A stretch of DNA of 64,000 nucleotides from Owenia fusiformis (lineage: Eukaryota > Annelida > Polychaeta > Sabellida > Oweniidae), in contig CAIIXF020000009.1 in the NCBI GenBank assembly GCA_903813345.2, positions 17,759,759 through 17,823,758 of the forward strand, given 5' to 3'. Position 1 is the stretch's first letter. Every line of letters starts with the position of its first letter. The translations under genes were made by a program, and so were the position numbers. Under the pieces are notes generated by a model. The model was not told where the DNA came from and ran no database searches. It saw only the letters and a list, made by a program, of their open reading frames with translations. Below are positions 1-64,000 of the stretch, piece by piece.

Positions 1-143
1 TTGAAATAATGATATTTTTAGTAGTAGCTTTAGAGGAAATAATATCATGTGTTAAGAAGGCAGCACTTTTACAAAAATAATATGTTAGGTGTATTTTTGT
101 GTTATCCTGACTTATGAAAGCTAGCATCCTCCTAAGCAGGTGT

Positions 144-345
144 CCAGAATACGTACCTCCTTCTTCCCCCTGCTATAACCAATTTGGACGCGCCCGATTT
201 AACTGAATCACGTGATCTAATTATGCGCAATGACTTATACATGATTTCTGTCGCAGTGTTGCGACAGCCAATCAGATTGCGAGTTCTTAATCGGGGAATT
301 GCTAACTGCTTATAGCAGGGTGTAAAGAGAAAGAAGATATTCTGG
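144..345. mobile_element. Small inverted-repeat element (MITE-like)
   Basis: Both ends carry an imperfect inverted repeat of about 38 bases beginning CCAGAATA and including the word CCCTGCTATAA. The interior has no open frame. This is the structure of a non-autonomous DNA transposon. The target duplication is not clear by eye. Confidence 0.5.
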
Positions 346-983
346 ATTTTGAAGCCCTGTGATCGGAGGATGGAAAGCTAGAAAAAGAGGAATAGTTGAA
401 AATAATTTTAATATTATCTTATATTTGAAGGCAAAGTCCTTATGAATACCAATCTGTTCTCTGTATGATCATCTCCCTTTATTTGTTAATAAACTTTGCT
501 ATAATAATAACAAGTTTACTTTGATTTGAAAACAAATATAATTCAATTGTATCTTATCAATACTAATACTAATAATCAGAATAGTGTGAACTATGTCCTA
601 TACATACAAAGATGGGGCTTTTCCTAAAACATTATTGCACAAATCTATGTTAAGTTGTAGTCAGTAGCATGTACCCCTTTTGATTAATTCACCAAGGGTG
701 ATATATGAATTGTAAAAGAAATCAAACCGATCAGAAGATCTGTTAGGCAAAACCAATTCATTAATCATAAAATGTCTCTACCATTTAGGATATGGCCATT
801 ATATAATATACATGTGTAAGATGTAGTCCTAGTATTGAAAATATGTCAATGTCATTGAATAATGTACCCTCTGATTTTACACGTATACAAACCCATATAT
901 TGAATTGTTTGATATTTTCCATTTCTTATACATCCAGTAATCATATGGATGATAATGGCGCAGTTTGTTTTATTTTTCTCCAG
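346..983. other. Non-coding stretch upstream of the first visible NDE1 exon
   Basis: I see no exon here that would supply the NudE N-terminus. The reading frame can be pushed upstream of 984 through 843, but that extension has no coiled-coil character, and a good polypyrimidine/CAG acceptor stands immediately before 984. The stretch is therefore read as intron; the N-terminal exons should lie left of the window. Confidence 0.5.
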
Positions 984-5983
<5,000 letters not shown>

Positions 5984-6406
5984 TACCAACGGTGCAGAGT
6001 ATGTTACATTCGCCCTTTGGTGATAAAAACCCATGATTTTCAAAATAATTGCTCATACATATTGATTATAGTTTCTTGGAAATGTTTATCGTAAAGGACT
6101 ATAGATATTTTGGAAATTGTGGGTTTGATATCATTTTTGTTTAAAAGATGGAGCTCTGTTTATTTATTAGAACTCAGTATTGTCTCTTGAATCTTTTATT
6201 GGAAGTTCTTTTCCTGTTTGTAAAGGCAGCATGTATTTGAAAACAAATACTGCTTTAAATCAGTCTGAATTCTTTGGTCACAAACTTAAGATATGAAGAT
6301 GCAATGTTGAGTATCAGAAGCTCCCTTCCTCTCTTTATATTTATACTATAGGTAAGAATGGTGGAGGCTTATATACTAACATGTTCTGCTAAGCATGGCA
6401 GCCATG

Positions 6407-6412
6407 AATAAA
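6407..6412 (+). terminator. nde1: Candidate polyadenylation signal of NDE1
   Basis: AATAAA lies about 420 bases after the NDE1 stop codon. It is the first canonical hexamer downstream, and no further exon is visible before it. Confidence 0.5.
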
Positions 6413-7467
6413 ATGTCATGTAATGCAAAATAATAGTTAGAAATAGTAAGATATAAGGTATCCTATATGGTATAAAAGTGCCAGATTATCATCGAAAGTG
6501 TAAAATAATAATATGTCAAGCTTGGCATTTTAAGAATGGGCTTGCTTGTTTGAATGTTGAATATGGTTTGCAGGGTTTACTAAAATCAGATTGACCAAAA
6601 GTCTTAGGAATTGCATTTTTGACACAAGTTCCCTTTTGATCATTGTATTGTTTCATCTTTTTAATGGATACTTGTCAATATTGCTTTTCTTCACATACGA
6701 GGATGTCAGACATGTTTTTGTTCAAATGGGGAAAAAAGCAAAATATTGCACTTTTCATAATATCTATATGAATGATTAACTTATTATGGTGAGGTGACAT
6801 CGTGTGTTTCAATTTTCCTTCTTCAAATGCACCACATTACACAAATACAAGTATAACACTTAACCTGTTTGATGGTTGTAATATCAGTGTGCATAAATAA
6901 CACAAGTGTGACAATATAACATGAGTGTGAAGTGTGTCGATAGGGGGAAGTTTGGGCACATAGAGTGACTTTTGTTTTAGAATCATACTTCAAGTAGGTC
7001 CTTAATAACTGTTGAAATCTCAAGTGTAATGTCCCTGATATAGTATGTACTTTTTCATATACATGTCATCCATCAAATAAAATTGTTGTTTGAACAAAAA
7101 CAAATATGTCAGGTACAGATAGGCTTCTAAAGAGGCCAATAAAAATATTTTCAGAACAGTATTGCTATAAAATGTTTCAGTGTTCTTGTGTGGTTTTTGA
7201 CACACCCTGTACATTGCTTGTTGCATTTTGAGTTGAAATATTTATCCCTAACGTTTTTATTTTCCCGCTGTTTCAGTCATTTATATACCATAACTAAAAC
7301 ATCATTTGGATTTTATTTAGCAGCAGCATGTAACACAACTGGCTGGTTTATTTCATGAAGAATTCTGAATTGAAAATGCAATAATTATAATCTTAAATAA
7401 TTGCACATGCTTGTATTTCTGCAACAGGGGAATGGTACCATCATATAGCCCTAGGATAGCATCAGCA

Positions 7468-8025
7468 CCATACAGGTCTAACATTGAAAATATAACTTTA
7501 TTGTGCTTTTAGATCACCATACAGATTTATCATTGAAAATATATTTATTGTGCTTTTAGATTACCATACAGATTTATCATTGCAAATTTAACTTTATTGC
7601 GCTTTTAGATTACCATACAGATTTAGCATTGCAAATATAACTGTATTGCGCTTTTAGATTTCCATACAGATTTAGCATTGCAAATATAACTTTAGTGCGC
7701 TTTTAGATTACCATACAGATTTAGCATTGCAAATTTAACTTTATTGCGCTTTTAGATTACCATACAGATTTAGCATTGCAAATTTAACTTTATTGCGCTT
7801 TTAGATTACCATACAGATTTAGCATTGCAAATATAACTTTATTGCGCTTTTAGATTACCATACAGATTTAGCATTGCAAATATAACTTTATTGCGCTTTT
7901 AGATTACCATACAGATTTAGCATTGCAAATATAACTTTATTGTGCTTTTAGATTACCATACAGATTTAGCATTGCAAATATTACTTTATTATGGTTTTAG
8001 ATCACCATATATTTTGCATTGTTTT
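7468..8025. repeat. 49-bp minisatellite, about 11 copies
   Basis: The unit runs from ACCATACAGATTTAGCATTG through a variable TTTAACTTTATTG part to GCGCTTTTAGATT. The central copies (7562-7960) are nearly identical and spaced 49 bases. Outer copies are diverged (AACATTG or ATCATTG variants), the usual pattern of an array homogenised from the middle. 49 is not a multiple of three and no open frame crosses it. Confidence 0.9.
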
Positions 8026-8719
8026 TATTAGATCATCTTGTTCATCTAGTATTACACATCTCTACCAAAGAGCTTTATTGTCTTAGATACCAATGTCTGA
8101 ATTATAATACATATCCATATGTTAACATAGCAAAAATATGCATTGCTCTTTTCAATGACCATTTAGGTTTGGAGTTGTTGTAACAGTCTCATTTTAGAAT
8201 TTATCAGTACATCTATTTGACTTCCTTGTGATTTAACATAAAACAATATGTTTAAGTAGAACTCTTCTTTGGATGCAGATGTTGACCAGGAAATATTAGG
8301 ATACGTAATTTGATTAATTGATCCCTTGTGATTTTATTGATCATTGTATTTTCTTCATATCTCTTTGTTGATCACATTTATGAGAAGTGCAGTTTGGTAA
8401 ATACATGTAGATCGTTTTTGTGAATTTGTTTGATATAGGTTAGCTCTTATTTCGCAGGTAATTGGTCTCACAGCGAACCTTTCACAGGAAACGCATCAAA
8501 CATTAAATTAATTCCAAATATATATACAGTATATCCATTTATTTTAATGATGGTGATAGCAATGTTTTTGATGGTTCAAAAGCAATTTAAATTTAAATCC
8601 GCTTATAACATTTATAACAAAGTTTGTAATGATTTTCACATTTGTAATGATGGGAAGCTGGCACTGTTTCACAGAAGCTTTTGCTCAAAACATATCACAT
8701 ATCAGAGTTAATAAAAGAT

Positions 8720-8741
8720 ACATATATATATATATATATTA
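8720..8741. repeat. (TA)n microsatellite
   Basis: A run of about ten TA dinucleotides, with a second short interrupted TA run near 8769-8785. Confidence 0.9.
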
Positions 8742-9287
8742 GTTTTGTGAAAAAAAAATTTCCACACTATATATATATTATATATGGACTCACTCAGCAA
8801 AGTACTAGACTTTTATCCAGTAGGGTTAACCATAGATGATTTGTTAAGCACCATGTCTTGTAGGAAATTACTTTTGCAGTGATCATAAATGAAGTATCTG
8901 TTTGTCCCCTGTTTCCCTTTCTATCACTTGATAAATAGTTTAGGTGTTTCTATAGGATTTACAAATGCTTGGACAAGACTATTCTACAGCCAATATTTGG
9001 TACAAATGTCCAGAATGTCATGAATTCTGTTTAGATTCATTTTTTCATGGTATTTGATCTATGTGTGCATTTGATTTTCATCCATACTGACCATATTTTG
9101 CATAAATAGCCTTAATATATTGATGTAGAATATTTGCTGCTTTTTAGATGATAAAACTTATAGATGTGATCTCAGCTTTACAAATTGTATAACCTTATAC
9201 CTTTGTTGCTAGAAAAGTTCAAACAATGCTATTAGAAGTCATTTTAATATAGTAATCCAGTGCTTATCAGTAAAAACATTAACATTT

Positions 9288-9619
9288 AGAGAGCTTTCGA
9301 TATAAGTTTTCAACTTTTAAGTGACGTAAACACCACTGGGGAGGAAGGTTTCTCAAATAAACCAGGAAACTACATTTCATTAGAAAAAATTTCCTTGTTT
9401 CCTTATTAAGAGATTTCATTTGTGAATGTTCCAGCAATGGTAGAATAAATTTCTAAGTTGTAATCATATTTTGAAACTGGAACTCACTATTGCCGAATAT
9501 TTTGTTGTGATTTGAAGGATTAAAACATGTTATCTTCGTTTCCAGAGTTGCTATACCTGACTTGTGCAAGTACAGGTTTGTGTTATGTATTCCAAATAAC
9601 TTATATCGAAAGCTCTCTA
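9288..9619. mobile_element. MITE-like inverted-repeat element
   Basis: Starts TAGAGAGCTTTCGATATAAG and ends with its complement, giving terminal inverted repeats of about 22 bases around 290 bases of non-coding DNA. A minus-strand frame at 9453-9650 runs out over the right end and is not considered a gene. Confidence 0.6.
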
Positions 9620-11099
9620 CTATACAGAAGTTTTGTTTAGAATTTGGCAATGAAGATATTACTACATGTAATTGCTATATGTTTGTCGTTATGTGTATTT
9701 GGAATTTGTATCATGTTATTATGTGTTACCGGTCCTGAAGATTGATGAGTTTAACATTGTTCACTTTGGATTGTCATAATTTAATTGTTAATTCTATTCT
9801 AATTCAGATGTATGTAGCATTATGGTGTTTTCTTTTAAAGCCAAACAAAAACATGATTTATATTCTAAACAATACCGTCCATTTGTTTTGTTCAAAATTC
9901 ATATGAATTATCATGCTCAATATTTGAAAATATTATTGTCATTCAGTTCTGTAACTTATAAGGTTTATACTTAGTTGTCAGGCCTATAAATCAATATTCT
10001 TCAAAAAAACATAATTTTACCATTTTACATTGACATTTCCGACATCTTCTTCTAAATTATAACATTTAGATGAACTATTGAGATATAATGTTGATTTATT
10101 AACCCTTGGAGTACCAAAAATCAATACTGTCTTTTACCCCCAAAGCCATTTCATTAGCATAAGTCATTGAAAATTTACAATTTTCTTCCACTTTCAGAGC
10201 CAAACGTTTCAACAGAGGAGGCCCTGGGCAGACCCCACAAAGTATTGTCAAAATGACGGCAGCTGTTTAAATCTGAAATCTGAAACATATTGACATTGAT
10301 CCCTAAAATAGACAATAGGATTATGCTAATGCATCACATGACAGGTTGAGAATTAGACGATGCTCCCCAAATGAAGATTGAGATGAGGTTTTCAAGTAAT
10401 AACTTTAACTTTAATACAGCTTAGCTGCCAGCAATGATGAACTAGAGACTGATGCTGCTGCTGTGGGAAAGATTCATTATATTAGGGGATTATTGTGAAA
10501 AACAAACAGGGTTACATACATTGATAATATGTACCTTTGAACCAATATACTGTAGATGCAGGGTTGTGAGAAATGACTTGAGATTTTATATGTGAGGGTT
10601 CTTTTGTATCAGACAAGACAACAGGCAATTTTTTCTGGTCGTTTTTACGAGTTGTTATGAAGAATTTTGCATCTGAATCCATGTTAAAATATGATTTTCA
10701 ATAATTCTGCCTGTTATTTTATGCATTTTGCCTCTTAACAGAAATTCTTTTAAAACCTCTGTTTGTAGAAGAAAATAGGCTTTTCAAATATATCTGGAAA
10801 TTACAAGATATCAGGATTGCCCAGGGTTGCCATGTTTAAAACATACGAGGTGCTTTTTATTTTTTGATTTATCATCAGTCATGAGCCTTGTTTTAAAGTA
10901 TTTTACTGTCTCATTATATGGCAGATGAAATGTTTTAAAATTATAATTATTGTTTTATATGATGTAAACTTCACTCATGAGTTACATTTAATGATGATGT
11001 GAAACTGATTTTTGCACTAGATTATGTATTGTTTGCCATGTTTAAAACATCTTGATAATGTTCTACACTTACATTTCACATTTATAACAGACAAATGCT

Positions 11100-11385
11100 C
11101 AGTTACATAAACTCAGTTTCATACACTCAGTTATATACACTCATTTTTATACAATCACATACATTCAGTAACATACACTCATTTCCATACAACCACATAC
11201 ACTCAATTTCATACCCTCAGTTGCATACACTCATTTTCATATACCCAGTTACATACACTCATTTCCATACAACCACATGCACTCAATTTCATACACTCAG
11301 TTGCATACACTCATTTTCATACAACCACATGCACTCAATTTCATACACTCAGTTGCATACACTCATTTTCATACACTTGTCACAT
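11100..11385. repeat. Degenerate ACATACACTCA-type tandem repeat
   Basis: Short units built from CATACACTCAGTT and CATACAACCACATGCACTCA alternate across about 290 bases. An open frame of 102 codons through it (11095-11403) is compositionally a by-product of the repeat (Thr/His/Ile/Ser only) and is not called as a gene. Confidence 0.85.
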
Positions 11386-12895
11386 CCAGGTTACATTCAT
11401 TAACATTATGACCACACAAACTGCACTAATAACTGCAAATCTGACCAACAAACAAGGTCTCTACTCAAATCTTTAGATTAATTTTGTCATTGCAAGACAT
11501 ACAGATGTGACGAGTATCATATATTGATCAGAGCTACTAGAATTCTGCGCTACAAAATGCAAAATTCTGCAAGAAAAAAATCAAAATGTGAAATTCTGTA
11601 TTTTAACGCAGCATTTTTTGTCGAAATAGCGTGATAATCAAAATAAAACTGCCATATTTTTTAATGTGTACATGTATTTGAACAACAGATAAATTTAGTG
11701 ACAACACAGAGATAATATATTGAAAATAGAAAACGAGTATCTTAGTCTCCACATATTTTGTGACTCATACTAGATGTTCCATACAAACCAACTTCAAGAA
11801 ATAAAAAATAAAAAAGTTTTCTGTTTGAATCGCTACAAAAGAGAGCTACAAATGATTCAAATGATCTACACGTGCCTAAAACAATACTAGGTAAGCTTTC
11901 AGTTCAATTCAAAAAGCATGAATTCCGCAAAATTTTCTCCTTCGCGAAAAAATGGATTCTAGTAGCTCTGAATGATAAACAAAACAATTAATAAATTGAC
12001 AGTCTATAAGTTGTTCAGTCTTATAATACTAGTCTCTTGTTATCATAGATACACTCACAACAAAACTAAGATACAGTATAACTATTATATAACTACATAC
12101 ATTGTAAGATGTGTATTTATGTACTCTTAAATTTGGTTATTTATAGATCCTCAAATCTCAATGCATAATTTATCACAGACGATATAAGTTTGAGTAAGAA
12201 ACAAGCCATATTATATAGCATATACATGTATTACAGAACAGCAAATCATGATGATAGATCATTATGAGTTCACCCTAACCTCCCACTCACATTATTCATT
12301 AGATTCAATTTGATTTTCATTTATGTTTTCTGCTGATGCAATTACATCTACTAATTTCAATTTTTTGACAATTCCCTTTTTTCTGTGCTACAATGTTCAG
12401 TTATGTCAGTGGTTAAATTTCTAAATTATCCAAAATGTTCATTTGTATATTCCTTACTTTAACCATTGTTTCTCTATTTAAGTATTTAAAACCATTGTAA
12501 ATAGTATCTATGTCAGCTATTTTATCAAGATGTACATTTTAATGAAATTATTTTATAAGATTTGATTTAAGTTCACTGCTTCAAATATGCACAAATAAGT
12601 AAGAAATGCAACATTTTCTACATATAAATGGTTTTATGTATCATTCATTAATTTGTAAATAAAGATATTTATGACATATATGTATGGATGTACACTCTTC
12701 CGTGAAATGGAGGAGAATACAAAATAACTGATGACATTTAGAGGTTAAATTATTAATTATTAAGAATATTCATAAAAGCTTGACACATATTATGACAGAA
12801 TACATAAATCATTTTCACAAATCTAAAATATGTCTTCTGAAAAAAGAATCAGCAATCCAAGCTAAAGTGTTCATTGCCAGATTTGATTGACAGGT

Positions 12896-13750
12896 GAAAT
12901 TTAGATTGATCTGTCATCAAGTTCATGTTGATATTCAGCTCCTTGTACATAGAGTGATCTGTCATGAAGTTCATGTTGATATTCAGCTCCTTGTACATAG
13001 AGTGATCTGTCATCAAGTTCATGTTGATATTCTGCTCCTTATTCATAGAGTGATCTGTCATGAAGTTCATGTTGATATTCTGCTCCTTGTACATAGAGTG
13101 ATCTGTCATGAAGTTCATGTTGATATTCAGCTCCTTGTTCATAGAGTGATCTGTCATGAAGTTCATGTTGATATTCTGCTCCTTATACATAGAGTGATCT
13201 GTCATGAAGTTCATGTTGATATTCAGCTCCCTGTACATAGAGTGATCTGTCATGAAGTTCATGTTGATATTCAGCTCCTTGTTCATAGAGTGATCTGTCA
13301 TCAAGTTCATGTTGATATTCAGCTCCCTGCACATAGAGTGATCTGTCATCAAGTTCATGTTGATATTCAGCTCCTTGTTCATAGAGTGATCTGTCATCAA
13401 GTTCATGTTGATATTCAGCTCCCTGTACATAGAGTGATCTGTCATGAAGTTCATGTTGATATTCTGCTCCTTGTACATAGAGTGATCTGTCATGAAGTTC
13501 ATGTTGATATTCAGCTCCTTGTTCATAGAGTGATCTGTCATGAAGTTCATGTTGATATTCAGCTCCTTGTTCAGAGAGTGATCTGTCATCAAGTTCATGT
13601 TGATATTCTGCTCCCTTTACATAAAGTGATCTGTCATGAAGTTCATGTTGATATTCAGCTCCTTGTTCATAGAGTGATCTGTCATCAAGTTCATGTTGAT
13701 ATTCTGCTCCCTTTACATAGAGTGGTCTGCCATCAAGTTCATGTTGATGC
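12896..13750. repeat. 48-bp minisatellite, about 18 copies, open in several frames
   Basis: The unit is GATCTGTCATGAAGTTCATG, then TTGATATTCAGCTCC, then a variable TTGTTCATAGAGT. Because 48 is a multiple of three, long frames stay open on both strands (+ 12894-13877; - 12849-13598 and 13183-13836) with 16-residue periods. Variant bases (CAT/GAT, CAG/CTG, GTA/TTC) do not favour one frame, and some copies introduce a stop in the minus GAEYQHEL frame. That argues for a non-coding minisatellite. No splice context or start context supports a gene. Confidence 0.85.
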
Positions 13751-15445
13751 TTTACCTCAGAGGAAAATGCAATGTTTTGATATAAAGGGTGTCCCAACGG
13801 TAACTGGATTGGAATGCAATTGCATAGTATATTCATTCATGTATTGTGATTCAGTTATAGTCACAACATTGTACTGAGTTATGGTTGGTGTGGTAACATG
13901 ACAACACAGTATCAGGGCAGCATATTTAAATACAGCAGTGTTGGAGTCTTTCAACATTATGTAAATCCCATCAGTTGAATATGGAACAAAACTTAAGACC
14001 TGATTTCATATGCTAAAATTCAAACACATGAGCTGTCATGTCAGGAATGGTACATTTGACAATTGGTTTGCTCTTGTCTACAAAGAGCTTGCCCAACAGA
14101 TTAGCAGAACAGAATTCAGTATAAAGATTGAAGTGAAATATGGCATAGTCAGGAGAAAAGACTGCATAGTCTAAGATAACAAAGTCTAACTTCTTATGCC
14201 TGCAGCTGCCTAAACTGATGGCTTTTATAAGTAGTTACATTGTCGAGATGAATATTTAGTCACAAGTGACATTTCAGGCAAGGAGTATACTGTGAACATT
14301 TAAATATGATCAGTGTATTAATGAAAGAGCAGCACCAGTCCTTTTACTTTTGGGACATCTTGTAATGTTGTAAGTGTGAAATGTAGAGTAAATGCTGAAA
14401 CACATTTTAGAGATAACTATGTATTACTTTTAGACAATTTCTAATCCAATTTTGATTTAGATGAATTATGATTGTTTCAATTTGTAAATTAGAAATAGTT
14501 TTAAAATCTTTGTTTGAATCTCTTTATAATTACATAAACAAAGAAAGTATTTTACATTTACATTACAAACATTTGGATGAAGCAGCATTGTTATGTTACA
14601 TCTGATTAGTGAAATATAAGTTTAGGAATATGATAGATAATTGTTCAATGTTATTTATTATTATGATAAAAGCCGAGTAACAGGAAGTCTGGTCAAAGTT
14701 CATTATTTATTACAAAAAAGTAATTCAATTCTTATTGACCAATCATGTGAATGAAATCAATTTAATTTTACTTCCCTTTTGAGATCATGATAACCATGCT
14801 GTTAATAAAAGTTTTAACAAAATAATCCCATTTATTGGCATTGTGCTTGTATCTTTTTATAGATCAATACTAATTGGTTTAACTTCTTCCATTTTTTTAA
14901 GTGGGGCAAGACACTGGCCAAGCTTCAATCAAATTAAACGGAGACCCATTTTGAAATAGTGAATATTTAGATCTGTATTTAGACTATCAGCTAAGCTTTT
15001 GGTTAAAGTTTTTGTTGATTGGATTGAGGAAGCTAGATACTTTTTCAATATTTCCCAAATATGTCAAATCAATGGATATCCTGAAATCAAATTTTTTTGA
15101 AAATAAGCATGCCATGGAATGAGGAGAGCGTAAATTGTGACAATTTTCTCAAAACATCCCTTTAATTGTCTAGATCTTTGAATAAGGAAGTTAATGGCTT
15201 TATTTTACAAACACACATACGGGTGTAACAGGAAGTAATTTCATCTACACTCAGGCAATGAACTCATATTGGATTATGCCTTGTTTAGATATTGTGATGT
15301 GATTTTGAGAGGCCTTTTAAGGTTTGAGCCAAATGCAAAGATTTACACAAACCAGAAACATCTTTTTTTGTTGATTTGAGTTTGCTCACATTGTGCATTA
15401 CTGAGAATTGAACCATCACATATTATGCTGAATTTAGTAAATGAG

Positions 15446-15672
15446 CCTGGTCATAGGAAAACTGGTCTTATCACAAAAATTAAAATAGTGATACAGAGGC
15501 AATGATGTGCCCAAGATTAAGAGGAAAATGTATAATCTATATAATACAAGGAAAAATTGTTAGACATAAGTCATGGCTCATTTGAAAGATCGCTTTTTGC
15601 TTTTTAAGATAAACAAAAAATCAGAATAATGAAAAAATCAGTGATAAGACCCCTTTTCCTGTGGCCTGGCTT
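15446..15672. mobile_element. MITE copy 1 of a two-copy family
   Basis: Ends with inverted repeats of roughly 30 bases (GGAAAACTGGTCTTATCAC at the left, complement of GTGATAAGACCCCTTTTCC at the right). A second copy lies in the opposite orientation at 19147-19397. No coding capacity. Confidence 0.65.
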
Positions 15673-16097
15673 AAATGTATATCATTAAAATGCAGAGGTT
15701 TATTGACTTACCAAATATAAAAAAGTAAATTACTTCCTCCTTTTCAATCATTTATCAGCAAAGTGCTTAATACTCAGTCAGTATAACTGTAAACTTGTGT
15801 GGTTCGAATTGTATGATATAACTGAGAGGACGGAGTAAAACTTGATTTTAAAATATCTATTAAGAATTAAAATTAGGAAAAAATAATCAAATGACAACCG
15901 ATGTTACTGCCAATTCTGGTAAGTATTATTTATAATCAATTAACTGAAATATCTTTTACATAGCAAGTTTTAAGTATACATAAAAATGCATAACAAGTTT
16001 TGTCAGTACCTTTAGTTGAAATTCTCACTTCAGATTGGTTAATTTATAATAAACAATGTGTACTGTTGACCGCTACTAGATACTGCTATTCAGTCAA

Positions 16098-16215
16098 CTG
16101 ACAAAATTGTTTACCTCAAATGTAAACCTTGAAAGTACTGTTGATCTTGACCTCTGGTCTCAGTATGCAGTACTTTCAAGGTTTACAGTAACAGTGTACA
16201 ATTTTGCCAGTTAAC
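16098..16215. repeat. Short foldback (hairpin) sequence
   Basis: GTAAACCTTGAAAGTACTG and its complement flank a spacer of about 30 bases, and an outer AAAATTGTTTACC / GTACAATTTT pairing extends the stem. Possibly a deleted MITE. Confidence 0.5.
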
Positions 16216-16552
16216 CTCAAGATGTTCATTTCTGACATGTTCCTGAGTTCCCCCCAAATTTTCTCTCTTCAATACAACAGAGGGCATTTGAAGATTAGAT
16301 AAATACTGTCACAGCACATTTTTAACATTTTATTTGAAATGCCATCTGCCCCCCCCCCCCTTGTTTTGATACATCAAGACTTAGAAGAAGTTTATTCCCA
16401 GTCATATCGTGAAATTGCTCTATTCAAGTGAAAAACATTACAATCGCTATACTGCCAGATTGTTACTGTGAGATTCAGTGAGTAGATAAGCAAGCAGAAC
16501 ATCTTTTTCAGTAATATTTGAACAACGATGTAATGAAACCAACTCAGTTAAC

Positions 16553-18458
16553 ATGTCGAAACCAACAGATCTCCTGAGAAACTGGCAGGATATCCTGGAA
16601 GAACACAGGGTTTCACTGGTACAGGAGTTGGACCTTGAGATATTCATCAACCATCTGAGGAGTAACCGGGTATTATATAGTCTTTATATTTGTATAAATA
16701 TGTAAATCAAATGTCTTTAAATGCCATCCTCCAAATGATGGCTTCAAAAGGATTGGTATCGATATGGTGAACTTTTTGAACACATATTCTCTTAAACCAG
16801 TCATCAAAACATTCTGAAAATTTTACACGTTTTCAATTTAATGGTCATCTTTTGAATGGTAACAATATAATTTGAAATATAAAAATGTATTTTTCTCTAT
16901 ATTGTTTTAGAAAACACATCAGACACTTCTTTTGTTCTTGGCATCAGATGTTCAGAATGAAATGAAATATCTTTCTGAACCTTATTGGAACAAAATGACA
17001 TAAACATGTTTAGGTCTCTCAATATTGTGATTGTACAAAGGAAATTTTGGTTGATTTTAAAAAAGTATCTTGTTAATGAAATTAAAGATTTATCTTAATT
17101 TTTATCTATTTGGGCGGTAATATTTTTTTTAAATCAACCAAAATTTCCTTTGTATAATTATTATATTGAGAGGTCTAAGAGAATGTTGTATATGCTCCTG
17201 AGTGTATATGCATGGCAACAAAGCTCCATTGCTATGATGTCACGGCTTAGTTTTGTAGAATGAGCAAAGATTCTCATAGCAACGGTGTATCTGTTCCTAT
17301 GTAAACTCTTATGATAAAAGATGGCAATAGCTTACATGGGGTAAAGATGGCAGTATTTTGGTTAGTCATATATGAGAAAGAGACATACATGTATTATAAT
17401 TGTGGACATTGGAGTTTGGCATTTGATGAATGACCATATCTGAACCAAAAAAGAAAAAATATTCTCATATTGGTCAAAATTATCAACTATTAGTACATGA
17501 TTAAATTACGGAAGTCCATGATTAAATACATGCAAGATGCGTTTAATGTTGATGCATTCTGTATTCTCCAGGTGTTTACTCAAGATGAGGGAGAGGAATG
17601 CAAGAATGTACAAAAGCACTCAACTACTCAACAGAGAAATGGTACAAACAATATTGTTAAAAAAAAGTTTCTGTAATCTATTTAAAATAGTCCCAGTACT
17701 TCTATATAAGATCTTCAATCAATAGCATTAGCCTCGTTCTAAAACATAATTTAGTATTCAATTAATTATACATCTTGTACATCTCCAATTTAGGTCATAT
17801 CACAGTCATAGTTTTTGCTGTACTATTTTCACATGGTACTCCCTGTAGCAAAAGGGTAGCTCCAGATCATTGGTGTAAATCTTTCCAAAATGAGACAAGA
17901 CTACTTTATTTCCTGGTTATTTCTAATCACCTCTTTCAAAGTCTGTCTGATCTGTATAGAACAGCCTTTAGCCACCAACAATAGGCCGCTGGATAATTGT
18001 GTTGGCTGAAACTGAAATACTGAATTCAGCTTGCTATTTTATACTTCCAAATGTTCCCTATATCTCCATACTCCATTTGCGAAAGTCTAAGTTACCAGCT
18101 GCTATTGTGTCGATCAGGTGTTGTTGACTTTATCCTCAAATGGACAAATTCTAGTGAGAAATCAAATCATTTTGACTAAACTACAGGATTATATATCAAG
18201 TACCAGTTGTGTTCCGATCTCTGTATGGGTATGAAGCCAGGCATGAAACAACTTTAATACACAATTTGGAGAAAATTTCTTGCAAATTAGGTTGTTATGT
18301 TCAAACTTAAATTCTGTTTTTGTTCTATTTAGGTCAGCTGTTGGACATTCTAAGAAGAAAAGACGAACGAGGCTATGACATATTCACAGATAAACTACAA
18401 TACACAAATCCAAACTTGTATCAGAAAATGACTGGGAAGGAGCCAAAGCCACCACCAG
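16553..18458 (+). other. CARD domain of the CARMA homologue (exons 1-3)
   Basis: Residues 1-104. The sequence opens with a tryptophan helix (LLRNWQDILEEHRVSLVQEL), continues through the LRS motif whose Arg corresponds to the basic BCL10-contact position of CARD11, and ends with GQLLDILRRKDERGYDIF and NPNLYQKMTGKEP. The last two blocks are signature CARD9/CARD11 sequences (LLDIL, RGY, F, P-LY, TGKEP). Exon phases 0, 1, 1 fit without forcing. Confidence 0.92.
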
Positions 18459-21400
18459 GTTAATCCAAATGTTTATTAAATGCTGTTCATGTACTTAGAA
18501 AATTCAAAAGTGATTTTTGTTGTTCTTACTTATGATATTTTTAATGAAACCATTCTATACCCTATTAAACAGAGATGTTGTATGTTGAATGAATGATCAT
18601 GTATTTTTAAAAGATGATGAGGAGCCTAGTGTAAGACCAGATTCTAAACTCATACAAGTCTGCAACAATCTAACAACAATGCTAAACAAAGAAAGAAATG
18701 TCAGCAAGAGAGTCAAGACACAATTCAGTGACTTGAGAAATGAGGCTAAGATAGCAGAATATGAAACAAAAATTCTAAAGGTAAAAAACTCGGCCATAAA
18801 TTCATGTTTTTAGCCACTTCTTTGGGCAAATAGACGTTTTTGTTATGCTTATGAGGTTTGAATCACTGCAAAACATATTACATGCAACTATAAAAGATGC
18901 CTACGTTTTAGACTGAACTCGAAGCCAAGTGTAAGAGTCTGGAGCAATATAACACTGTGGTGGCAGAGAGAGATCAACTGAAGGACCAGATGGGTCAGTA
19001 GTAGATTAGCTTTTCCACTGCAAATCATGTTATTTTTGTCAGTACTTAGAATTTGGAATAACACTAAGAGGTATAACATGTTGAAAAGGTGTGTTTACTA
19101 TAAAGTGGGTAGATTGCTTGAAATCACAACTGTTCAAATTATATATGAGCCAGCCACAGGAAAAGGGGTCTTATCACAGATTTTTCAATATTTTGATTTT
19201 TTGTTTATCTTAAAAAGCAAAAAAAGACCTTTCAAATGAGCCATGACTTATGTCTTAACAATTTTTCCTTGCATTTATAGACCAAAAAGTCGAATTTTAA
19301 TTTAGCACATTTTCCTCTTAATCTTGGGCACATTTTTGGCTCTGTAGCACAATTTTAATTTTTGTGATAAGACCGGTTTTCCTATGGCCAGGCTCATATG
19401 CTGATACTGCAATTTTTGAATATATTGTTCAGTGTCAGAATCAAAAAGTTGTGTTTATGATTTATCAAATACTCCAGACCTGTCTTATAACCGTTGCTCT
19501 TAAAGAAAGATGACCTCAGTAAATTGCTACAAGAAGTTGAGAGTTCTATACATTTCATTTACCACCCCTCGTATATACATGTACATTGTATTATAGTAAA
19601 ATTGTTGCAAGATTCTGTGAAGTTTGCCAATGAGAAGGAAGAATACATGAGCAGATGCTATATGTATATGATGGAGCGTGATAAGACCCTGGATCAAAAT
19701 AGAGAATTGCAAGCTGAGATAGACACATATAACAAAGAACTGAGACAAGCAAAAGGTAGGGAAAACAACAGTTTTATATGGCCAGTTGCTACTCAATGTA
19801 ATGTAATGTAACATAACAATATAACATGACATCCACGGCATAAGTAGTTAAGTACCTCACAGCTCTCAGATGGAAACTTATCTATTACTCATATACATGG
19901 TTTAGGTTTTTGTGTATGAAGACAACTTAAACCCATTATCTATAGACATTTGTTCTATTTGGGTATTTATTATAATCATATTATGATATGATAGTCTATA
20001 TAGTTACAAATGTCCAGAATGACGGAAAATAGTCTGTCGAGGCCACTATAAATATTCAGGTGTATGCTGTAAGATTGTAATATAATGTTATAGATAAGCT
20101 GAGTCTACAGAGTAAACAGTCCACTAAGCTGACAGATAAACTCCAGATTCTTCACTCAAGTGAGGAATATGAGACACTTCACCAGGAAAACCTGCAACTT
20201 AAGACTGCATTGGAGGCTAGAAATGTCAATGAAAGATTTCTCAAAGTATGTTTAATTATATGATTATATGATTAGTATCTTATATAATTAATATAGATTA
20301 TAAAACATGTTATGTTCACTGGGACTCAACATAATACAAAGACACTGTGTCCACTGACACATATACAAGATAGTATAGATATGAATATGTATATATTAGC
20401 CTATATATACTGTATGTATATCATGTAGTTTTTGAGTATTGAAACACATTCCACATGTTCCATGAGTCTGTATTACTTTTTTAACATAACCCAATAATTC
20501 AAAAGAGAGCCTAAAGTTGTCCTGCACTTTTCATTAACACATCATTATTGCACTAGGGTGGATAGTGGGTAGCCTTGCCCAAGTCGGTCTCTTTTACTTA
20601 TCTTGATTTCTATTATAATTCAAGATCAGATAAGTAAAAAATACCGACTTGGGCAAGGCTAGATAGTGGGCTGACATCTATAAATCTTGCAAAAAACACA
20701 TTTAAATGTTTTTTGAAGGAGTTAAAACTATGTTTTCTTCTTTCATTTTTCCTAGTGGAGTAATGTAGACAATTCTATCAACACGAAGCTTGAGATGGAC
20801 TTAGAAATCTTAAAGGAAAACTACAATGAAGTACAAGAGCAAAATGGGCATTACGCAGAAAAGATATTCAACCTAAGACAAGAGTTGGCAGATTTACAGC
20901 ATAAGTTGGAAAAGGTATGATCACTGATGAAAAGGTTATCAATTATATTTACAAAAGTGTTGTGAAAATCCATAATCCATATGTTTTTGGGTCTCATACA
21001 TTATCTTTTGAAACATTATCTTCTGAAACTCTTCATTTGGATTTAAGGATATAATATCCACATTCCTGCAAGCCTTTCTTTCAGAAAAAATAGTAAATGA
21101 AGTTTTATTTTATTTCAATTAAATAACTCAAATATGTTAGAAAGATCATTGCATGTTCAGAAACAATCTATATCAACTGGAGGTACTAAAGTGTCTAAAT
21201 GCTGTCTCAACTGTTTTGGAATTTTATGTTGTAAAGGCATCTGAGGCTTTAGAATTGAAAAATCGTGAAGTCCACCGATACAAAGAAGAGATAGATTTGT
21301 GTAATCTTCGTAAAGATGACTATTACAAACAGTCACAGTTGCTCAAGTCTGAAAGAGATGAGGTAAGAGATTATTGCCAAAAAGGACAAAGAATAAATTC

Positions 21401-24400
21401 CACTTTAGATTAAGTGATTTAGCCTGGACTTCAATGATTCCCTGAATCTAACAATAACCAATCATCTGTTTTTAAATATATAATACATATTACAGGCCGT
21501 CCAACTGTCCCACATTTGTTGAAGAAATTGAAGTCACACCCATTTTTGTGAATTGCGTATATTTCAGTTGCCTTAAATTGTCTTGTTTTAGGTGTTCCCA
21601 GGTTGACATGCCTGTTGCTAATTTTTCTCAGGGGTCTGATTGGATGGAATATTATATATCATGTGTATGTGTGAATAGGGAAAAGGTCATCTGAGTTATA
21701 GTTTTGTTTTATTAAAGGCAATTGCAAGACACTTGGACTGTCAAGAAAAAAATCGCCAAGTTGTTGCAGACCGAGATTGCTTAACAGAAATCAAGTGGAA
21801 ACTGTCAACAAAATGTAACCAACTGCAGCAGAAACTAACTGAGGCATTACAGCCTCCACCCTCACCAGCCATCTCATTGACTAATGGATGCTATAGAGAT
21901 CTTGCTGACCTGCAAGAAGAGCCTTCGCTCTATTTCAGTGATTCAACAGTCTATTTAGATCCTCCAACAGTAAGTTTTTGGACTTTACTTATGCAAGTTG
22001 GTAGAAATGTTTCAAAGGTTTTGCTGCAAAATGTGACAGTTTACAATGCATGCAGATTATAATGTTCATTACATTTCTCAAAGTTGGGTTTATTAACAGA
22101 AATAGCATATTTGGGATATATAATATATATATTAAACTACATTTCTGTAATTTGGTCTAAAACAACCTTGTTTAGACCTGGAAAACACTAAACATTCCAT
22201 GCATTAAAGTATTAAGTGTTTAAACTGCCAAGGGATTCAATTTCATTCATTTAATTATACTTTTAGAAAACTTCTTTTGATCCATATACTATGTTCAGTA
22301 TAAAGTATCTGTTTTCAGACACCAACTCGAGCAAGAGTTCAGCAAGTAATAGAGTACAAGACTGCATATGAGAAGTCTCCTTTGATAAAAGATAAAGTTC
22401 CACACATGACTGCTAAACCATCTCGCTCAGCAGACCCATTTGCTGACTTCATGGATATCTCAATGGAAGGTGATCAATAAGTTATAGGAATTGGATTGCC
22501 ATTTTATTAATTCTTCCCAATTAAATTTTCAAGGTGCATTTCAGTAAATGCTGTTTTCCTAAGACTAGGTAAAACTCATCAATCTAATGGTACCAACTTC
22601 AATACTGTACAGTATATTGTTGATATGCAACATTTGTAGAGGATATGGAAACTGTTAACATTTCACTGGAAGACTAAATTGAAAAGCAAATGGACTCTTA
22701 TATAGTCTATAAGCCAAAACTGATCCAATGACAAGTTATAACAGTTTGTAGGATATAAATTGTCTTTTACAAAAAGAATGATGAAAGCATTTAAAATATA
22801 ATTTGTAATGCAAGTTAAGCAACTCTTTGTATTTACAGGTAACATGAATGATGATGAATCCAGCAATGTATACAGTAACACCTATACTCTTCCTTCAAAC
22901 TGTTCACCTCAAAGACTCCTAAGCTATGAATCACCATGTTCACCAAGTAAGTTATTCAAGGTAATAATTTGGTAATTTAGATTGTCTGGAGAGTCTAGTA
23001 GTGTCAGATCTTAATCAGTTAACTGGTTAACCACCAACAGTACATTGACCGGTCTGTATTTTTACTGTTAAATAGTTGACTGTGTATAATTCTGTTATTT
23101 CCTGCACTCAGATTGTATAGTTATATGTTTGTATCGGCCACATGTAAGCTACTCATAAGTCAAATAATTTGTGAAAACTACATGAAAGAATGGCTAATGC
23201 CCTGTATTGAATCTGCATTGCCTTTGTTGTTTCATTAAAGGACACTCCGAGGATAATGCTCAATTTTGACCGTACAAATATTTGCCTAAATGTTTTCATT
23301 TTAGATAAGAAATACCAGACCCTACCCTCAACATCATCATATGGAAATGTTAATGCCAGCACTTACAGCTTACAGAGTGAGCCAAAAACTATAGACCTGG
23401 ATATGGGCAATGGGGTATACAGCATGGAACGTTCAGACACTGTCACTGCCCAAACCTCAGGTTCAAGGAAATACAAGTCTCCTGCTGGATCAACAGAGGG
23501 TTCCTTTGCAGATTTTGATTCATATGGGGATTCCTATTCTGATACAGATAGCTCAGAGCCACCCCTCTACTCCATAGCTAACCATTTTTACTTTGATGCT
23601 AACTATGATGGAGAGCTTGAGGAAGAGGATAGTGGTAAACATAAAATATTATAGGATTATTCTATGAGTTTGAAAAAATATCCACGAGAGATATCAATGA
23701 GTGGATATATTCTATATTTTTGAAAATCCATAGGACTGTCCATTTATCTCATGGGAAACCATACCCAGTGAATATTAAACAATCAGATAAATTCACTTCT
23801 TGACCCGAGGAATTCATAAAACCATCAAAAAACATTATTTCTTATGGTAAGATATATCACTCACCTTTATTTGTGTTAAACAATACCATTAAGTGTGGAA
23901 CTTTCCATTAAAGGATTTCAACATTTCAAATAGACAATTTCATTTCAGGTATTCCCCCACCACAATCTGCCTCTAATGGAGCCAATGATGAATCCAACAT
24001 CATTGTGGAGTACTATGAGCGGGTCAGTCTACCTGTTATGGCACAGCACAGAAAAATAATTGTGTATGTAAATATTATAAGTTTGTATGTAAATATTATA
24101 AGTTTGCTAAGATGGCTCCATGAATGAATAGAACATTGTCTCCTCGCTGGAAGTGTCAAAATCACAAAGAGAATTTCCAACAGATTAGTACCCCTATGGC
24201 ACATGTCATACTCTCCTATTGTATTGACAAGTTTATTTCCTTGTCTTTGATATTCAAGGGATTAAAGGCCTCTAATATGGATATGTTTGTGATTCCATTT
24301 CAGGTCTCCATCAAGGAAGACCATTAAGACACAAGCAGCTATAGTTGAGCCAAAATGGTTGAAGGAATCACTCACTGTAATTGGTGGAAATCTTAGTGGA

Positions 24401-27400
24401 ATATTCATACATAAAATGATAACGCATGAAAGTGGACTGAAGATAGGAGATCAAATTGAGAGGGTAACTAGTTTACCAATGTCATTAAGGGGTCTCCTAA
24501 CCAAAGAGACAAATTGAGAGGGTTACTAGTTTACCAATGTCATTAAGGGGTCCCCTAACCAGAGAGATCAAATTGAGAGGGTAACTAGTTTACCAATGTC
24601 ATTAAGGGGTCCCCTAACCAGAGAGATCAAATCGAGAGGGTAACTAGTTTACCAATGTCATTAGGGGTCCCCTAACCAGAGAGATCAAATTGAGAGGGTA
24701 ACTAGTTTAGCAATGTCATTAAGGGGTCCCCTAACCAGAGAGATCAAATTGAGAGGGTAACTAGTTTACCAATGTCATTAAGGGGTCCCCTAACCAGAGA
24801 GATCAAATTGAGAGGGTAACTAGTTTACCAATGTCATTAAGGGGTACCCTAACCACAGAGACATGAAATTCTTATGAATTCTGAATGGCTGATAATGAAT
24901 GATAAATTTGCCATTTTAGTTAAATACCGGTAGTCGAAGGGTGATCATTACTTGACTTTACTTAACAATTAATATGTTTTTCCTATTGATGTTATGTAAA
25001 GATGTAAAATGTAAAGAAGGTTATCTCAAGTCATGTAGTGTACACTGTACCTGTGTTGCCCATAGATTGCATTTCCTCAACCTGGAGCTCCAACAGAGAT
25101 GAGCACATACAAACTTACAACTGCTACACTGGAGGAAACCCATAACATCATCAAACAATGCTCTGCTCAAGCCAATCTCAGTGTCAGAAGAAATGAACAA
25201 GGTCAGTTAGAAAAGTTTATGACTTTAAGACAAACTGACAATTTTGCAACTAGTATAGAGTAAACTAGAGTTATTTTCTGGACAGTTGGATGGACTGACA
25301 GACAAATGGACAGAGAGTTTCACTATATTTATATCCCTACTGAACTTCGATCGTTGGGATTATTATGCTGCATTATTTGCTGCATTTTTTTTCTCGATAA
25401 AATATGCAGGATGGGCAAAACAAGCATCAACATTTTTCATTGTACATCATGATGATTCTCATATTAAACTTATGTTCACTGTAAAATTGCTCCATCAAAT
25501 ATTATCCTACAACTGGCAATTACATCCCTTATGTCTGTACAATAGCAGCAGAATGAAAACTATGTTTTTGGCCCACTGTGTAGTCAATCTGAATCAATCA
25601 GTCTGTTGCTTTATAATATTTTATACTTCATGTTATTGTTTAGGATATAAAGACACGCTGAGTTTCATTGCTGGTGGGAACACAGCTGACTGCTTCATTG
25701 TCAGGTGATTATTAATTTTAATGTGATTCCATATTTATTTACTTGAACTTGTATAAGGAAGCTATTACCTATCAAATGTGACATACTATTATAACTACTC
25801 CTTAAGCCACAGGAGCAATTACTAACTGAATATTGATGTAAACACAATCTTTTGATAAATACATTCTTCTACTTGTCATATCACCTAAATATTTTGAAAT
25901 GTTTTCAATTACAATATCTCTGTTAAGCTTCCCATTTTATGAATGTATCTGAATTCAAATATCAAGTGCTATTCAATTAGTCAAGCGCATCTATTGGTTC
26001 TATCTATGCTTGCAAGACTTCAAATAAGCTGCACCTGGGAATTTCCAAGCAATGGTTACACCTATTGCATGTGTTTATACAACAAACATTTCATATATTA
26101 TTACGTCAGGTTCAGGTGTAATAGTATTTATTTATTTATTACATGTACACGCTTCTATGGCACCCTGCCTTATCAGGCTTATGAGGCACTGTACAAATAC
26201 ATACATGTACATATAATTACAGTGTGTTATTTATACATTCTTTTGTTGTTTTTCAAGAGCTGATATTATTAGTTTTTCTCAAATTCTTGTAACAAGAACA
26301 TTCTAGAAGAAAATGTTTCTATTTGTCCATATTTACATGCCTCACAGAGTCTTTGTTCAGCAGCAAGGCCTTTATATCAACCAGTTTCTATGTTCAGGTG
26401 AAGAGTACCCGAGTGATTTCTAGAACAGATCTTTGATTCCTCGATCAAAATAATTTTATATGATCCTCTATACCAAAATTGTGTTTAATTAACTTATATG
26501 TATGTAACTTTGGCATTGTATTTATTTGAACTGTCCATTTATGTATAAAGCGATTCATTTCATAATCTTTTTTTAACATTTTTTAATGTTAACCTAAGGT
26601 TACCATTTTTAAATATATCTTTAACCTATTTACACCATCCTCTATGACCTTTTTCAGCATTGGCATAGTCAAAATCAAATATTCGTCAAGTAATCCTTTT
26701 TTGGCATTCTACTAAGTCAGATAAATAAACAAATCATTTCAACATGGTGTCTAACATATGGCGGTGTCCAACCCATATCTCCATACAGAGCCGAAATGGG
26801 AGCATATTTCCCTAAGCCCATGAATGTTCTTATGGTATGGTTTTGGACAGTGTTTGGTTTGTCATATTCTTTATAGCCCCAAACTCCAGCTGCGTAAACC
26901 ATAATGGGGATAATTGTTGTATTATACATCTTTGTGAATGTCAAATAATGAAGTCCATTTATAGAATAATATTTTCCAATAAGAGCACCAAGGGATTGAG
27001 AACTTGCATCAGCTAGAGTTGAAACCATTTCAGTGTAGTTGAGAGTCTCATTCATAACAACTCCCAGAGTTTGTTTTTCCAATTTTTGCATCCCCTAGGG
27101 CAAATATTGTTTCTGTTAACATGCTTTCCTAAAGTACACTACTTTCGTTTTTTCAACATTTACAGTCAGTCGCCACTTAAATATCTAATCATGAAGACAG
27201 TTCAGCATTTGTTGCAGCTTTGATTCTGTTGGTGCGATCCAACACCATGGATCGCACATGCAACATCATCAGCATATAGCAACATGCTTAGTATGTCAGG
27301 TTTACAATTCAACATTTTCACCCACCTACCTTAAAACATACATTGTAATCTTGTAGGGCTAACTATAGTTTTGAACCCAGTGAGAGGGACCTGGCTATGA

Positions 27401-30400
27401 ACATGTTGGGGGTTGAATGTGGTAATATCTTCCTCATCTTAGACAGCATGCATAAAGATGGCACATGCTGGAAAGCCGTTCAACTAGATGTCAGCACTGG
27501 TTCTGCAATGGATTCTGGTCTCATTCCTAACACATCGTCGTAAGAATTTATTTATAAATTATTTACAAAAATGGTGTAAATAAATAATTAATTTTGGGGA
27601 GAGTAAACTCATTGAGCTAGTACTTATAAACAGATAACAAAAAATTGGAATTTCAACTGATGTGAAACTGAATGTGAGGAATTGCAGGTTAAAATGATGA
27701 AAATAAAATGTGCAATTACACCCTTTTTGAGAGAGCTCTTTTACGTTTTCAGGAGTCAACAGGAGCTGTACTCTCTGAGTGGGTTGTCAGGTCAAATCAA
27801 TTCCAGCAGCACTTCAAAGCCTGCGTCTGCATGCACCAATGAGAATGTTACCATGGCTAGAAAACCCAATAGCTTTCGATTGGTTTCAAGACAAATACCA
27901 GACCAGACAAAGAGAAGCATCAATCGTAGAAGCAAATTACGAAAAGGTGTCATTAAGAAAGCAAGCAAATTGGCAAATATAGAGAGTAAGAAGACCAATG
28001 ATAGTCCTTTATTTAAAGGTTTGTATTAGTTATTGAAAACACAGAATGAAATCCTGTGCTTATTTAAGAAATATAGATGGACACCGCAGGGCTAGGCACA
28101 AACATTATGTACCCTGCACGACCGAAGGGTGCGAATTCAAAAGCGTTTGTCAACTCAACACCTGCTTTTAGGTCTATATTACGATTTAAACATGGAAACT
28201 CACCAAAACTTTTCGAATAATCATTTTTGGCTGCCATTACTTAATAGCCCACCATTATGATGTCACACATTAATCGTATTACCAGGTGGTGTGTCAGCGA
28301 ATATACAGTTGGTAAAACATTTGTTCACAGTTTATAGAAGGCATGAATACAGTCATGTTCGAATTCTTATTTGAACATTTAAAAAACTAGGAAAACATGA
28401 GAACACTTTATAGCATTTTGGTTCATCGAAGAATGCTTTGTTTATAAATTAGACAAAATTTTGGGGTATTCACAATTTATCACAAATAAATGCTCTTTAA
28501 CCAGTATTCATGATACCTGAACATTATTTAAAACATAAATTGTTCACAGATAGGTTTTTAAACTCTATGAGCAATTTTAACATTTAATTTCAGCCCATGC
28601 CTTTGAATCGGAGTACCTCCCTTACAGCCGTGTTCTGCCTTATAAAAGTAAGATTTCACTTGTAAATGTTTAAAACTGTCAATAGAAAATAAGAGGGATG
28701 AGATTACATAACCCTGAATAATACACAAATATTAAATGATATGGAGTTAGATATCTGCATATATTTATGAGGGTGCATTCAATGATGCCTGTAGGAGGAG
28801 TTGATGACAGGTGAATAAGAATGATATTATATACCCATCCTATGGATTTCAAAATATTTCCTACTTATGGTAAATTGATCCATAATTATGTCATCAATGT
28901 GCGTTATAAGTCTATGGTATGTTAATTTTCCAGGTTGTTTCAACTGTCCTGTGATTATCTTTGGACCAGAAGAGGTAGTAACAGCTGTTAAATCAAGTCT
29001 TATATCATCTGACTATGCCAGTTGCTATGTATTTCCTACTTATGGTAAGTGCACTAGTCAATCCGTTTGATGGCTGCATTTCGTGGCTCGACATTTTTGA
29101 CAGCTGTTAAATCAAGTCTTAAATCATCTAACTACAGCAGTTGCTCTGTATTTCCTACTTATGGTAAGTGCTCTAGATAATCTGTATGGTGGCTCAACAT
29201 TTCTGAGCAATCCACTCAGAATGTTTTATTTTACGTTAATATTTCAGAAAGCATTGAGTGCTGTGCTAGTGAGCTTGCAAACATGATTCTGCAAAAGAGT
29301 GTCATATACTATAAGTATCACAAAGAGGTTGCCCGTTGTATCAAGAAGGAGGGAATTCTTGAAGCCATGCAGCAGGCAAGTAATTATTGACCTTAAAACC
29401 CAGAGCCAAGTATTGTCATACCGCCATCTGATCATCTCAAATATATATTGCAGTTAAGATCGTAATGAACCCAAATGTATAAGTTGTTTTAGTTTAATGG
29501 GAGTTTTAGTGTGAAATGAATGTCAGCAACAATAGAAAATGCAGTTCTTGTACTTGGTTACTTGTTTGAACTACCAAATCCGATAGTAAAAGATCAAAGA
29601 ATTATTTCTCATTTAAAAATAATCTTTAGAGACACAGAATTAAACACTTAAACGATTAAACACTCAAAGAGTATATACGAGGGTTGATCATAAAGTTCTC
29701 ATAATATCTCTCTAATTTCTTTATTTTTCAATATTTTCCTATGAAATTTTCACAGAATGTGCAGTATGGAATGGTTTATTAATCCAGCAAACAATATTTA
29801 GAATAACGGAAACATTAAATAAGAAATAGTTGCCATAGTAACTTGAAATCAAGGCACCCGGGGCAAATAAAAAACGAGCTAGAATAGCCCCCATTAACCA
29901 TGTTTAAATACATAATATGTTGTCAAATAAGCTATCAAACTCATTAAATTGTCAAATAATATGTGCTCTTGACTGTTGTGAACTATTATAATGGTCATGT
30001 GAATTGTGTGATCTCATAATGGATGATTGTTACGCTTCATTAGAAGTGACTGTTAGACCCCAGGACTGTTTTGTCAAATATCCTGAGGAAAATTGATTTT
30101 GCCCCTTTAGTTCATTTTAACATGTACAGACCACACACAGGGTGTAATTTTGTTGATGTCTTAGCAAAATATTTGTTTTAGACCATGTTTAGTCCGACCA
30201 AAGGATCTTACAAACTTAACATAACATTTTATCAGTATGAATTTTATTTTTATGAAGATCTCTGTCTCTATTACAATCTCTTACTCGGTCATTTCTGATC
30301 ATTAGCTTTGAGTCTCAGACTCTGGTATCACATCTAATGGAGCATGAAAGCACCCCCGATAATAATATATTACATCACACAATTTACACGATCGATTTAT

Positions 30401-31285
30401 TTAATTGTTAAAGCACTTTACAACATATTCAAGTTAACATTTTAACGTGTTTGGTAATTCATGAGAGTTTATTATGTTTGTAAACATGGTTGATTAAGCT
30501 CATTCTCTCAATTATTTTTATTTGCCCCGGGTGCCTTGATTTCCCGTTACTATGGCAACCCTTTCTTATTTAATATTTCTGTTAAACTAAATGTTTTTTG
30601 CTGAATTAATAAGACATTCTATGCTACACATTCTGTGAAAATTTCATTAGATTATATTGAAAAATAAAGAAATTAGAAAGGTATTATGAGAACTTTATGA
30701 TCAACCCTCGTATATGTTTCAGTTATGCATATTATTTTATAATGTTGTATTGTTCAGGTATTGTTTTTCAGCTATTGATGAATAAACTTGTTGCACACTT
30801 GTTTAAAAATCATTTTAATTCTATGTTCTTCAGGGATCACATGTTTTGCTCCCAGGAATCAATGAGTGTGTTGGAAGACTTCACAATGCCAACATAAATC
30901 CACTGGTTGTTGTTCTTAAACCGTCTTCCCCAAACCACAGTCTTACACTGCCCAATATGGAAGAGATTAAAAAGCTGAAAGAAAGTTTTTACAGATATGG
31001 TAAGAATGTTGTTTTAAGAGTCATAGACAAGTTTAAAATGCATGTTTTGACATTAAAAATATTGATTTTTGCAACTCATAACATTTTTAAGTCTGTGTGA
31101 TTATTCTAATTGCTCAGATACAGAAAAGTATAGACAATATTCAATAATAGACATCTTTTTCAGAAACTATTGAACTTGAAGGGTCATCCAATGAGTTGTC
31201 CAGCTGGTGTACAACTATTGATGCAGCCATTTGCTCTTTGCAAAAACAGATAATCTGGCTCTCTGAACTTACTGGACAAATATAA
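16553..31285 (+). CDS. CARMA-type scaffold: CARD, coiled coil, PDZ, SH3, GK-like (CARD10/11/14 homologue)
   Basis: About 24 exons join in frame: 16553-16669, 17572-17641, 18333-18458, 18614-18780, 18912-18993, 19510-19755 (may contain a very short intron), 20094-20245, 20756-20914, 21237-21362, 21718-21969, 22319-22469, 22839-22946, 23305-23634, 23949-24063, 24304-24463, 25066-25201, 25644-25704, 27357-27539, 27753-28018, 28594-28647, 28934-29044, 29248-29375, 30834-30999 and 31164-31285 (TAA). That gives about 1,190 residues with the 82-codon sixth exon unsplit, near the 1,154 of human CARD11. Known role of the family: after phosphorylation of the linker, the CARD templates BCL10 filaments with MALT1 and activates NF-kappaB at the plasma membrane. 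The ATG at 16553 starts directly before the CARD. DLG5 also has a similar domain order, but CARD, PDZ and C-terminus all match CARD9/10/11 better. One intron (29376-30833) uses a GC donor. The exon 6/7 boundary is the least certain part. Confidence 0.9.
17011..17180. mobile_element. Foldback/MITE in CARMA intron 1
   Basis: Arms of about 50 bases: TAGGTCTCTCAATATTGTGA followed by TACAAAGGAAATTTTGGTTG, and their complement at 17125-17178. The interior is about 60 bases of AT-rich DNA. Confidence 0.65.
19147..19397. mobile_element. MITE copy 2 (inverted relative to copy at 15446)
   Basis: Begins GAGCCAGCCACAGGAAAAGG and ends in GGTTTTCCTATGGCCAGGCTC. Along its whole length it aligns with the complement of 15446-15672, including the words AAGTCATGGCTCATTTGAAAG and TAAGATAAACAAAAAATC (complement). 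It lies in a CARMA intron. Confidence 0.7.
20571..20660. mobile_element. Hairpin element with apparent 9-base target duplication
   Basis: AGCCTTGCCCAAGTCGGT pairs with ACCGACTTGGGCAAGGCT, and the stem continues through TTTTACTTATC. The direct repeat GATAGTGGG occurs on both sides (20561-20569 and 20662-20670). Lies in the CARMA intron 20246-20755. Confidence 0.6.
21881..24063 (+). other. Ser/Thr-rich linker of the CARMA homologue (exons 11-15)
   Basis: About 230 residues of low-complexity, Ser/Asp/Tyr-rich sequence between coiled coil and PDZ, with short acidic runs (YDGELEEEDSG) and SSYGNV/SDTDSSE patches. In CARD11 the equivalent inhibitory linker is the target of PKC and other kinases. 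The position and composition match, but individual phosphosites cannot be assigned. The exon 15 donor is taken at 24064 (GTATGT) because the nearer GTCAGT at 24023 would put a stop in the next exon. Confidence 0.7.
24304..25201 (+). other. PDZ domain of the CARMA homologue (exons 16-17)
   Basis: The reading LTVIGGNLSGIFIHKM, SGLKIGDQIER, then TLEETHNIIKQC and ANLSVRRNEQG follows CARD11 closely (LTLLGGNARGSFVHSV, AGLREGHQLL, TKEEAHWTIQRC). The usual GLGF carboxylate-binding loop is replaced by a GGN-type loop, as in vertebrate CARMAs, so canonical C-terminal ligand binding is doubtful. Confidence 0.88.
24440..24860 (+). repeat. Seven-copy 58-59 bp tandem repeat seeded on the PDZ exon donor site
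   Basis: The last bases of exon 16 (GATCAAATTGAGAGG), its GTAACT donor and about 35 intron bases ending in CTAACCAGAGA are repeated seven times. The genuine donor is at 24464; extra GTAACT copies start at about 24522, 24581, 24640, 24698, 24757 and 24816. The copies are almost identical, so the expansion is recent. Confidence 0.92.
25644..27539 (+). other. SH3 domain of the CARMA homologue (exons 18-19)
   Basis: Spliced reading: DTLSFIAGGNTADCFIVRAN, then YSFEPSERDLAMNMLG, GNIFLILDSMHKDGTCWKAV and SGLIPNTSS. This has the SH3 order (ALYDY-like, DLSF-like, W, G-IP) and corresponds to CARD11 DSFYIRLNL to GTIPSYSRAQ. The two exons are separated by a 1.65 kb intron holding a retrotransposon remnant. 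Confidence 0.85.
26120..27340 (-). mobile_element. Decayed non-LTR retrotransposon (reverse transcriptase 3' part)
   Basis: Reading the minus strand, the catalytic box LLYADDVA is encoded at 27265-27276 and flanks. Then WRLTVNVEKTKVVYFRK appears in another frame and, from 27091, a 124-codon frame with MYNTTIIPIMVYAAGVWGYK, typical of the RT thumb region of LINE elements. Frameshifts and stops break the frame. The 3' end carries a (TAAA)n-like tract near 26125-26145. It is antisense to the host gene, within the SH3 intron. Non-functional. Confidence 0.85.
27753..28647 (+). other. SH3-GK hinge of the CARMA homologue (exons 20-21)
   Basis: Exon 20 (266 bases) is Ser- and Lys/Arg-rich (RSINRRSKLRKGVIKKASKL), the basic hook region seen between SH3 and GK in MAGUKs. 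Exon 21 gives AFESEYLPYSRVLPYK, matching the CARD11 LIPYSLVRAF to RRPVLF approach to the GK fold. Confidence 0.75.
28980..29165 (+). repeat. 120-bp tandem duplication of a GK exon end with its donor
   Basis: From ACAGCTGTTAAATCAAGTCT at 28980 the end of exon 22, its TATG/GTAAGT donor and about 50 intron bases are repeated once, starting at 29100. The copy has an open frame and an intact donor at 29164-29169 but no obvious acceptor. Running through from the original exon meets a TGA soon after the first donor, so the copy is probably not used. Confidence 0.88.
29676..30713. mobile_element. Foldback DNA element with about 210-base inverted repeats
   Basis: The ends are TACGAGGGTTGATCATAAAG and complement, a mariner-like terminal motif with flanking TA. 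The arms continue to GCACCCGGGGCAAATAAAAA at 29853-29873 and its complement near 30518-30540. The roughly 600-base interior has no long open frame. Inserted in the GC-AG intron of the CARMA gene. Confidence 0.75.
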
Positions 31286-31851
31286 CTCTGCAGGTAAGTC
31301 AGTTTACCAGGATGTTTAAATTTAAACTTTACAGGTAGCTCACAGGATTAGCACAAGGATGCCAGTCTCTTGCCTCACTTCATAGGGTATCAAGGTTTTC
31401 AATTTAGTTTAGGATCAAATTCAGATCTAGGTACATACTACATAGTAAGGGCTTTGGGGGATGATGATGGTGACATGAATGTGACCAACATAGTGAAAAG
31501 GATGAGGAGCATGAGCTTTGAGCTTTTTCTGTTGAGTCACTTTGAGTAATTTAGTCATAAAAAGTAAAGTATGATATGTAAGACCATGAAGATGGACTTA
31601 GTTGATAACAAATGTTAAGACCATATCAAACATACAAGTGAGGTGTTTAATTTGTTAGATTTGACTAAATGTACAGTTCCACAAAGTAGTGTCACCAATG
31701 GAGAATGTTCCATAATATGGAAGTGAATGTTCAGGAAAATTAAGAATATTTTTTATTTCAGGTATATTTCATACATTTCATATAATATATTGCTTGCTCA
31801 ATTATTGATCCTCAAAGTCTCTTTGAATGTTCCCTCTCAAGACCTGGCACC
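31286..31851. other. 3' flank of the CARMA gene; possible 3' UTR donor
   Basis: Eight bases after the stop codon a strong CAG/GTAAGT donor occurs at 31294, suggesting a 3' UTR intron or an alternative last exon that I could not place. No AATAAA is obvious in this gap. Confidence 0.35.
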
Positions 31852-33715
31852 TTATAGAAGTGATTTTGGTGCTGGCATGGGACCTACAATATAATACATA
31901 ACAGTTATATTAATTATTAATTGCATGTATTATCAGAAGAGGCTTAGTAACCATAACACTCTATAATGCCCATATAATACAAAGCAACCAGTTAGGTTAT
32001 TAAAATGTGTTGTCATCTGAGGAAGATAAAATGGTAATGTCTTAAAACTTCTACATGACTGCTAGGCCATGCACTCACCCATGTTGATTTAGAACTTGGA
32101 AGTGAATATTTGAAATGAAGAATGTACATATACTTGATTAAATTTCACACATTTTAGTTGATGACGTCATTTTCTTAGAATCTCTTCCATGTTGAATTTG
32201 AGATGAATGCGAGGGAGAAATGATTTGCGTGATATGAGAGAAGTGGATTTCTATTCAATTCCTTCTGATTAACTGACAATTTAGTTGATGAAATAGCCAT
32301 GCACAAAATTGGTTATATTTAGAATTTAGTGTGAAAATATGAGAGTGTCTTACATTGAGATGTGTATCCATATGATTTGTTTCTGACATTCATCATCCAT
32401 CTACCACCAGATTGTGGGTATATATTCACTTCAATTGTTGGCTTACTAACACAGTTCACTTGGATCATACAGTTGACATTGTTCCATGTGATGTAGATAT
32501 CCCTTGGCAGACATGTGTTGCAGTTATGGGTGTGTCTGGTTCCACTATCAACCAAACCTATGTTCAGACAGGGATTTATAGAGCTTGTTTGAAATGACTT
32601 CAAACTGGAATATCTAAAGGTCTGGTAGTGTTGGACCATTATTATTATTTTATTATGGTTGTTTGGGGATTGGGAGAATGTTGTCATTTGACACTGTTTG
32701 GTTCTGGTCCTGTTTTACTCGTAACTTGTTGTGTTTTTTCTATACTCATTTTATATTTTGAATTCAAGATCTGAGTTATAACATTTATGACAATAAAATA
32801 TTCATATTAACTGTTTGAGCATTAAGAATCATTAAAATACAATCAAATGCCTCTAACTTTATTGGGAAAAGTAAAAAAGGTTATGATAGCATACCAAATC
32901 CCTCAGTTTTGCTGGCAAATACCAAGGTCCAGCCAATCTCATAGCCACTTCTGTTGTCAATTTCTACATGGCATGCTTCAATGCAGGCAAGGGCAGCTTT
33001 AAGGTATAGCGTAAATATGAATTAATGTTGGCAAGGCCAGCTGTAAGGTATAGCTTAGATATATCATAATGTAGGCAATGAAAGCTGTAAGGTATAGCGT
33101 AAATATGAATTAATGTTGGCAAGGACAGCTGTAAGGTATAGCGTAGATATGACATAATGTAGGCAATGAAAGCTGTAGGGTATAGCGTAAATATGAATTA
33201 ATGTTGGCAAGGACAGCTGTAAGGTTAATAGCGAAGATGTATCATAATGAAGGCAATGAAAGCTGGAAGGTATAGTGTAAATATGAATTAATGTTGGCAA
33301 GGACAGCTGTAAGGTATAGCGTAGATATATCATAATGAAGGTAATGGCAGCTGTAAGGTATAGCGTAAATATGAATTAATGTTGGCAAGGACAGCTGTAA
33401 GGTATAGCGTAGATATGACATAATGTAGGCAATGAAAGCTGTAAGGTATAGCGTAAATATGAATTAATGTTGACAAGGGTAGTGGTAAAGTAAGTAAAAG
33501 CATACCTCAATGCATGTGAGAGAAAGTGTAATGAATGAACTTATCTACATATAACCAGTATGGGCTGTATGCATTGTTATATGCCTGTAAATTGTAGTTC
33601 TAAATCTTGTATGAGAGTGATAAAAGTTGCTTTCATAATGATTTTCAGACAAAAAAATAGTGCGAGGTTCAGGAAAGTGTTACTCACCAACGAGCAGACA
33701 CACAATAGCCTTCAT
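31852..33715 (-). CDS. Secreted six-cysteine protein, paralogue A (unknown family)
   Basis: Coding exons 33688-33715, 32895-32996, 32354-32557 and 31852-31883 (TAA) give 121 residues. MKAIVCLLV opens a hydrophobic signal peptide of about 17 residues. The mature part begins CHVEIDNRSGYEIGWTLVF and carries cysteines at 18, 56, 59, 73, 79 and 112, consistent with three disulfides. Other conserved stretches shared with paralogue B are HTHNCNTCLPRDIY, TWNNVNC, NCVSKPTIEVNI, PQSGGRW and the tail CPMPAP. Alternating hydrophobic residues suggest a beta-rich fold. I do not recognise the family; a secreted effector, lectin-like or matrix role is conceivable but unsupported. Exon lengths and phases are identical to paralogue B. 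The intron before exon 2 carries an array of repeated acceptor sites. A TATA box and a non-coding first exon lie upstream (33985-34039). Confidence 0.85.
32990..33470 (-). repeat. About 11-copy 44-bp array of an acceptor site plus exon start
   Basis: On the minus strand the unit is a pyrimidine-poor GCTATACCTTACAG acceptor followed by CTGTCCTTGCCAACATT or CTTTCATTGCCTACATT, a degenerate copy of the true exon 2 start CTGCCCTTGCCTGCATTGAA of paralogue A. The units alternate in two forms (88-bp higher-order period) over about 480 bases directly upstream of the real exon. Two open frames across it are repeat artefacts. Confidence 0.88.
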
Positions 33716-33984
33716 CTCTAATGATACCTGGAATGTCAAAATCGTAACAATCAATCATTTTTTAATTGAAAAGAGAAAGAACCAAATTAGAAGAGGATAG
33801 TTCCATTGAAAGAAAGTAGTATCAATGTCACAAGCAAGAAAATATAATATTAACTAGGTAAATGTAGTTAGAAAAAAGCTTGGAAACTCTAAGGACTGCT
33901 AGTATGGCTCATTTTACACATATTCAAGAAAAGTATCCTATTAGTATTAAATATATTAATGATTGAAATATATGATGGTCCTAC

Positions 33985-34039
33985 CTGTAGAAATGATCCT
34001 GTATGAGAATGAAGACATATGTGAGCCTAGCCTTTTATA
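33985..34039 (-). promoter_or_regulatory. TATA box and non-coding first exon of secreted paralogue A
   Basis: The minus strand reads GTATAAAAGGCTAGG (TATAAAA at 34033-34039). About 30 bases downstream starts a short putative leader exon ending TTTCTACAG/GTAGGAC at 33985. The next exon (acceptor TTCCAG, from 33727) contains the ATG. Start of transcription near 34005 is inferred from the TATA distance. Confidence 0.65.
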
Positions 34040-34350
34040 CCAAAGTATCTCTCACAGCTATCTTTTATCAGTATTATGTTTATCTTATATTATGCAATAT
34101 ATTTAAACACTAGAAGCAATTCTCACATTTGGAATCACCATATGATGAAAATTTGAATGAGTTGATGAGTTGGATTGATTATTCCAATGAACACAAATAG
34201 TTTATCCCTCCATCTGTCTATATATTCATCCAACTGTCCATATTAGAGTAACCCCCTAATATTTTCATGATATTGATGTAAAATAATTGTCTATCATCAC
34301 TTACCAAAGTTGAGGCTTTGACTAATTCTTTACCACACGGTGCCAACTAC

Positions 34351-34429
34351 GACCGTTAATTTGAATTTTAGACCTCACACTCCTTAATTTTCAAACATCT
34401 GGTAGGTCTATAATTCAAATTAACGGTTG
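34351..34429. repeat. Short foldback
   Basis: GACCGTTAATTTGAATTTTA and the complement of AATTCAAATTAACGGTTG form a stem of about 25 bases around a 28-base loop. Probably a MITE relic. Confidence 0.5.
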
Positions 34430-35129
34430 TTTTAGTGTATAGTATAGTTTTTGTGTATGTTTATACAATATCAATTTGATGATTGTTCACAGTCATTAAT
34501 TTCCTGTTTCGTAAGGAGAAATTCGAAATGAAATTGAAATAACCTGCTCCAATTTGCTCCAATCTGATTGGCTGCCTTGACTCAATATGCTTGGCAATAC
34601 AATTGTTTGCTCAACAAGAGACAATGGGTTTGATGCTCAATAGACCATATTGTCCAAACATAAAGACAGGTTTATCTTTTAGATCTATTCATTATCTCAG
34701 TGTATGCAATGATAATAAAGTCAATTGAACTTGGAGGTATTTCGCTAGCAATCAACCCATCAACACACTTTTCCAATGATGTTGCCCTCATTTTGACCAA
34801 AAGTGCAATCATTTTTTACATTGTTTTTTGCATTACTATTCCAAATTTTGATTAATCAAATACTTCTTAAAGGAAAACTGAATTTTCCTAAGATTAGTGC
34901 TCCCCATGTTATTTCCCCATTGAAAAAAGAGAAATCTGGACAACTGGATCTGTTTAAGCAAAAAAATGTCCACAATAAAATCTTAGACTTTCATTTCAAA
35001 CCAAAGTAATGCATATTACTTTTTGAAATTTTGGTGGTATATTCGCTTCATACATATTCCCTAGTTTGGTATGGTGGTTGAGAAAAAATAATTTTTAAGA
35101 GTATTTAAAGAGATCCAGTCATCCGGATT

Positions 35130-35740
35130 TCTTGAATTTGAACTTTTGTCAACTGGTATGTGAGTTGTCACAGATTACTTTTTAGTGAAAAAATGGTGGC
35201 TATTTTAAATTCAGCGGCCACCATCAAAATTCATTCTTGAGCAAAGCTCTTTGTCCTTTGGACATCAGCATACAGAAATTTGAACCAAATCCGTCGACTG
35301 GGCGAAAAATGGTCACCAATTTATTCTTCAGGAGAGCTTTTTGTCCTTAGGGCATCAGCATATAAAATATGAATCAAATCTGTTGACAAATGTTTCAGTA
35401 ATCAAAGATTACATTTTTAGGAAAAATGGTGGGCATTTTGAAATCAGTGGTCATCTTGAAAATTTCTATTCAAGTCCTATGTCCCTGGCATCAGTGTATA
35501 AAATTTGAACCAAGTCCTTTGACTTGAGTCATCATAGCCATTTTGAATTTAGAGGCCATATTGAAAATTCTTTTTCAAGCAATGGTGCTATTTCCATAAG
35601 CCATTAGCTTATAAAATTTGAACCCAATTCGTTAACAGGCATTTGAGTTATTCCAGACAGACGACCGAACAAATGAACGGACAGAAGGCTTCTCTATATC
35701 CCTCTCAGATACGTTCGGTGGGATAAAAAAATTGCCATAC
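35130..35740. repeat. Dispersed repeat with internal degenerate units, ending in a GACAGACGACCGAAC motif
   Basis: Three to four related blocks contain the words GCATCAGCATATAAAAT, TTTGAACCAA and ATTTGAGTTATT. They are followed by CAGACGACCGAACAAATGAA and TATCCCTCTCAGATACGTTC. Shorter relatives occur at about 25280-25360 and 57900-58010. There is no coding frame. The family is not identified. Confidence 0.6.
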
Positions 35741-36261
35741 CTGACTATGCTGTTTTTCTTGTGCAGAATAAAGTATGAAGGCATGTGTGTATTTCCTTGC
35801 TTTTTTTAGGAAAGAATTATTATATACTATGCCTTAGGGATGTAGGATATTGCACAAGTTGGAATCTTTGAGATGGCCGCTTTGTTCAAAATGGCTACCT
35901 TTTTACATAATAATGTAATCTTTGATAACTCACAGTTGACAAATTTTATATGCTGATGCCTTAGGGACATAAGACTCTACTCAAAAAGGAGAATGGCTGC
36001 TGAATTCAAAATAGCCAACAAAAGGAGGCAATATTACTATTAGTTGAACCATCACCTCCTTAACCTATGTTTCCCTCTAAGGGATTCGTCTTCATATGGT
36101 AAACAATATCTTTAGAGTAATATATTAATATTTGATAACTCTTTTTACTGCATTTTCAGAAAACCATTATAAATTAACACTTTTTTATTATTGTTAATCA
36201 ATTATTGTATTTTGTATTCTGAAAATCATGACAATCAAATTCTGTTGAACTGCTACATGTG

Positions 36262-37343
36262 TTAAACATAGGATCTTGGTGCTGGCATGGGGCCTGAAAC
36301 AAAGTCACACATGAATTTCATTAATTATACCAATTTTCTAATATACAGTTTTATTTATTTTATTAGAAATAGTCGACCTGTATTGTCTGACTTTAAGAAG
36401 TTAAAATAAACAAGCATTTGTGAACAGACAAATTGCATAAGTAATACCTTATATTGGTGAGTATACTTACACTGCGTGGTTTTCCCAGTTGCTGTGTTTC
36501 TTAGATTCATCACCCATCTTCCACCAGATTGGGGAAAGATGTTCACTTCAATGGTTGGCTTACTAACACAGTTCACATAGATGTAGCAGTTGACATTGTT
36601 CCATGTCACATAGATGTCTCTGGGCAGGCATGTGTTGCAGTTATGTGTGTGTCGTTTGCCACTATCAACCAAACCTACGTAAACATCAACATTTTCTATT
36701 CCATCATTCAAACCCTACTTTTGTTGACAAAATTAAGAAGTGGTGATGTTTGTAGGTTCAAGTAAATACATATTAATTATATAAACTTCATTTATTGAAT
36801 TACATGATACAGTAATAGTATAAGCAAGGAAATGAAGGAATCAATGCATTGTACAATTATATTGACACTCATAGTATGGAAAAACACTTTACCAAAGACC
36901 TTTCCTACATAGTACATTGTTATAATGAACTTATATCATACCATATCCATTGGTTTTACTGGCAAAAACTAGAGTCCAGCCAACTTCATAGCCACTCCTG
37001 TTGTCAATTTCTACATGGCATGCTTCAATGCAGGCAATGACAGCTGTAAAATAATGCAGAAGCATGTAGGCAAGGCAAGAAAACAGGTGTACGAAATGTC
37101 CCTCAATCTTATGGTCTCGGATTGGGATATTAGTACCCGTCCTGTTGGCGCTTACATATTTAATATAAAATATAAACATGGCTCATTGCAGGCAAGAACA
37201 GAATATTTTCTTTTTATGAGAAGTTCTCTTTTTAATACATCATACAACTTGTTCTTCCTGTAACCACATATATTCAATTATTGAAAGCCCATGCTGTAAC
37301 TAGGGGGTTACTTACCAACAAACAAGCAAAGGACCACCTTCAT
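36262..37343 (-). CDS. Secreted six-cysteine protein, paralogue B (unknown family)
   Basis: Coding exons 37316-37343, 36942-37043, 36471-36674 and 36262-36293 (TAA) encode 121 residues: signal peptide MKVVLCLFVAVIACIEA, then CHVEIDNRSGYEVGWTLVF and the same six cysteines as paralogue A (18, 56, 59, 73, 79, 112). The two proteins are mostly identical; they differ mainly in NDIY/YIY strand positions, the TATGKTTQ segment and the last four residues. Exons 1 and 2 continue an untranslated 9-base leader that follows a CAG acceptor at 37353, so an upstream non-coding exon must exist; the exon at 38216-38427 is one candidate. A tandem duplication created the pair; the intron array of paralogue A is absent here, so it arose after duplication. 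Function unknown. Confidence 0.85.
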
Positions 37344-37528
37344 ACTGATATTCTGAAACTATTAATGCAATTAGAAATACAAATTCAGTACATAGGTAGG
37401 TAACCATGTATGCTCAGAAAAAAGTAAGAAATATTGAAGAGTGTTTGTGTTTAATTAATTTATCAGATGATTTTTATTAATAATTCAGAAACAATTTCAC
37501 AGTCATAATGTAGGTATCAATTCATATA

Positions 37529-38140
37529 CAGGGTGTCAAATAAGTCCTGTCCCCCCTGCTACAGCTAGAACCTTAATAGATGGTGCCTAGTGTGATATAC
37601 CATTGGAAAGATCATACAAAGTTATGTTAACTCACCAACTCTCAAGTATTTTGGATGAACTTCACCTATATTTTCATGATGTCTTTTATAGTTAGCATAC
37701 CCTCCTTTCAGCAGCTTTTATGCTTCAAAATGACAAGGATTTGACCTCAGAAATACGTCAAAAATTTAATCTTTTTCACATTCCACTGGTTACAAAAATG
37801 TTTTCACCACTTACCTTGCTCCTCTATTTTCTACACATCCTCCCCTATCCAGAAATTGGTTAAATTCATTGCCATAAACATATGTAGTCATTTTTAGGTC
37901 CTTTGACCTTTCTTATACCCGATTCTGAAAATCCTGCCAAATGTGCCGAATTGACATGTTTCTAGGCCTATGGTCACCTCAATTGATACACTGTAAAACT
38001 TTGTGAGATTGATTGACATGTGTCAGATATATGTTAATCAACGTAACTTTGGAAGACCTTTCCAATGATATATCACACTTGGTACCATATATCTTGGTTT
38101 TGGCTGTAGAGGGGGGGACGGGACTTATTTGACACCCTGT
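37529..38140. mobile_element. MITE, same family as 1164-1798
   Basis: The ends are CAGGGTGTCAAATAAGTCCT and complement, with arms of about 100 bases that include TATACCATTGGAAAGATCAT, also present in the element at 1164. Non-coding interior of about 400 bases. Sits between paralogue B and the orphan exon at 38.2 kb. Confidence 0.75.
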
Positions 38141-38215
38141 ATGTTGTAAATTATAATCAGTAAATGACTTTTTTCTTCACTCTTACCCATCATCTTACTC
38201 ACTGATGTCACTTAC

Positions 38216-38427
38216 CTGTGCTTGGAATAGAATTGGCCAGATGTGGATGTGGCTGATGTACTGTATCTCTTACTATCAGAAGTTAGAGATCTTATCACCT
38301 TATCAAGTGGGAATGTGACATTCTGGTTAGCTGATTCATGTAACACTGTTAGCATTATCATGTTGATTAAGATCAAGTCTGCAGATACTGTTGTCAGGCT
38401 TAATACAAACAGTGTTTTCATCATCAT
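38216..38427 (-). CDS. Candidate first exon encoding a signal-peptide-like N-terminus
   Basis: From the ATG at 38427 the frame runs 70 codons, MMMKTLFVLSLTTVSADLIL at the start, to a perfect CACAG/GTAAGT donor at 38216. A TATA-like GATATAAAT lies about 25 bases upstream of the ATG. The next minus-strand acceptor is that of paralogue B (37353), but joining there (phase 2) gives an early stop. The exon may therefore belong to a different transcript, encode a short upstream peptide, or be a leader. I cannot place its downstream exons. Confidence 0.4.
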
Positions 38428-38579
38428 TGCTTCTTGTTCAAGAATAAGAATTTATATCAATTTATGCCAAAACAAGAAAAAATTCATTCCAAATTTGAAT
38501 AATGGAGCCTGTAAAAGGGTTTAACAGATTAATATGAATCATTCTGATCCCATGTTGGTATTTACAAGAGTGTCAAATA

Positions 38580-40131
38580 CAGGGTGGGCCAAAAAAACAC
38601 CCCCCTAGCCAACATTCCTCATAAATATTCATTTTTTAACATGCACACCACCAATGATATATCATTTTAAAGATAATTTAATTTGCAACAAAGTGATATA
38701 TAATAGAACAATTTTCAACAACTCTGGCTCGAGATATAACTATTTATGTGACATGGGGGTCAAAAAACACCTTTTCAATTTTTATAGATTTCGCGAACAA
38801 TAGCCTATTCCTACCAAATTTTACCATTCAGTTAAAAATTGCAACATTGTCATGAGTCTTTCATAATTGGGTATTATATATTGTTTTCATTCAGTTTTTG
38901 AACCACACATGCTTAATATACAAGTGTATGTTTATAAAACTAAATTATTTCTTCTTTAGTGTGTCCAAGTATGGCTCAATACACCCACCTCCAGACCCAT
39001 CCTCTGATTGGAATTTTCGCCTCAGATGCGGAAGCCATTGGTTGATGGCATAATTGGATGTAGGCAAAAGTACCATTCAACTGCTAGTTATTATTTCTTT
39101 TAGTTCCTCTACATCCCAGATAGGCTGAATATCTTTAAATACTATCTGTTCTAGATGCCCCCCGGGTATGGTAATCAACATTATTGGCATCTGGACTGCC
39201 AGTAAGCCATTTGTCTGAGCTATTTGTATGGTGACATTTCGAATTTCCAAAAACATTAGAACTGTGATGGAGCACTGTCCTATCAGAAAATGAAATTTCT
39301 TTCAAGTGTTTTTTATATCCTTGAGTATTCCTTTTTTAACACATCATTTCATTAATATACAGAGTATATTTTTGCTCCTGGTTCAACAAAAACAGGACCT
39401 GCACAGTCTTTCCTTTTAGGGAAACACTGAGTGGACATCATTATCCTTTCAGAAAAATGTCATCTCGATTTGATTAGCCTTTTGTTGCAAATGACACTTT
39501 TCTTGCTTACTGATATATAGAGTATGTCCTGTTGATTACATGTATAGTACTTGGGGCATTTAGAACAGTTGGACTATGAAGATCCCTATCCCATCAGGGG
39601 TGTAGACAAACATAAAGAATGAATAATTAGGAGTTGGATATGGAACTTCCGCAGAGATCCCTCAATTATACCAATGGCTTTTGCACTTTAAGTGAATAAT
39701 CCGATCAGAAGATGGATCTGGGGGGGTCTATTGAGCCATATTTAGACAGACTGAAGAAGAAATGAATTAGTTTTATAAGCATACATGTATATGGAGCATG
39801 TGTGGTTCAGAAACTGAATGAAAACAATATAATAATACCCAATTATGAAAGACTCATGACAATGTTGCAATTTTGAACTGAATAGTAAAATTTGGTAGAA
39901 ATAGGCAATTGTTCGCGAATTTGATGAAAATTGAAAAGGTGTTTTTTGACCCCCATGTCACATAAATAGTTATATCTCGAGCCAGGGTTGTTGAAAATTG
40001 TTCTATTACATATCATTTTGTTGCAAATTAAATTATCTTTAAAATGGCATATCATTGGTGGTGCGCATGTTAAAAAATGAATATTAATCAGGAATATTGA
40101 CTAGGGGGGGTGGTTTTTTTGGCCCACCCTG
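38580..40131. mobile_element. Foldback of two inverted Tc1/mariner-like 3' ends
   Basis: The ends are CAGGGTGGGCCAAAAAAACA and its complement; the arms extend about 500 bases each. Each arm encodes the same putative transposase C-terminus facing outward. On the minus strand (stop at 38945-38947) it ends GGGCIEPYLDTLKKK; on the plus strand (stop at 39763-39765) it ends GGSIEPYLDRLKKK. The central 600 bases have no intact catalytic domain. The structure is two 3' halves joined head to head, not a normal autonomous copy with short terminal repeats. Family assignment rests on terminal motif and tail only. Confidence 0.7.
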
Positions 40132-40666
40132 TATATTGAGTCATTTTTACCTATAAATTGCCTTAAAATCTATGTATGTATGGATTTCCCATGTAATAAC
40201 TGGCATGATACCTGTTACATTGCCATTTCAAGTATGCTGACACACTTCATAAAGAATTTAAAGTAAACTGCACTCACTCAAATAGACTAATAGTTCATCA
40301 ATTTTACACTGATCAAGACATTGAGGGCTACCTCTGCCTAATGTTGAATTCATATTTCATGTAATTCAGTTCTTATAATGATAATTGTTACTTTACTAAT
40401 ACAAAGTTATATATTGCCATGTACTGTATAGAGATGCTCTACTCAGAGACTTAGGTTGGAGACCAATTATGAATGTTATAGATAAATGTGAAATAGATTA
40501 CTCTATTACATCACTGACATATTCCTCACTCTCTGATTGGTCCATGTCCTACACATGATTAAAAAATAACAAGCGATATTCAACAGAAGTCACATGACAT
40601 GACCATTGAATATCAAATGATATTAACCAGTCCGACTTAGTCCACTGTAATTCTAATTTTATATGT

Positions 40667-40736
40667 ACCTGTGACATTTTCACAAGATAATATTCCACTA
40701 GCTTCGTGGAATATCATTTGTGAAAGATGCACAGGT
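40667..40736. repeat. 70-base near-perfect hairpin, part of a dispersed repeat
   Basis: ACCTGTGACATTTTCACAAG then ATAATATTCCACTAG pairs with CTTCGTGGAATATCATTTGT then GAAAGATGCACAGGT. The right arm and following bases (GTATTCACCTCAATA) recur at 52850-52902. Confidence 0.7.
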
Positions 40737-40879
40737 ATTCACCTCAATAGATTATTAAATATTTGTACATTGTATTATTCATTTGAAAAATAGATCCAAA
40801 AGTTTTCATATTTTTTACATTGTGATGCAATTTTATTTTAAAGATGTGAAAATTTGACACATAAAACATAATTATATTT

Positions 40880-41105
40880 AACACGTTTAATGAATAAACA
40901 CAAGGAGCACACGTGTCTCAAACTCGCAACCTCGTGGTTATGGCGCCCAATCGCCTAGCCAATCGCCTACCCTGAATGTGCTGGCGCTCAAGCCCTCTCG
41001 GCCAACTTGACAACCCCAAAAAAGGTTGTTTTGTTAGTCGATCTGACTAGAGGTAGCTGATGTTAACGCTCAGACACACCAGAGGAAGCACCCTACCCTT
41101 TTTTT
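40880..41105 (-). repeat. tRNA-derived SINE-like element
   Basis: On the minus strand GGCTAGGCGATTGGGCGCCA resembles a tRNA D-arm/A box. About 30 bases on, GAGGTTGCGAGTTTGAGAC resembles the B box. The element is bounded by a T-rich run at 41100-41110 on the plus strand. A true tRNA is unlikely because acceptor-stem pairing is not evident. Confidence 0.5.
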
Positions 41106-41178
41106 TTTAATATATCGACACATTGGGCACATATATAAGTAGTACATTGAATATACAGGTCGTATATTAATTTGAGAT

Positions 41179-42921
41179 TCATCTAGTAGAGTGATTGTTT
41201 ACATGTTTACTTTTCAATTCAGTATCGTCTTCAGTTTGTTCACTTATACTGTCCAATCCTTTGTCAGAATTTAAAACATGTCCATTTCCAATGGGATCCA
41301 TTTCAATATGAGTGTCTCTATCATGTCTGTCATTGTAGGATCTTTCTGGATTAATAAGAGGTCGCTGTACTTCTGGAAATTAAATACTGTTATTTATTTT
41401 TACAGGCACCATCTTAAGTTTGAAAATATGTTCTTATCATTCATTTACTATTGTTCATGACTTTAAAAGTTATTTTAGAGACTTTTGAAAAAAAACTTAA
41501 GGAAAAAAATTGTCCGATTTTTATTTTTCAAATATTCGAATTTTCGCCAATTTTCAAATAAAAGTAAGTTTTTTTCATAATCAAATATTCAACCATTCAG
41601 TGCAAAACTTATTATTTAGGTTGCAAACATGATTTGAAAAAAATTCAAAATTTTTTTAATTCAACTTTTTCTAAATATGCTAAGCTTTCAAAATAAACCA
41701 ATGTTGATTGTCTTATCTAGATTGAAAAGAAGAATATATTGTGTTTTAGATATTATTGTACCATTGGTTTCTATGAACCACTTTCATGCATAGATGAGTT
41801 CATTTCTCGCTTATTTAACAACCGATTCAAAATACGTTGTTATATAACAACATACCTGTAAAATGATGTCCTCCCATGACAGAACTTGTTTTGTGGATAT
41901 TGTGTCCTTTTGCAGTCTTCATGATTTTCTTTTGTTCTTCCTCCTTTGTGGTTTCCTCCTTTCGTTTAGTAATATATAACTTCATTGCGAAAATTGCTAC
42001 AATTGATGCAACAGTTCCAAATAGGCACAGTGCTCCGAAACATATCAGTAAGCCTATTACTATGTATGGTGGAATCGTTATAGTTGATGAACTTGCTAAT
42101 GGATTGAAGTGGGTGTTTATGGCAGATTGTCCTGAGGATTGAATGCTGTTTGGTTTACTTTCCTCCTGTATTTTCTCTTGCTGTTCTATGTACAACCAAA
42201 CTGAAATGATATAAACAATTAAATTATTGGAAATATCTAGGCTATTAGATAAAAGGAATAAACAAAATGTGAGTCAAAATAATCTTCATTTTCATCATTC
42301 TTAATTTTGTGATATCATTATTGGAATGTACATGCAAAATTATATTATAAAATATGGTTTCAAAAATTGTACATCAACTTTGCATTGAGATTGAAATTGA
42401 GATTTCTAAGTTGGTTATAATGTTCCCCATTCAGCCTTTGCTATAATATCTTGAAAAAAGAATTATATTTTCTTGTATTGAACTTAACAGATAATATACT
42501 ACAATATGTAGTACTATTCAACATTGAACTGATTAAGTAATTCTTTCATAAGTATTTGTTGTATGTTTTGATATTTGTTTGTTTTGTAATTTTATCAAAC
42601 AAAAAATGTTTTAGTCCCTCCATCTCATATGTTACCTGGGCAAACTTCATAACAACGTTTTTCCAATTGTGTTAGTCCCTTGACCCTACTCTCAGAGCAA
42701 AAGTCTGTACATCTACTACACTTGTCAACTCTGTCATCGCAGAAATGTGTCCGCTGATCACATTCAAGTTGGGATTTTCCTCCACATTTCCTGATCCAAT
42801 GTTTGTCTACATCAGTGATGTCAGCATTATTAGTGATGTCAGCATTATCATCAGTGGATACTGTCATAAAATTCAGAACTGGGAGTAGCAAAACAAACCC
42901 GATTTTAAGGAATGTCTTCAT
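41179..42921 (-). CDS. Type I membrane protein with single TNFR-like cysteine-rich domain (long tail)
   Basis: Exons 42636-42921, 41856-42200 and 41179-41372 (TGA) encode 274 residues. Residues 1-22 form a signal peptide (MKTFLKIGFVLLLPVLNFMT). Cysteines at 46, 54, 61, 68, 71, 75, 90 and 94 give C-x7-C-x6-C-x6-C-x2-C-x3-C-x14-C-x3-C, a TNFR-like domain with a long penultimate loop. A stalk rich in Ser/Gln/Glu follows, then a membrane helix at about 140-168 (PPYIVIGLLICFGALCLFGT). The 105-residue tail is Lys/Glu-rich near the membrane, then acidic with SISEQTEDD near the end, which loosely resembles TRAF2-binding cores. Single-domain TNFR relatives include Fn14 and BCMA. It is divergently paired with a paralogue at 45221, sharing cysteine spacing and the phase-1 junction after the last cysteine. 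No death domain is present. A ligand cannot be inferred. Confidence 0.8.
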
Positions 42922-42968
42922 TTTTATGAAATTTGTTGATGAAATCAGACTTTCAGTGGTGTCTTTGT

Positions 42969-42976
42969 TTTATATA
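42969..42976 (-). promoter_or_regulatory. TATA box of the minus-strand TNFR-like gene
   Basis: The minus strand reads TATATAAAAC about 50 bases before the ATG at 42921, leaving a 5' UTR of about 20 bases. Confidence 0.6.
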
Positions 42977-42979
42977 CTA

Positions 42980-45220
42980 CTGAGATTGCTTAGTCTGGAT
43001 TTTTTTAGTAGTCATTCAAAAAGCTATGATTCATGGGAGTGGTATTCCCATTTTAAAGTCCAGAGTGGGAGTGTTGAAAACAAGTATGTCATTCCTTAAA
43101 AATAAACATTATTTTCATAAACAAGCTATTTTTTATTCTATTCAATCCAGTATTTATTAGCTTTAAATGGAAAAATATGATTTAAATGGTTTAGTATATT
43201 TAATGTGCTCTTCTATATTCCACATATTCACATAGATTTATAGCAGAACACAGTAACATAATACACCTATTAACCTAATGCAATAATATTAGGGATTTCC
43301 ATCTGAACTATTTTGAGTGGTTAGTCAGTGTTAACATTGTAGAAAGATCTTGACATTCAAATCTATAAAAGATAAAGTATACCTGTTCAAAGTCCTCTCT
43401 CTTTTAATACCAATGTTTTTCAAGGTGTAATAGTTGTATTACAGAAACTATGATCTAATACATTTGATACATATATCTGATCTGTGTATACATTTTCAAC
43501 AAATCTCAATGTATAAATACATGTTAATGAAATTGAATTAAATCAGTAAATGTGATTTAAAATACATCTGCAAGAGAGATTTATTATAAGAGCTGAGTAG
43601 CAAATAAGAATTTGCTGATCACAAAACTTACAATGAGTCATTGGAATTTTGCAAGAAAAATCAATAGTCTATTGAACAGTATATATATTGTTGATACCTT
43701 GACTATTGTGCATGGATTACTTATTTATAATATGATTTTAGTGATGTGTGGAATTTGTGTAAATTTAAATAACACTTATACTGGACTTGGGAGTTAACAG
43801 ATACAAGTAGAAAATATCTGGAGTAAATTATCTCATAAAACTAACACTGGCAGTAACATCATAAAGTCCCATGTTCTAATAGAAGGAATCCCCAGGCAGC
43901 AAAAACAACTTGATAAATAAGTTTTATGAGATTACTCTATATCTAAGAACCTCCTGAATTGATTTTATTAAGAATATTATCTAAGAAAACTTATTGTTTG
44001 ATATTATTTATTTGACAATAAATTTTATAGCAGTGGCACTGAGAGATGTGTCACTGTTTACATTATACAAACAAGTATGGAAAGCAGAATTATCACTAAA
44101 ATAATTTACCCATTAATTATGTATCAAGTCAAACTAATTCAAATGGTTGATCTCTTGAATTGAAATGTAAAATATATTTTAATTGACATTTTGAGTGCCA
44201 AGGGCAAAGATAGCAACTGAATAAGTTCAAGGGTTGAGACCTGGATTTTCATAAAATATGTATCACCATGCATACAAGTATAAGACAAATACTTCATTAT
44301 ACGTTCATTGGCACGCTGAGATCAGGTATCCATAGTGTAGTTTAGCTTTATTAGAGGTTTCAATTGATGCAATGTTTACTCCATGTATACCTGTAGAGCC
44401 ATAAACTGCCCGAGAACAGCTGTTTTTTGCAGCAATAGCTGGCAGCCAGCCAAGATGTCATGTTGACATTATCTGCACTTTGTGTAGGGGTGGCCTCATC
44501 CAGTGTCCTCCCAGGCCATGTTAGTTGATATCTGAAATAACATTATCCACACACATTTCATTTCAAAGTTAACAGTTAGAATTGTGTTCATGTCTTAGAT
44601 TCATTTCTATCATTGTTTATCTTCCCTGTGGTTTTATTCTCAATAGAGTTCATTTTTCCAGAATAAGTTTGTGTTGAAAATTATAGTCTGCGGTTATGAA
44701 TCAATCATCTCTTAAATTTTGTCTAAGTGTCAAGTTTTTCTATTGAGACTACAATGTGCTGATGGCTTAATGATAAAACACAGTCAGTACAGTACTGATT
44801 GATGTGGAGGTCCCTGAACACGTGGAACATCCTATTTCAACATCTCGACCTGATTTCACAATAGCAGCTCAATAAATGTACTTCTCGTGAATAATGCTCT
44901 TTTTTATTCCTGCACAATTACTCCTATATGTCATAAAAGTCCCTGGATTTATTAGTTGTATATAGGAAATTCTACTCCAAGCACTGAATCAGCTGTGAGT
45001 GTTGTTTACAAGCTGTCAGACTTGAAATCAGGCCATTTGGTTGTAAAAAGAAAGTGTGTTAGTTTGTTAGTTGACACGAGCTAACGCTGAGGTGACACTT
45101 GCAATTGAAATTGATTAGAATAGTTATGAACAAGTGTTTACATAACAAATATACTGAGTTTATTTGAGTTAATAGTATACAAGAAACACTTTGCAGATTT
45201 ACGAAAAAAATAATAGTTAG
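42980..45220. other. Shared upstream region of the divergent receptor pair
   Basis: 2.2 kb of AT-rich DNA without a convincing gene. Short open frames (for example 43612-43797 plus) lack coding character. It must contain the promoter of the plus-strand receptor; no strong TATA was seen directly before 45221. Confidence 0.5.
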
Positions 45221-47652
45221 ATGGAGAAAATATCAGAAAGTACTATGTTTTTGTTTCTTGTTGGATTATGTGCAGTGTATAGTGCAGCACTTCCTTTGAC
45301 TATATCAGACACATTTGGTGAGAAAGAAACATTGACTCAGGAATGCGGCGCAATCAAATGTGATGCAAAAACGCAATACTGCAATATCACAACTCAAGTT
45401 TGTGGGGATTGTGCTGCAACATGCATGTTAAAACTCCACCTTGATATTTCTACAAAAGTCTGGTGTTACAAACATTGTGCTGGTAAGTTTTATATTTAAG
45501 TTATTTATTGTGTTCTGGCAGGAATGTCGTTGTCACAAATCTCATTGTCATAAATGCCCTTATCGTGGGCACAAATTAGGAACCTGGGTTCTCATTGGGA
45601 TGGTATACATTTGTTGTATTTTCATTGTGTCTATATGTTTTGCAGTGAAGCCACTTTTAAAAAAGTGCTAAATTTAAATTCTGGAGTGAATATTTACAAC
45701 ATTAAAAATGGTACTCTGAATACTCAATTCTGGCTGTATTATAACAGGTTGGATGTATTGATATCAAAGCATATCAGGCTATCAGCTCAGTTTACAAGGT
45801 ATACTAAGCTAGGGTAGTACATACAGAATAGAAAACCAATAGACTTATAGATTATTGAATGTGTAAAAAGGTTACATGGAATCATTGTTTGCTCTTCAAT
45901 TTCATACAAGAGTATAGAACCTAAACTATTATTGTGTAACCAGATCATGCCAATAATGTCCATGGTCCACACGGTTGTAGACAGCTTTCAGTCAGGGGTG
46001 GGGGGGTGCGATTACTGCATAACCAATTCAAAATAAAAATAAGATTTTTTTTGAATTTTGCAGAAATTGATGCAACTTCCTTCAAAATTGAGCTAGAAGC
46101 TTCAAATAAAAAGCATTTTAAAGCTCTTTTCTTCTTCTATCTCATGCTATTGCATTCCATCACACCCCCTGGCTACGTCTATGCTCCAGCAACTTGTTGT
46201 TCATTTGTCTGCAAGGCATAAGTACATTGTATGTATTTATTTATTTGTAGATTACTGTTATGTATTTTATAAATATTTTAAAAAAGATTGTTGTGGAGGG
46301 CCTATAAGCTAGTTAATAAATACATCGAGGGAAACATGAGAATTATAATGAGGATGCTAGGATTTCAATTTCAAGAAGCAACCATGTCATCTAGAGCTTG
46401 TTATCTTGAAGTTAGAGAGAGCTTGTATCAATAACATTATTTGATAAGATTAATCAAGGTCTAAAAAGTTGTTAATAATAAAATCTGTATGTTTAGTACA
46501 AAAGTACAATGTTCAAGGGGGTGATAAAAACCGGAGCTGATGATGTAACAGATATAAATTCTGTAGCAGAGTCAATGATCTCATAAAATTCTATGATCTC
46601 CAATTTTTAAGTTGAAAACATAAACATGATAAGGCAGTTGTAATTAATGTTATGTCTATTACACCATTGATTCCCAGTGTTTATAGAAATGGTAACACAG
46701 TTAGACACTCATATATTTATGAGATACCTGGCACATTATCAAATATGTAATAGTTCCTGAGTGAAAATCCCATGATGACATGATACTCTAAAACTAGAAA
46801 AACACAAACTTGGTTAAGTACACTTATGTAATATATTTAGTAAGCATAATTTGACTGAAAGAAGCAACCAATGATAAATCAGATTAAATAATGACAGCTT
46901 AAATGGTATAAGTATTGCAAATATAATGATGGAGATATTTTTAATATGAATATATGCTGAGCTCATTTGCCATTTTGTTTATTTGTTTGTTTAGTGATCT
47001 CATGTTATTGATGAGGATCCACATCCGAATGTTAAACAACATCCTACTAACTTTAACAGACTTGTTTATTTACCCAGCATGGATGAAGCTGTTTATCTGT
47101 AAATAAAGTATTGATCATAGTATTCTGAATTTTGTAAAGTTTATATTGATGACCCCAGCTTTTAAGATAGTTATGGCACTGATCTTTTTTTAAGTTTACT
47201 TGTGAATGCTATATCTGTAGTAGAGTAGCAGCCACTCTCTATAAAGCTCATGGGACTGTAAAACTTTCTAATCTTCATTGGTATTATATGCATTAGACTT
47301 CCTCACCTGATTTATAAATACAAACATTTTGAAATGCAAAATAGTTTAAGACTGTTACATGTATGTTTTATATTTTTCAGTGTATGTGATCCTTCAAGAG
47401 AAAGATACAGATGACGGTAATGCTGTTAACTGTGCCCTGTTCACGCGGCTTTCCCCCTACATCATCATCTTTATGATCATATTCACTGCCATGGTGATCA
47501 TTTTCATCACAGAGAAGGTCTACATGTGCTGGAGGGACAAGAAGGGCTGCTGTAATAAACAAAAATCTGTTCAACGTGTAAAACGATGGAATATTGTCAA
47601 AGTAAAAAGTCCAAGAATACAAGAAATGCAAACCTTGAATGGTGTTGACTAA
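45221..47652 (+). CDS. Type I membrane protein with single TNFR-like cysteine-rich domain (short tail)
   Basis: Exons 45221-45482 and 47381-47652 (TAA) encode 177 residues. The signal peptide is MEKISESTMFLFLVGLCAVY and following AALP. Cysteines at 42, 47, 54, 61, 64, 68, 82 and 86 give C-x4-C-x6-C-x6-C-x2-C-x3-C-x13-C-x3-C, the same spacing as the minus-strand partner from the second cysteine on. The segment KCDAKTQYCNITTQVCGDC fits the start of the TNFR domain pattern. After the phase-1 junction both proteins resume with V[WY]... and a QQEK/QEK motif. The membrane helix is about 113-131 (PYIIIFMIIFTAMVIIFIT), followed by a Cys/Lys-rich tail of 46 residues ending LNGVD. The tail is shorter than and unlike that of the partner. 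Family identity is an inference from cysteine spacing; other small cysteine-rich receptors remain possible. Confidence 0.8.
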
Positions 47653-49010
47653 CATTTAAAAGTTAATTTGAACTGTCTTAGAACACATTCTTCAACCAAT
47701 GCAAGTGTCAAGGATTTGAGTGACTTTAAACACTGCCAGACAGACACATGTACATTCATACTTGTACATATGACACTATAGCAATGGATAGGTTAGATTA
47801 TTAAAGTACACTTCTTTTAATTGAGGAAGTCAAGAGTAGAAGAGTAGTTCAAAGCTCTATTTTGTATAAATGATTTATACCATTGGCTTACAACATAGTT
47901 CTTAGTCCACAACCTGTTGACAGTCATAGGTCATTGTGCCTTAAACCTGTAAACAATCAGCATGTTGATTATGACCTGAATCCATATCATTTGATCTCAT
48001 CAATAATCAATGATTTATTAGTGTTTATTGATTAGCGTAAACGTTTTCACTTTTATAACTTGAAGGGTAGTATAATGTACCTCAGGACCACAATCATGGC
48101 CCACAGAAACTGGAGGAAATTGAGTACAGGTTTTATGACGACAACACTATTAGTCAACAGCCTGTTTCTCCCGATCTTTTTTAGAAAAGGCTTGATTTTG
48201 TTTTCTGCTTGGTGCATATTTTAATTGATGAGCTTGAACTTAAAGGAAATAAGAGTTTGTAAAACAGCTGTAGAAAAAGTATGCCAAAGTGTAATGTTTT
48301 GTTTAAAAAACATCATTTTATTTCAGAATGTTATGTTTAGCATGTTACTCATGATTAACCTGATTGGTCGAAGAAGATGTATTGTTTACTTTAAAATAAG
48401 ACTCAATTATAATCAAGTTTTGTCTTGAAAGTATAGATAATATCTTATTTTCGCTTTTTTCTGTATTTCTTTACTTATTGTATTATTATAGCCTTCATAA
48501 TAAAACATGTCAATGTAACCATATGAAATATAAGTTTGGGTTTCACTGTTACCAGATAAATGCAACAATTAACAATTTGCCTTTATTTTCATTGACTTTT
48601 AACAAACGAGACCTCCTTGTGATTTCCCAATTTAAAAGCATGAACAACATTACATCCTGATTTTATTACCCTATGAATAATGTGCTTAATGTTTTATAAT
48701 GTTAGATGTTGTACATTTTAAATAAAAACTGGGGAATTTCCAATGTACATGTAAGAAGAATCACTTTTTAAGATATCTACACTTTGACATGATTTTGCAA
48801 GTGCCATCTATATTCATGTAAATAGGTCCATATTGTATGTTGAATATCAATGTTAAATTTATTTTTACAATTTGTTTATACTTAAAAATATTGTCATATG
48901 CGAATAAACACTCCAAAATACAATGAAACGCTGTCTGTATATTGAGAATGAGGATTCATACAGATTAGACAGGCCCATAGTCAGTTTTTGCCTTACTGCT
49001 CTCGTAAAAT
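47653..49010. other. 3' flank of the plus-strand receptor gene
   Basis: No gene seen. Candidate AATAAA signals at 48499-48504 and 48721-48726 could end the receptor transcript, giving a 3' UTR of 0.85-1.1 kb. Confidence 0.4.
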
Positions 49011-49078
49011 ATTACCCTGCGTGCAGAGTCTAGTTAAACTACACTCTGCCTAGTTGAGACCATATTACAGTTTAGTAG

Positions 49079-49246
49079 CCCCGCCCCCACGACGGGTACC
49101 GGTGACAGTTTGGGTAATAAATCACTTTCTTCCACCATTCAGCGAGCTTGAAGAACCATACGCCAAATGCGTTCTAATTAAATATGCGCATGGCATTGGT
49201 CAATTCCGGGCTCAACGATGACGTCAGAAGGAATGACCATATATAG
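49079..49246 (+). promoter_or_regulatory. Compound promoter: GC box, CCAAT, CRE and TATA
   Basis: Within 170 bases, in a locally GC-richer island, stand CCCCGCCCCCAC (49079), an inverted CCAAT (ATTGG at 49195), a full TGACGTCA CRE (49219-49226) and TATATA (49240-49245). Transcription to the right from about 49270 is expected. Just downstream a near-palindrome GTCGGTCAAATTTGGCCGAC overlaps the start region. Confidence 0.65.
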
Positions 49247-49510
49247 AACGTCGGTCAAATTTGGCCGACGAACACTGATTGGCGCGGTGAGTTCACAGGT
49301 TTATTTTAGTTTGAAAGAGTGAAGACGAAGCTCTCTTTTAAGAAGTGAAGTCAAACGAATGCAAAGGGTAGTAAAATATGGTACATTTAATTTAAATCCT
49401 ACAACTTAAAATATGCTACATTTATCAAATAAAAAATAATTAATTATCTGGTTGTATAGTTATCTTCAGGCCCCTAACCAGAGTGGTGTGGCAGATGTGA
49501 CTGTGCAATC

Positions 49511-49702
49511 ATGCCCCTAAGAAATGTTAGAATAAACTCATTTCATGCAATTTGCACAAAAAGACTCAAACTTGCACAAAGTAACTCAAACTCTCCCCCA
49601 GATCAAAAGATGGCTATTACATTGGGCTGGTCCTTTAGGAAACCCTTTATTGTCTCTCAGTTGACTCTAGGCAGGGAACTTCAAAGATTGAATACTGAAT
49701 AG
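49511..49702 (+). CDS. Small candidate ORF (63 aa) downstream of the 49.1 kb promoter
   Basis: The ORF begins MPLRNVRINSFHAICTKRLK and lies in a putative second exon whose acceptor TTATCTTCAG ends at 49469. A leader exon could run from about 49270 to a GTAGTA donor near 49370. An AATAAA at 49936-49941 would close a 0.7 kb transcript. There is no domain, signal peptide or membrane helix. It is basic and Ser/Leu-rich (SNSPPDQKMAITLGWSF). The promoter is stronger evidence than the ORF; the transcript may be non-coding. Confidence 0.3.
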   Translation: MPLRNVRINSFHAICTKRLKLAQSNSNSPPDQKMAITLGWSFRKPFIVSQLTLGRELQRLNTE

Positions 49703-51039
49703 ACTTATTTTCACTGAATCTGATCGACTTTGGAATAGTACTTACAGAAAATATATACTCAAGTACCATTAAAGCAATTTCCTGTTATTTTATATGAAGA
49801 TATCTCCATCATTTGTTATCCACTTAAACAAGGCTTGTGATCAGGATGTGTCATAGTGTTGTATATCTGCATATCAAACTTGAATTCTGGATCAGTTGCC
49901 CTGTTGCATATTTTCCTTTATATACAGATGCATTGAATAAAATAATTGGCCAAAATCAAAATAATAAGTCCTGGTGGTTATGTTGCATCCTATATTCGAT
50001 ATCATTGAAGATCAATTGCAAGAATGAACACCAGAAATGTTGATTAAAGCAGTTCATGTAGTTCAAATTATGGTAATCTATAGGGGATATTCTATGAGTG
50101 ATTTTTATCCAAGAATGAATATAACATCTGCACATGCAAGTGTAGCAATAGAAAATTTGCCAAAATATATGGTTACCGTATATTTTTTTCAATTTTATTT
50201 TGTCATTATATCCTATGAATATCCCAGTAACTGTGGAATAATTTGCATTATTTATTTTCTTCAAATGAAATCAACATAAATATTTTGTTTCTTATAAATA
50301 AATCTTGTATTTTTAAACATCATTATTTTTACAATTTGTACATACAATGTACATGTTCTTATACATAGCACACTACACAAAACCATAAACTAACGGCATG
50401 AAAATGACAATTAAATGCAATTAGTGATCCTTGCAACCAGATCCATAAATATAGATGAAAGTATGGTATGAATATTATTAAAATTTGATAGATAATGCCA
50501 TTAAATCAAAATAATGCCACTAAATACCAAGCATAATGCAATGGTTCACAATGCTGATTTGTACTGAAGTAACACTTCCGGAATGTGAGTAGTCTTGAAG
50601 ACTTTAGTTAATATTTTGCATTCATAGAAATGTGATTTGCTCAGCCAGCAACATCCTTGAACAATACAGTTTTACACCACTGCATGAGTGAGAAGGAATC
50701 CAACTGTAAATACTATATTTGGAAACAGGAGATAGAGAAAAATTTCTAACTTTCTAAATAGAATTGTGAATTTTGTTGTCTAGGATATTGTGAATTCCAC
50801 TCTGTCAATACTATATAGATGTCACAATGTGCCTTAGACTCAGACTGTCCAATCATTTTTTTTATATATCTTAACTCTGTTCTGATCAGCTAGTGCTGAC
50901 ACCAGGCATACAGCAATACGCTACAGTCCACATTGATGTTTTGATAAAGTTGAATGTTTAAAGTATTAAAGCTTTCATTTTGCACTGGTCACCATTCATC
51001 CATCAATTGAAATGTTGTTCAGCAAATGATTTGGCATCT

Positions 51040-54000
51040 TTAATTCTCGACCGACTGAAAATACAACAGTGCATGTACTGTATATAATAACAATGGTGAA
51101 ATAAATAGCAATTAATCAATGTTAAACTGGAGAAAGCTAAAAAAAATGTTAGGTAAATTCTCTCTTTTAATGGTAATAATGGAAAATTAAATCTAAAACA
51201 AATCATTCAGAATTCTAGAATTCCCTTGTAGTTATTTCTAAATTTTCAATTATTCCCCATTGATTCAAAACGACACCCTGGTTGCCTGATGAGAGAATTT
51301 ACCTTAAAAGTGTCCCACTTCTTTCTAACATGCATCAGTTTGGAGCGAGTTTGCAGATACCAGGAATCAGACCTCATAAAGCAAAGAAAGCAGCAAAGTA
51401 AGAGATTACAGTGAAACACTCAATGACTCTGGCATTTCAAAACAAACTCAACAAGTCAAAATGTAGTAATAACAAAAGCAGAATATTGCATGGATTACAT
51501 ATTACAACTAACATACAACTTGGTTTGGGCATGCAAAAATGTAACATTCAAATGGTGATAACATCAAAATCCAGGGGACTCTATTCTTTGTAGAAAAATA
51601 GCTAAGAAAATGCTAGGATTAGGGATCAACTAGCTTAATACATGTACAGCATAGAATTAATCCTCAATGAAGGATGTCATGCTTTGATCTATTTGATCCT
51701 ACAAGCAGAAGCCTATCCATACACATTCACTCACTCACTCACCAACAAACTCATCAAACCACTCACTCACCCACCACAAACCCACCCAATCAATCACTCT
51801 CACCAAACCACTCACTCACTCTCACTAATCCACCCACCCACGCACCCACCCATCCATTCATTTAAAGTCAAGATATCCATCCATGAGTACCTGCTACACC
51901 TGCTGACTGGTCTATCTAGGCTGCTAGCTGTGGAGAGTCTGCTGCCTGCACCACTCATTCTACTGGAGGGAGGAGGCTCTACTGGCAATGTGTCAAAACT
52001 CATTTTTAGGGCATCAAACCTGCAGACAGATGTACAGATATTATAAGATAATCTGCTACAAGTGATCAATTGGAGCTGAAATTAACCAGTAATGCTGCAA
52101 GATCGACACATTTTGATATACTGTACATGTATGGCAGTACGATGTGCATTACAATCTATACATGCATATTAGCTGAGTCACGTAGTTCAGCAGGAGATCC
52201 AAGGCTATGCAGAGAACAATGGAAATGACGTCTTGGATCTCCTGCTGAGCTTTAGAGACAATTTCATGGTTTAAAACCTTCTCTGATGATTGTATTTTCA
52301 AACTATGCATGAAGAGCCATTCAAAGTTGCTGTTGAACCTTGAAAAGCTATATCATTTTCAGATCATCTTTATTTCGATAAATGAGAAGTGAGATAAACT
52401 TTCTAGTCAAGTAAATGAAGTGGGGAAGTCAAAACATTTCTGATAGAAATCATAGTAATTATTTGAAGATCATTCAGAAGCATTTAAAACTGAATCCATG
52501 GCTATAAATATTTACATGCCGACATCAGGGAACACACTTCCAGTATTATAACCATTTATTTTTTCGATCAAAGAATGTGTTATTATATCCGATATCTGCT
52601 TTAATATGGTATATCTATTTGTGTTAAATTACAAAATAGGTATGGTGAAGAATATGTCAAAGTCATTTGATCTCATCTCAGAAACAATATTTTGTTATTT
52701 CTATCGCCCAGAAAGCATGCAAACATTTACGAACATGTACATATGATGCACAAGGGAGCAGTTATCAGGGTGGAAAGTAAACGCATGAATGCCTTTAAAG
52801 CCAATAAAGAATAATAATGATGCAGGATTCTTAATGAAATTCCTCCTGGCTTCGTGGAATATCACTTGTGAAAGATGCACAGGTATTCACCTCAATATAA
52901 TGAACAATATTTGTTCAATACTGTCTTACTTTTCTGCAAATGTAGATTCAAATGTTCCTATTTCTGCCTCCAGGCTTTTCAGCTGACTTTCTACCAGTCT
53001 GGCACTGACAACTGGAAAGCAAGAGGACGACTATGTAACAGTGTTGATTATAAATGACATGGAAGAATTGTGGCATTTAGCTTTATATCTTGAGCCATGT
53101 TGAGAAGATCATAGCTTCAAAAATTCACATATTCCACTTTTGAACATACTACAGTTTAATGTGTAAAGGATATCCCATGATTTTGAGTGAAATCATTTTT
53201 ATCAATGCTCACTCGTCCAGATACTGATATCAACAAGTGGATTAAAAATGATATCACGAAAATCCATAGATTTTTTCTAAACTACAGAATATGGCTGGTA
53301 GTTAAGTTATTATCACTAGTCCTATGTTATGTTTGTTATGTGTATATGGAACCTACCACTGTTAGCTGACATTGGTCTCATAAGAGGAGTGGCCCCCCTA
53401 GGTTGACTCACAGACTTCTTTAGATGAGCCTAGAATATTCAATAAATATAATATAATACAGAAATATACTTACAAATATACTTTTATATAAAAATGCTCT
53501 ATTCTTTCTATTACCTAGCCATCATCAATTTGCTCTTCATGCAGCATACTTATCTGCATAAAAAGAGAACTCAATTTTCAAAATACTGATTTAAGTTATG
53601 ATGTATTTGGTTGGGCTGGTTGCATGGTGAAGATGACACACTGTATGTCAATCAGATTTTGACATCAGAGGTATCAAATATGAATCAAAATAATGAATCA
53701 TCCATAGTCACACCCCCCCCCCCCTTCTGTCCATTATCAATTTCCCTACTCAGTTGTGTATGTCAGTGCAAATGGGCTACAATACATAAAAGCTTGGTAG
53801 AGACTAAAATGCATGACTCACCCCATCTAATATTTCAAGATGTGGCAGAATCTCCTGCACATCAGTATGGCTGTATGGTTTGTCAGTTTTACAAAGTGAA
53901 TTCCCTGATATATACAGCTCCACCAGCCATTCAAGAGTTGAAAGATTTTTCTAAAAAAGCAAACAAAGTTCATCACATATAGTTGAAGCATCTGTTGTAT

Positions 54001-57000
54001 TTACTGCACATTAGATATTTTAGTACTAATGGCTAGGTGTCATTTCTTCACAAAAATATCAATGATATCAATTCTGATGGGGACACAATGGAAAAATGTT
54101 TGGTAATAACATTGGCTTTCAACAGATTTTGTTTCATAAAGTATAACAAACAGGGAGAGGGAGTCTGGATTGTTTAATGAGAAGAAATAAATATTTTGAC
54201 CTGGCCCCCTACACTGTTTTGACCTGGCCCCCTGATAATGATTTCATACTTCACTTTTGACCAATGGAAAATCTTACGTACCATATGTTTCCACTGAGAG
54301 AGGTTATTGTCGCTAATCTCTAATATCTCCAGGTTAGGGAACTGGTCAGCTATATGTTGCAGGTCTGTTATTCTGTTGTGAGCAATATTCAGTTCTCGTA
54401 AGTTTCTGAAAATGTAGAATCACATGACTAACTGATCTTTCAATAAGTAATTTTGAAGTTTTAAGTATTGTTCAAATAATCTAAGTCATATATTAAATAT
54501 GTTATATCAAAAGGAAAAAAACGATTTTGCTGACTTCATAAAACAGTTTTTGAGTGTTTGACGTGAGAATTCCTATTTTGCATAGTTTGAATAATTGAAG
54601 TAGGTTTTCTTTGGTCGAAATATTCAATATACAAACACACAACAATGGACCACCCAAAGTTCAATATGGATTTCATATAAATATAAACTTACTTTAATTT
54701 TCCTAAACCTTTAACACTGGATAAGTTATTATGTGATATATGTACAACCTGAAAAATAAAGATATTTTCAAATTATAGAATGAAAATTCAGTCTTATGTC
54801 TCCTTGTTATACTGATAAATAATTCAGTATTACCTGAACTATGCAATATTGGATTATTTAAGTTCATTTGTTTGAAATCACTATAATACTAGCGTGTAAA
54901 CTGGCTGGTAATGAAATAATAATTATTTTAACTTCATCTATACATCTCATATTAAGGTTAAGAGTGTGATATTTGTTATTTCAACCTACTGATAAGCAAG
55001 GCAGTCCCTTTAATCCTGATACATCAGTGAGTCTATTGGCAGAGAGATCGACATCAATGAGCTAGAAATATATAGAACAAATGTAAATGCAGGTAAATGT
55101 TTGCAAAATTAAACAGTAAAACATACTCTATGTAAACTGCACTGTTCTCCCCAGGAGCATTGCTTTACTACTGCCTTACATGAATGTTGGATCCATTGTG
55201 CCACATGGATATTTTGTTCCACATAGACCCATTGTAATACATAGCTGCATAGTTCCAAATGTATACATTGTTCCACAAAGATGCAGTTTCACATGGATGC
55301 TTTGTTTTACATGGATGCATTATTCATGTAAAGGTTCTTCTCTCCCTCAGAACATGTTAGTGAAAATGATCAAATTGTTCAACATATGTGCATGTACATA
55401 AAATGAGCTTGCTGAATGCAGGCTTAGATTGATAATCAGATAGAAAAATGCTGCTGCAGGAATACACTTTCTGTAATGGTTTTAACTTAAGTCTTTATCA
55501 ATGTAAATGTGTTTTACTTTTGCAAAAATTACTGTTTAATAACAGGTCAATCAATTAATAATAATTACTATATAATCCTCATTTTTGATTGAGAATCCAT
55601 TTTTTAGAATTAATCAAGACATCAAGATTTGTTGCAAAACTCACCTTTTTACACCTCTGTAAATCAGGCACTGTTCTGAGACGATTGTTTACACAGACAA
55701 GTTCCTCTAAGTTAGGTAAACTATTCAAAGCCTGAAAGTGTAACATGTGTGATTAAATGTACAGTAAAACATGTCTCATACCTTAGAAGCATTTCACTTA
55801 ACAACTAACAGATTTTACCATACCATGTGTCTATTCATTAAACTATTGGTAAACTTTCTTTTGAAAAAATAAATCTTGAAGATCTATTGAATTTTCTTGC
55901 AGTAATCGCCTCCTAGTCCATGTCACTCCATGTCTGATTTACTGCCATGGTGTTATGTAATGCTAATATGTTAATCTTGTGGACAACTCACTGCTATGTT
56001 GTCTATCCTATTGTTACTGATATCAAGACTAGTGAGAGCGGGACATCCAGCAAACTCCCCCGGTTCCAACTTCAATATGTAGTTACTATCTATACGTAGG
56101 ATTTTCAGTTTTCGCAGTTTGCACAAATTTCTACCTGCAATCATTAGAAATTGTGATGAATTATTACAGCATTCAATACTTGTTGGCTTTGTTTTGGTTA
56201 CTGATGAAAGGTCAAAATATGGTGAAACCAGCTATGTTCTATAGACATACACTCATACACACAGAACATCTACTTACCTATAGACTTTATTTTATTATGT
56301 TGAAGTTGTAAATGACATAGTTCTTTTAAGCTGGAAATAAAATGAATATGCATCTACAACTGATTAGAAAGTAACATTAGTATTCTAGTATGATACAATT
56401 AGTGAGATTTTAATTTTGTAATAATAAGTATAACTGATATCAATGCATATGCAATTCCATAAAAACAGTAAGATCATATACAGAACTAAACCTTTAGTTT
56501 AAAGGCACTATCAGATCTACCAAACAATGGCAATGAGTTATCAGAGTACTTTTGGCAAAACAAAACATTTCAATTTTAGTATATCTTGGACTACATGTAA
56601 TATCATTCCTCATCATGTTAATCTAAAAATCCCCAAAGCGAATACTTCATTTGAGAAAAACTAACAATTTTGACAATAATTCATTTTTCTATAAATAGTG
56701 CTCCCACTTCTATTATTTGGGAGAATTTAAACATTTTTCCCCATTTTAACACTTTGAAAACAACTTCACTAATTGATAACATATTGTAGATCTTTTGGGA
56801 GATAATATACTTGAGATTGCAAGGAATACATTGGTAGGCCAACTCTATATGTTCCTTGAATTTTGTCACTCCCTATAGATCTGATTCTGCCTTTAATACA
56901 TGTGCTAGTAGACCCAGAGTGGTGATATCATTATCAATGTATATATGTGGTACACTTACTCTGTTAAACCTAGCAGACCTAGAGTGGTGATATCATTATC

Positions 57001-60000
57001 ATACAGCTTAAGTTCTCTCAGATCCTACAAGAAAATAATATTTAGATTAAATTAAAATAAACACAGGCCTGATACTCCAAAAATCATTACACTGAAACCC
57101 AATACTCCACAACTCCTTACTTTGAAACATAATACTCCAAACCCCAGAGTTTCGGGTTTCAGTACTGTTTGATTTCGGTGTTTGAGGCCTCGGAGCATAA
57201 AGTTTTAAAATTTAGGAATTTCAAAGAATTAGCTTTAGGAGTAATAATGGATCTCACCATATGAATTTGTGTGTGATTGTGTTAAAAAATAAAGGAAAAT
57301 GAATCAGCTTGGTTGGTTAAGGTGAGGAAACACTATTATGTCTATATTGGTATATAGTGGTATTGTTTTCACATTGAATGCGATACAAGGTTTTTAGAAA
57401 TGAATGCTTAATTTTCACAATTTCATCAACGAGTGTATTTTTCAAAAAGTGACCCAGAATTATAATAAAAAGGGGACATATTTCTTGAAGGGTCTAGATC
57501 ATTTGCACCCCTTTCTTATATAAGCTTATAGGTCTGATCTATACCTGATTAGGGATTATATACTTACTGTATTGTCATACAAGTTTTCAATTTTTTCTAT
57601 GTAATTACTGGAAAGGTTCAGAACCCTCAGCTTTTTCAACTGAAACAATGAAAACATACATTACAGGGTGGGCCAATAAAAATTGGAACATTTTTTCTTT
57701 TTACATTAGACACTGCACATTGCACATGCATCGTTTAAACTAGAAAAACTAATGGAATTGCAAATCCCATCAAAACAAGATTACAAATGACTCATAATTT
57801 GAACATTTAATGTAAAAAATAACCAGACAGTAGGATTGTCTCTTTGACAAAATATACACCAAATATCAATTAGTATTAATGATATGACGTGACAATCCAT
57901 GTGCAGTATAATATAAGGCATCAGCCTATAAAATTTCGACTAAATCAGATAATGGCATTTGAGTTATTAATTCAACAACCATCTTTATATATATTCCGTT
58001 AGTTTCACTTTGTTCTATGTATGACTGTACAAGGCACAAGGAGAAGATAGTTATTTAATCATATCAGTCTTGCCTAAATAACCATGCCAAAAGACAAAAA
58101 AATGTTCTTTTCTAGACTAAACTGTTTTCAAAAAGCAGCAGCTATTTGTATTTAATACCTACCCTGTTTAAGTTCTGTATTTTTGCAATGTTTACTCCAG
58201 AAACATCTACTTCATATATCTTATTAAGGTCACTTTCTTGACTGCCCTCCAACTATAACATAATAAAGGATAGTGTTATGGGAGGTTTAACATGGGGTTT
58301 ATCGGTATACATGTAATACTGTATGTTGTATTCAGACAAAGCTAGGCATGATAAATCATATTCTGGCCAACCAGAAAACAGTATAGCCAATCTATATGGT
58401 ATAACAAATGAATGGCTAATAAAGGTTTTAATAGACGACATGGACCTTCTGTAAAAAACTATTACATGTAATGTTATCACAAAGTAAATTGCTTATGCAG
58501 GTTAAAGCATTGACATTGACCTTGCTAAAAATACTTTCAAAACGTTTTCTGGTTGAATTTGACTCATATTAAACTCTTCTGCAATGTGTAAAAAAAGTAT
58601 CGATGAATTGTGTTGTTTAAGGCATGTACTATTTTTTGTATGATTGCCTTTGTACTTTGGCTCCCTTGTTTAAAGTCCCATTCAAAAACTGTGTGCTTAA
58701 AATTATCCACAAATCTTGTAGTCCTCGTGCAGGGCACAAATCCTTTTAAATCAATAAACTACAATTTGAAAATAAAATGGGTACCAACCAGACTTCATCA
58801 AACCATGTGAATTCTAAGCTGAGTATTGAGCTGATCATACCATCCAGTTTGCTAATACATGAAACCCCTTGCCATACATAGCTACATGAATGATACCACT
58901 AAGAAAAGTTATATACTGTATTTACTTACATTACATCATGGGATTTGGATTTTACCCATGAAGTTGGAATTCATATTTACCTGGGGCTTTAGTACAGTTT
59001 TCAACAAGAAACAAGAATATAAGTACAAGCTATACTTTACTCACCACCATTTTTAAAGTTAATTCATTTATTTTCCTAGATGGCAATCGTTCTTCTAATT
59101 CCTTCCTTCTATTGGCTGATTTTTCTCTGCCACTTGGGATATTAGTGAAAAGTACATCTTGGCCCTCCAATTCTACATCACCATTGATAATATCTGAACT
59201 TGGAGATGGGGATTGCATAGGGCTTGTGGTCCCCAGAGTAGAATTGCTAGTAGCAGACACAGTTCTGATTGCCCCGCGTTTCCCTCCAAGTGGTCCAGCC
59301 CTGAGAAAAGAAGACATTAGAATATGGTAAACAAAAGATGCACCTGTAGGCCTTTTTTAATATATCTGATATAGATGGGGAGGGGATACAGGTGCATAAA
59401 CGGCCATATCATTTTTTTCATAACATCAACGACTGAAAAACTTAAATTTGGATTTTTTTCAGATTTGCTTTACGTTCATCTTGAAAATTCTTGCACCACT
59501 GGAAAGTTACGATGTTTTTCTTCAAAATGATACTGGTTTTGTCCCGCTAAATTATATTCTTTCTATCACATTATTGTATTAAATGATGTATTGAACTTTC
59601 TGACCAACTTATTAGGGATGTCACAATTTCCTGATACTGTCCCAACTGCACTAACGAACATATCCGGAAGAAGATGAAAAACTGAAGTTCTTGTCTCATC
59701 CCGTACCAAAATATTTTTGTTCCATGACATTCCCTACTTCTTATTCCCTACGAACATTACCGAACTGAGGACTGTTGGGAGATTTCAAATTATTTTTAAC
59801 ATTTTTCAAAATAAACATGGCGGACAAAATGGCCCCATGTTCAAATAAGCCCCATGACGAAGTAACGACATACATCGAAGTTTGATGCATTTCCCCCTAT
59901 AAGCCCAGCAGATACATGGTTTCTTGAACAAACAATGTAAAGTTACTCACTTCAGGAGCCATGTTAGATTTTGAAACTTATGGCTCTCAAACGGGAAAGT

Positions 60001-60826
60001 GAACAGCTGATCAATAGTGACCTTTGAAATCGAATTAAGTCGATCAGCGGCTTACTTTTGGTCTCTAACTGTGTCTTACATCAGTATCATCAATCCTTGT
60101 AAGTATTGGAGCGCTGGAGTACTTCTTTTTCGATCAAGACTTGTAAATTGTTCATCGAGTGAAAGTTTTTAGACCTATTTCCAATATGGCGGTTCGCTAG
60201 GAGCGAGATACGCAACGAATGAAATGAATTTTGAGAATTAGTTAGGTTCGGACAACCTCCGGAGATTTACGAAAATGTCCGAGCAGAAAACGCCATATTG
60301 GAATTTGGCAGTAAAACGATTCACTCGACTAACAATTACAAGTCTTGATCGAAAAAGAAGTACTCCAGCGCTCCAATACTTACAAGGATTGATGATACTG
60401 ATGTAAGACACAGTTAGAGACCAAAAGTAAGCCGCTGATCGACTTAATTCGATTTCAAAGGTCACAATCAATCAGCTGTCCAAATGCTCCGTGGGAAAGC
60501 TATTATATCAAAATCCAAATAGCTTTCGCAGGAAGTAAATGTAAAGTAGTTCTGAGAGTGTAATTGAGACCATCACTCAGTGACCGAGTGCGAGACAGGA
60601 AAACTGAAAACCAAAATCATGATTGGAAGGATCAAGTCAAGGACTGAATGTCAATTTCAAATTGAATTTAGAAAATTTAATTGAAAATATTGGAAAATAA
60701 AAAAAAACGATACCCTTTCACTCTACGCCTAAGTTTAGGTCTTTCTCCAACATCCACTTCAGTGATATTTGTCCTTATGATAGGTTGGAGTGTTGGTACA
60801 CCTCTTTGTTTCAACCTTGTTCCCAT
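51040..60826 (-). CDS. SDS22-type leucine-rich-repeat protein, 542 aa, 17 exons
   Basis: Exons (minus): 60714-60826, 59045-59300, 58163-58252, 57568-57639, 56960-57024, 56278-56330, 55992-56134, 55645-55731, 54990-55061, 54693-54748, 54282-54405, 53822-53950, 53357-53429, 52930-53011, 51891-52019, 51303-51372 and 51040-51054 (TAA). All phases agree and the total is 1,629 bases. Residues 1-125 are basic and Ser/Thr-rich, probably disordered. About ten 22-residue LRRs follow, for example LKKLRVLNLSSNYIEKIENL, LRKLKILRIDSNYILKLEPG, ALTSLDISNNRIDNIA and NLRELNIAHNRITDLQHIA. An LRR cap (LVELYISGNSLCKTD to LPHLEILDG) closes the fold. The C-terminal 140 residues hold a short helix (SQLKSLEAEIGTFESTFAEK) and a Ser/Arg-rich stretch ending WDTFKSVEN. 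Such proteins are protein-interaction scaffolds, often ciliary or phosphatase-associated; the exact orthologue is not recognised. The very short last exon is the weakest call. Confidence 0.85.
51715..51865. repeat. CACTCA/CCACCCA simple repeat
   Basis: Imperfect CACTCACTCACTCACC and CCACCCACGCACCCACC tracts lie immediately downstream (minus sense) of the LRR exon 51891-52019. Two plus-strand frames across it are Thr/His/Pro/Ser artefacts. Confidence 0.85.
52187..52250. repeat. Short hairpin in an LRR-gene intron
   Basis: CAGCAGGAGATCCAAG and its complement CTTGGATCTCCTGCTG enclose about 30 bases. Confidence 0.55.
52850..52902. repeat. Second copy of the CTTCGTGGAATATCA repeat
   Basis: CTTCGTGGAATATCACTTGT followed by GAAAGATGCACAGGTATTCA matches the right arm of the hairpin at 40667-40736 and its flank almost exactly; the left arm is not present here. 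Confidence 0.7.
56905..57001 (-). repeat. Partial duplication of LRR exon 5 sequence in the following intron
   Basis: CTAGTAGACCCAGAGTGGTG then ATATCATTATCA (56905-56936) repeats CTAGCAGACCTAGAGTGGTG then ATATCATTATCA (56970-57001), which lies inside exon 56960-57024. The offset is 65 bases and spans the exon's donor site. The copy has no donor of its own that is obvious. Confidence 0.75.
57663..57705. repeat. Solo terminal motif of a CAGGGTGGGCCA-type transposon
   Basis: CAGGGTGGGCCAATAAAAAT closely resembles the termini of the 38580-40131 element, but no matching opposite end is visible nearby. It may be a truncated insertion. Confidence 0.45.
60001..60482. mobile_element. Large foldback element with about 190-base arms
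   Basis: From AGCTGATCAATAGTGACC to the TTCCAATATGGCG word near 60180 the left arm is mirrored by 60290-60478 (CGCCATATTGGAA to TCAATCAGCT). Inner parts such as GGAGCGCTGGAGTACTTCTT and TGATCGAAAAAGAAGTACTC match almost perfectly. A loop of about 100 bases separates the arms. Lies in intron 1 of the LRR gene, near its promoter. A minus frame at 60238-60471 is an arm artefact. Confidence 0.85.
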
Positions 60827-61353
60827 TGCACCTCAGTAAGGCTTGGACTATGATAAAAATGAAGACTTTTCAAAACTGTCGCTCGGCATAAACACATATA
60901 TGGAGTGACTAAATTCAAGGGATTTGATTGGTAGAAACTACACGGCCAAGGTCAAGGTCAACTTTACGTTTTGACTTTCTTGGCAACCTTAAGCCTCACT
61001 CATACCAGAGGATTTTTTCACTGATTCTTTTTGTATCAATTTAGCTACACTGATTATCGTCGTCAAATGTAATGAGACTCTAATTGACCCATTTGACCCC
61101 CACGTCACATGATTGCTTTTGACCAATCCAGTTGATCCATAGATCCCGGCCAGATTCTTTTTTAGTAGGATCAGTAGCTCAATAAATATTAATTAACTAT
61201 TCTTTGAGCTTCTGACCCTACAATTAAATCTTTTAATATTAATACAGGTGGCAAAATGATTGGTGTTTTCACGTAGCCCATAATGCATCATTATTTGACC
61301 CCGCCCACAATCAGCCTTTGACTGACATGCGCGCTTCTTATTTGCATAGGAAA
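60827..61353. promoter_or_regulatory. Bidirectional promoter region of two LRR genes
   Basis: About 530 bases separate the start codon of the minus-strand LRR gene (60826) from the first ATG candidate of the plus-strand LRR gene (61354). Near the plus start lie an octamer-like ATTTGCAT (61340-61347) and a YY1-like AAAATGGCG overlapping the ATG, both typical of TATA-less metazoan promoters. Confidence 0.5.
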
Positions 61354-64000
61354 ATGGCGTCCACTACTACAACAAACTCATGTGTTTATAGTAAATTTAC
61401 AATGGTTATACACCATATCAACCTGTAATGACAAAAGGTACGTATTCTTCACAATCTTTTCTATGCAAGGAAATATCTTGAATTGGGTTAATTTGTCTAG
61501 ATTTCAAAGAAAAAACATATTTCCCGAATGTTTTTGTGATTCAAACCAAATGAAAGTCTCCATAATTTTTACAAATTTTTGGCATCAAAACTTCATCATA
61601 TAAGAAAGTATGAGTCTGAATGTATGTGTCTAAATATTTTTATTTAGCGATAACTGATATTATTACATGACAAAAATGCCGAATATTGCGAATACTTAGG
61701 CTGTTTGACAACGATTTTTTGAATGTAGGTCAAGTCAGTTTCACATAAAATCGCTCACATGATTTGTTACACAGGTCCAGGAACAAGCGTTCAAACTCAC
61801 TGTGCACCAAAGAAGAGCGCAGAACAGGAACATGAAGCGGCGTCTTTACTGTTCTGACTGAAACAGAAAGGTTTTATTGAGAATACAGTCTTTCAGTCAG
61901 AGCAGTAATAATAGATGTCGCTACATGTTCCTATGTCGACAGTCTGTTTCACTGCAAGGAGGATTGAGTGCAACATTGATATTCTGTCCCATATATAGTT
62001 GGGAAAAAAGTGAATGACACATGGATTTTCTATCACCATTTCCTAACCATGGTCGTCTGAAAGCCCATAATTTCCAATATTGTCTAGATTTACCTTCTTC
62101 CAAGGCCACTGTATCGTGGCCTTCGTCCGGAGATAAATTCCTGCATGTATAACGGGTCAAATCGTAATCATTAAATTTGAAATCAAATGTCCACCATTTT
62201 TCCACATCACAATTTGAATTGTGAGTTTTAGTTTTATTACCTCACCAAAAATTCCAAAACACACATGAAGTGATCAATGCCTATGTCCTCTTGTAATTTG
62301 AGGTCTATCCTCCGTGTTATTTTTTCGGAATTGACATGGCAGAGAAGCATCAAAATATAAGAGGTTACAGACTTTTTAAGCCAATTCACATGCAATCCAA
62401 GATATACAAATGGTATTTGTGTGCAAAATGAATATATCTTTTTATATATTATTGTAAAATAGTCTTCAGATTACTTATTTCTTTGGTTCAACTGGTTGTT
62501 TTAAAGCAGTGTAACAGACTGTATGTCAAGAATTTGCAAAGGCCCAATAGGGCTAAGCCCATTTGAAGCAGATATATGATTTAAAAGTGATAGAATTTAA
62601 ATGCTAGAATATAGTTTTTTAAACCCTAACATTTATATATAGATCTATGGTTTGGTGGCTTCAATTTATTTTAAAACTGGATGGCTATTTATCATGTTTT
62701 ATTTAATACAATGATATATGTTAAAAGAAACTGTCAACATTGGACAACTGTCAGGTCTGAATTGTGAAAATGAGAATTTTGCACCCACCTGAGAAAAAAT
62801 CCTGGGGAGATCACTGTTTGTAGGGCTCGATTGGAACAAATTTCATACACTAACAGCCTCTGAGCTTAATTGCTCTTATTTGAAAACGCTATATCTGTTT
62901 TTTGTGATGGAAATTTATATATTGTATCACATAAATCTAAAATGCTTTATCCAATGGTCTCTCATATAAGTAAATATATGCAGCAAACAAAATAATTCAA
63001 ATCGGTCAATATGTTCAAATATCTCAAATTTCATTTTTTATCATTCAAATATCAAGTTTCTCCAACCCATTTTCTCAAAAGTATTTGACTATTCATTTCA
63101 CACCTACTATACAGTGGTATTTTGATTGATAGTGCCATCATATTCAGTTTTAAATTTAAAAAGTTGTCTTCGCATTTATTGAATGATATCTTTATGTTTT
63201 TGTCTAAATTTGTAAGACTTTATGAACTGAAATGTGTTTTGTATGACATTGCCTCAAACGATGCATTTTTACTTTTCCAGTCAGTCAGTGCTATGCACAC
63301 ACTACGAGGGGCCTCCAATGTAGATAGGGAACTTTACGAGGCTAAGAAGTCTCGTAAAGCGGAGGTCTCGCTCCGAGGAGCAGAGTTAGAAAAGTTGCCG
63401 CTAAGTCTACTATTGCCTCCATTCACCAAGACTCTACAGAAGTTAGATCTTAGCCACAACAACCTGTTGGAGATTCCTGCAAGTCTTTGTAAGCTTCATT
63501 ATCTGAAGGTGCTCTCAATAGGTTGGAATAAATTGACAGATCTTCCACCTGAGTTAGGTTGCCTTGCCTCTTTAGAAGTCCTTGATGCAGCTCACAATGG
63601 ATTACATTATATACCAAAATGTTTATCAACACTTCTACAGTTGCAAACCATCAATTTCTCTGGGAATAAAATCTGTGAGATTGACAAGCAGCTATTACAG
63701 TTGCCAAAGTTACAAAAGCTTCATCTTACAAAAAACTATATAACAAATGTGCCAAAGGATGTTATCCTGTCAGGATTACCAAAGTTGAGACAGTATTTCC
63801 ACATTGAAATCAAGCCATCAGTAGTCTCAGTTTCTGATGACTGTGATACATCCTTTTTAAATGATCTCCAAAATTTAAGACTGACCAATCAAACCAGCAG
63901 TCATGTAATAAATGCCCCTCTTCCGCCAAGATCTAAACTTGTGACCAGTGACTATGGATCTTGTTCACTTGATCTCACATCTGACTCGTTATCTGAGGAA
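61354..64000 (+). CDS. Leucine-rich-repeat protein, 5' part; runs off the window
   Basis: The supported coding exon starts after a TTTTCCAG acceptor at 63281 and stays open to 64000 (240 codons). The likely start is the ATG at 63293 (MHTLRGASNVDRELYEAKKS). LRRs follow: LQKLDLSHNNLLEIPASLCK, YLKVLSIGWNKLTDLPPELG, SLEVLDAAHNGLHYIPKCLS, LQTINFSGNKICEIDKQLLQ and LQKLHLTKNYITNVPKDVIL. These have the L-x-x-L-x-x-LPPEL form of intracellular LRR proteins. The sequence then turns Ser/Asp-rich (SCSLDLTSDSLSEE). A short ATG frame at 61354 (MASTTTTNSCVYS) could be a coding or leader exon 1, but its best donor (61390, phase 1) would not join in frame, so exon 1 is probably non-coding. Further domains lie outside; no orthologue is named. 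Confidence 0.75.
61810..61935. mobile_element. Small foldback in the plus-strand LRR gene's first intron
   Basis: AACAGGAACATGAAGCGGCG to GTTCTGACTGAAA is mirrored imperfectly by TTTCAGTCAGAGCAGTAATA to ACATGTTCCT, with arms of about 41 bases and a loop of about 40. MITE-like. Confidence 0.55.
61940..63280. other. Intron/flank before the LRR exon
   Basis: AT-rich, no supported exon. A minus frame of 94 codons (61921-62205) has no recognised domain, and its strand is opposite to the gene, so it is not called. Confidence 0.45.

Follow-up and report, generated by a model that had tools for sequence, protein, structure and literature searches.

Two divergent genes for cysteine-rich membrane proteins lie in the stretch of Owenia fusiformis DNA analyzed here (the window, 64 kb in length), and they raise the question of what kind of receptor this annelid encodes and whether it has a known relative. 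Gene A has 3 exons on the minus strand (42921-41179) and encodes 274 aa, and gene B has 2 exons on the plus strand (45221-47652) and encodes 177 aa. Both are modelled from genomic sequence alone, and their start codons are 2.3 kb apart and face away from each other, as a previous sequence-only reading of the window had described (Table 1). Judged from sequence, the two proteins were shown to share one plan, consisting of a hydrophobic leader, one eight-cysteine domain, a stalk, one transmembrane segment (hydropathy peaks of 2.60 for A and 2.63 for B), and a divergent cytoplasmic tail. They have the features of type I membrane proteins with a single transmembrane segment, with the orientation and the leaders, which the sequence-only reading had called signal peptides, judged by eye. 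When cysteine gaps were counted by script, the spacing proposed for A and B (C-x6-C-x6-C-x2-C-x3-C-x13/14-C-x3-C) was found to be right, although it omits the first cysteine. The phase-1 intron said to follow the last cysteine was also found, with its donor one codon further on (CCA G/GT in A and GCT G/GT in B, with the slash at the exon end), and in both genes the next exon opens with V[WY]...QEK, as had been reported. The tails, described as unrelated and 105 and 46 residues long, had no clear similarity to each other and measured approximately 105 residues in A (114 if counted from the 19-residue hydropathy peak) and 46 residues in B. On the minus strand, the start codon of gene A is preceded at a distance of approximately 47 bases by a TATATAAAA string, read by eye, and Rfam gave no match in the 64-kb window at gathering scores.

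Table 1. Positions of the gene A and gene B features within the window
Feature	Position	Strand	Cysteine gaps
Gene A exon 1: eight-cysteine domain preceded by a hydrophobic leader; phase-1 donor	42636..42921	-	7-6-6-2-3-14-3
Gene A exon 2: opens with VWLYIEQQEK; stalk, transmembrane segment, first part of cytoplasmic tail	41856..42200	-	
Gene A exon 3: remaining cytoplasmic tail from EVQRPLI, stop included	41179..41372	-	
Gene B exon 1: eight-cysteine domain preceded by a hydrophobic leader; phase-1 donor	45221..45482	+	4-6-6-2-3-13-3
Gene B exon 2: opens with VYVILQEK; short stalk, transmembrane segment, tail of 46 residues, stop included	47381..47652	+	
2.3-kb region separating the gene A and gene B start codons	42922..45220	.	

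The small paralogous family that had been proposed proved larger than claimed. Genome searches, which score the best candidates only and in which some stretches read N, identified at least 10 family loci including A and B, and more members may exist. The same phase-1 intron and V[WYF] exon start was present at 8 of the 10 loci, and from two tandem copies the intron is exactly missing; since the two-exon plan recurs at these 8 loci, a phase-1 joint produced by chance was rejected. Cysteine gaps of 4/6/7-6-6-2-3-11/13/14-3 were found in all nine domains compared, a set in which an identical C10 pair is counted once. The domains of A and B are 24% identical, whereas A shares 51% identity with the C1 member and B shares 35% with the C2 member; since the two are not mutual closest relatives, a simple recent inverted duplication was ruled out. 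Several candidate loci were rejected. C4:28354931, C1:38437200, C8:8178560, and five similar rows were dropped as a dispersed low-complexity repeat, judged from the three named loci, which were fetched. The fetched sequences of C6:14496527, C5:41425648, C9:36907690, and C11:20718265 yielded no eight-cysteine frame, and these loci were removed as well. The frame at C9:36907690 is GPCR-like. The weak match C8:32142603 (E 1.89) was left out of the family count.

The nearest known kind of receptor is Grindelwald, the Drosophila receptor for Eiger (PDB 6zsy, 6zsz, 6zt0), which the sequence-only reading did not name. The structure prediction and fold search that it had proposed were carried out using AlphaFold2 without templates and Foldseek, and Grindelwald was the top match for both models. 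For the A model (pLDDT 79.3, pTM 0.50), in which strands are followed by helices, the top match was the Eiger/Grindelwald entry 6zt0 (E 0.13, probability 0.94), and in the VIA comparison, where a family missing from the lists is not thereby excluded, it aligned to Grindelwald with a Z score of 5.3 over 47 residues at 2.3 Å, compared to 2.3 or less for BCMA. The B model (pLDDT 73.5, pTM 0.43) had only three Foldseek matches, of which two were Grindelwald (E 0.79 at best) and the third was Fn14 (E 8.0, probability 0.04), and its Z score against Grindelwald was 5.1 over 47 residues at 2.5 Å. Z scores of approximately 5 for these predicted models are modest. The earlier comparison to Fn14 or BCMA stood to the extent that BCMA and TACI chains made up much of the remaining A list and Fn14 appeared in that for B, but all were below Grindelwald. 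BCMA (TNFRSF17) and TACI CRD2 (TNFRSF13B) have a compact CRD like that of the family, and the BCMA spacing ends in the same C-x2-C-x3-C...C-x3-C, but each has six cysteines instead of eight, as does Fn14 (TNFRSF12A), which has a single CRD. This single CRD has a C2 module, according to the accessible portion of PMC8024323.

Comparison of the sequences led to the same receptor. A single CRD with eight cysteines and the spacing of an X2 hairpin plus a C2 helix module was found in all nine family domains, and Grindelwald is likewise single-pass with one eight-cysteine CRD. Its cysteine gaps are 4-6-6-2-3-11-3, of which five of the seven (the x6-x6-x2-x3 run and the final x3) are the same in 9/9 family domains; the differences lie in the first gap (4 to 7 in the family) and in the helix loop (11 to 14), which is longer than that of Grindelwald by 3 residues in A and 2 residues in B. 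The accessible portion of PMC8024323 reports that mutation of Grindelwald F46 abolishes Eiger binding, probably through disruption of the fold, and the equivalent core position before the third cysteine is F or Y in each of the nine domains. At the places that contact Eiger, gene B has T at T51 and H at H66 but L at N67, and gene A has V at T51. When gene B was searched against PDB sequences, Grindelwald was the sole match at E up to 10 (E 4.3, 8/8 cysteines aligned), and it was again the sole match for a profile of the nine domains (E 0.12, 7/8 cysteines within the aligned stretch); neither match is significant alone. Full-length A had seven PDB matches, none of them Grindelwald and none in the cysteine domain, and a genome search with the Grindelwald domain returned nothing at E up to 10. 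The seven matches to A fall in its tail and transmembrane region and are to designed trefoil proteins, a viral polyprotein, and integrin beta-3. A tree of the 10 short domains, with only one Grindelwald among them, had no usable support and contained an absurd placement. The sequence match to Grindelwald is weak alone, but Foldseek likewise ranked Grindelwald first for the two predicted folds. We consider that A and B probably belong to a Grindelwald-type TNF receptor family, with diversified tails, in a lophotrochozoan outside the arthropods. The KLTGP signature of Lox5 identifies the genome as lophotrochozoan or flatworm, probably from an annelid resembling Owenia, and a COX1 search had no match. 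The previous claim of single-domain TNFR-like receptors is backed by the cysteine spacing and by two predicted folds of modest confidence.

Common descent of this family with Grindelwald is likely but unproven. It is rather unlikely that the X2 plus C2 arrangement was instead reached separately, by a TNFR-type single-domain receptor derived within the lophotrochozoans from a BCMA-, Fn14-, or Wengen-like or multi-domain TNFR, which would still be a TNF receptor. The weak E-values and the empty genome search given above speak for such an origin, as does the behavior of shuffled sequences. Without composition correction, the score of Grindelwald against the family profile was 27.0 bits, a value reached by 0 of 5,000 full shuffles and by 132 of 5,000 shuffles in which the cysteines were fixed; the latter still averaged 17 bits, and most of the Grindelwald score comes from cysteine spacing. 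However, the non-cysteine positions outscore most of the cysteine-fixed shuffles, and the five identical gaps also argue for common descent. The ordinary TNFR_c6 genes of this genome (7 of 22 rows above the Pfam cut-off), which like Wengen belong to the same TNFR superfamily, are a possible source for a separate origin, and separate CRD origins within the arthropods are also considered in the accessible part of a 2024 study (PMC11377715). Against this, TNFR_c6 (PF00020) had no match in full-length A and B at E up to 10 or in six further full-length members at E up to 1, and neither it nor the BCMA and TACI Pfam models matched any of the nine domains at E up to 1. No BCMA, TACI, or Fn14 domain, for which Pfam contains models, was listed for A, B, the nine domains, or the six further members, and the Pfam matches that they did have were weak, below curated cut-offs, and neither TNFR nor death domain.

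If the Grindelwald-type reading holds, the domain is predicted to fold into an X2-like beta-hairpin module and, after it, a C2-like helix-loop-helix module, the F or Y lying between the two as in Grindelwald. Trimeric TNF-family ligands would bind the hairpin tip and the helix loop and cluster three receptors; 14 TNF-domain exon rows scored above the Pfam cut-off, and these exons, at least 14 in number, could be the source of the ligands. The clustered tails would then recruit adaptors and lead to JNK- or stress-type signaling. Among the eight assembled proteins, a set that leaves out the C2 tail, no death domain was found (E up to 10 for A and B and up to 1 for the six further members), and of the eight tails scanned none showed a canonical TRAF motif, the sole exception being a loose TKEE in A. 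Since the tails examined have neither a death domain nor a clear canonical TRAF motif, the adaptors engaged by each paralog are probably different or non-canonical, and both this lack of a clear TRAF motif and the presence of multiple genes set the Owenia receptors apart from Grindelwald. A receptor of the Grindelwald type would be expected to bind Traf2 and Veli/Lin7 in addition to a TNF ligand. Some members, such as B, may modulate signaling or act as decoys. That the short-tailed members, among them B, bind TNF ligands without signaling, which is compatible with the Grindelwald-type reading, seems improbable: the B tail is basic and without recognised motifs, and the exon-2 frame of copy C10:12477371 continues into a repeat and shows no transmembrane segment, but other members have longer tails (from 31 to 114 residues when counted from the hydropathy peak, although that of C8 is shorter than that of B), and a P/Q-L-M/I patch in the tails of 4 of the 8 assembled proteins (A, C1, C10c, and C10d1), noted by eye, would suggest a cytoplasmic function. 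It is very improbable that these are not TNF receptors at all but a lineage-specific eight-cysteine receptor or adhesion family (LDLR-A-like or of another disulfide-rich fold) for microbial or other ligands, a view compatible with the lack of significant homology to any TNFR and with the megalin, CD320, and LRP2 chains low in the A-model fold list (E 5 to 10) but opposed by the shared top match of two separate models and by the BCMA, TACI, and Fn14 matches.

The suggestion that these receptors might be undescribed was thus correct only in part: their architecture is known in flies, and its presence outside arthropods was not found in the literature searched. A 2024 phylogeny, in its accessible part, places Grindelwald only in Pancrustacea (insects and crustaceans) and calls its eight-cysteine pattern unique and derived (PMC11377715). 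If the Grindelwald-type assignment is true, the occurrence of this domain plan in several genes of a lophotrochozoan would either date the receptor class to the protostome ancestor or represent a striking convergence. Surveys of invertebrate TNFRs based on Pfam would miss such receptors because none of the nine domains scanned matches a TNFR model, and it becomes possible to test directly, for each of the many TNF ligands of this animal, the type of receptor bound. Grindelwald-type receptors with X2 plus C2 modules and eight cysteines may or may not, in about equal measure, predate the split between arthropods and lophotrochozoans; in such a history an annelid-like lineage would have expanded them, alongside its expanded TNF ligands, into a dispersed family of approximately nine genes and a partial copy with diversified tails, and the lone Grindelwald of Drosophila would be a relict of a once larger class. 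Between members C10b and C10c, the cysteine domain looks to be under constraint, with a dN/dS of approximately 0.09 although synonymous sites are near saturation, and the dN/dS for residues 95-230 was 0.68.

Genes A and B, which the sequence-only reading had described as a head-to-head receptor pair, lie on contig C9 of an assembly whose 525 contigs total 498 Mb, and their placement, eight-cysteine domain, phase-1 intron, and V[WY]...QEK motif were all borne out in the DNA. Their start codons face away from each other with 2.3 kb between them. In both proteins a hydrophobic leader (judged by eye) and a single eight-cysteine domain are followed by a stalk, one membrane-spanning segment, and a cytoplasmic tail. 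The cysteine gaps are 7-6-6-2-3-14-3 in gene A and 4-6-6-2-3-13-3 in gene B, and in both the intron falls one codon past the last cysteine, with V[WY]...QEK opening the next exon.

Genome searches with five queries (A, B, and three relatives) together gave 10 loci, each single query recovering 4 to 10 of these. The A/B observation is real, and it concerns a family, not merely a pair. At 8 of the 10 loci, exon 1 ends with the same phase-1 donor and, after an AG acceptor, the next exon resumes with V[WYF]. The intron is exactly missing from C10b and C10c, two tandem members on contig C10, reflecting either a precise loss of the intron or a retrocopy that was later duplicated in tandem. Their C10 neighbors retain this otherwise conserved intron. 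Since synonymous divergence in the cysteine domain is near saturation, the C10b/C10c dN/dS values (0.09 in the domain, 0.68 over residues 95-230, and 0.40 overall) can be read only as suggesting stronger constraint in the domain. Two further C10 loci have identical first exons and lie inside a 3.5-kb tandem duplication whose copies differ in the TPISSTN stalk repeat. In the second copy, the frame of exon 2 enters repeat sequence and no transmembrane segment was seen in it; the tally is therefore nine apparently complete receptors and one partial copy. The first exon of the C2 member, as read, had no clear leader, and its tail lies outside the assembled set.

Coordinates of family members and other features (C9 positions are those of the window)
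Feature	Contig	Position	Strand	Remarks
Gene A	C9	42921-42636, 42200-41856, 41372-41179	minus	274 residues
Gene B	C9	45221-45482, 47381-47652	plus	177 residues
C1 member	C1	59280766
C3 member	C3	18835288
C8 member	C8	5714830
C2 member	C2	21771226
C10 first copy	C10	12473870
C10 second copy	C10	12477371
C10b	C10	12482685
C10c	C10	12485389
Tandem duplication (stretch L005)	C10	12473500-12476500		3.5 kb; versus 3501 bases further, identity over at least 3 kb
Ligand/receptor exons	C2	20141735/20145046	minus/plus
Ligand/receptor exons	C2	20173337/20176346	minus/plus
Ligand/receptor exons	C2	20179241/20181441	minus/plus
Ligand/receptor exons	C2	20184927/20189697	minus/plus
Ligand/receptor exons	C2	17175471/17179232	minus/plus
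Ligand/receptor exons	C2	29282791/29286906	minus/plus
Open frame (L052)	C2	20180202-20180783	minus	transmembrane stretch, basic RKKR site
TNFR-like exon (L052)	C2	20181261-20181563	plus
Two similar open frames	C9	32319-32687, 36355-36711	minus	common motif HTHNCNTCLPRDIY.TWNNVNC...VNCVSKPTIEVN
Minisatellite	C9	12902-13748		48-base unit, 17.6 copies, 93% matches

AlphaFold2 without templates predicted strands followed by helices for both A (pLDDT 79.3, pTM 0.50) and B (pLDDT 73.5, pTM 0.43). When the model of A was used in Foldseek, the complex of Eiger with its Drosophila receptor Grindelwald ranked first among 24 matches (E 0.13, probability 0.94), the next ranks including BCMA, Grindelwald alone, and TACI chains; the model of B had three matches, two of them to Grindelwald (E 0.79 and 1.8) and one to Fn14 (E 8.0). 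VIA structural comparison with that complex (PDB 6zt0) gave Z 5.3 for A (47 residues, 2.3 A) and Z 5.1 for B (47 residues, 2.5 A), and at most 2.3 for A with BCMA. In PMC8024323, Grindelwald comprises an N-terminal X2 hairpin and a C-terminal C2 helix-loop-helix with F46 between them, and is the first TNFR fold to combine X2 and C2. The place of F46 is F or Y in all nine family domains.

Pfam gave no TNFR match for A, B, the nine domains (the identical C10 pair counted once), or six further full-length members. Among 177,635 distinct PDB sequences, Grindelwald was the one match at E<=10 for gene B (E 4.3, cysteines aligned 8/8) and the one match for the nine-domain profile (E 0.12, 15.7 bits, 7/8 cysteines inside the aligned stretch). 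Gene A alone did not match Grindelwald in the PDB, nor did the Grindelwald domain as query recover the family from the genome, and the PDB E-values taken alone prove nothing. With filters and composition correction off, Grindelwald scored 27.0 bits against the family profile, a score reached by 0 of 5000 full shuffles and 132 of 5000 cysteine-fixed shuffles; the signal therefore comes mainly from the cysteine frame, with a small contribution from other residues. Compared to the Grindelwald gaps (4-6-6-2-3-11-3), gene B has an equal first gap and a loop of 13 instead of 11, gene A differs in the first gap (7 versus 4) and the loop (14 versus 11) only, and the C2 member (6-6-6-2-3-11-3) differs in the first gap alone. 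The family resembles Grindelwald most, and shared descent is likely but unproven; that its members work like a single-CRD TNF receptor is a stronger claim than membership by descent.

Fourteen TNF-domain exons exceeded the Pfam cut-off in the genome (two on small contig C92, possibly duplicates), and ligands are therefore available. By analogy with Grindelwald, each ligand trimer would engage three ectodomains via the hairpin and helix loop. Gene B has T and H at the places of Grindelwald T51 and H66, N67 not being kept, and in gene A the T51 place is occupied by V; ligand choice may therefore differ between members. Pfam found no death domain in eight family proteins, a scan of the eight assembled tails against TRAF motif definitions found one loose TRAF2-like tetrapeptide (TKEE, in A only), and a short P/Q-L-M/I patch was seen by eye, with no chance control, in 4 of 8 tails (A, C1, C10c, and C10d1, another C10 member); because of this, the signaling output is a guess. 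Four of the eight assembled C termini (C3, TYV; C10b, MMV; C10c, LSF; C10d1, YSF) resemble PDZ ligands, again with no chance control. Such ends are of interest because Grindelwald binds Veli/Lin7.

COX1 did not turn up in a search of the assembly. A Hox search with a homeodomain query (E up to 1e-12) gave 15 matches: 11 on the C1 plus strand at 17.97-18.47 Mb, three on C2, and one at C1:56.85 Mb, which resembles Post1. The exon at C1:18257146 reads ...NNIEKLTGP after the homeodomain. PMC5431905 describes KLTGP as the Lox5 signature that marks Lophotrochozoa and Platyhelminthes and that was not found in Ecdysozoa or in the deuterostome groups examined there; PMC9977687 gives O. fusiformis a 505.8-Mb genome with 12 chromosome-scale scaffolds, its Hox cluster lying on chromosome 1 with Post1 downstream. 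The signature thus points to a lophotrochozoan or a flatworm, and the animal is probably an oweniid annelid. A 2024 EMBO Journal study (PMC11377715) built its trees from arthropod and deuterostome sequences, found Grindelwald in pancrustaceans only, termed its eight-cysteine pattern unique and derived, and inferred that it arose at the base of Pancrustacea; neither "lophotrochozoa" nor "mollusc" appears as a word in the main text. Among the open-licence PMC papers listed by literature searches, none, judged by title, opening of the abstract, or selected passages, reports Grindelwald outside arthropods.

At six places on C2, minus-strand TNF ligand exons (6 of the 14) stand head-to-head with plus-strand exons resembling the canonical Pfam module TNFR_c6, 1.8-4.4 kb apart. 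All six receptor exons fall under the Pfam cut-off, and the three read in stretches L052 (C2:20172500-20182400) and L053 (C2:20140500-20147500) show, by eye, repeated TNFR-like cysteine patterns. These look like co-duplicated divergent ligand-receptor gene pairs, on which our literature search found no related paper. The RKKR frame in L052, perhaps the 5' exon of the ligand, ends less than 500 bases from the TNFR-like exon, a spacing compatible with a shared bidirectional promoter.

Within the window, the two similar open frames, neither matched by Pfam, are perhaps tandem cysteine-containing paralogs, and the minisatellite maintains long open frames on both strands.
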